Assembly (NCBI GenBank): GCA_021324185.1
Contig: JAJPJN010000040.1
Coordinates: 1-35,774, forward strand
DNA from: Terriglobia bacterium
GTDB taxonomy: Bacteria > Acidobacteriota > Terriglobia > Bryobacterales > Bryobacteraceae
Reading direction: 5' to 3'
Length of the DNA: 35,774 nt
Notes under the pieces: model-generated
Told to the model about the DNA's origin: nothing
What the model saw: the letters and a program-made list of their open reading frames with translations, nothing else
The model's database searches: none
Part shown: positions 1 to 35,774 of the stretch, one piece after another
How positions within the stretch are numbered: position 1 is the first letter of the stretch
Layout: every line of letters starts with the position of its first letter
Made by a program: the position numbers and the translations under genes

Positions 1-243
1 AATGCCCTGCTAAAGCTCAGAAAAGAAAGAGAAAAGTCCGAAATTGGCTTTGTTCGCCGGAAACGCGAAGAAGCCGAAGAAACGCGTCGCGCCGAGCTCC
101 ATCCGTTCAAAGTCGCCACCGCCAAAGCCCGTGCCGAGCACGCACAATCGAACGCCATCGCCGCCGGAATCCGCGCCGCAACGCAAATGGAACGCTTCGG
201 GGGCCCTGACTTCGTCAAAAACTTCGCCCAAATGGCCGCATGA
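1..243 (+). CDS. C-terminal part of a charged hypothetical protein (5' end outside window)
   Basis: Frame 1 is open from the first base to the TGA at 241-243 and encodes 80 residues. It starts with a very basic and acidic helix (LRKEREKSEIGFVRRKREE), continues as an Ala/Arg/Glu-rich coiled-coil-like segment, and ends FGGPDFVKNFAQMAA. The composition resembles the C-terminus of a family of uncharacterised proteins that is numerous in acidobacterial genomes, where many members carry a STGP...GK...HGL motif near the N-terminus. That link is from memory and only the tail is visible here. No function can be assigned. The same-strand permease follows after 80 nt, separated by an imperfect palindrome. 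Confidence 0.55.
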   Translation, partial: NALLKLRKEREKSEIGFVRRKREEAEETRRAELHPFKVATAKARAEHAQSNAIAAGIRAATQMERFGGPDFVKNFAQMAA

Positions 244-252
244 GACCGTTCT

Positions 253-284
253 TGTGGGGTCGGGCTTTCCAGCCGGCACCCCCC
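253..284. repeat. Imperfect GC-rich palindrome between two genes
   Basis: The segment reads GGGGTCGGGCT-TTCC-AGCCGGCACCCC. Pairing outward from the TTCC loop gives T-A, C-G, G-C, G-C, one G/G mismatch, C-G, a small bulge, then four G-C pairs. It lies directly after the stop codon of the upstream gene. It could be a transcription terminator, although there is no U-tract, or a copy of a dispersed palindromic repeat of the kind seen after acidobacterial hypothetical genes. Only one copy was noticed in this window. Confidence 0.35.
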
Positions 285-323
285 CTTCGCGCTTCTTGAT
301 ATCTTTGTCGAGTGAGATAACCC

Positions 324-2783
324 TTGCTGCTCCGTGAATTCAAACACTCTCTCCGCAATCTCTGGAAATCGCCCGCTTTTGCCTTAACCGCGATCCTCAC
401 CCTCGCCCTCGGCATCGGCGCAACCACTACCGTCTTCACGGTGGTCGATTCCGTCATCTTGAAGCCGTTGAGTTACCGCAACAGCGGCCAACTGGTTGTC
501 GTTTGGGAAAAAGTCAAATTTCTGGCCACCAGCACCAAGCCATACCTCGGGCCGAATCCTCGTCACGAGGATTTCTGGAACGGCCACAGCACGGCATTCA
601 GCGGATTGTGCCTGCTGCAGGTCGGCACGCGCGGAGTAACTCTGGGCGCCGACCACCCCCATCTGGTCGGCAGCATCCTCGCGCAGCCCAATTTCCTTGA
701 TCTCTTAAAAGTCACTCCGTTCATGGGCCGTAACTTTACGCCCGTCGACGGCGTGAAAGGCCACGATCAGGTCGCCATCATCACCTATTCCATGTGGCAG
801 GGACTGTTTCACGGCGATCCCAGCGTAATTGGCAAAAAGCTCCGCATCGGCGATGCGCCGTACGAAATCATCGGCGTGCTTCCGAAAGATTTCCGATTTC
901 CCAACCGCCGCATCCTGAGTTCGTTCCCCTCAAAGCAAACCGTTGCCACTGCGCCGCCAATCGAAATGGTGCAACCCTTCGCAATTAATCCAAACGATTA
1001 CGGCTGGGGAAGCGACTACGGCAACTGGATCGCGCTGGGGCGTCTCAAACCCGGCATAAGCGCCGCGGAAGCCCAATCGCAACTCAATATTCTGCAGCAC
1101 CGCATCCAAAACGAGTTCGGTGTTTCCACCCATGTGCCCAATGCCTTGCTCACCTATGTGCAGCCCATGCAGGATGCAATGGTGGATAGCTCCCGCACCG
1201 CTCTCTGGATGCTCATGGCCGCCGTGATCGCGTTAATGCTCATCGCCTGCATCAACCTCGCCAACGCCCAGCTCGGGCGCGCCGTTTCGCGCGAACGCGA
1301 AGCCGCCGTCCGCAGCGCGTTGGGTGCATCCGCGAGCCAACTATTGTGGAGTTCTTTAGCGGAAAGCGTCCTGCTCGCCATTCTCGGCGGCGCAGCCGGC
1401 ATTTTGCTCGCCTTCAATGCCTTAGCTCTCTTTAAGCGATACGCCCCGGTCGATCTGCCCCGCATGGCCGAAATCCAGCCGGACTACACCGTGCTCTTGT
1501 TTGCCATGGCCGTCGTGATCGGCTCGGCGCTCTTTTTCGGCATTCTGCCGGCCCTGCATTTTGTTCGAACCGATCCGCAACAGGCCCTGCAACAGAACAG
1601 CGCCCGCACCCAAGGCACTCAACAGGGCCGCCGTCTGCGGTTAGCGCTCATTGGAATCCAGGTTTTCGGTTGTACAGCCCTGCTGTTAATCACCGGCCTC
1701 TTCGCCAAGAGCTTGGCGAATCTGCTCCAAAGCGATCGCGGTTTCGATACCGCCAACATAGTCACCGCCGAAGTGAAACTGCCCAGCCGCGCCTATCAAA
1801 CAATCGCCCACCAGCGCATCGCATTCGATGATGGCGTTCTCGACCGCTTGCGCTCGCTCCCGGGCGTGAAATCCGCCGCCTTGGTCAGCGCAATGCCACT
1901 CGAAGGAGAAACCTGGATTGAATCAATCAGGCGGCCTGACAAGCCCGTCGAACACCCGCCGTTATGGAACCTGCGCTGGGTCAGCGCCGGTTATTTCCAG
2001 CTCATGCGCGAGCGTCTCGTGGCGGGTCGCTTTTTTGAAGAACGCGACCGCGACACAAACAACGCTGTCATTTCCGAAAGCAGCGCCAAAGCCGGGTGGC
2101 CGGGCGAAAATCCGCTTGGCCATCAATTCAAATGGCGCGACAAGGTGTTCACCGTAATCGGCGTCGTCGCCGATTCTCGAATCAATTCGCTCAAGGATAC
2201 GCCCGCCAACATGGCCTACATCTCGTATCGAACTCTGCCGCCCTGGAACCTATTCTTCCTCGTGCGCAGCAGCCAATCGCCTGAATCGCTAATACCAGAT
2301 GTACGCCGCGCCATTTGGGCGCAAGATCCGGAGGTGACCATCGCCCGCGTAAAAACGCTCGATTCCCAAGTGAAGGATTCGCTCGCCACCGAGCGCTTCC
2401 AAACCTTCATCCTGGTCGCTTTCGGCATCGCCGCGCTATTGCTCGCCATGCTCGGCATCTACGGAATCCTCAGCTATACCGTCGCCCGCCGCACTCAGGA
2501 GATCGGCCTGCGCATGGCGCTCGGAGCCACGCGCCAAAGCATCTATTCACTCGCCATGTCGGAAGCAGCCCGGCCCGTGATCATCGGCCTGGTTGCGGGC
2601 TGGGCAACAAGTGTTGCGGCAGAAAAGCTCGTTCAGAAGCTTCTCTACGGAATCACCGGCATGGATTGGTCCGTCACAGCCGCCGTCGTGCTCTTATTCG
2701 CCGCCTGCGCCGCAGCCGCCGCCTTTCTTCCCGCGCGCCGCGCCGCCGCCATCGATCCCATGCAAGCCCTCCGAGTGGAGTAA
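324..2783 (+). CDS. ABC transporter permease, ADOP/MacB-FtsX type
   Basis: 819 residues with a TTG start. Architecture from N to C: a first membrane helix (about 17-45, with the LTLALGIGATTTVF signature), a MacB-type periplasmic core domain, an FtsX block of three helices (about 290-420, with the SREREAAVRSALGAS loop), a second amphipathic and membrane segment (about 435-465), a second periplasmic domain, and a final FtsX block (about 690-815, with RTQEIGLRMALGATRQSI) ending in LPARRAAAIDPMQALRVE. This duplicated permease without a fused or adjacent ATPase is typical of the acidobacterial duplicated orphan permease family. The family is assumed to export or sense macrolide-like or lipid molecules through a mechanotransmission mechanism; the substrate is unknown. 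No ATPase gene is in the window. The gene converges with the caspase gene. Confidence 0.9.
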   Translation: MLLREFKHSLRNLWKSPAFALTAILTLALGIGATTTVFTVVDSVILKPLSYRNSGQLVVVWEKVKFLATSTKPYLGPNPRHEDFWNGHSTAFSGLCLLQVGTRGVTLGADHPHLVGSILAQPNFLDLLKVTPFMGRNFTPVDGVKGHDQVAIITYSMWQGLFHGDPSVIGKKLRIGDAPYEIIGVLPKDFRFPNRRILSSFPSKQTVATAPPIEMVQPFAINPNDYGWGSDYGNWIALGRLKPGISAAEAQSQLNILQHRIQNEFGVSTHVPNALLTYVQPMQDAMVDSSRTALWMLMAAVIALMLIACINLANAQLGRAVSREREAAVRSALGASASQLLWSSLAESVLLAILGGAAGILLAFNALALFKRYAPVDLPRMAEIQPDYTVLLFAMAVVIGSALFFGILPALHFVRTDPQQALQQNSARTQGTQQGRRLRLALIGIQVFGCTALLLITGLFAKSLANLLQSDRGFDTANIVTAEVKLPSRAYQTIAHQRIAFDDGVLDRLRSLPGVKSAALVSAMPLEGETWIESIRRPDKPVEHPPLWNLRWVSAGYFQLMRERLVAGRFFEERDRDTNNAVISESSAKAGWPGENPLGHQFKWRDKVFTVIGVVADSRINSLKDTPANMAYISYRTLPPWNLFFLVRSSQSPESLIPDVRRAIWAQDPEVTIARVKTLDSQVKDSLATERFQTFILVAFGIAALLLAMLGIYGILSYTVARRTQEIGLRMALGATRQSIYSLAMSEAARPVIIGLVAGWATSVAAEKLVQKLLYGITGMDWSVTAAVVLLFAACAAAAAFLPARRAAAIDPMQALRVE

Positions 2784-2800
2784 AGATATGTACCACTTGT

Positions 2801-2828
2801 AGCTCAAAGCTGAAAGCTGACAGCTACT
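2801..2828. repeat. Four tandem 7-bp AGCT-repeats between convergent genes
   Basis: AGCTCAA, AGCTGAA, AGCTGAC and AGCTACT follow one another without a gap, a 7-bp period with the invariant core AGCT. The last unit overlaps the TAG stop (2824-2826, minus strand) of the caspase-like gene. The array sits in the 40-nt space between two convergent stop codons, 17 nt after the permease stop. It does not form a classical stem with a U-tract. It may be a small dispersed repeat or a remnant of slippage. Confidence 0.6.
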
Positions 2829-5004
2829 TTACTTGGGCCAGCACCGAATCGATATTCTGTATGTACTTCCGTGAATACTTTGCCTGGTCCACATCGGCAT
2901 TTAACGCAATCACCGAACTAAAATGCTTGCGCGCCTCCACCAGCAGATCCAGCCCGGTAGGCGCCGATGTGGCCGACGTGTTCAAAGCGTTGAACTTACT
3001 GCTGTATAAGATGCCCAGCCGGTATTGCGCATACAGATTCTGCGGGTCATATGTAAGTGCCGTCTCGCAGTACTTGATCGCCGAATCGTAATGCTTCAGC
3101 AGGTATTCGCAGTCGCAGAAGCCGAAGTTAGCCTGTGCGCGCAATTGCTTCCAGATATCGGTCTGGGCCGCCCGCTTTTTGCTGCCGCTGCCGATGAGCC
3201 ATGGCATCACATAGTAATTGAACTTGCCGCCGGCGCCCGCCGCAAAGTTGCTGAGCGCCAGATACTGCGAATACTCGGTCTCGGCTTTGGGTAAGTCGGC
3301 GGTCGTTTTCGCCCCGTCGTCATAGAGACGCAGGCTGTCGGCCAGCCATAAGTGAGCCTCGGCCTTGTTAGGAATCAATTTCACCGAATCCTCTCCGGCC
3401 TTCACCGCCTGTTCGTAAGCGCCTTTGCGGAAATAGGCCTGAGATAGAAGGTAAGCTGCCGTGCCGTTGTTGGCATCATGCTGGGTTACAAAGTTAAGCT
3501 GCCGGATAGCTTCGTCTAAGTCGCCTGAATCGAGCAGCCCGCCCGCATAACTGATGCGCGCATCCAAGTCGGCAGGCTCAATCTGCACTGCTTGCTTAAA
3601 GTATTGATTGGCGGTATCAAAATCGTTCAGTGCGCGATAGGCGCGGCCTGCATAAGTCGCAGCCTGGTTATAAGTAGGATCGATTTGTAGCGCCGCTTTG
3701 AACTCTTCCGCCGCCGCCTTGTAGTTCTGTTCGTAGCCTTTGTTGTAAAGCTCCATGCCGCGGTTGAAATGATCAAGCGCCGCCTTCTTCCTCACCTTCG
3801 CAATCAGAATACGAATGCTGACCGTCGTCTCTTGTCCGGGATAAACTTCTTCCTCGCGCGGTCCATCCGGCATATAGCCTTCGCGGTTGCCTTGAATGGT
3901 ATGTAGTCCCGGCTGCAGGCCGGGAAGACGCAGCGGAGTCGCTTTATTTACAACGCCCTCGCTCTTGCCGTCCACCGTGATTTCCACGCCGTCCATATTC
4001 GTCTCGATCACGAGAGTGCCGGCCTTGGGCTGCAATGGATTCGGTGCCGCCGCGCGGCCCGGATAATAGGCGAGCACCGCATCTCCCGCGTCCGACGTGT
4101 TCGCTGGCTCCGATACCGGATGCTGGCGGTCGGCAGTGGCTTGCGCCACGTTGTACTTTACGTAGTTGCTCAGATCCATCGGATCGATAATGCCCGTATG
4201 CGCATCATCTGCTTCGCCCTCGTAGCCTTTCACCAGATAGTAAGTGAAGATGCCATGCCCGCCGCCCCACGCCGGCCCTTCGAAGCTGACCTCGCCTGCT
4301 TTACTCGCGCTGAGAACAAACAAGGAGTTATTCGCCAAGCCCAATAACTCCTGATCGAGATGCGCGCGGTCTGCAATCGCGCCGCTGTGGCAGGCGTCTG
4401 CAAACAGTACTTTTTGTTTCGCTTGAATATTCTTGCTGATCACATCGCCCAGCCGGCTCATCGGGTAAGCGCTGCCGCCGATATTATTCGGATCGACATC
4501 GTAAGGCGCCAAATAGCTGTGCCCGTCGATGACAAAGCCATGTCCTGCAAAGTAGATGAGCACGTTATCGTTCGCCTTGGCGACAGACGGCAACCAGTTT
4601 TCGAGCTGGTCTTTTAGATTGGCATAAGTAGCCTGGTCGTCTTTGAGTACATGAACGTTCTCCGCCGGATACTGCCCGCCTTCTTTGCTGATCAGCACCG
4701 TGTACATGGAGTCGGCGTCGCGGTCCGAATATTTTAGTTGCGCTTGCGGCGGCAGATTCTTGTAATGCGAGATCCCCACGACCAGCGCGTACCAGCGAGG
4801 TACCGTCGGATTCAACGGCTTTCGGATAGGCGATGTCGTCGTAGGTGGTGCGGTATTCGTCGTCGGTATGGTTGGATGACCAGGTACCAGGACGAGATCG
4901 CGATGCTGCTGATCCTGAGTTGGCGCGGATGGCGCGGGCGGCGTTTGCGCCCAAATGCTCCCACAACAACCCGTCAGTAGAAGCAGTATCGTAGCGTATT
5001 TCAT
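2824..5004 (-). CDS. Secreted caspase-family protease with PEGA and TPR domains
   Basis: 726 residues. Export signal at 1-19 (LLLLTGCCGSIWAQ; a lipobox reading LLTG-C is possible, so it may be a lipoprotein). After a Pro/Thr-rich linker (20-68), a caspase p20-like domain spans about 70-315. The catalytic dyad is visible: His155 in YFAGHG and Cys205 in ADACHSG. A PEGA domain follows (about 328-400), then tetratricopeptide repeats (about 405-700) with a long C-terminal helix. Peptidase C14 domains of this kind are usually cytoplasmic or extracytoplasmic cysteine proteases with basic or acidic P1 preference; the substrate is unknown here. It is the last gene of a four-gene operon, 15 nt after the first DUF4384 gene. 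TPR and PEGA imply protein and cell-wall or surface contacts. Confidence 0.88.
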   Translation of the reverse strand: MKYATILLLLTGCCGSIWAQTPPAPSAPTQDQQHRDLVLVPGHPTIPTTNTAPPTTTSPIRKPLNPTVPRWYALVVGISHYKNLPPQAQLKYSDRDADSMYTVLISKEGGQYPAENVHVLKDDQATYANLKDQLENWLPSVAKANDNVLIYFAGHGFVIDGHSYLAPYDVDPNNIGGSAYPMSRLGDVISKNIQAKQKVLFADACHSGAIADRAHLDQELLGLANNSLFVLSASKAGEVSFEGPAWGGGHGIFTYYLVKGYEGEADDAHTGIIDPMDLSNYVKYNVAQATADRQHPVSEPANTSDAGDAVLAYYPGRAAAPNPLQPKAGTLVIETNMDGVEITVDGKSEGVVNKATPLRLPGLQPGLHTIQGNREGYMPDGPREEEVYPGQETTVSIRILIAKVRKKAALDHFNRGMELYNKGYEQNYKAAAEEFKAALQIDPTYNQAATYAGRAYRALNDFDTANQYFKQAVQIEPADLDARISYAGGLLDSGDLDEAIRQLNFVTQHDANNGTAAYLLSQAYFRKGAYEQAVKAGEDSVKLIPNKAEAHLWLADSLRLYDDGAKTTADLPKAETEYSQYLALSNFAAGAGGKFNYYVMPWLIGSGSKKRAAQTDIWKQLRAQANFGFCDCEYLLKHYDSAIKYCETALTYDPQNLYAQYRLGILYSSKFNALNTSATSAPTGLDLLVEARKHFSSVIALNADVDQAKYSRKYIQNIDSVLAQVK

Positions 5005-5019
5005 GTCAATTTCCCGGAC

Positions 5020-5742
5020 TTACTTATGAGCGATTCTGAAGTGATAAACCACCGGTGCGTCGAACGGCTCCGTTGAAGAGACGGAGGTATCGTTCGACGG
5101 CTTCACCACGACTAAGTCGCGGCTGCCCGAGGCAACTTGTGGAACATTTAACGGTAACGTCTCGCCTGGCTGCACTGGCTTCAATCCGGCCTTGCTGTCC
5201 AGGCATTCCCCGCGCGTGCGAAATAACTCATCGTCACAGCGCGGTGTGGCCGATTCAAACGCCTTCGCATCTGCGTCCGATTGCTGCGTATGCACTTCCG
5301 GCCGGTCCTGTTCTTCCCGGGCGTGAGGAAAAAGGGATTTGCCCAGATCCAGCGGCGAGATCAGAAGATACACCGTTTCGTAGCCGGGCGGACCCTGAAT
5401 TCTAAACCAGCCGGAATCCGAATCCGGAATCACGTACTCGTGGCCGGCCTGCACTTCACGGTCTCCCGATTCGCCCGCTCGTGGAAAGAGCTGCTCATAT
5501 TTGCCGGAAGATCCGTGGTTCAGCACATACAGATAGCCGTTCACGCCCGGCCGCAGCCGGAAGCGGATCAGATCGCCTCCGTCAAATATGTGCGCCGGGT
5601 CCATAACCCGTACTGCACTCCCGTCCTTTTTCTCGAGGATCAGATCGTAGCGGCGATTTAACTTCGCCCGGGTCTGCGCCCATACGGCGATGGAACAGAC
5701 GAACAACACGCCTGCGGCGGCACGGCGACCAGTAACATGCAT
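5020..5742 (-). CDS. Secreted DUF4384-domain protein (copy 1)
   Basis: 240 residues with a signal peptide (1-22, cleavage after VWAQ). A DUF4384 domain occupies about 32-135: it begins with YDLILEKKDGSAVRV, then shows GGDLIRFRLRPGVNGYLYVLNHGSSGKYEQLFP and a YVIPDS strand. The C-terminal part carries RDLVVVKPSNDT and ends VVYHFRIAHK. DUF4384 is a beta-rich domain of unknown function that is often fused to caspase-like domains in other bacteria, and here it is a separate protein encoded 15 nt upstream of a caspase gene. It is therefore a candidate partner or regulator of that protease. It is paralogous to the next upstream gene, 12 nt away. Confidence 0.82.
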   Translation of the reverse strand: MHVTGRRAAAGVLFVCSIAVWAQTRAKLNRRYDLILEKKDGSAVRVMDPAHIFDGGDLIRFRLRPGVNGYLYVLNHGSSGKYEQLFPRAGESGDREVQAGHEYVIPDSDSGWFRIQGPPGYETVYLLISPLDLGKSLFPHAREEQDRPEVHTQQSDADAKAFESATPRCDDELFRTRGECLDSKAGLKPVQPGETLPLNVPQVASGSRDLVVVKPSNDTSVSSTEPFDAPVVYHFRIAHK

Positions 5743-5754
5743 AATTCTGCGGGC

Positions 5755-6501
5755 TTACTTGTGAGAGAGGACAACGTTTACAACAATGTGAGGATCTGCG
5801 GTTTTCTCGGAGGCCTTGTTCACCACATACGTCGCCTTATCTGACTGCGACGAGCTTGCGGTGTCGTCAGCCTTAGTAAATACCAGATCGCGCGACTGTA
5901 CCTCGCCCTGTAATTTCGCAATCACCTGATCGTTCAGCGCGCCGCCATTGGCACGCTGCAACGATGCGATTGTTTCATCCAGATTCGTTTCCGGCTCGCG
6001 GCTCAACAATACGAACAGCTTCTCTTGCCCGCTGTCTGCATCGAACTGGAAAGATCCGTCACCCGGAACCAGATACTCCTGCCCCGCGCTGAGCTTTGTC
6101 TCGCTTCCTCCGGGCGGCGGATAGAGCGGGCGCCATTTGCCGCTCGATCCGTGCTCAATGATGTAGAGATATCCCGGCTGGTTCGACATCAGGCTTAGCC
6201 GGATGGAGTCGCCCGCATGAAACTCCGAATCCGGAGATACTTCTTCGAATGTCCCGTCCGCTCTTCTCTTCAGAACCGAGTAGCGCAGGCCCAAGGGCGC
6301 TTTCACCGCGACTTTTTGAGCGCTAGCGGCGCTCCTTTTCGGGGCAGTCTTCTGCGGCGTCGGCGGGCGCTTGCCCACCAGATCGGCCGCAGACCAAAAC
6401 GCATCGCGCGCGTTCAGCCCGTTATCTTGGGCGCTCGCGAATGTGGCCAGAAAAAAAGCCGCCGCGGCGCACCCCGCCAGCCGGCCCGTCACACGTGACA
6501 T
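5755..6501 (-). CDS. Secreted DUF4384-domain protein (copy 2)
   Basis: 248 residues with a signal peptide (1-24, ending FASAQ). An Ala/Lys-rich linker (40-70) precedes a DUF4384 domain (about 72-170) with LRYSVLKRRADGTFEEV, the HAGDSIRLSLMSNQPGYLYI segment and the shared HGSSGKW...LYPPPGG motif. The C-terminus has RDLVFTKADDT, a YVVNK strand and ends VVNVVLSHK, matching the tail of copy 1 (RDLV...HK). It starts 23 nt after the kinase stop, so it is very likely co-transcribed. The function is unknown; a regulatory or adaptor role to the kinase or the caspase is inferred from the operon only. Confidence 0.82.
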   Translation of the reverse strand: MSRVTGRLAGCAAAAFFLATFASAQDNGLNARDAFWSAADLVGKRPPTPQKTAPKRSAASAQKVAVKAPLGLRYSVLKRRADGTFEEVSPDSEFHAGDSIRLSLMSNQPGYLYIIEHGSSGKWRPLYPPPGGSETKLSAGQEYLVPGDGSFQFDADSGQEKLFVLLSREPETNLDETIASLQRANGGALNDQVIAKLQGEVQSRDLVFTKADDTASSSQSDKATYVVNKASEKTADPHIVVNVVLSHK

Positions 6502-6524
6502 TGTTACTCCTCTTACCCTCTATG

Positions 6525-8333
6525 CTACTGCGCGTCCTGGACGCAGCGGAAACCAATTTTCGGCGAAGGTACATCTTTCGGATAGCCGCGCCTCATGTAG
6601 CAGCGCCCCTGCTGCTTCAAATCCGCGGTCTCGCCGAAATAGCCGCCTTTGACAACCTTCCAATCTCGCGAGAACTTGTCTGTTCCTAATGCTCGCTTCA
6701 GGTCATTAATCTCGGCCGGGCCATCAGGAAAATGGCTGGTGGTCCATTCCGCCACATTACCGGCCATGTTGTACACGCCGTATGGCGATTCCCGATCGGG
6801 GTTACTCAAAACCGGCTGCAGCGTGGTGGGAGGATCTATCCACGGCTCATCGCCCCACGGGTAAAGGCGCCCCTTCGGCCCGCGCGCCGCTTTTTCCCAC
6901 TCTTTCTCACTGGGCAGGCGTTTGCCCATCCAGTTGGCATAAGCCTCGGCATCTTCGAAAGAAACATTCGAGACCGGAAAATCCGGATGCGTCGTCAAGT
7001 CCGCCCCGGCCGGCGGCTTATGCCCCGTTTCATCGCAGAAGATCTTGTAACTGGCATTCGAAACTTCCGTCCGGTCAATATAAAAAGCCGGTAGATTCAC
7101 CGTCTGCTTTTCATTGGGCGAAAGAGGATCCGTACTGTTGCCGAAAATGAAATCTCCGGCTGGCACCAGCAGCATGATGCCTTTGAACCGGTCGCGCCGC
7201 ACGGTTACTGGCGTAGCTGCGGTTTCCGCCTTGGCTACAGGAACCGTTTGCGCCGGTTTAGAAGCGGTTTTGTGCAAATAGAGGTATAGGGCGCAGCAGG
7301 CCAGAGCCAGAATCGCGATGACCGGAACAACAACCACCGCTTTGATTCGGAATTTTCCCTTCGGCGCTGCCACTGCTGCCGCAGGATTCGTAGCCGCCGG
7401 TGTATTCGCCTCCGGAATGATACGCCCGCTGACCACCGGCGCCACCGAATTAGGCCGGATTCCGAGCGGGGTTTGCGCTCCGCTGAACGTGTTTAAATCA
7501 CTCATCAACTCCTCAGCGGACTGATGGCGCTGGGCCGGATTCTTTTCGAGCAGCCTTTTGACAATCCGGCAAAGCTCAGGCGGGATGTGCGGATCGAGTT
7601 GCGTTAGATCGGGCGGCGGCTGCTCAATGTGCGCCAGTTCAATCGCCCGGTACGAATCACCTTCGAACGGCTTGCATCCGGCCAACAATTCAAAGAACAC
7701 CACGCCTAGCGAGTAGAGGTCGCTGCGCACATCGCATGGTTCGCCGCGAATCTGTTCCGGGCTCATGTAATACGTCGTGCCCACCCGCTCGGTGGCGGCG
7801 GTCAGCAGGCTCGGTACGTCGGTCGCCTTGGCAATTCCGAAGTCCAGCACAATAACCCGCCCGGCGCGGTCGAGATATAAATTGGACGGTTTAAGATCCC
7901 GGTGCACGACTGCGTGCGCTGATGCCCAAGCCAGCGCGTCCGCCACCTGGCAGATGATCTTGGCAGCATCCGCTGGATTCATTTTTGGATTGCGCCGAAG
8001 ATACTTCGCCAGATCCTCGCCCTCAACGTACTGCATGATGAGGTAATACAGCCCGTTGGCCGCGCCAATGTCGAAAATAGTCACGATGTTGGGGTGGCCG
8101 GATAAATTCGCGGCGGTTCGGGCTTCCTGCACGAAACGGGCGACAATGCGATCATCTTGCGCCAGCTCGAGCGATAAAACCTTCACGGCAAACATTGCGC
8201 CATGAACCCGGTGTCGCGCCAGATACACTTCGGCCATTCCCCCGCCGCCGATCCAGCGTAAGATCTCGTATTTATCGCCGAGTGTCTGGGTCAGCAGATC
8301 CTGAATCCGCTCTTGAATCTGCTCTCGATGCAT
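6525..8333 (-). CDS. Transmembrane Ser/Thr protein kinase with C-terminal FGE-sulfatase-like domain
   Basis: 602 residues. The Hanks-type kinase domain (about 22-285) is complete: glycine loop GGGGMAEVYLA (29-39), Lys51, HRDLKPSN with Asp146, DFG at 164-166, and SPE at 191-193. A Pro/Ala linker leads to one membrane helix (about 331-354). The extracytoplasmic part (about 385-600) is an FGE-sulfatase (SUMF1-like) domain, with MLLVPAGDFIFGN at its start, RTEVSNASYKIFC, NWMGKRLPSEKEWEKAARG, YPWGDEP, and GFRCVQ at the end. Kinases with FGE-like sensors are common in Acidobacteriota and known elsewhere (for example chlamydial Pkn1), where the domain probably binds a ligand rather than making formylglycine. 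It is the first gene of the operon and divergent from the FecR-like gene. No strong ribosome site precedes the ATG. Confidence 0.93.
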   Translation of the reverse strand: MHREQIQERIQDLLTQTLGDKYEILRWIGGGGMAEVYLARHRVHGAMFAVKVLSLELAQDDRIVARFVQEARTAANLSGHPNIVTIFDIGAANGLYYLIMQYVEGEDLAKYLRRNPKMNPADAAKIICQVADALAWASAHAVVHRDLKPSNLYLDRAGRVIVLDFGIAKATDVPSLLTAATERVGTTYYMSPEQIRGEPCDVRSDLYSLGVVFFELLAGCKPFEGDSYRAIELAHIEQPPPDLTQLDPHIPPELCRIVKRLLEKNPAQRHQSAEELMSDLNTFSGAQTPLGIRPNSVAPVVSGRIIPEANTPAATNPAAAVAAPKGKFRIKAVVVVPVIAILALACCALYLYLHKTASKPAQTVPVAKAETAATPVTVRRDRFKGIMLLVPAGDFIFGNSTDPLSPNEKQTVNLPAFYIDRTEVSNASYKIFCDETGHKPPAGADLTTHPDFPVSNVSFEDAEAYANWMGKRLPSEKEWEKAARGPKGRLYPWGDEPWIDPPTTLQPVLSNPDRESPYGVYNMAGNVAEWTTSHFPDGPAEINDLKRALGTDKFSRDWKVVKGGYFGETADLKQQGRCYMRRGYPKDVPSPKIGFRCVQDAQ

Positions 8334-8487
8334 CGATCTCTATCACTCTACCGCTCACCGGGTGGAGCATGTTGGGGCAGCTATCTGATTGTAAGGAGGA
8401 ATATAGCTCAACCCTGTTATTTGTGATATTCTAAACACCGCGAAGTACCAGGCGATTCGAATAGCACAGGAAATAAGAAGACACATA
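8334..8487. promoter_or_regulatory. Divergent intergenic region between kinase operon and FecR-like gene
   Basis: This 154-bp space must carry the promoters of both the minus-strand kinase operon and the plus-strand FecR-like gene. On the plus strand TATTCT at 8427-8432 is an acceptable -10 element, but no -35 box was found at the right spacing. AAGAAG at 8477-8482 is the likely ribosome site of the FecR-like gene (ATG 8488). AAGGAGGA at 8393-8400 is a strong Shine-Dalgarno-like string with no good start codon behind it. Confidence 0.4.
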
Positions 8488-9537
8488 ATGCAGCGTGCCT
8501 CACTTTGTGGCCTGATTGCCGCCGTCGCAATCCCACTGGGTCTAGCGGCTTACCAGGTTTCGCCTTCCGCCTTTCACATTGCCATCATTGATGGCGATGG
8601 CGCCATGAACAATATTCAGGGCCGCGTGGCGCAGGAACCTATCGTTCAGGTGACGGATGAAAATCATAAGCCGGTCAGAGGCGCCTATGTCTTCTTCAGC
8701 GGTCCGAAATCCGGCCCGGGCGTGACATTCGCAAACGGCTCGACGGAATTCACCGCCACCACGGACGATCTGGGACGTGCTGTCGCACAAGGATTAACGC
8801 CGAATGGCCAGACCGGCAGTTTCGATATCCAGGTCCGCGTTACGTATAACGGCCAAACCGTCGGCGAGACCAAAATTCATGAATCGAACGTGTCCGGCAA
8901 CGTGGCCAATCTATCCCGCAGCCTGCAATCCGGCGCCAGCAATACGCCGATCGGGCCGCTGGGGCCAGGAGTTCTGGGCGTTGCAATCGGCCCGAGATTT
9001 GACCTGAACGGCAGCGAAGTCCCGGACAACGCGAACCTCATGGCCGGCGCACAGATCGTTTCTTTAGACAAGACCATCCGAATTCATCTGAAGGACGGCT
9101 GCGATTACCTTTTAGCGCCTAATTCAGCAGCCCGCATTGAGAATGGCAGGCTGATTCTCGAACGCGGCACGGTGCGCGCGCGCCACTGCGGGAAGTGCAA
9201 AGTGGTGGCTGGTTTTTGGATCGTGACCGGCGATCCGGATGCCGATGGCGTAATTGCCTATTCGGGCGGAAATCTGCAGGTCGCATCGTTAACCGGAACG
9301 CTGCATGTTGCGGGCAGTCAAGGCGCGCTCGCCGGCACAATCGTTCCCGGCGGATATTCCACCTTCGGCGCGCAGACGGGCGCGGCTGCCGGTGCAAGCG
9401 GCGCCACCGCGACGGGTGCTGCTCCGGCCGGCACCAGATCTCTTGTGCTCTATAGCGCAGGCTTGGGCGCGGCGCTGGCAGGCTTAGGAATCGCTGTGGA
9501 CGCTATTCTGCAGCCTGGCTCACCCACCAGCCCGTAA
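8488..9537 (+). CDS. Exported Ig-like and FecR-like domain protein
   Basis: 349 residues. An N-terminal hydrophobic segment (about 5-22) serves as signal or anchor. Residues about 50-132 form a Big_1-like beta sandwich (VTDENHKPVRGAYVFFSG, TDDLGRA, VTYNGQTVGETKI). Residues about 185-295 resemble a FecR beta-helix (IRIHLKDGCDYLLAPNSAAR, LERGTVRARH, LTGTLHVAG). A CxxC pair (Cys234, Cys237) lies inside that region. An Ala/Gly-rich linker is followed by a C-terminal hydrophobic helix (about 318-340), so the protein may span or hug a membrane. It is divergent from the kinase operon, which suggests shared control. Its last 18 nt overlap the convergent aminotransferase gene. Not a classical FecR regulator: no adjacent sigma factor is seen. 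Confidence 0.7.
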   Translation: MQRASLCGLIAAVAIPLGLAAYQVSPSAFHIAIIDGDGAMNNIQGRVAQEPIVQVTDENHKPVRGAYVFFSGPKSGPGVTFANGSTEFTATTDDLGRAVAQGLTPNGQTGSFDIQVRVTYNGQTVGETKIHESNVSGNVANLSRSLQSGASNTPIGPLGPGVLGVAIGPRFDLNGSEVPDNANLMAGAQIVSLDKTIRIHLKDGCDYLLAPNSAARIENGRLILERGTVRARHCGKCKVVAGFWIVTGDPDADGVIAYSGGNLQVASLTGTLHVAGSQGALAGTIVPGGYSTFGAQTGAAAGASGATATGAAPAGTRSLVLYSAGLGAALAGLGIAVDAILQPGSPTSP

Positions 9538-10704
9538 ACGCTGGAGCCGTTCGCCCGCAGCGTTCAACGTCTCCGCCTTCTTTGCAAAGCAGAACCGGAT
9601 GAGGTGTGCTCCGTCTTTTGCATCGGCGAAAAAGCTCGATCCGGGAACGGCCCCAACCCCGATTTCTTTTACCAGATAACGCGTAAACGCGACATCGTCG
9701 GGAAAGCCGAAACTCGAAATGTCGCACATGATGTAATAAGCGCCTTTCGGCACGTAGCAGCGGAAGCCCGCATCTTCGAGGATTCCCAACAACACATCTC
9801 GTTTTTCCTGATAGCTTTGCGCCAGCGCCGAATAGTAACTGTCAGGCAGATTTAACGCCGTCACACCAGCTTGCTGCAACGGAGCAGGCGCGCCGACGGT
9901 GAGGAAATCGTGCACCTTCCGGATGGAAGCTGTGAGTTCCGGCGGAGCAATGATCCAACCCACCCGCCAGCCGGTCACCGAATACGTCTTGCTCAGGCTA
10001 TTTACCAAAACAGAGCGCTCGCGCAGACCGGGCAGAGTGATCGGTGGAATATGCCGCTCGCCGCCGAAGACGATGTGTTCGTAAATCTCATCCGTGATGA
10101 GAAGGCAATCGAACTCCGCGCATAGCCTGCCGAGTGTTTCCAGCTCGCTGCGCGAGAAGACCCGCCCGGTGGGATTATTGGGCGTATTTACGATCACGGC
10201 GCGTGTCCGTTCGTTGAACGCGGCGCGCAGCTCCTCCGGGCTGAACGTCCATTCGGGTGCGTGCAGGCGAACATAGCGGCAAACCGCTCCGCTCAACTGA
10301 GAATCCGGCCAGTAGTTTTCATAAAACGGCTCGAAAATAACGACTTCGTCTCCTGCATTCAGAAGTGCGAGCAGGGAAGCGATCATACCCTCGGTCGAGC
10401 CGCAGCAGACCGTTATTTCGCGTTCCGGATCGATCTCCAGGCCATAGAACCTGCGGTAATAGGCGGCGATCGCATCCCGGAAAGGCTTCGCACCCCAGGT
10501 GATGGCATATTGATTCAAATCGCCGGCGATAGCCTGCTGAGCCGCTGTTTTTAGCTCCGTGGGAGCCGCAAAGTCCGGAAAGCCTTGCGCCAGATTGACC
10601 GCGCCATGCTGGATGGAGAGCCGCGTCATTTCGCGAATGACGGATTCCTGGAACTCGGCCACGCGCGCATTCTGAAAACGCCGGCCGAGCGAAGCCGAGG
10701 GCAT
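9520..10704 (-). CDS. PLP-dependent aminotransferase, class I/II (kynurenine/glutamine/methionine transaminase-like)
   Basis: 394 residues, full length for fold-type I aminotransferases. Visible are the N-terminal LAQGFPDF substrate-gate motif, NQYAITWG, the VCCGSTEGM cofactor-binding turn, NTPNNPTGRVFS, ITDEIYEHIVF with the PLP-contacting Asp and Tyr, the Schiff-base lysine in SLSKTYSVTGWRVGW, and the C-terminal IRFCFAKK with the carboxylate-binding Arg. The GFPDF motif and overall pattern resemble kynurenine-oxoglutarate/glutamine transaminase K and YbdL-type methionine aminotransferases, so the amino donor could be Met, Gln, Phe or Kyn. Its ATG lies one nucleotide past the stop codon of the SIMPL gene, so translational coupling is likely. 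Confidence 0.92.
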   Translation of the reverse strand: MPSASLGRRFQNARVAEFQESVIREMTRLSIQHGAVNLAQGFPDFAAPTELKTAAQQAIAGDLNQYAITWGAKPFRDAIAAYYRRFYGLEIDPEREITVCCGSTEGMIASLLALLNAGDEVVIFEPFYENYWPDSQLSGAVCRYVRLHAPEWTFSPEELRAAFNERTRAVIVNTPNNPTGRVFSRSELETLGRLCAEFDCLLITDEIYEHIVFGGERHIPPITLPGLRERSVLVNSLSKTYSVTGWRVGWIIAPPELTASIRKVHDFLTVGAPAPLQQAGVTALNLPDSYYSALAQSYQEKRDVLLGILEDAGFRCYVPKGAYYIMCDISSFGFPDDVAFTRYLVKEIGVGAVPGSSFFADAKDGAHLIRFCFAKKAETLNAAGERLQRLRAGG

Positions 10705-10705
10705 A

Positions 10706-11434
10706 TTACCGAACCTCCAGAGTCACGGTCACCGTGACGCTGATATCGATGTCACCGGGTTCGATCGGTGTGGAAACCGTTTCGGCGGCGCGTGCCATTC
10801 CGGTGTTCAAACTGGCGAACTGTTGAAGGACTGGAACGGGAGCGCCAGTCTGCGCTTCCAGTACTCCCGTAATCGTCAGATTCAGCGACTTCGCAATAGC
10901 CACCGCGCTGGAATAGGCTTTGCGGCTCGCTTCCGCAAGCGCCTGCGCTCGAATCGTTTCGTCGTCCTTGAGTGAAAACCTGACGCCCTGAATTTGAGTC
11001 GCCCCGGCCGCAATTGCGGTGTCGAGGACTTTAGACACAAGCCCCAGGTCTTCGAGTGTAATCGTGAGGTGGTTGGTTGCAGAATACCCGGTGATCTTGG
11101 GCGTCCCTCCACCTTTGGGGTATTGCATCTGCGGGCTGGCATAGAATCCGCTGGTTCGTATTTGGCCTTTTGAGCCAATCGCCTGTTTGAGCGCGGCCAG
11201 CACGGCGGAAGTAGCTGCCGCATCCTGTTGCGATGCCGTTTCCGCCGTGGGCGCTTGCGAATAGACGCTGAGAGACACCGTAGCCCGGTCGGGTTTGGCG
11301 GTGATCGATGCATCTGCCGACGCACGCACCGTATGCGGCGGTTGCGTTGTTTGCTGCTGCCCCATGATGGCGAGGGGCAAACCGAAGAGAAGACAACGTA
11401 GAAAATTTAGCCTCTTGGCGCTGATCTGAAACAC
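10706..11434 (-). CDS. SIMPL-domain (YggE-like) periplasmic protein
   Basis: 242 residues from a GTG start, with a signal peptide (about 7-25, ending at AIMGQQQ). The SIMPL/DUF541 domain (about 33-240) starts with VRASADASITAKPDRATVSLSV, has the central ITGYSATNHLTITLEDL strand pair, a helix ARSxxxA-type region (ALAEASRKAYSSAVAIAKSL) and ends in DISVTVTVTLEVR. SIMPL proteins assemble into rings and are linked to stress and oxidative tolerance; the molecular role is unsettled. First gene of a two-gene unit with the aminotransferase. Its start is only 26 nt from the divergent AsmA-like start. Confidence 0.9.
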   Translation of the reverse strand: MFQISAKRLNFLRCLLFGLPLAIMGQQQTTQPPHTVRASADASITAKPDRATVSLSVYSQAPTAETASQQDAAATSAVLAALKQAIGSKGQIRTSGFYASPQMQYPKGGGTPKITGYSATNHLTITLEDLGLVSKVLDTAIAAGATQIQGVRFSLKDDETIRAQALAEASRKAYSSAVAIAKSLNLTITGVLEAQTGAPVPVLQQFASLNTGMARAAETVSTPIEPGDIDISVTVTVTLEVR

Positions 11435-11460
11435 GATTCAACTCTACTTCATCTGCACTA

Positions 11461-13086
11461 ATGCGGGGGGAAATTTCTACGGAGAAAATTACACGGAAGC
11501 GGCTTGCCTACGCAATCGTTGCAATCTTCGTGTTGGGGCTGGCCGTGGGTACGGCGGTGTTCTTTTGGGCCAGGAACAAGGTTCAGGATTTTGCGCCGAT
11601 GGCGCGGAAACGCATTATCCAGGCGATTGAGGACCGGTTCGACGCGGATGCCGATCTGAAATCGCTGACCATCAAACTGTATCCGCATCCTGAGGCGATC
11701 GGAGAAGGGCTGTCGATCCGGCACAAGAATTGGACCGATCCGCAGCCACTGATTTACATTCGCAAGTTCGTCGCGGAAACGGATTACGACACCGTCGTTT
11801 CCAGACGCAACCATGTCGATCTGGTTCGGCTGGAAGGACTCGTGATCCGCATTCCGCGCCGCGGTCCGTCGCTGATGAAGATGGGCGAGGAGCAAGGTCA
11901 TGAAGTAGACAGCGAGACCCCGGGGCAAGACCGCACCCAGTTTAAGTTCCTGATCGAAAAAATTATCGCCGATGGAACGCAGATCGTCATCGAGCCAAAA
12001 ATTGAAGGCAAGAATCCGCTCGAATTCGATTTGCAGAAATTGACGCTGCGAAACGTCGGGCCGGGGCGGCCAATGACCTTTGTTACCAAGTTGACGAATG
12101 CAAAGCCGCCTGGACTGATCGATAGCCAGGGAAGCTTTGGCCCGTGGCAGCGCGATGATCCGCGCTCCACAGCGGTTTCCGGGTCCTACAATTTTCAACA
12201 TGCCGATCTCGGAGTTTTCAAAGGCATCAGCGGAACGCTGTCGTCTACTGGAAAATATAGCGGCGTGCTACAGGAGCTCAGCGTGGATGGTTCGACGGAT
12301 ACGCCAAACTTCGCATTGAAGCACGGGGGCGCACCGGTGCATCTGGTCACGAATTTTCATTCCATCGTGAATGGAACGGACGGGGATACGATCCTCGATC
12401 CGGTCGACGCGAAGTTCCTCAAGTCCGAATTCATCTGCCGGGGCGGGGTGGTACGCCAGCAAGGCGATAAAGCCAAGACGGTATCGCTCGATGCAGTAAC
12501 CACGCATGCCCGCATGGAAGACATTCTGCGGCTTGTAGTCAGCGGAAAGCCTATGCTGACCGGGGCGGTGGATTTCAAAAGCAAAATCGTGATCCCGCCG
12601 GGCCAGCAAGACGTTCTCGACAAGCTGAATCTCGACGGCAGCTTCAAAATCGCGCGTGCCGAATTTACCAGTCCGGAGGTCGAGCATCGCCTCGTCGTGT
12701 TGAGCGATCGCGCGCGCGGCATCTCCAAGAAAGAAGAGGAAGAACAGCCTGCTCAAACCGTGGCTTCCGATTTCGACGGCCGGTTTCGTCAGGACAATGG
12801 CGTCATCTCCTTCAGCACTTTGAAGTTCAGCGTGCCGGGAGCAGCCATTCAATTACATGGCACTTACAATTTGCGGACGCAGGCCATTGATATGAACGGC
12901 ATATTCCGCATGCAGGCGACACTCGCGGACACGCAATCCGGTATCAAGCACTGGCTGCTGATACCGTTCGACAAATTTTTCGAAAAAGACGGCTCCGGTT
13001 TCGAGGTTCCCATCACGATTACGGGAACCAGAGATCATCCTGAAATCGGCGCGGACATTTTTCACCACCGGTTCACCATACACTAG
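11461..13086 (+). CDS. AsmA-like inner-membrane-anchored protein
   Basis: 541 residues: short basic N-terminus, one membrane helix (about 14-35), then a long beta-rich periplasmic portion. The features fit AsmA/DUF748-type proteins, which belong to the chorein-like lipid-transfer group: amphipathic strands after the helix (ADLKSLTIKLYPHPEAIGEGLSIRH), LVRLEGLVIRIPRR, and a C-terminal AsmA_2-like segment (DFDGRFRQDNGVISFSTLKFSVPGAAIQLHG; here shown by key parts). A role in outer-membrane lipid homeostasis is inferred from family. The ATG has no clear ribosome site and leaves only 26 nt to the divergent SIMPL gene. The aldose epimerase gene follows after 21 nt. Confidence 0.7.
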   Translation: MRGEISTEKITRKRLAYAIVAIFVLGLAVGTAVFFWARNKVQDFAPMARKRIIQAIEDRFDADADLKSLTIKLYPHPEAIGEGLSIRHKNWTDPQPLIYIRKFVAETDYDTVVSRRNHVDLVRLEGLVIRIPRRGPSLMKMGEEQGHEVDSETPGQDRTQFKFLIEKIIADGTQIVIEPKIEGKNPLEFDLQKLTLRNVGPGRPMTFVTKLTNAKPPGLIDSQGSFGPWQRDDPRSTAVSGSYNFQHADLGVFKGISGTLSSTGKYSGVLQELSVDGSTDTPNFALKHGGAPVHLVTNFHSIVNGTDGDTILDPVDAKFLKSEFICRGGVVRQQGDKAKTVSLDAVTTHARMEDILRLVVSGKPMLTGAVDFKSKIVIPPGQQDVLDKLNLDGSFKIARAEFTSPEVEHRLVVLSDRARGISKKEEEEQPAQTVASDFDGRFRQDNGVISFSTLKFSVPGAAIQLHGTYNLRTQAIDMNGIFRMQATLADTQSGIKHWLLIPFDKFFEKDGSGFEVPITITGTRDHPEIGADIFHHRFTIH

Positions 13087-13107
13087 AAAAAGTCTGATCC
13101 ACTTTTT

Positions 13108-14250
13108 ATGAAACGACTTCTCTTAGTTGCTGCTGCCGTTGGCTCGCTATTGGCACTGACCGCACTCTCCCAGAAAATGCAATCCTCCCCGGATATTCAA
13201 AAAGAACCGTTCGGAAAAGCGCCGGACGGAGAGCAAGTCTTTCTTTACACATTGAAAAGCCCGTCGGGAATGACGGTGAAAATCACCAACTACGGCGGCA
13301 CGGTGACGCAAATTCTGGTTCCGGATCGCAACAAAAAATTCGGCGACGTGGTGCTTGGGTTCAACTCACTCGATGGGTACACGTCAAAGGACAATACTGC
13401 CTATTTCGGCGCGCTGATCGGGCGTTATGCGAATCGCATCGCGGGCGGCCGTTTCACACTGGACGGCAAGACGTATCAGATCCCGAAAAACGATCATGGC
13501 GTGAATTCACTTCATGGCGGCGATGTAGGGTTCAACAAACGGATCTGGCAGGCGACACCTTCCGGCACGGCGAAAAATCCGGCTCTCGATCTGCACTACA
13601 CCAGCCCGGATGGCGAAGAGGGATTTCCGGGCACAATGCAGGTCTATGTCCGCTATTCTCTCGGCAACGACAATGACCTTCGTATCGATTACCGCGCGAC
13701 AACTGACAAAATCACCATCGTGAATCTGACGAACCACTCCTACTTCAATCTGGAGGGTGCAGGCAGTGCTACTGTCCTCAACCATAAACTCACACTGATG
13801 GCCGACAAATTCACGCCCATCAATGCGAACCTGATCCCGACTGGCGCAATCGCCGGCGTTGCTGGAACTCCGTTTGATTTTCGTAAACCGACTGTGGTGG
13901 GCGCGCACATTAACGAGAAAAATCAGCAATTGGAATATGGCAAAGGTTACGACCACAATTTCGTCCTGAACGCGAGCAGCGGGCTCGCGCTGGCGGCCAA
14001 AGTCGAGGAGCCAAAGAGCGGGCGCGTGATGGAGGTGCTCACCACGCAGCCGGGCATTCAGTTTTATTCGGGCAATTTTCTGGATGGGAAGAACGTTGGT
14101 ATTGGCGGGCCGTACCGCTATCGGTCGGCGTTGTGTCTCGAGACGCAGCATTTTCCCGATTCGCCCAATCACCCGAATTTTCCGAGCACGGTGCTGAAGC
14201 CGGGACAGGAATTCCGCAGCACAACGGTGTATCGGTTCTCGACCGAATAA
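13108..14250 (+). CDS. galM: Aldose 1-epimerase (mutarotase), exported
   Basis: 380 residues, typical of bacterial mutarotases plus an N-terminal signal peptide (1-21, LLLVAAAVGSLLALTALS). The enzyme interconverts alpha and beta anomers of aldoses. Family landmarks are visible: NYGGTVTQILVPD at the start of the barrel, GRYANRIAGGRF, NSLHGG with the first active-site histidine, NLTNHSYFNLEG with the catalytic histidine, the DHNFVL segment, TTQPGIQFYSGN, and LETQHFPDSPNHPNFP carrying the catalytic Glu. The signal peptide suggests that it acts on sugars in the periplasm. It lies 21 nt after the AsmA-like gene. No obvious ribosome site precedes the ATG. Confidence 0.93.
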   Translation: MKRLLLVAAAVGSLLALTALSQKMQSSPDIQKEPFGKAPDGEQVFLYTLKSPSGMTVKITNYGGTVTQILVPDRNKKFGDVVLGFNSLDGYTSKDNTAYFGALIGRYANRIAGGRFTLDGKTYQIPKNDHGVNSLHGGDVGFNKRIWQATPSGTAKNPALDLHYTSPDGEEGFPGTMQVYVRYSLGNDNDLRIDYRATTDKITIVNLTNHSYFNLEGAGSATVLNHKLTLMADKFTPINANLIPTGAIAGVAGTPFDFRKPTVVGAHINEKNQQLEYGKGYDHNFVLNASSGLALAAKVEEPKSGRVMEVLTTQPGIQFYSGNFLDGKNVGIGGPYRYRSALCLETQHFPDSPNHPNFPSTVLKPGQEFRSTTVYRFSTE

Positions 14251-14291
14251 TTGTGATACGTTGACCTCAGCCTAAAGTCTAAGGAGAAGAG

Positions 14292-14780
14292 ATGCCTGGT
14301 TCAGTTAAGCCGATTCCCGAGGGTTATCACACCGTTACGCCGTATCTGGTGGTGAGCAATGCTGCCGAGGCTTTGGAATTTTATGCAAAAGCGTTCGGGG
14401 CGAAAGAGAAGGTTCGCATGCCTGGCCCGGACGGACGCATCATGCACGCCGAATTTCAAATCGGCGATTCGATGATCATGATGGGCGAGGAAAACCCGCA
14501 AAGCAAATCGCCGCAAACACTCGGCGGATCGCCGGTGAGCATTTTTCTGTATGTCGAGGACGTTAACTCCCTTTTCAATCAGGCAGTGAACGCCGGCGCA
14601 AGAGGCGAAATGCCTCCACAAGATATGTTCTGGGGCGATCGCTTCGGAACGCTGACAGACCCCTTCGGACACCATTGGGCGCTGGCGACGCACGTCGAAG
14701 ATGTCTCTCTGGAAGAGATGCAGCGTCGGCAGGAGGCGTTTTACGCGCACGCGCGCCAAAGCGCGGGGCAGGGCACTTAA
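14292..14780 (+). CDS. VOC-family (glyoxalase/PhnB-like) protein
   Basis: 162 residues with a strong ribosome site (AAGGAG, 6 nt before the ATG). Two beta-alpha-beta-beta-beta modules are visible: VTPYLVVSNAAEALEFYAKAFGAKE and ISIFLYVED-like VSIFLYVEDVNSLFNQAVNAGA. MPGPDGRIMHAEFQIGDSMIMMGEE and DRFGTLTDPFGHHWALATH are typical of the PhnB/YdcJ-like branch of VOC proteins. The substrate is not predictable; the group includes metal-dependent isomerases, resistance proteins and inactive homologues. It follows galM after 41 nt and converges with the SDR gene. Confidence 0.88.
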   Translation: MPGSVKPIPEGYHTVTPYLVVSNAAEALEFYAKAFGAKEKVRMPGPDGRIMHAEFQIGDSMIMMGEENPQSKSPQTLGGSPVSIFLYVEDVNSLFNQAVNAGARGEMPPQDMFWGDRFGTLTDPFGHHWALATHVEDVSLEEMQRRQEAFYAHARQSAGQGT

Positions 14781-14802
14781 TCGGAACTGGCGCGGCTTGG
14801 CT

Positions 14803-15636
14803 TCACTTGTGAAATCGCCTGAGAGTGTAGACGTCGGGCCGTAGCGTAGCGTGTTTAAGCTTTTTCCAATCGTCGGTGACGTGTATCAGTTTGCCGCTGA
14901 TGTGATTCGATTGCTCAGAGGCGAGGAACGTCACGTGCTCCAGTTGTAATTCGGGCGAAACTCCGCCGGTGCGGCGAGTCTCCTTCGCGGCGGCAACTAC
15001 TCCTGGTTCCAACCGGTTTTCTGCGCGAATGATTTCGTCCGTCATGCTGGTGTAGGCGGGGCCGGGATCGAAACAATTCACCTGCACATTGTGATCGAGC
15101 AGTTCCAATGCCAGCAATTCCACGAAGCGGGCGGCGGCGGTTTTGGCGGTCGAGTAAGCGGAAAAATTCAGTTTTGGGGTATCGTCGGCGGCACAGGTGA
15201 GCACAATGATTTTGCCGGAGCGCCGCTCGATCATCTGCGGGAGTACCGCGCGGCAGGAGTGCACGATGCCCAGCAGGTTGATTTGAATTGCATCGGTCCA
15301 GGTCTTAACCGACGTCTGCATGAAGGGCGCGAGAGGGCCGATGGCGCCCGCGGCGCAAACCAGAATATCGACCGGGCTCCCGAACACGACACGCACGCGA
15401 TCGACGGCTAACGTGAGTTGGTCGGGATCGGTTACGTCTGCGCGAATCCGCAGCGCGTTGCCGCCCGCCTGTTCGATTTCGATATGAGCCAGATCGAGCT
15501 CGGCCTTACTGCGGCTCACCAGCCCGATTCTGGAGCCAAGATGGGCGAACCCTAGAGCTAATCTTTTACCGATCCCGCGGCCCGCGCCGGTGACCAGTAC
15601 ATTTTTGTTTTTGAACTCGTTCGTGGTGGTTGCCAC
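14803..15636 (-). CDS. SDR-family oxidoreductase with Ser-to-Cys at the catalytic serine position
   Basis: 277 residues from a GTG start, with AGGAG about 10 nt upstream. A classical short-chain dehydrogenase Rossmann fold is evident: VTGAGRGIGKR (nucleotide-binding TGxxxGIG), VSRSK, ADVTDPDQ, CAAGAIGP (NAG-equivalent), and YSTAKTAAARF (YxxxK). In standard SDRs the catalytic Ser lies 13 residues before the Tyr, and here that position is Cys (VLTCAADDTP...AY). The substrate is unknown. The gene is the last in the acpP-fabF run but separated by 102 nt from the preceding membrane-protein gene, so it may have its own promoter. Confidence 0.87.
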   Translation of the reverse strand: MATTTNEFKNKNVLVTGAGRGIGKRLALGFAHLGSRIGLVSRSKAELDLAHIEIEQAGGNALRIRADVTDPDQLTLAVDRVRVVFGSPVDILVCAAGAIGPLAPFMQTSVKTWTDAIQINLLGIVHSCRAVLPQMIERRSGKIIVLTCAADDTPKLNFSAYSTAKTAAARFVELLALELLDHNVQVNCFDPGPAYTSMTDEIIRAENRLEPGVVAAAKETRRTGGVSPELQLEHVTFLASEQSNHISGKLIHVTDDWKKLKHATLRPDVYTLRRFHK

Positions 15637-15738
15637 GTTGTATCGACTCCTGAAGCCGGGCCGTGGTTGCGACTCCGGCTAAAAGTAAAATACACCGGAA
15701 AGTTTTCACATCTTTTTTACGCTGGTGGAACTCGAAGG

Positions 15739-17400
15739 TTATTTTTTGTAAGGCGCCAGCTTCGGCGGTTGCGCATCCGGCTGCAGCAGCCACGGATCAC
15801 GATGCGGGAAATAGCGCAGCAGCTTTTCGTTTTCATCAGGCCCCAGATCGAGCGCCCAAACGATGCGTGAACTATCGATGCCGGCGCTGTTGTGAAGCCA
15901 TTCATGGAAGCCGTGTCCGGGCCAGTAACGCACAAAGACGAGATGCTGTCCTGGTGCAGCGTTCAATCTTTCGTTAACGGCGATGCGGCCTTCGGGGTCG
16001 CCGTAATTGATGAAATCCCAGGCTTCGTAACGAAACATATCCCAAAGATTTTCGCCTGCGAAAGCATGCAATCCATACCAGAACAGGAATTGTGCGCCGC
16101 ACATCAGCAGGATCAACCGGCTGAACTGCGGCTTCGAACGGCTCAGGCGTTCCAGGCCGCGCATCGCGATCAGAATAAACAGGCATGCCTCTGCAGCGAT
16201 GTAGTGCGGATAGAAGTATGGATAGAAGTTCGTGCCCAAAGCGAAAAGCACAATCGTCGCGACGATCCACCAATCATAGCGGCTGCGGGCGTTCAAGAGA
16301 AAAATGGCGACGGCGATATAGAGCGGCGCGAACAGGAAAAAGCGGTAGTAGCGAATGCGAAATCCGAGCCGTTGGAAAAATGCGCCGATCGTGTCTGTTC
16401 CCTCGCCGTGAACAGCGGCCTGCGCCCGGTAATCGAGTTCCTGCTCCGGTGTCAGCGCCCGGTGAGGGACTGGGTTGGGCTGAAACGTGAACGTCGTAGG
16501 GACGCCATATTCATAGCGGCTCAGCATGTAAGGCAACGTGGTCCAACTGCCGGTTACGGCTTTATCTTGCAGGCCCGTCAGCGCTAGGGCACCGGCGACA
16601 AAACATATTGGAATGACGAGGCGGCGGAGGCCTGCCAGCCGGGTCCAAATGAAAAAGGCGGCTACGCTCACGCACAACAGAATGAATTCGAACGGACGTG
16701 CCAGCAACTCGAGGGCGAGGCCAGCGCCCAGAATGATTGGCGCGCGCTCACCGGTTTTTAAGCGCGGCAGGGCGCCGAAGACGAGGCATCCGGCTGTCGC
16801 GCTCACAGCGCCGCCCCAATAACTGTTGGTCCACTGGCATAGCGGGCCAAAGGTCATCACAGCAACCGCTCCGCCCATCAGTGCCCAGCCGGGCGTAATC
16901 CAGCCGCGCAACATCCAATAGCAAGTGGCGCAAAACAGGCCGGTAGAGATCAGCACGCCCGCCCAGAAGCTTCCAAATAGCAATCGCCCGAGTGCGAGAA
17001 AGAGGCCTTGGCCGAGCGGATAGATAGAGCTGTACGTTGGCTGTTGCAAAACGAATATGGATTCGAAGAACTGGCTCAAGGGATGCGGCGGATTGGCCAG
17101 GTGGAAATGAGCCAGCGTATCGCCGAGCAGAATGTAGCTGAAATCGTCGGCGCCGGCAGGTACAGGAATCGGGCAATGGGGCAGCAGCAATAAGCGAAGG
17201 GCAACCGGCAGCAGGCCGATCAGGAGCATAGACCAACCGGTCCGGTTCGCCAGCTTTTCGAAAAAACCGCTCGACCAGGCCCATGCAAACAACAAGCCCA
17301 AGAGCAGTATGGCGAGTGCCAGTTCGATGAAATCACTGGCGCCGAATCCAAGGGGATTGCGCAGCGGCAGAAACGAACGGAGGAAGTGAAAGATGTACAT
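15739..17400 (-). CDS. Polytopic membrane protein, GT-C glycosyltransferase-like
   Basis: 553 residues with about 11 hydrophobic segments. An aspartate pair (Asp85-Asp86 in PAGADDFSYILLGD) follows the first-loop entry, and the segment after it (NPPHPLSQFFES...SSIYPLGQGLFLALGRLLFGSFWAGVL) looks like the first periplasmic loop and second helix of ArnT/PMT-like GT-C enzymes. Those enzymes transfer sugars from polyprenyl-phosphate donors on the periplasmic side. A C-terminal soluble piece (about 480-553) contains FVRYWPGHGFHEWLHN and RYFPHRDPWLLQPD. The family assignment is tentative; acceptor and donor are not predictable. It starts 33 nt after the CPBP gene. Confidence 0.6.
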   Translation of the reverse strand: MYIFHFLRSFLPLRNPLGFGASDFIELALAILLLGLLFAWAWSSGFFEKLANRTGWSMLLIGLLPVALRLLLLPHCPIPVPAGADDFSYILLGDTLAHFHLANPPHPLSQFFESIFVLQQPTYSSIYPLGQGLFLALGRLLFGSFWAGVLISTGLFCATCYWMLRGWITPGWALMGGAVAVMTFGPLCQWTNSYWGGAVSATAGCLVFGALPRLKTGERAPIILGAGLALELLARPFEFILLCVSVAAFFIWTRLAGLRRLVIPICFVAGALALTGLQDKAVTGSWTTLPYMLSRYEYGVPTTFTFQPNPVPHRALTPEQELDYRAQAAVHGEGTDTIGAFFQRLGFRIRYYRFFLFAPLYIAVAIFLLNARSRYDWWIVATIVLFALGTNFYPYFYPHYIAAEACLFILIAMRGLERLSRSKPQFSRLILLMCGAQFLFWYGLHAFAGENLWDMFRYEAWDFINYGDPEGRIAVNERLNAAPGQHLVFVRYWPGHGFHEWLHNSAGIDSSRIVWALDLGPDENEKLLRYFPHRDPWLLQPDAQPPKLAPYKK

Positions 17401-17433
17401 GGCTGCCGGAGTTTTGGTCCTTGCCGGAGCCGA

Positions 17434-18099
17434 TTAGTGTGGCAACAGAAATCCGGCGCCGTCCGCAATCCAATGTGCCATCATATTGACCCACAGATTG
17501 CGCCGCCAAAAATAAAGGAGAGTCAGGACTATCCCGCCGAAACCAGCGACAATGAGCTGCGCCCATCCCCACGCGCCCAGATGCGCAATGGTAAAAGCCG
17601 CCCAGGAAACAAAGAACGCCAAGACTGCGCTACCGGTGAGTTCTCCCAAGCGCTCGATCGGGTAACCGCGAAAGAGCGTTTCTTCGGCGACCGCCGCGCG
17701 TGTTACGAGCAGCAACCGGTAGTACAGCGGCGTCGCCAATAAACGATTCATTACCCGAGTGTTCATCTGTAAATGCAGCGCACCAAAAACCACAGTGGAG
17801 ATCAGCATGATTCCTACAATCAACAGCACGCCGGCGGCGATGGCACCGCCCACATCTCGAAGCCCAAACCGGCGGCAGCCGATTGAGGATAACTGCCGCT
17901 TCTCGATCAATAGAACATACAAAAATACGACAGTTACAAGCGCCCACCAGAGCAGTTCACGACCGAGCAGCGGCCCAACGCGAAGGCGCGCTCCCAAGCG
18001 ATCGAGCGGCAATTCCGCGCTGCCGATGGATAGCAGCAATCCCAGTACAATTTGAAGCCGGCGCGCGTTAGATCGGATCGCTCGAAATTGCAGTGCCAC
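17434..18099 (-). CDS. CPBP-family intramembrane metalloprotease
   Basis: 221 residues from a GTG start, with six to seven hydrophobic segments. The CPBP (CAAX protease/bacteriocin-processing) motifs are all present: Glu139-Glu140-x3-Arg144 (EETLFRGYP), FxxxH at 169-173 (FTIAH), and HxxxD at 209-213 (HWIAD). These residues bind the catalytic metal and activate water inside the membrane. Substrates could be a prenylated or membrane peptide; none is evident here. The gene begins 30 nt after fabF and ends 33 nt before the GT-C-like gene, so all are probably read together. Confidence 0.88.
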   Translation of the reverse strand: MALQFRAIRSNARRLQIVLGLLLSIGSAELPLDRLGARLRVGPLLGRELLWWALVTVVFLYVLLIEKRQLSSIGCRRFGLRDVGGAIAAGVLLIVGIMLISTVVFGALHLQMNTRVMNRLLATPLYYRLLLVTRAAVAEETLFRGYPIERLGELTGSAVLAFFVSWAAFTIAHLGAWGWAQLIVAGFGGIVLTLLYFWRRNLWVNMMAHWIADGAGFLLPH

Positions 18100-18129
18100 G
18101 CGTAACCAGCCAGGGAGCTTCGAGCTTCA

Positions 18130-19374
18130 TCATGGCTCAAACTTCTTGAACACCAGGCTGCCGTTGGTGCCGCCGAAGCCGAAGCTGTTGCTGAGGGCGT
18201 ATTCGATTGGCATCGGCCGCGCCTGATTTGGGACATAATCGAGATCGCACTCGGGGTCCGGAAAATCGTGGTTGATCGTGGGCGGAGCGATTTGATCGCG
18301 AATGGCAAGGACAGTGATACCGGCTTCCAATCCGCCTGCGCCACCCAACAGATGACCCGTCATGGATTTGGTGGAACTGACGGCCAGCTTGTAAGCATGA
18401 TCCCCGAATGCGCGCTTGATGGCGATTGTCTCTGCTTTGTCGCCGATGTCGGTGGAGGTGCCGTGAGCGTTCACATACTGAACGCGAGAGGGCTCAATGC
18501 TTGCGTCGCGGAGCGCGTTGCGCATGACGCGATATGCGCCATCGCCATTTTCCGGAGGCGAGGTAATGTGATGCGCGTCGGAACTCATGCCGTAGCCGGC
18601 GATTTCGGCGACAATCTGCGCGCCGCGCTTCTGCGCATGCCCCAATTCTTCGAGGATCAGAATGCCGGCGCCTTCGCCGATGACGAACCCGTCGCGCTCG
18701 CGGTCCCAGGGACGCGAGGCCCGCTGAGGCTCATCGTTGCGCGTGGAGAGAGCGCGCATGGCGGCGAACCCGCCCACTCCCAACGGTGTGATACAAGCTT
18801 CGCTGCCGCCGCAGATCATGACATCGGCATCGCCGTGTTGAATCAAGCGGAATGAATCGCCGATGGAGTGCGCGCTGGTTGTGCAGGCCGTAGCGGTGGC
18901 GGAATTGGGGCCCTGGGCGTTATAGCGAATCGAGACATAGCCGCTCGCCAGGTTCACAATGCAGGAAGGAATGAAAAACGGCGAGACACGGCCGGGGCCT
19001 TTTTCGAGCAGTGTCCTGTGCTCGCGCTCGATGACCTCAAATCCACCGATTCCACTGCCGATATAAACGCCTAGCTTTTCGGCATCCTCTTGCGCGATCT
19101 GCAAGCCGGCCGATTGCACAGCAAATTCCGACGCTGCCATGGCGAACTGAATGAAGCGCCCCATCTTTTTGACGTCTTTTTTCTCGACGTAACGAAGCGG
19201 GTCGAAATTCTTCACTTCGCCTGCAATGCGGCAGGTGAAAGCGGAGGCATCGAACTGGGTAATGGATTCAATCCCGCTGACGCCCGCGCAGATGGCCCTC
19301 CAGTTTTCTTCGGTCCCGGTGCCTACGGAACTTAATAGTCCGACACCTGTGACGACTACTCTTCTCGGGGCCAT
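18130..19374 (-). CDS. fabF: Beta-ketoacyl-ACP synthase II (KAS II)
   Basis: 414 residues, normal for FabF. It condenses malonyl-ACP with acyl-ACP in fatty acid elongation. Catalytic triad: Cys164 (TATACTTSAHS), His304 (VNAHGTSTDIGD) and His341 (STKSMTGHLLGGAGG). Other family signatures are RRVVVTGVGLLSSVG at the N-terminus and SNSFGFGGTNGSLVFKK at the C-terminus. Downstream of acpP by 54 nt and transcribed with it, as in many bacteria where acpP-fabF is conserved. No oddity. Confidence 0.97.
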   Translation of the reverse strand: MAPRRVVVTGVGLLSSVGTGTEENWRAICAGVSGIESITQFDASAFTCRIAGEVKNFDPLRYVEKKDVKKMGRFIQFAMAASEFAVQSAGLQIAQEDAEKLGVYIGSGIGGFEVIEREHRTLLEKGPGRVSPFFIPSCIVNLASGYVSIRYNAQGPNSATATACTTSAHSIGDSFRLIQHGDADVMICGGSEACITPLGVGGFAAMRALSTRNDEPQRASRPWDRERDGFVIGEGAGILILEELGHAQKRGAQIVAEIAGYGMSSDAHHITSPPENGDGAYRVMRNALRDASIEPSRVQYVNAHGTSTDIGDKAETIAIKRAFGDHAYKLAVSSTKSMTGHLLGGAGGLEAGITVLAIRDQIAPPTINHDFPDPECDLDYVPNQARPMPIEYALSNSFGFGGTNGSLVFKKFEP

Positions 19375-19428
19375 GACGTGGTTTTGTGCGCCGTTCCGCT
19401 CGCGGCTAATCCAGCGCGCAATCTCAAC

Positions 19429-19662
19429 TTACTTCTTCTTCGCCTCGATGTAGTCGATAGCGTCCTTGACGGTCTTGATCTTTTCGGCATCTTCGTCCGG
19501 GATATCCAGATCGAAAGCCTCCTCGAAAGCCATTACGAGCTCGACGATATCCAGCGAATCGGCACCCAGGTCGTCCACGAAAGAGGCGCTCGGGTCGACC
19601 TGATTCTCGTCCACTCCCAGTTGTTCGATGATGATTTGCTTAACTTTTTCTGCTACCGGCAT
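19429..19662 (-). CDS. acpP: Acyl carrier protein
   Basis: 77 residues. The phosphopantetheine attachment site is Ser36 in the DSLDIVEL motif, and the protein is acidic with the four-helix ACP pattern ([51 protein letters not shown]). It carries acyl intermediates for FabF and other fatty acid synthase enzymes. AGGAG lies nine nucleotides before the ATG at 19662. It is the first gene of the leftward run through fabF. Confidence 0.97.
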
Positions 19663-19818
19663 TCATTTGTTCTCCTGTATTCGCAAACACATCTTTCCGG
19701 CGAAGCTGCCCGGGTCCAATCCTCTAAACTACATCATGCGGTGTCGCAGCCCAAACGATCCTTGCGATTGCCGGTCGAGGAAGCTGCTTGTTTGCATCTG
19801 TTTTCCGCTAAGAGGTAG
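19663..19818. promoter_or_regulatory. Divergent region between acpP and the YqiA-like gene
   Basis: 156 bp between start codons. It holds the ribosome sites of both genes (AGGAG before acpP on the minus strand; AAGAGG at 19810-19815 before the plus-strand ATG at 19819). No convincing -35/-10 pair or inverted operator was found. Confidence 0.4.
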
Positions 19819-20472
19819 ATGTTGTCCGATCAATTGCGTGTCCTATATCTGCATGGTTTTGCATCCAGCCCCGGGTCGCGCAAGGCAACATTTTTCCGCC
19901 AGAAGCTGGAGCCCGCGGGTGTTCGCGTCGAAGTTCCCGCTCTCGATGAGGGTGATTTTGAGCATATGACGATTACGCGCCAGCTTCATGTTGTCGAGCG
20001 GGCGGCGGGCAGCGAGCCGGTGGTGCTGATTGGCTCGAGTCTCGGAGGGTACGTGGCCGCGCTTTATGCCGCCCGGAATTCAAATGTACAACGTCTCATT
20101 TTATTGGCTCCGGCGTTTCGTTTTCACGAGCTATGGATGGCCGGCATGGGACGCAATGAGCTCGAGAGCTGGAGAGAGACGGGCTGGCTGCCGATTTTTC
20201 ATTATGGAGAAGCGCGCGAGGTGCGTATCGGGTACCAGTTGATGGAGGACGCCGCCGGGTATGAGTCGTGGCCGAATTTTTTACAACCGGCGCTCATCTT
20301 TCATGGAACCGAGGATCGGCATGTACCCGTTGAATATTCAGCGGAGTTTGTTGGGAATCACCCGAACGCGCGCCTCATACGAATGAACTCGGGCCATGAG
20401 CTGACGGATGTGCTGGACGAGATTTGGGAGCGGGCCCGGACGTTTATCCTGGGCGGCGGGTTTGAATGTTAG
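19819..20472 (+). CDS. YqiA/YcfP-family alpha/beta hydrolase (esterase)
   Basis: 217 residues. The N-terminal LRVLYLHGFASSPGSRK is the hallmark of the YqiA family. The nucleophile Ser74 is in GSSLGG, the acid is probably in HGTEDRHVP, and the general-base His is in NSGHEL. E. coli YqiA is an esterase on short acyl substrates; the physiological substrate is unknown. It stands divergent from acpP and 142 nt before tonB-like genes. No sign of transfer. Confidence 0.88.
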   Translation: MLSDQLRVLYLHGFASSPGSRKATFFRQKLEPAGVRVEVPALDEGDFEHMTITRQLHVVERAAGSEPVVLIGSSLGGYVAALYAARNSNVQRLILLAPAFRFHELWMAGMGRNELESWRETGWLPIFHYGEAREVRIGYQLMEDAAGYESWPNFLQPALIFHGTEDRHVPVEYSAEFVGNHPNARLIRMNSGHELTDVLDEIWERARTFILGGGFEC

Positions 20473-20509
20473 ACTAAGGTAGCCGTCAGGACTGCAACAA
20501 AAGGAATTC

Positions 20510-20611
20510 ATGCAACTGTGGCTTTCCGCCCCACGTCCAACGGGCAGTACAGGTGTGTCCTCAGCAAAGGTGCGGGTAGCGGATTCTGTGATTAGCGAAG
20601 TGGAGAACTAA
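20510..20611 (+). CDS. Possible 33-residue upstream ORF before the TonB gene
   Basis: AAAAGGA lies just before the ATG, a plausible ribosome site at four nucleotides. The ORF encodes MQLWLSAPRPTGSTG followed by a Ser/Val-rich end and stops at TAA 20609-20611, three nucleotides before the TonB GTG. It is in the same frame as the TonB gene. It could be a leader peptide that couples translation, a real small protein, or a chance ORF. No known motif was recognised. Confidence 0.3.
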   Translation: MQLWLSAPRPTGSTGVSSAKVRVADSVISEVEN

Positions 20612-20614
20612 TTC

Positions 20615-21697
20615 GTGGAGAAAGGGAACTTGGCTCGGCCGGATTCCAACCTGGATCGCCTTTTGATCAACACGGACCTGGAAGAACCCTGGTTCAAATC
20701 CATTATCCGGAGTATCCGGGAAGCGATTCATCCGCCCAAGTTACCGCCTCTCGAGGTTACGTCGCGCCCGCTAGAGGGCGGCGATTTCGGCGATATCAGC
20801 AAAGTCGAAATTCCCTGGTACAAATCGCTTTATGCCAACATTCACGACCTGATTCGCCCGCCCAAGCTGCCGCCTTTGGAAGTGACATCGAAGCCGGTTG
20901 AGGTTGGAACGATTTGGGGCGCGTACTCAGGCGGTGAGACCAAGTCGGGCGCCGTATCTATCCTGATTCACGTCGGGGTAGTAGCGCTATTGTTTTTGGT
21001 TTTTCAATCCAAAACGGTCCAGAACAAAGTTAAGGATTTAGGTCACATCGTTTACATTCCCGAGTGGAAGCCGAAATTACCACCCGCGCTGCAGAAAGCG
21101 GGCGGCGGTGGCGGCGGCGGGCAGAAAATGCCGGAACCGGTAGCGAAGGGCGCAGCGCCCAAATTTGCTCCGAAGCAATTCATGCCTCCCGTGCAGGCCA
21201 TACCGCAACCGAAGCTGCCGACCCCGCCAACCATTACTGCCCAAGCTCCGCAGATTCAGGCTGATTTGTACGGCGACCCGCTGAGCAAGATGTTAGGCAA
21301 CTCCGGCGGCCAGGGCGCGAACGGCTTTGGCAGCGGGAGCGGCGGTGGTATTGGTTCGGGCAACGGAAACGGCTATGGACCGGGTTCGGGCGGTGGCATG
21401 GGCGGCGGAGTCTACCAGATTGGCGGCGAGGTTTCGCAACCGGTACCGATCTACAAGATTGAGCCTGAATACTCCGAAGAAGCTAGAAAAGCGAAGTATT
21501 CCGGTACTGTACTTTTGTCGGTCATCATCGATGCGAACGGCAACACGCGCGACATTCATGTCATTCGACCGCTAGGCCTGGGCCTCGATGAAAAGGCGAT
21601 TGAAGCTGTCTCGAAATGGCGCTTCCGCCCGGCCATGAGAAACGGCAAACCGGTTGCAGTTCAGGCGCAGGTAGAAGTAAACTTCCGGTTGCTGTAG
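20615..21697 (+). CDS. TonB-family energy transducer with duplicated N-terminal motif
   Basis: 360 residues from a GTG start, with GGAG nine nucleotides upstream. The cytoplasmic N-terminus (1-112) carries a motif twice: PW[FY]KS...I..I.PPKLPPLEVTS.P.E at about 25-53 and 67-95. One membrane helix follows (about 113-131). The periplasmic linker is Pro-rich and contains Gly tracts (seven Gly at 164-170; a Gly/Ser/Asn-rich stretch at 226-275). The C-terminal domain (about 278-360) has the TonB fold (YSEEARKAKYSGTVLLSVIID, VSKWRFRPAMRNGKPV). Such proteins transmit proton-motive force to TonB-dependent receptors. No ExbB/ExbD genes lie nearby. Long N-terminal regions like this are seen in acidobacterial TonB proteins. 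Confidence 0.9.
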   Translation: MEKGNLARPDSNLDRLLINTDLEEPWFKSIIRSIREAIHPPKLPPLEVTSRPLEGGDFGDISKVEIPWYKSLYANIHDLIRPPKLPPLEVTSKPVEVGTIWGAYSGGETKSGAVSILIHVGVVALLFLVFQSKTVQNKVKDLGHIVYIPEWKPKLPPALQKAGGGGGGGQKMPEPVAKGAAPKFAPKQFMPPVQAIPQPKLPTPPTITAQAPQIQADLYGDPLSKMLGNSGGQGANGFGSGSGGGIGSGNGNGYGPGSGGGMGGGVYQIGGEVSQPVPIYKIEPEYSEEARKAKYSGTVLLSVIIDANGNTRDIHVIRPLGLGLDEKAIEAVSKWRFRPAMRNGKPVAVQAQVEVNFRLL

Positions 21698-21698
21698 C

Positions 21699-22061
21699 TT
21701 AGCGGCGCGCCGAGCACTCGAGGCAGGGGCAGATCTTCCTCAGATGATCGAAGGAATAGATGCCTGAGCTGTGCCCATCATTCCAGAAAATACGGACTGC
21801 GTAGCTGCCTACCGGCTCGACGGATGTCATTTTTAGCGCCGGTTTGAACATCGGAAACAGTTCCGGTTTTGAGTAGCTCGATTTTTGCGGCGTCGTGCCG
21901 TGCGCGCCGGTGCAAGTCGCGCAGGGGCATTCGTCGCGTAGATAGGCGAGTGAATAATCGCTGTGATGGCCATCGCGCCAATCGATTTTGATGCCGGTGG
22001 ACTTCGAAATGGCAATGTGCTCCGGATCGGCAAGTGCGATGTCTTGGGCTTGTTCCTGCAT
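21699..22061 (-). CDS. DUF971-domain (GBBH-like N-terminal) protein
   Basis: 120 residues. The ISKSTGIKIDWRDGHHSDYSLAYLRDECPCATC core is the DUF971/GBBH-like_N fold, which in gamma-butyrobetaine hydroxylase carries a zinc site. Here two cysteine clusters, CPCATC and CPCLEC, flank the central YAVRIFWNDGHSSGIYSF repeat. They could bind zinc or an Fe-S cluster. Stand-alone DUF971 proteins are associated with Fe-S cluster assembly in some bacteria; the role here is unproven. It follows relA by ten nucleotides and is likely co-transcribed. Confidence 0.82.
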   Translation of the reverse strand: MQEQAQDIALADPEHIAISKSTGIKIDWRDGHHSDYSLAYLRDECPCATCTGAHGTTPQKSSYSKPELFPMFKPALKMTSVEPVGSYAVRIFWNDGHSSGIYSFDHLRKICPCLECSARR

Positions 22062-22071
22062 CTGCTCTTTC

Positions 22072-24288
22072 TCAGCTTGACAGCACGCGTTCGATATCCC
22101 GCACGCCTGGGACTCGGCGGAAGGCTGTGATCACGCGCTCCAATTGTTTCTTGTCGCGCACATCCATGGTGATGTCGACGATGGCGCTTTCATCGTTGCG
22201 CGAATGATCGCCGCGAGCTTCGAGGGTTCGGATATTGGTCGATTCGGAGCTTAGAATCGAGGTCAGTTGATTCAAGATGCCGACGCGGTCGTCGGTATAC
22301 ACGATGACTTTGACGGGAAGCGGGTCATTGCCGCTGCGCGCCCACTGGACATCGATCTTGCGCTCGTGCTCATACATGAGATTCTGCACGTTCTTGCATT
22401 GCACGGAATGGACCGCAACGCCTTTCCCGCGGGTGATGTAACCGACAATCTGCTCGCCGCGAATGGGGTTGCAGCATTTGGCGCGATAGATGAGAACGTC
22501 GTCTGCGCCGCTGACCTGGATGGTGAGATCGCCATCGCCGGGCGAGATCCCCGGCGTGTTCGGCGGGACGGCTCTCGGCAGCGGCAGGGCGGGAGCGGCG
22601 TCGACCGGCGGAACATTGTCCGGGGCGAGCTTTTGCAGAAGTTGCCGCGCAGAAAATTTGCCGAAGCCGATTCCGGCGTGCAGATCTTCAATTTTGCTGA
22701 CGCCGTATTCGGAAGCGACGGTCTGCAGGTCATCGGTTGAGATGCGTCCGAGGCTGACACCGAGCCGGCGCGCTTCTTTTTCAAGCGATTTCTGCCCGAT
22801 TTCGACGGCCTTGGCCCGTTCAACCTGATTGATGACATGCTTGATTTTGTTGCGGGCGCGCGCAGTTTTGACCACCCCCAGCCAGTCGCGGCTGGGCTGG
22901 TGGCCTGGTTGCGTCAGGATCTCGACGACGTCGCCGTTGCGCAGAGTGGTCTTCAACGGCTTCATGACGCCGTTGATGCGCGCGCCAACGCAGGCGTGCC
23001 CAATGTCGCTATGGACGGCGTAGGCGAAATCGATGGGAGTGGCGTCGCGTGGCAGCACGATGACGCGGCCGCGTGGCGTGAATGTGTAGACCTCTTCGGA
23101 GTAGAGATCGACCTTCAGGGTGGATAGAAAATCTCCGGAATCGGCCATGTCGCGCTGCCATTCGACCAACTGGCGAAGCCATGCAATGCGCTGGTCGTCG
23201 GCGCGCGGGCCCTTGCTGCCTTCCTTGTATTTCCAGTGCGCGGCGATTCCTTCTTCCGCGATCCGGTGCATCTCCTCGGTGCGGATCTGAACTTCGAAGG
23301 TGACGCCGCCGGGGCCGATTACGGAGGTATGCAGCGACTGATATAAGTTCGGCCGCGGCATGGCGATGAAATCCTTGATGCGGCCGGGGACGGGCGTCCA
23401 GTCGTTGTGAATGACGCCGAGCGCAGCGTAGCAGTTCTTGACCGAATCCGTGATGATTCGAACGGCGACGATGTCGTACACCTGGTCGAGCGTGATTCGC
23501 TGGCGTTTCAGCTTCTGGTAGACCGAATAGGCGCGCTTTACGCGTCCATCGACACGCGCCGGAATGTCCTCGCGCGCAAGCTTTTGCTCGATATCGCGGC
23601 GGACCTGGCGCAGCCATTCCTCATGGGCCTGGCGCTTAGATTCAATCTCACGTAAAAGCTCGGCGGCTTCTTCTGGATGCAGCGCCTGAAACGCGAGATC
23701 CTCCAGCTCACCGCGGACCTTGCCCATCCCAAGGCGGTGCGCGATGGGCGCGTAGATGTCGAGCGTCTCCTGCGCAATCGCCTGCTGGCGCTCCTGGGGC
23801 AGTGCGTCGATGGTGCGCATGTTATGCAACCGGTCGGCCAGCTTGACGATAATGACGCGGATGTCGCTGGTCATGGCGAGCAGCATTTTGCGCAGACTCT
23901 CGGCTTGCCTGTCCTCGCGGTTGGCAAAGCTGATCTTGCTCAGCTTCGTGACGCCGTCTACACAGCGCAGGACGTCTTCGCCGAACAGCGCGCGCAGTTC
24001 TTCCGGTTTGGCGCCGGTGTCTTCCAGAACATCGTGCAGCAGGCCAGTTTGAAGGCAGACCACGTCCATCTGCATGTCGGCGAGGATGTGGGTGACCGCG
24101 AGCGGATGAGTGATGTAGGGTTCGCCCGATTTACGAGTTTGTGAACTATGCCGCTCGGCCGCGAAGCGATAGGCGCGCTCGAGCGGAGTCAGATCGTCCT
24201 TCGGACGCAAGCTTCTGACTTTTTCTTCCAAACTGCGGTACAGTTCTTCGACCTGCGGCTGGGGCGGGTCAAGAACGCTTGTGGACAT
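22072..24288 (-). CDS. Bifunctional (p)ppGpp synthetase/hydrolase (RelA/SpoT family)
   Basis: 738 residues, full length. N-terminal HD hydrolase domain (about 45-200) keeps HPLAVTH and the HDVLEDT catalytic motif. The synthetase domain (about 240-370) has RVDGRVKRAYSVYQKL, DQVYDIVAVRII, GRIKDF and YQSLHT, and the EVQIRTEEMH strand. TGS (about 400-460, VYTFTPRGRVIVLP) and a C-terminal ACT domain (about 660-735, DRVGILNQLTSIL) follow. Both catalytic halves appear intact, so it should make and degrade the stringent alarmone on amino acid or other stress. Divergent from the toxin-antitoxin region. Confidence 0.96.
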   Translation of the reverse strand: MSTSVLDPPQPQVEELYRSLEEKVRSLRPKDDLTPLERAYRFAAERHSSQTRKSGEPYITHPLAVTHILADMQMDVVCLQTGLLHDVLEDTGAKPEELRALFGEDVLRCVDGVTKLSKISFANREDRQAESLRKMLLAMTSDIRVIIVKLADRLHNMRTIDALPQERQQAIAQETLDIYAPIAHRLGMGKVRGELEDLAFQALHPEEAAELLREIESKRQAHEEWLRQVRRDIEQKLAREDIPARVDGRVKRAYSVYQKLKRQRITLDQVYDIVAVRIITDSVKNCYAALGVIHNDWTPVPGRIKDFIAMPRPNLYQSLHTSVIGPGGVTFEVQIRTEEMHRIAEEGIAAHWKYKEGSKGPRADDQRIAWLRQLVEWQRDMADSGDFLSTLKVDLYSEEVYTFTPRGRVIVLPRDATPIDFAYAVHSDIGHACVGARINGVMKPLKTTLRNGDVVEILTQPGHQPSRDWLGVVKTARARNKIKHVINQVERAKAVEIGQKSLEKEARRLGVSLGRISTDDLQTVASEYGVSKIEDLHAGIGFGKFSARQLLQKLAPDNVPPVDAAPALPLPRAVPPNTPGISPGDGDLTIQVSGADDVLIYRAKCCNPIRGEQIVGYITRGKGVAVHSVQCKNVQNLMYEHERKIDVQWARSGNDPLPVKVIVYTDDRVGILNQLTSILSSESTNIRTLEARGDHSRNDESAIVDITMDVRDKKQLERVITAFRRVPGVRDIERVLSS

Positions 24289-24447
24289 GTTCCATTACTA
24301 GGTTAGCTTGGCTTGCGATATAGAGCCGGGTGGCGGTTCGCATCTGAAACCGTTGGTCGTTTTCGTGGATGCCGAGCAAGGTTGTAACCATGCGGCCTTT
24401 AGCGCGTTGCCGGCGCCACGCCGCTATGGTAAAAGGGCGGCAAGGGG
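24289..24447. other. Intergenic region upstream of relA and the antitoxin ORF
   Basis: About 160 bp. Only the start-side of the RelA/SpoT gene (minus) and the antitoxin-like ORF (plus) border it. AAAAGGG at 24431-24437 may be the ribosome site of the ORF at 24448. No tRNA, terminator or clear promoter was found. Confidence 0.35.
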
Positions 24448-24585
24448 CTGAACACAATAAAGGATATTGAACGCGCAATCGATGCGCTCACGCCGGAGCA
24501 GTTGAAACAACTGCACGAGTGGCTTGCTCGGCATTACCCCAATCTGTTGGTTACTCGGCCGAGGCTCCAGAAATGGCAGCGCTGA
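24448..24585 (+). pseudogene. N-terminal part of an antitoxin-like protein, no standard start codon
   Basis: 45 codons in frame from a CTG (TAA upstream at 24430-24432, so no ATG, GTG or TTG is available). The product reads NTIKDIERAIDALTPEQLKQ, then LHEWLARHYPN, then a basic tail to TGA. The IERAIxxLxPEQL..L..WLA pattern is like the helical N-terminus of small RelB/ParD-type antitoxins. It lacks the C-terminal toxin-binding portion. It overlaps the next ORF by 13 nt in a different frame. Either a decayed antitoxin, one with a CTG start, or the first part of a frameshifted gene. Confidence 0.45.
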
Positions 24586-24686
24586 GGCGGAAAAACTTCG
24601 TTGAACTCTGCGAACCTGTGCGCGGGCTTGCAGACGACATTGATTTTAGCCGCAATCCGTCCACAGCCCGACCGCTCGACCTATGA
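24573..24686 (+). CDS. Phd-like antitoxin C-terminal fragment preceding VapC
   Basis: 37 residues from ATG to a TGA whose first bases overlap the toxin ATG (ATGA at 24683-24686). The sequence MAALRRKNFVELCEPVRG, then LADDIDFSRNPSTARPLDL, matches the ending of Phd/YefM-type antitoxins, which close with a short toxin-wrapping peptide and usually a [EP]-x-DL terminus. The DNA-binding N-terminal domain of that family is missing, and the upstream ORF in the +1-shifted frame is of another type. It may still neutralise the toxin, or be a remnant. ATGA overlap with the toxin is the usual operon layout. Confidence 0.5.
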   Translation: MAALRRKNFVELCEPVRGLADDIDFSRNPSTARPLDL

Positions 24687-25108
24687 GCAGGTTTCTCCTT
24701 GACACGAACGTTGTTTCTGAAACCGTTCGCCTCCGGCCAGAAGCGCGCGTTACCGACTGGATTGCGCGTCAACCGAATGATGTGTTTTTTCTTAGCGTGC
24801 TTACCCTCGGTGAACTTCGGCGCGGCTTTATCACCGCACCCGATCCAGAGCGCCGTGCCCGACTTGAAAGCTGGCTTGAAGCCGACGTTGTGAGCTGGTT
24901 TGAACGGCGCATTCTGCCGGTGACAAGAGAGATTGCTGAGCGTTGGGGCGTAATAGATGGAACCTGCCCATTGCGCGGAACCAAAGCCAGCACTGTTGAT
25001 GGTCTGATTGCAGCCACGGCTCTAGAGCACGGCCTCACAGTTGTCACCCGCAATGTGAAAGATTTTGACGCGTTCGGCGTGCCGCTTTTTAATCCCTGGA
25101 TGGTTTGA
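24683..25108 (+). CDS. VapC/FitB-like PIN-domain toxin (ribonuclease)
   Basis: 141 residues, a complete PIN domain. The acidic metal-binding residues are visible: Asp7 (LLDTNVVSE), Glu44 (TLGELRRG), Asp106 (STVDGLIAATA) and the RNVKDF motif (Asp127). This type of nuclease cleaves tRNA or rRNA and is restrained by a cognate antitoxin. The sequence pattern (FLLDTNVVSE, LGELRRGF, DGLIAATAL, VTRNVKDF) is that of the FitB branch. The gene is intact while its antitoxin is split or chimeric. Confidence 0.93.
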   Translation: MSRFLLDTNVVSETVRLRPEARVTDWIARQPNDVFFLSVLTLGELRRGFITAPDPERRARLESWLEADVVSWFERRILPVTREIAERWGVIDGTCPLRGTKASTVDGLIAATALEHGLTVVTRNVKDFDAFGVPLFNPWMV

Positions 25109-25230
25109 TCTGCACCGCTAAACGAAGTCGCTTAGGATGCAGATGTGCCACGCTGTGCTGCGGGACAGCGCAATATGCGCGGCGGCCTGGTTCTGGTTAA
25201 AGGACTTCCCAAGTGCGGCTTAGGCTTTGG

Positions 25231-26142
25231 TTACTGCAAAGTCCTGAGCAGTTCCGGAGTGACGCGCCAGGCGCCATGGACCTGTTTACCGCTGGTTTCG
25301 AATGTGCCGGAAGTGAGCAAACCAGTCAAATCCGCGGGATTGGCTTTCTCGTGCTCGTGGGCCAGCTCGAGCTTCAGCAAATTGGTATCAATCTCAAGTT
25401 GCTTGCGAATCGTGTCGGCGGTGACGGCTGAGGGGCAATCAGCCGTAAGCTTGATGTCAAAGGCAGCAGAAGCGCCCGCTGACGGCGCCAGCGCAATGAT
25501 AGCCGAGTTAGCAGACTGAAGCGAGATGGCGAAGATGCGCAAGGGGAGCGGCAGCGCGACAGGGTTTTTCAGCAGCTCCGGCGCGAGGCTCAGCCAGACG
25601 GGATCGGAGGGCAGCGGCTGCGGCATCGATAAATGCCCGGGGTGAATTTCGGCGGCGAGTCTTTTATCTTGCCCGACGGCGATAGCGAGCACGTCGGGCT
25701 GTATTCGAACCGTGCCGATCCATTTCCCGCCACTGCGGGTTGGCAAACGGCAGACCTGGTTCGTGCATTCGCCACCTTGTTGCTTCACGTAATCAGCAAT
25801 GCTTGTCCAATCGAACCTACCTTTCACGGCCAAAAATATGCCGTCTGGTTTGACGGAGCCCGCGATGGCATCAAGATCTTTCGAATAATCAAAATTGGTC
25901 GCCAGCACGAAGGCGTGATATTCGGGATCGTGTGAACCAGCCAGCAGCTTCAATAAGCCCGCGCGGCGCAGCAGATCCAGGCGGGCATAAAAGATGGTGG
26001 CGTTGTCGGCGGGCAACAGTCCTAACAGGTCTTTCTCTGAACCGACAATGCGGTGCTGATAGCGATTGATGGCGTACAGGGCGGCAAAAGTTCCGGCTGC
26101 GATGAGCGCCAGTACCAGCCACGGTTTGTTGTGAAGCCGCAA
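25231..26142 (-). CDS. Membrane-anchored uncharacterised protein (paralogue of 31560-32528)
   Basis: 303 residues: one N-terminal membrane helix (about 8-25), then an extracytoplasmic region. It has LLGLLPADNATIFYARLD near the N-terminus, FDYSKDLDAIAG, GIFLAVKGRFDWTSIADYV, a cysteine pair (GGECTNQVCRLP), and a C-terminal LTGLLTSGTFETSGKQVHGAW. The order of these blocks (LVPA start, Asp-rich LDAIAG, W-I/Y loop, SDVVRF-like helix, terminal GTF/NTSGxxx strand) is the same in the exported protein at 31560-32528, so the two are probably paralogues. DUF3352-like proteins have such a pattern, but the assignment is weak. It starts six nucleotides after the aroF stop. Function unknown. Confidence 0.65.
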   Translation of the reverse strand: MRLHNKPWLVLALIAAGTFAALYAINRYQHRIVGSEKDLLGLLPADNATIFYARLDLLRRAGLLKLLAGSHDPEYHAFVLATNFDYSKDLDAIAGSVKPDGIFLAVKGRFDWTSIADYVKQQGGECTNQVCRLPTRSGGKWIGTVRIQPDVLAIAVGQDKRLAAEIHPGHLSMPQPLPSDPVWLSLAPELLKNPVALPLPLRIFAISLQSANSAIIALAPSAGASAAFDIKLTADCPSAVTADTIRKQLEIDTNLLKLELAHEHEKANPADLTGLLTSGTFETSGKQVHGAWRVTPELLRTLQ

Positions 26143-26148
26143 ACAACG

Positions 26149-27186
26149 TTATACCGTTACGGCTTCGGGTATTCTGGCTGCGCTCCAGAGTTGAATGTAG
26201 GGTTGCAACTCGTGCATCATGCCGGCGAATTGCGGAAAAGTCAACGATTGAGCGCCATCGCTAAACGCCTTTTCCGGTTCCGGATGGACTTCGACCATGA
26301 GGCCGTCTACTCCAATGGCAACGCCGGCGCGGGCGAGCGGCGGCACGAGACTGCGTTTACCGGTAGCGTGGCTCGGGTCCAGCATGACAGGCAGATGCGT
26401 TAACTCATTCAGCAGGGCGACGGCGGTTAAATCGCAGGTATTGCGAGTGGCTGTTTCGAAGGTGCGGATGCCGCGTTCGCACAGAATGACCTTTGGATTT
26501 CCATGGGCTACGATGTATTCGGCTGACATCAGCAGTTCCTTGACCGTGGAGCTTAAGCCGCGCTTCAACATGACCGGCCGGCTGGTCCTTCCCAGCGCCT
26601 TCAGCAAAGCGAAGTTCTGCATGTTGCGCGCGCCGATTTGAAGAATGTCGGCATATTCGGCGACTAACGCCACATCACTATCGCTCATGACTTCGGTGAT
26701 GATGCCGATGCCGGTCTGCTGCTGCGCTTTGCGAAGCAACTTTAAGCCTTCGAGTTCGAGCCCCTGAAAATCGTAAGGCGAGGTTCGCGGTTTAAAGGCG
26801 CCGCCGCGCAGGAATGTTGCGCCGTGTTCATGCACAAAATGGGCGGTGTCCAGAATTTGCTTTTCGCTTTCGACCGAGCACGGTCCGGCCATGATGATGA
26901 ATTCATCGCCGCCGATTTCGATGCCGTTGGCCTGAATGCGTGTCTTCGCCTGACGGAACTCGCGGCTAACAAATTTATAGGGCGCGGAGATGCGGACGGC
27001 TTTCTCCACTTGGGGCATCGCTTCGAGAGATTCGAGGCACGCCGTTACATCGCCGACGCCCACTACTCCGATAACAACCCGCTCTTCGCCTTCGATCGAG
27101 TGGACCTTATAACCGAAATCACGGATGCGCGCACAGACGGCATCAATTTCCGCCCTGGTTGCGTGCAGCTTCATGGAAACAACCAT
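26149..27186 (-). CDS. aroF: 3-deoxy-7-phosphoheptulonate (DAHP) synthase, class Ibeta
   Basis: 345 residues. It condenses phosphoenolpyruvate with erythrose 4-phosphate, the first step of the shikimate pathway. A ferredoxin-like regulatory domain (about 5-72) precedes the (beta/alpha)8 barrel (about 85-340). Motifs: GPCSVES (101-107), [35 protein letters not shown], and DPSHATGKR with the metal-binding His. The N-terminal ferredoxin-like domain in this group commonly gives feedback regulation. ATG 27186 is used; an alternative ATG four codons in would also be possible. Divergent from the PG-binding gene. Confidence 0.95.
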
Positions 27187-27289
27187 CGTTTTTTAAAGGC
27201 ACAACGCCAGTGTGCTCCTCTGATGATGGGGATAGTGTGGCCGATTGCGCAACACCCACTATGAGGTGATAAGATTCGGATGAAAGCTT

Positions 27290-27757
27290 ATGAAGCGCGT
27301 CTTCACGCTGATTTTGTTGGCGTTTGCCACGGCAGCGTGCTTTATTGGCGCGCCTCCGAAAAAAACTAAACCGGCTGCAGCATCGGCCTCTCGCAAGAGC
27401 GCCGCGGTGAATGCTAAGCCAGCAAGCGCCTCGACGGCAAGAGCAAGGTACGTGCGCGGCCGCAACGGCAAGCTGGTTCGGGTGGCGTCTCGAAGGCCGG
27501 CACCCGCGCCTTCCTACCAATTACATCCGGACCCGGAACGGTACCAGCAGATACAGCAGGCTCTGGCCGATAAAGGCTACTTCAAAGGCGCAGTGAACGG
27601 ACAGTGGGGTGACGATTCCGTGGATGCGTTGAAACGCTTTCAAGCGGATCAGAAATTGGACTCCGACGGGCATCTGAACGCGCTTACGTTAATCGGCCTG
27701 GGGCTTGGGCCCAAGCACAGCGGCGATGTGGCTTCTGCCGCCAATGGTGTGCATTAG
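27290..27757 (+). CDS. Lipoprotein with a peptidoglycan-binding domain
   Basis: 155 residues with a lipoprotein-like signal (LLAFATAAC, Cys17). A long Ala/Ser/Lys/Arg-rich linker (18-75) precedes a PG_binding_1 domain (about 80-140) with [20 protein letters not shown]-type helix, [16 protein letters not shown] and a closing [15 protein letters not shown]. It probably anchors to the murein sacculus and has no evident catalytic domain. The stop codon forms part of the ribosome site (TAGGAG) of the next gene. Confidence 0.85.
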
Positions 27758-27768
27758 GAGAACTCGTC

Positions 27769-28881
27769 TTGGTCATAGGCGTACCGAAAGAGATCAAAGA
27801 TCACGAAACGCGTGTGGGATGCGTGCCCAGTATGATCACGGCGCTGCGCGAATCAGCCCACGAGGTTTTGGTGGAAGCGCAGGCGGGCGTGGGCAGTTCG
27901 ATCGGGGATGACGAGTACGCCGAGGCCGGAGCGATTATCCTCGAGGACCCCGCGGAAGTTTGGAGCAAGTCGGACCTGATTGTGAAGGTGAAGGAACCGC
28001 AACCTTCCGAATACAAATATTTCCGGCCGGGGCTCATGTTGTTCACGTATTTGCATCTGGCTCCGCTGCCCGAATTGACCGAAGCATTGGTAGCAGCGCG
28101 CGTGAACTCAGTTGCCTATGAAACCATTCGGGAACGCGACAATTCGTTGCCGTTGCTGACACCTATGAGCGAAGTGGCCGGACGGATGGCGGTGCAGGTG
28201 GGCGCGCAATATCTGGAACGGCCCAACGGAGGCCGCGGCATTCTGCTGGGCGGGATACCGGGCGTGGCTCCGGCGAATGTGGTGGTAATTGGCGGAGGAA
28301 TAGTCGGTCACAATGCGGCGAAGATGGCTTGCGGGCTGGGCGCGAACGTCACGATTATTGACCGCAATCTTAACCGGTTGCGCGAACTGGACGATATCTA
28401 CTTCAACTCGATCCGCACATTGTCCTCGAACACCTATACGATTCGCGAGGCGGTCCGTCAAGCCGATCTTGTGGTAGGCGCGGTGTTGATCCCGGGTGCT
28501 GCGGCTCCGAAACTGGTGCGCCGCGAGATGATCGCCTCGATGAAGCCGGGCTCGGTTGTGGTTGACGTCGCGATCGACCAGGGCGGTTGTTTCGAGACAT
28601 CGCACGCCACCACGCACACAGACCCGATCTATTACGTCGATAGCGTGTTGCACTATTGCGTCTCCAACATGCCGGCGGCCGTTCCGCACACTTCGACATT
28701 CGGGCTGACGAACGCGACCATTCCGTATCTGTTAGCGCTGGCCAATAAAGGCTTGGAGCGGGCGTGCGAGGAAAATCCAGCCATCGCAGAAGGCGTCAAC
28801 ACCTATAACGGAGCGATTACGTATCCTGCCGTTGCCGAATCGCAAGGCAAGGCGTGGCGGGAACTCGCGGCAGTGATGTAA
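27769..28881 (+). CDS. ald: Alanine dehydrogenase
   Basis: 370 residues from a TTG start. AGGAG overlaps the preceding stop (TAGGAG at 27755-27760), which fixes the start and suggests coupling. The enzyme catalyses reversible NAD-dependent oxidative deamination of L-alanine to pyruvate and ammonia. Canonical residues are in their standard positions: Lys75 (IVKVKEP) and His96 (FTYLHLA). [19 protein letters not shown] is the nucleotide-binding loop, and the protein ends with [10 protein letters not shown]...TNATIPYL. Length and motifs are normal. Confidence 0.96.
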
Positions 28882-28944
28882 AGCGCACGGGGCTCGATAG
28901 CCGGTTATGCGCTTGCCGCTGCGGTGTCCGGTTAACATGGACGA

Positions 28945-30381
28945 GTGTCTTACGGTTTCCGAGCGCGGACAAGTCTGGTTTTTGCTTTGCTCGGAACGAT
29001 CAGCTTTTTTATTTTGGCGAGCGAGCGGCTACGAGGGCAGGGAATTACTCTGCAGCCCGCTCCGGCCGGGACACAAGCTGCTGCGGACGCTACAACACCG
29101 AATCCGGAGATTAGTTCCGAATGCTGGAATCTGTTCTACCAGGCAACTTCGGTAGGGATGTATCACGGTGCGTTCCGAGCGCGGTATGTTGGACCGCTGA
29201 GCTTGCAGAATTATCCCGAGCGGGATGTTTCCCTCACAACCACTCTCTTTTTTGCGGCCAAGCTGGAAGAGAACACCGTTTTTGTTTTTAATCCGGAGAT
29301 CGCCGGCGGCCGTGGCTTCAGCGGCGTAAACGGATTGGCAAATCAACCTAACGGCGAATTGCCGCGCGTTGCGAGCGCTACGCCCAAGCCGTACATTGCA
29401 CGCTTGTTTATACAGCACGATTTCCCGTTGGGTCCGGAAAAGGAGCGGCAGGAAAGCGATTTCAACCAACTCGCGGGCATGCGTCCGGCCAAACGCTACA
29501 CCATTTACGCCGGGCGGTTCAGCATCACCGATTATTTCGATAACAATACATACACGCACGATCCGCGGACGCAATTCCTCGCCTGGGCGGTAATGTATAA
29601 CGGCGCGTGGGATTATCCGGCAGATACGCGTGGGTACACGTGGGGAATTGTGCAGGAGTTACACACGCCTAACTGGTCTTTCCGATACGGCATTGCTGCC
29701 GAGCCGAAAGTTGCCAATGGCCCTAAGTTTGACCGGCGGCTGTTTCGCGATCACGGGCAGGTGGCTGAGGTGGAGCGGCGCTACTCCTACCGCAAACGGG
29801 ACGGCGCGATTCGCGTGCTTGGCTACGCCAACCGGGCGCAAGCCGGCGATTACCGGCAAGCCTTGAATCTGGCAGCACAAACCGGCACAACACCGAATGT
29901 TTTTCTAACCAGCAAAATCGGCACTTTGAAACATGGCTTGGGCCTAAGCTTCGACCAGGCGCTTACAAGCAGTATCGGCGTTTTTACACGTCTTGGCTGG
30001 AACGATGGCCAAACGCAGAGTTTTGCTTTTACCGCTATTGACCGGATGGCCAGCGGCGGGATCGCAGTAAAGGGCACGCGCTGGCACCGGAAGGACGATG
30101 TTGCCGCGACGTCTTTTACGGCCTCAGGACTTTCGGCGGTGCATCGCGAATATCTGGCGGCCGGCGGGCTCGATTTTCTGCTCGGCGATGGCCGTCTGAA
30201 CTACGCGCCCGAGTACGTCTGGGAGAGCTATTATGCGGCGCGCGCTTTGCCTGGCTTCTACACGACTTTTGATGTACAACGTGATACCAATCCGGCGTAC
30301 AATCATGACCGCGGGCCAGTGATGATATACAGCATCCGGCTGCACATCGGGCTGGCGCTGAAACCCTGGGCGCCGCAATAA
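28945..30381 (+). CDS. Outer-membrane carbohydrate-selective porin-like protein (OprB family)
   Basis: 478 residues from GTG. An N-terminal signal (about 8-30) is followed by many alternating strands with Tyr/Trp/Phe at ends. Blocks such as WNLFYQATSVGMYHG, FNPEIAGGRGFSGVNGLA, YTIYAGRFSITDYFDNNTYTHDP, and GLGLSFDQALTSSIGVFTRLGWNDGQTQSF fit OprB (PF04966) carbohydrate-selective porins, which give sugars passive entry through the outer membrane. The C-terminus (HIGLALKPWAPQ) lacks the usual terminal Phe. Another possibility is a general beta-barrel of similar pattern. It lies 64 nt after ald. Confidence 0.8.
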   Translation: MSYGFRARTSLVFALLGTISFFILASERLRGQGITLQPAPAGTQAAADATTPNPEISSECWNLFYQATSVGMYHGAFRARYVGPLSLQNYPERDVSLTTTLFFAAKLEENTVFVFNPEIAGGRGFSGVNGLANQPNGELPRVASATPKPYIARLFIQHDFPLGPEKERQESDFNQLAGMRPAKRYTIYAGRFSITDYFDNNTYTHDPRTQFLAWAVMYNGAWDYPADTRGYTWGIVQELHTPNWSFRYGIAAEPKVANGPKFDRRLFRDHGQVAEVERRYSYRKRDGAIRVLGYANRAQAGDYRQALNLAAQTGTTPNVFLTSKIGTLKHGLGLSFDQALTSSIGVFTRLGWNDGQTQSFAFTAIDRMASGGIAVKGTRWHRKDDVAATSFTASGLSAVHREYLAAGGLDFLLGDGRLNYAPEYVWESYYAARALPGFYTTFDVQRDTNPAYNHDRGPVMIYSIRLHIGLALKPWAPQ

Positions 30382-30450
30382 CAAAAAAAGCAAACGCGCT
30401 ATTGTGGCGCGGTGCCGCTACAATTCGAATAAAGGCTGAATGATGTGTAA

Positions 30451-31587
30451 GTGACCGTTCCGGCTCCAATCAGCTTTGATGCGAGAGCGGCTGATCTTCG
30501 CGAAAGAGTGGAGGCACTGCCGCAGGCGGCTGGAATTTACCGTCTCCGGTTACAAACCGGGCCGCCGCATCTGGCTTCGTCCCGAAATCTAAGGCGCCGC
30601 CTGAAACGCCTTCTTTTGCCGGCGCAGGCGGCAGACAATCTGCTTGCCCGCTTGCGCGAGAGCCTGATGGCGGTAGATTGCTGGCTAACGGCATCGCGGC
30701 TGGAATCCCTCCTCGTCATGCATGCGCTGGCGAAGCAACATTATCCGGAAGACTATCTGTTCCGGTTGAAGCTGCGTATACCGTGGTTTGTCGGGCTGAG
30801 CTTGAACGATCCATTTCCCCGGTTAACGGTGAGCAACCGCGTGCCGCGCAAAGAGGGCCTGGTGGTTGGCCCTTTCCCCACCCGGGCTGCGGCGCAAGTC
30901 TATGAACAGCAGGTTTCCGGGCTGTTTCAGATACGGCGTTGCAGCGAACCATTGAGGCCTTCGCCGGAACATCCGGGCTGCGTGTACGGCGAAATGAACC
31001 AGTGCCTGCGGCCGTGCCAGTGTGCGGTAACGCGGGAAGAGTATTCGAGCGAAGTTCAGCGCGTGAGCGAGTTCCTGGCGACAAATGGGCGCGCGGCGCT
31101 GGCGGCCCTGACGGTAGCGCGCGACCGTGCGGCTGAACAGACCGATTTCGAGCAGGCGGCACATATTCATAAACAGGTGGAGAAGATCCGCGCTGCGGCG
31201 GCCGTGCGCGATGAGATAGCGACCAACGTTTACCATCTGAACGGAGTGGCTTTGACGCGTGGCCTGGAGAACCGCGAATTCCGGCTGTGGCCCATGGTGG
31301 AAGGCTACTGGCAGGATCGGGTAAGGCTGGAAATTCCGCAGGACGATTGGCAGGCAAAATCGCTGGATCAGACTTTGCGCGAACTACTGATGCCCGGCGT
31401 ATCCCGAGCCGTGAAACAAGGCCGACGGGCGGAAGATTTGGCCATCTTCACCCGCTGGTATTATTCGTCCTGGCGCGATGGCGAGTGGTTCTCGTTCCGC
31501 CAAATCGACGATCTCAATTACCGCAAGCTGGTGAAACAAATCTCCGCGATGGCGAAAGACTACCGGGCGGATTTAAATCCACGGTGA
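30451..31587 (+). CDS. UvrC-like protein with degenerate GIY-YIG domain and no C-terminal nuclease
   Basis: 378 residues from GTG. It aligns with the N-terminal half of UvrC, the incision subunit of nucleotide-excision repair, but lacks the C-terminal RNase H-like and HhH parts. GIY (28-30) is kept with Tyr30; the second motif (normally YVGKA.NLRKR) reads HLASSRNLRRR, so its Tyr is His40 and the Gly is gone. Arg50 and Glu85 are retained. Cys164, Cys177, Cys185 and Cys189 (spacing 12, 7, 3) match the Fe-S cysteine arrangement known from UvrC. A UVR-like coiled coil (about 215-250) follows. It is perhaps a structural, regulatory or non-nucleolytic paralogue. It overlaps a convergent gene by 28 nt. 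Confidence 0.78.
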   Translation: MTVPAPISFDARAADLRERVEALPQAAGIYRLRLQTGPPHLASSRNLRRRLKRLLLPAQAADNLLARLRESLMAVDCWLTASRLESLLVMHALAKQHYPEDYLFRLKLRIPWFVGLSLNDPFPRLTVSNRVPRKEGLVVGPFPTRAAAQVYEQQVSGLFQIRRCSEPLRPSPEHPGCVYGEMNQCLRPCQCAVTREEYSSEVQRVSEFLATNGRAALAALTVARDRAAEQTDFEQAAHIHKQVEKIRAAAAVRDEIATNVYHLNGVALTRGLENREFRLWPMVEGYWQDRVRLEIPQDDWQAKSLDQTLRELLMPGVSRAVKQGRRAEDLAIFTRWYYSSWRDGEWFSFRQIDDLNYRKLVKQISAMAKDYRADLNPR

Positions 31588-32528
31588 GGATGAGCTTTCG
31601 GGCCCAGGTCGGCCAATTGCTCCAGACTTTTTTCAGGAACGGCCAAACTGGCTTGAAATTCATTGCCGGAAGTGTTCAGCGTCATGCCATCGAGAGCGGA
31701 GGCGAACACCTGCGCCTGCGGCTGGTTTTGCCGCTGTAACTGGACAAAGCTTGCTGCAAAGCGGACCACATCGCTTAAAGAAACTGCGTCCTGAGGCGAG
31801 CGGGTAATGGCATCAAACGTGAACGCAACCGGATCTCCGAATAAGATGCCGCCGGCCGCCTGACGTACGGATTGAAACGCCTGCGCCTGGGGTTTGAGCT
31901 GCTGATTGGTGGCGGCGTTTACGTGGTCAGTCAACAATGTGCCGGGCAATATGGAGGCGAACCAGGCGTCGTTGTTTGTGCTGATTTTGGAAATGAGCGC
32001 CTGCAGGGCGGGATCGAGCACAGAGGCGTTGGCGCGGTTCGCGATTATCTGCTGCACGGAAGCAAGGTCGCCGAAGACGGCCACGCCGGTCATGGGTATT
32101 GCAAAGGCGATGGACTGGCCGTGCTCGCTATGGACGTACAGATCGATGCCATTGACATTTTGAGTGCTGCCGTTATTCGACAGGATCTGCTGCTGTATCC
32201 ACGGCACCGGGAAAGTGCCGCGAGCGAGGATCACAAACTTTGTCTGACCTTTTGCAACCGGCTGGCCGATGCCGGCAAATACAAGCGTTTGGAGATCGCG
32301 TCTGGGGTCGAAACCGGATTGCTGGACGAACTCATTGAATCCGGTGTCCGTATCCATTTTGGAGAGCATATACTGCCCTAAAGTAGAACTGGAGGCCTGC
32401 TGGACGTTGATGCTGGAAACGGTGGTGGCGGTGGCTGGAACCAGCGCGAGAAGGCCGTTATCGGCGGAGGCGAGCGCGGCGGTGGCGGCAAAGGAAAACA
32501 GAACTGAAACAGCAAGGAAGCGGTGCAT
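31560..32528 (-). CDS. Exported uncharacterised protein (paralogue of 25231-26142)
   Basis: 322 residues. Signal peptide (1-20, FAATAALASA). It has LLALVPATATTVSSINVQ, LQTLVFAGIGQPVAKGQTKF, FVILARGTFPVPWIQQQI, VAVFGDLASVQQII, ISLSDVVRF-like SLSDVVRFAASFVQLQRQ, and GMTLNTSGNEFQASLAVPEKSLEQL. A related order of blocks is seen in the anchored protein at 25231-26142. AGAGG six to eight nucleotides before the ATG is a good ribosome site. It converges with the UvrC-like gene, its 3' end overlapping it by 28 nt. The function is unknown; the term DUF3352-like would be speculative. Confidence 0.65.
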   Translation of the reverse strand: MHRFLAVSVLFSFAATAALASADNGLLALVPATATTVSSINVQQASSSTLGQYMLSKMDTDTGFNEFVQQSGFDPRRDLQTLVFAGIGQPVAKGQTKFVILARGTFPVPWIQQQILSNNGSTQNVNGIDLYVHSEHGQSIAFAIPMTGVAVFGDLASVQQIIANRANASVLDPALQALISKISTNNDAWFASILPGTLLTDHVNAATNQQLKPQAQAFQSVRQAAGGILFGDPVAFTFDAITRSPQDAVSLSDVVRFAASFVQLQRQNQPQAQVFASALDGMTLNTSGNEFQASLAVPEKSLEQLADLGPKAHPHRGFKSAR

Positions 32529-32636
32529 AAAGTCCTCTCCCCACTTTACGCCGTAAACCGGGAAAAGTTCCGCCTATTTTTGGTGCTCTCATCCCGGAAA
32601 GTTTTATGACTAACGAACCCGGCTCTGCGAGATTGC

Positions 32637-32768
32637 CTACAGATCCGCGAGTTTATTGCGGCGGGCGCGGCGTGCGATGCAGCAAAGCGCAATGATTACA
32701 AGGAGAAAAGCCAATCCAAGCGGCACTGCAATGAGGGCAAATAGGAGCTGGTTTGAGACCGCAAACAT
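32637..32768 (-). CDS. 43-residue single-pass membrane peptide
   Basis: An ATG at 32766-32768 opens a 43-codon frame to TAG 32637-32639. The product is a short polar start (MFAVSNQ), one hydrophobic helix (about 8-31, with LLFALIAVPLGLAFLLVIIAL), two cysteines, then a basic tail (ARRARRNKLADL). The positive-inside rule puts the tail in the cytoplasm. It starts five nucleotides after the histidine kinase stop on the same strand, so translational coupling is expected. It has a coherent protein signature and sits where no larger gene overlaps it. No known family was recognised; a kinase partner or sensor peptide is an inference. Confidence 0.6.
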   Translation of the reverse strand: MFAVSNQLLFALIAVPLGLAFLLVIIALCCIARRARRNKLADL

Positions 32769-32773
32769 TCAGT

Positions 32774-34381
32774 TCAAGCCGGGACAACGCTGGCCAGAGC
32801 GGATTCGGTGGATCCGGTTGGAGCTGGACGGAGCGGCAGTTCAAACCAGAACGTGGCACCACGGCCGCCTTCATTGTTGAAAGTGCCGATCTTGCCACCC
32901 ATAATCTCCACCAACTGCTTGCTGATGGTTAGACCTAAGCCGGTACCGCCGTAGCGGCGCCTCGGGGTGCCATCAGCTTGAAAAAAGGCCTCAAAGATAC
33001 GGTCCCGGACAGATTCTTCCACGCCGATGCCGGAATCCACAACCTCAACACGAAGACGCGAATTATGGCCCACTGCATTCACTTGGACCTGAATGGCTCC
33101 TTCGGCCGTAAATTTGATGGCGTTGGCGATTAAGTTCGTCAAAATCTGCCGGAAGCGGACGCGATCGCCATAGACATAGGCCGGCAGCATCGGATCGATG
33201 TCGTAGCGCAGCGTCAGGTCCTTGGCTTCGGCTCGAAGGTCCAGCAGCTTCACGACGGCTTTCACGCTTTCGCGGAGATCAAACGGTTCATCGACCAGCG
33301 AAAAGCGCCCCGCCTCGATCTGCGACAGATCCAAAAGATCGTTAATAATGGTCAGCAAATCGTTGGCGCACTGGCTGATGGCGTCTGCGTACTCGCGCTG
33401 GTCTTCGGTCAAGTCCGTGCCCTTGAGCAGGTTCACCATCCCCATAATGCCGTTCATGGGAGTGCGGAGCTCATGCGATGTGTTAGCCAGAAACTGTTCT
33501 TTGAGCTGGGTTGCTTCGCGCGCTAAGGCAAGCGCGGTGCTCAACTCTTCATTTTTGATCTGCAACTGCTGCGCCTGTTCCAGCAATCTCTGCTGGGCGA
33601 GCTTGCGCTCTGTAACGTCGCGGCCGATTCCCTGGATCCCAATGGGGTGCCCGCGGCGGTAAATGATACGCGTGCTGACTTCCAGGAACCGGCGCGTCCC
33701 AAACTTAGACAACACCGGCAGCTCATAGTGCTGGCTGGCGCTTCCGCCCAGATGAGCGCTGATGCTGTCATGCAGTTGATTGCGCGCTTCCGGAGCAACC
33801 AGATCGTCAAAACTGTGGCCGGTGACTTCGCTGCGGGCGTATCCGGTAAGGTATTCGGCCGCCCGGTTAATGGCCAAGATGATGCCCTTCAAATCGTGTA
33901 GAAAAATGACGTCGTTCGCGTTCTCGAATAGCTCGCGGAAGCGCTCTTCGCTCGAGCGCAAGGCTTCTTCGGCCAAGTGGCGAGCCGTCTCGTCTTGAAT
34001 CAGGGCGACCCGGGCTTGCTCGCCTTTAAACGAGAACACGAAAGAAGTTATGCCGACAACTAATTCCTGCCCCGTAGCAGTGCGATGGACAAAAGGACCG
34101 ATGGAGTTGGAGGGTTTTCTGAGTTCTGCCTGGAGATCGGTGTTGCCGTAATAAGCGTTCGGGGCGAACAGATCCTTGAGATTCAAGCCGCACACGGCTG
34201 CGCGCTCGTACCCGTAAAGAGCCAAGGCACTTTGATTCGCTTCGATGATGGTCAGGTCGTCGGGGCGGTAGAGGAGGGCGGGAACGGGATTGTCGAAGAA
34301 GACTTGCTCGTAAGTCGCAAGTACAGCCTGAAGTTCGCGAAGCTTTCGCCTCAGCTCCAGGTTCTCTGCTTCGAGCGGCAC
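32774..34381 (-). CDS. Soluble two-PAS sensor histidine kinase
   Basis: 535 residues from GTG. After a short coiled coil (1-22) there are two PAS domains (about 23-135, YEQVFFDNPVPALLYRP..., and about 146-262, FRELFENANDVIFLHDLKG, ending GIGRDVTERK). A coiled coil leads to HisKA with phospho-acceptor His303 (ANTSHELRTPMNGI), and the HATPase domain carries NLIANAIKFT (N box), VDSGIGV (G1), FEAFFQ (F) and GGTGLGL (G2). No membrane helix is present, so it is cytoplasmic and reads an intracellular or small-molecule cue. No response regulator is in the window. AAGGAG is only two nucleotides before the GTG, unusually tight. Confidence 0.93.
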   Translation of the reverse strand: MPLEAENLELRRKLRELQAVLATYEQVFFDNPVPALLYRPDDLTIIEANQSALALYGYERAAVCGLNLKDLFAPNAYYGNTDLQAELRKPSNSIGPFVHRTATGQELVVGITSFVFSFKGEQARVALIQDETARHLAEEALRSSEERFRELFENANDVIFLHDLKGIILAINRAAEYLTGYARSEVTGHSFDDLVAPEARNQLHDSISAHLGGSASQHYELPVLSKFGTRRFLEVSTRIIYRRGHPIGIQGIGRDVTERKLAQQRLLEQAQQLQIKNEELSTALALAREATQLKEQFLANTSHELRTPMNGIMGMVNLLKGTDLTEDQREYADAISQCANDLLTIINDLLDLSQIEAGRFSLVDEPFDLRESVKAVVKLLDLRAEAKDLTLRYDIDPMLPAYVYGDRVRFRQILTNLIANAIKFTAEGAIQVQVNAVGHNSRLRVEVVDSGIGVEESVRDRIFEAFFQADGTPRRRYGGTGLGLTISKQLVEIMGGKIGTFNNEGGRGATFWFELPLRPAPTGSTESALASVVPA

Positions 34382-34425
34382 AACTCCTTTAAATTTAGCA
34401 GCGATGAAGTTCGGACGTCTACGAC

Positions 34426-35250
34426 TTAGCGCTTGACCGGTTCAGAGGGAGTAGTGTTTAGATCGTTGGTGCTGAAGGAAATACGGGAATCCGCTTCGAA
34501 TTTGCGGTAGTTTTCAAAGCGCAACTCGTTCCTTAGGTTGTTCTCGCCTGTATCGAGCCAGACCGTGGCATGGACGGGCAGCACGTACCGCTTGGCGGCG
34601 ATTTGCACCTCGTCATAATCCACTAAGCGCAAGATGCTTTTGGTTCTCAACTCCGCCGGAAAGTTTTCCGCTTCGTTGGTGATGCGCCAGACCGTTCCGT
34701 TGTCTGCGTCGGCGTAAATCAAGCCATGGAAAGCAACAACGGTTTCCGCCGAGCCGAGGCTCAAACGCAGCGTGGAATGCTGCTGGTCGACCCTGTACTC
34801 GATCACCCCCGTGCGTTTTCCCGCGACGGCGTCCCAGCCCTTCCACTGAAAGACTGCCTCACTGGAATCTCCCAGTACGGTATCGAGCAAGTTGCCGAAT
34901 TCTCCCTCGCTGACCAGAGGCGAGCGCCAGATGGGGTGCTGAGCCACAGGGCGGTTATTGACTAGCTTCAGCGTGCGCTGCTCGCGGCCCTGGTCCCAAA
35001 CAAGCTGGGAGATCAAGGTATCGCCTTTGTGCCAATGCTTGGGTTTTTTCCCGGCTTCAAATTGCTCGGTGGTTTGGGTACAGATGAAGCTGGGCAGATT
35101 CGCCAAGTAGCGGGCTGCGTAATGGCGCGCAGCCAGAAGCAAATCGTTCTGAGCCAAGGGCGCGCGGGGCGGCGGCGCAGTCTGGCCGAATGCTGGAGAA
35201 AATCCCAGCGCCAGCAACCAGCCGGAGCATTGAAGGAGCCGCGCAGTCAT
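34426..35250 (-). CDS. Exported uncharacterised protein (acidobacterial type)
   Basis: 274 residues with a signal peptide (1-22, ending AFGQ). It shows ARYLANLPSFICTQTTEQFEAGKK near the N-terminus, then a long set of strands (TLISQLVWDQGREQRTLKLV; VIEYRVDQQHSTLRLS; ILRLVDYDEVQIAAKRYVLPVHATVWL) and ends DLNTTPSEPVKR. The strand pattern recalls LolA/LolB-like or DUF-type outer-membrane lipoprotein sorting folds that are frequent in Acidobacteriota, but the assignment is uncertain. AGGAG lies seven nucleotides before the ATG. It precedes the histidine kinase by 44 nt on the same strand, so it may be part of that operon. Confidence 0.65.
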   Translation of the reverse strand: MTARLLQCSGWLLALGFSPAFGQTAPPPRAPLAQNDLLLAARHYAARYLANLPSFICTQTTEQFEAGKKPKHWHKGDTLISQLVWDQGREQRTLKLVNNRPVAQHPIWRSPLVSEGEFGNLLDTVLGDSSEAVFQWKGWDAVAGKRTGVIEYRVDQQHSTLRLSLGSAETVVAFHGLIYADADNGTVWRITNEAENFPAELRTKSILRLVDYDEVQIAAKRYVLPVHATVWLDTGENNLRNELRFENYRKFEADSRISFSTNDLNTTPSEPVKR

Positions 35251-35322
35251 TCGGTTCTCCTCAGAGTTGTATCACGTTTGCGGCCTCAGAAACCAAACGT
35301 TTTCTGCACCTGTCCACTGTAT

Positions 35323-35634
35323 GTGAACAACGATAGTCCAATTCATAGAGGCAGCGGGGAAGAGACCGGTGACGAAGAAGCCCGTCCGGATCAGTTAGGG
35401 GCTGGTCCGGCTATACCCACGGTCGATCCGACCGCGTTCGGCGCCACTTCCTCAATTGCGCATCCGGCCAGCGAACACATCGACATCGATGCGGAAAAGC
35501 ACGACAACGACGGCTTTGAGGTTATGACTCCGGATGATGGGCGGCTCGGGTTGACCAATTTTGGCGACACGCCCGCGGATGACTGGGCCGCCGATACAGG
35601 CGAAACCCGCAGTGCAGAGGGAAGTGAGCCGTAA
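35323..35634 (+). CDS. Small acidic hypothetical protein
   Basis: About 103 residues from GTG 35323 to TAA 35634. The sequence is strongly acidic and poor in hydrophobic residues (GEETGDEEARPDQ, EHIDIDAEKHDNDGFEV, DTPADDWAADTGETRSAEG), which suggests an intrinsically disordered protein. The reading frame is well supported from about 35350 by codon use. The GTG start is the best available but has no clear ribosome site. A longer reading in the same frame continues upstream into the minus-strand gene and is likely spurious. No family was recognised. Confidence 0.55.
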   Translation: MNNDSPIHRGSGEETGDEEARPDQLGAGPAIPTVDPTAFGATSSIAHPASEHIDIDAEKHDNDGFEVMTPDDGRLGLTNFGDTPADDWAADTGETRSAEGSEP

Positions 35635-35687
35635 TACAGCAGTAATTCTGAGAGGCAGCGCGGCAACCGTCTCCGCGCGCCGGCCTT

Positions 35688-35774
35688 CTATTGCCCGCTC
35701 GTTGCTGCTTTGTTCTGCTGCTGGAAAGCCGCCAGATTGGATTTGTCGACAATGAATGCGCCGGTATCGACAAA
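35688..35774 (-). CDS. C-terminus of a probable periplasmic substrate-binding protein (partial)
   Basis: On the minus strand 28 codons are open from the window edge to TAG at 35688-35690: FVDTGAFIVDKSNLAAFQQQN and a short Ala/Thr/Gly/Gln end. The FVDTGAFIVDKSN motif resembles the last strand and helix of sugar-type ABC-transporter substrate-binding proteins. The 5' part lies outside the window, so the family is uncertain. It converges with the small acidic gene; 53 nt separate the two stops. Confidence 0.45.
   Translation of the reverse strand, partial: FVDTGAFIVDKSNLAAFQQQNKAATSGQ

Follow-up and report, generated by a model that had tools for sequence, protein, structure and literature searches.

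In the T6SS threonine-phosphorylation pathway (PpkA, TagQRST, Fha, PppA) a transmembrane Ser/Thr kinase stands under periplasmic control and an FGE-domain protein acts on it: one source lists TagR1, of the HSI-I T6SS, as a protein with an FGE-sulfatase domain (PMC13411936), and the excerpts of another state that TagR activates PpkA, probably via direct contact with the PpkA periplasmic domain (PMC6082577). A Hanks-type kinase with a periplasmic domain acting on the T6SS is also known from Xanthomonas citri, where the receptor kinase PknS carries TPRs on its periplasmic side and is required, through the sigma factor EcfK, for the T6SS to be expressed (PMC13147305). As regards caspase-like proteins, the sections available of two further papers report FGE as a known partner domain of prokaryotic metacaspases (PMC3501461) and DUF4384 as a domain at the C-terminus of trypsin-like pseudo-orthocaspases that often co-occurs with kinase domains (PMC6426788). 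No description of the gene set presented here was found in the open-licence PubMed Central literature, in which five papers mention DUF4384 and in which searches pairing Acidobacteria with the T6SS, with caspases or with injection systems returned mostly unrelated papers.

The locus resembles the PpkA pathway in its transmembrane Ser/Thr kinase, and may do so in the FGE domain that would act on it and in the FHA proteins found near by in some relatives. In contrast to that pathway, kinase and FGE domain form one chain (the FGE label of TagR being that of PMC13411936), the set also includes a caspase and two DUF4384 proteins, and the genes of the window lie outside any T6SS cluster. With respect to PknS, the TPRs sit on a separate caspase protein and the part outside would be the FGE domain. 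The caspase protein shares the C14 domain, the His-Cys dyad and a DxC motif with prokaryotic metacaspases and orthocaspases; unlike in these, neighbouring genes mostly encode the domains separately, and PEGA and TPRs follow the caspase. The predicted model also matches the caspase-Ig part of the paracaspase MALT1 (caspase-Ig3; Foldseek 4i1p_C, E 3.5e-10), with the caspase domain alone matching 3v4o_A at TM 0.70 by target; with both domains superposed together the rmsd rises to about 21 A, which leaves the domain arrangement of MALT1 unmatched, and the likeness gives no indication of a shared function.

Architecture of the locus and of its proteins

The window, i.e., the whole stretch of 35,774 nucleotides that was analysed, contains four same-strand genes separated by 15 nt (CASP/D2), 12 nt (D2/D1) and 23 nt (D1/KIN-FGE), and the divergent gene IG (Table 1). 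The ORF calls bear out the coordinates of the initial annotation, and its domain labels for the kinase-FGE, the two DUF4384 and the caspase-PEGA-TPR proteins were all matched in Pfam. Promoter-like sites were 2 against 3.6 expected and terminator-like sites 12 against 7.3 expected, and a single transcript is on these counts no more than a prediction. No Rfam family and no tRNA was detected in the window.

Table 1. Positions in the window of the genes of the locus and of the features of their products.
Feature	Positions	Strand	Description	Basis
CASP	2824-5004	-	726 aa; predicted exported caspase-PEGA-TPR protein	ORF, Pfam, structure model
TPR array of CASP	2905-3792	-	about residues 405-700	Pfam, structure model
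PEGA domain of CASP	3808-4020	-	residues 329-399	Pfam
Caspase (C14) domain of CASP	4105-4791	-	contains H155, C205 and invariant D203	Pfam, alignment
EF-hand-like loop position of CASP	4174-4209	-	residues 266-277, C-terminal part of the caspase domain	alignment
R-D-L of CASP	4894-4902	-	residues 35-37, linker before the caspase domain; R and D 56/56, L 55/56	
D2	5020-5742	-	240 aa; predicted exported DUF4384 protein, directly upstream of CASP	ORF, Pfam
R-D-L of D2	5113-5121	-	residues 208-210; R 62/72, D or E 69/72, L 62/72	
D1	5755-6501	-	248 aa; predicted exported DUF4384 protein	ORF, Pfam, structure model
Arg-Asp-Leu of D1	5884-5892	-	residues 204-206, start of the last three strands; invariant in 64/64	
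KIN-FGE	6525-8333	-	602 aa; heads the predicted operon; transmembrane Ser/Thr kinase, FGE-like domain at the C-terminus	ORF, Pfam
FGE-like domain of KIN-FGE	6540-7175	-	residues 387-598	Pfam
Probable membrane span of KIN-FGE	7281-7343	-	about residues 331-351	inferred by eye from sequence
Protein kinase domain of KIN-FGE	7503-8270	-	residues 22-277	Pfam
IG	8488-9537	+	349 aa; divergent, predicted exported Ig-like protein	ORF

KIN-FGE (Pkinase 1.1e-51, FGE-sulfatase 7.2e-47) agrees with a PpkA-type kinase in being a membrane Ser/Thr kinase whose catalytic residues are intact: K51, D146 and D164 are invariant in 17/17 aligned relatives, and a membrane span can be read from the sequence. The FGE-like domain probably faces the outside, and the reading of an outside signal via this part of the kinase, as first proposed, is plausible. 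Formylglycine-generating enzymes have two active-site cysteines; C597 is the only invariant Cys of the FGE-like domain among the 17 aligned relatives, and enzymatic formylglycine generation by KIN-FGE is therefore unlikely.

No DUF4384 gene other than D1 and D2 was found in the source genome, and these two are above the Pfam cut-off of 27 bits for PF14326 (D1: 2.3e-12, 47.3 bits; D2: 1.5e-14, 54.3 bits). Together with CASP they appear to be exported, judging from N-terminal export signals of ordinary type. C169 and C180 of D2 are invariant in 72/72 sequences. The predicted model of D1 (mean pLDDT 79.5) appears to be an Ig-like beta-sandwich, which led to the rejection of a novel fold; the Foldseek search with this model returned nothing at E 0.001 or better, its best VIA-align Z of 6.8 over 90 residues may reflect just a common arrangement, and the search of solved structures by sequence found no relative of D1 or of IG.

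In CASP (Peptidase_C14 5.5e-19, PEGA 1.1e-7, plus TPRs) the C14 domain is combined with a His-Cys dyad, as in the Peptidase C14 family; H155 and C205, initially described as intact, are indeed present and invariant in 56/56 aligned orthologues. In metacaspases an Asp such as D203, two residues before the catalytic Cys, favours basic P1 residues, and the active site of CASP would be of the basic-residue type. The EF-hand-like loop is degenerate in the window only and present in most orthologues, where it may bind calcium. The linker that carries R-D-L is predicted to be disordered, so the model is silent on its binding place. The match of the R-D-L segments of this linker and D1 scored 11.2, above all 300 column shuffles (maximum 9.9); the motif as strong proof of interaction is weakened by the controls, as the surely unrelated kinase catalytic loop HRDLKP reached 9.9 and D2 only 7.9.

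The divergent gene had been taken for an exported Ig/FecR-like protein, of which the Ig-like half holds. IG gave only a weak Big_1 match under the Pfam cut-off (E 0.029), no FecR match in Pfam at E 0.1 or better, and no NCBIfam match at E 0.1; FecR signalling was rejected on the missing FecR match. Its N-terminal Ig-like part is common to nine relatives near DUF4384 loci, where nearly all of the middle region is absent, and it is divergent to D1 in 25/55 Acidobacteriota loci.

Gene order and injection-machine genes in relatives

The main survey covered 80 Acidobacteriota loci (L-numbered) and a second set 34 DUF4384 regions from relatives (G-numbered). The two sets share contigs (e.g., L086 = G041 and L121 = G020), so that their counts are not independent, and the pairs L081/L082 and L099/L101 appear near-duplicate. 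ORFs outside the window were called by a simple codon-usage caller that misses small genes, and the order counts are therefore lower bounds. In the main survey D2 directly precedes CASP in 72/78 loci, D1 precedes D2 in 59/74 and an FGE gene precedes D1 in 8/55; the complete order KIN-FGE, D1, D2, CASP is found in 7 of the 80 loci plus one cut by a contig end, and D1-D2-CASP stand in one order in most of the 80 and in 16 of the 34 regions of the second set. The initial annotation had named a search for the four-gene order in other Acidobacteriota as its check, with lack of conservation as the outcome against it; the order proved to be conserved. The constant core is, on gene order, D2-CASP, usually with D1; the kinase accompanies it often but is movable.

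An FGE gene lies within 10 kb of the core in 6/17 relatives against 0.47 expected (P 3.6e-6). In the KIN-FGE tree the clade of the window has 12 members (support 0.998), in 11 of which D1 is directly next, the twelfth having one gene between. Domain fusions join the same parts: a caspase-DUF4384 protein adjoins a caspase-FGE protein in L051, and kinase-DUF4384 proteins are directly upstream of CASP in L132 and L140 (L132 was scanned with Pfam, its DUF4384 match being below the cut-off). The order kept in relatives and the fusions together support, from sequence, the view that the four genes form one unit.

T6SS or injection genes are found in the locus of 7 of the 12 members of the window's clade, the divergent injection operon included. 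In L074 two tssK-like genes are upstream of KIN-FGE and a protein with FHA and transglycosylase domains is downstream; L094 has genes of vgrG type and PAAR; in five loci (L078, L079, L080, L087 and L095) there is a divergent operon of VWA, TssB-like and TssC genes, which in L087 is cut after the TssB-like gene. Most Pfam matches of this operon are below cut-off, including a weak FHA match of the gene after CASP in 4/5 scanned copies; the genes after CASP in L078 were provisionally assigned as TssA, TssC, Hcp and TssK, for which Pfam instead gave VWA, TssB-like and TssC. In the sister group of the kinase, tssM directly adjoins KIN-FGE in 5/11 members, as called by phmmer (L086, L096, L104, L120) or by clustering with a Pfam-identified TssM (L044); the neighbour g472 of L086, L100 and L119 is a methyltransferase-type protein and was left out of the T6SS counts.

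Across the survey, a T6SS or injection gene lies no more than 10 kb from CASP in 13/80 loci against about 1.4 expected under a rough model, and in the other 67 no injection gene was found by the phmmer queries (L094 was added by Pfam). TssK lies within 25 kb in 3/16 relatives against 0.30 expected (P 0.003). Within the family it is present in 17/18 genomes with the core and in 14/30 without (P 6e-4), an association that is weaker with one genome per genus (P 0.008) and that shared ancestry may inflate. Among 50 CASP genomes, 13 are without strong TssK; six of these have the divergent injection operon, and in seven the search found no TssK and no injection genes adjoining, one of them (L143) having a window-type KIN-FGE with D1. 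TssK is also absent from G042, a 99% complete genome with the core. The source genome (96.85% complete) encodes TssK twice, TssM, TssF, TssG, a ClpB/ClpV-type ATPase and a VgrG-type protein; its tssM is not followed by a kinase gene, and among the scanned proteins of the contig, whose end is also that of the window, no T6SS gene was found.

A proposed receptor kinase with a caspase module and its alternatives

From what surrounds the genes in relatives, a role in sensing envelope events and in helping to control a contractile injection machine is suggested. The explanation preferred here, with a probability of about one half, is a membrane-signalling and protease unit in which a one-chain sensor kinase of PpkA/TagR type, equipped with a periplasmic caspase module, governs a T6SS or injection machine. 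KIN-FGE would be a receptor kinase with the kinase domain inside and the FGE-like domain outside, as if PpkA and TagR, its FGE-domain activator in the periplasm, made up a single chain; D1 would be the exported Ig-fold partner and possible ligand of KIN-FGE, and D2 would pair with CASP. An event at the envelope would alter one of the exported proteins (D1, D2 or CASP) beyond the membrane; through its FGE domain KIN-FGE would sense the alteration and switch its kinase, and the latter would phosphorylate an FHA-type target that governs the T6SS or contractile injection machine, in the source genome presumably the T6SS encoded away from this contig. As to the protease cascade tuned by an outside signal that was first imagined, the unit of genes stands and the output is changed: control of a T6SS or injection machine is likelier, because the kinase-FGE genes of relatives sit with such genes.

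The best placed of the rivals, itself rather unlikely, is a general envelope-stress receptor, in which KIN-FGE reads the state of exported proteins, the caspase module maintains surface or periplasmic proteins and T6SS genes are neighbours by chance or through general envelope regulation. Loci such as L081, L083 and L097, with D2-CASP, the Ig-like gene and companions but no D1 or KIN-FGE, the several FGE genes of each relative genome (2 to 13) and the seven CASP genomes with neither TssK nor adjacent injection operon fit it; against it speak the family-level association with TssK and the fact that one kinase clade recurs next to injection-machine genes in several independent kinds of setting.

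An improbable reading is that of a biological-conflict or cell-death unit, a type that combines caspases, kinases and domains of FGE type, and in which the sensing of an invader turns the caspase on its own cell. The caspase-FGE and caspase-DUF4384 fusions of L051 would suit it, as would the rank of FGE-sulfatase as fifth most widespread metacaspase partner domain (33 sequences, in the available sections of PMC3501461). The PADLOC PD-T4-6 kinase models match KIN-FGE at 2.3e-88, but in its kinase part only, with models that have no cut-off and kinase-domain matches that are generic, and CASP scores 84 bits against a cut-off of 140 with the EACC1-associated conflict caspase model of NCBIfam (NF047832). 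Moreover, the export signals read on CASP, D1 and D2 make a cytoplasmic suicide role unlikely, and conservation in the family resembles that of a core-genome module.

A long shot is a reading in which the periplasmic caspase itself gates the injection machine: upon breach of the envelope, signalled by calcium entering and binding the EF-hand-like loop of most orthologues, CASP would cleave or bind the Arg-Asp/Glu-Leu of its own linker, D1 and D2, and altered D1 would switch KIN-FGE towards assembly. If true, this would be a protease-triggered control of a T6SS or contractile injection system.

It is very improbable that the genes are a T6SS effector locus with D1, D2 or CASP as cargo or immunity parts travelling with vgrG-PAAR islands. 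This reading draws on L094, where a vgrG-type gene, a PAAR gene, a 131 aa gene, a DcrB-like gene (below cut-off), KIN-FGE and D1 follow on one strand, each gene overlapping the next by 4 nt between PAAR and KIN-FGE; however, this is one locus in 80, the export signals of D1, D2 and CASP are of ordinary type, and CASP is conserved along its entire length, unlike typical polymorphic effectors. Finally, a hypervariable, C-type-lectin-like FGE end rewritten by a diversity-generating retroelement, recalling the cyanobacterial retroelement targets that, in the excerpts of PMC7517822, include caspases and kinases with an N-terminal kinase and a C-terminal, C-type-lectin-like variable ligand-binding domain, is next to negligible and was rejected for the source genome, in which, at 96.85% completeness, reverse transcriptase (PF00078) had 0 matches.

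If the preferred explanation, that of a sensor kinase with a caspase module governing an injection machine, is true, TagR-like sensing and a PpkA-like kinase would be tied in one molecule, and an exported caspase and its Ig-fold partners would take part in controlling contractile injection machines. DUF4384 would be given its first function, and the exported bacterial caspase a testable role. The setting of such control would be the Acidobacteriota, a dominant but little-studied soil phylum.

The module and its conservation

The gene set of the window is a real, conserved module, new as a combination and composed of parts that are all of known kinds. The five genes are located and spaced (23, 12, and 15 nt) in the ORF list as the initial annotation proposed, and the domains assigned there are found: Pkinase and FGE-sulfatase in the transmembrane kinase KIN-FGE, one DUF4384 each in D1 and D2, and a C14 caspase domain, one PEGA, and TPRs in CASP. 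The divergent gene, IG, is exported and Ig-like as claimed, while its FecR label is without Pfam or NCBIfam support. A search of the organism's own genome found three FGE genes, four C14 genes, and no DUF4384 genes besides D1 and D2.

Coordinates of the features, in the window unless a relative's locus (L handle) is named
Feature	Position	Strand	Remark
CASP	2824-5004	-	caspase-PEGA-TPR protein
EF-hand-like loop of CASP	4174-4209		
D2	5020-5742	-	DUF4384 protein
D1	5755-6501	-	DUF4384 protein
KIN-FGE	6525-8333	-	Ser/Thr kinase with FGE-like domain
IG	8488-9537	+	Ig-like, divergent
IG middle region	8905-9417		nearly wholly missing from 9 relatives
Two exported proteins	25231-26142, 31560-32528		mature parts start alike (LLxLxPA); from ORF list
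Kinase	L132:8313-9875		weak match to DUF4384; gene immediately before CASP
Kinase	L140:4502-6067		layout as in L132
Injection-machine operon with a possible ubiquitin-like cassette	L078:3800-22028		also in L079, L080, L087, L095 (all MAGs)
Single frame	L098:13195-14571		matches VipA (N-terminally) and VipB, as if tssB/tssC were fused or the sequence rearranged

The expected recurrence of the gene order in Acidobacteriota is borne out. DUF4384 is present in 27 of the 80 genomes searched, own genome included, and the 34 DUF4384 regions fetched comprise 16 with the D1-D2-CASP order (the core), one with D2-CASP, one with D1-D2 without CASP, and otherwise other DUF4384 settings; an Ig-like gene lies nearby in nine. 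In the best 80 of 239 confirmed loci from a scan with the CASP alignment, which belong to Acidobacteriota, mainly Bryobacterales and Acidobacteriaceae, or are unplaced, one being named only as "bacterium", CASP is directly preceded by D2 in 72 of the 78 reaching that far, and D1 lies ahead of D2 in 59/74. The gene before D1, judgeable in 55 loci, is a divergent Ig-like gene in 25, a divergent kinase-FGE in one, a same-strand FGE gene in eight (seven kinase-FGE, one cut by the contig end), and another gene in 21. In many loci the divergent run has the Ig-like gene first, with C4, a second exported gene, and the Ig-rich C5, which carries He_PIG domains in L035, the sole member scanned.

Kinase groups and neighboring secretion genes

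The window KIN-FGE shares 47–52% identity with ten relatives and 33–38% with six others, and in a tree of 28 kinases it falls in a clade of 12 (0.998) inside a larger group of 23 (0.999). D1 directly follows KIN-FGE in 11 of the 12 clade members, with a gap of -14 to 82 nt, and one gene intervenes in the twelfth, L054. KIN-FGE and D1 go together, since the pair stays joined away from D2-CASP in L094, L111, and L143. The kinases were gathered via CASP and DUF4384 searches, so those without such neighbors would be missed.

T6SS or contractile-injection genes are detected by phmmer in 13/80 loci versus 1.4 expected, a rough value that assumes two 30-kb clusters per 6 Mb. In the sister group tssM directly adjoins KIN-FGE in L086, L096, L104, and L120; the gene beside KIN-FGE in L044 was identified as tssM from its clustering with IcmF/TssM from L045. 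Within the clade that contains the window, a pair of tssK-like genes lies 3.7 kb upstream in L074, with an FHA-transglycosylase gene on the downstream side, and L094 has vgrG-type and PAAR genes within the KIN-FGE gene run. L078, L079, L080, L087 (cut before TssC), and L095 share one order: KIN-FGE, D1, D2, and CASP, followed by a gene that matches FHA weakly and then by VWA, TssB-like, and TssC. L088, which is cut at both ends, contains part of this set. Among the genes tested at L054 (outside the phmmer set), L076, L111, L143, and the window, no T6SS or injection gene was found.

FGE occurs no more than 10 kb from the core in 6/17 relatives versus 0.47 expected, and TssK within 25 kb in 3/16 versus 0.30. 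With G029 (a D1-D2 pair without CASP) taken into the core set, TssK is present in 18/19 genomes with the core versus 15/61 without it across all 80, in 17/18 versus 14/30 in the own family (P 6e-4), in 15/16 versus 9/21 at completeness of at least 90% (P 0.001), and in 15/16 versus 8/16 with one genome per genus (P 0.008). The 50 CASP genomes, out of the 80 loci, that the TssK search covered comprise 37 with a strong TssK match (E 1e-40 or better), five with a weak one, and eight with none; of the 13 in the last two groups, six have L078-type loci and seven have neither these nor a strong match.

As separate observations, the L078-type operon, whose contractile-injection set is of a divergent kind, encodes in its cassette ThiF/E1-like (above cut-off) and RING-like and E2-like (below cut-off) proteins, together with an 86 aa, possibly ubiquitin-like protein. 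Many Bryobacteraceae-type relatives (genomes G017, G018, G020, G036, and others) carry a second tssK gene a few kb from the first within a single cluster, a pairing that seems unusual for a T6SS.

Structural features and fusions

D1 is predicted to fold as an Ig-like sandwich, with its three final strands placed after R-D-L 204–206, which is invariant in 64/64 aligned sequences, and CASP is predicted to consist of caspase, PEGA, and TPR parts with a disordered linker (15–61) in which R35-D36 is invariant (56/56). The similarity of this linker to the R-D-L segment exceeds all 300 shuffles; an unrelated kinase loop scores close to it, and the shared segment is therefore taken as a lead. The EF-hand-like loop of CASP (D266, N/S/D268, D270, G271, E277) is found in nearly all orthologues; D270 and E277 are kept in 55/56, the window being the sole departure, at both positions.

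The previously claimed caspase-DUF4384 fusion is seen in L051, where it adjoins a caspase-FGE protein, with every Pfam match above cut-off. L050 also has a kinase that matches DUF4384 weakly, and one study reports that N-terminal kinase domains often co-occur with DUF4384 (PMC6426788). In L132 and L140, kinases with a DUF4384-like outer part stand immediately before CASP in place of the separate genes.

Proposed function

TagR is described as a periplasmic, outer-membrane-associated protein that activates the T6SS kinase PpkA, probably by direct contact with its periplasmic domain (PMC6082577), and its annotation gives it an FGE-sulfatase domain (PMC13411936). In PpkA/TagR the kinase and its FGE-domain activator are two proteins, whereas KIN-FGE has both domains in one chain and, in the simplest reading, would combine PpkA-like and TagR-like parts. 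The main rival, in which the module serves general envelope sensing, is rather unlikely. Control of a T6SS or injection machine is the best single reading, with a probability of roughly 0.5; D1 would be a putative exported ligand or modulator of KIN-FGE, and CASP and D2 may be active in a compartment shared with D1.
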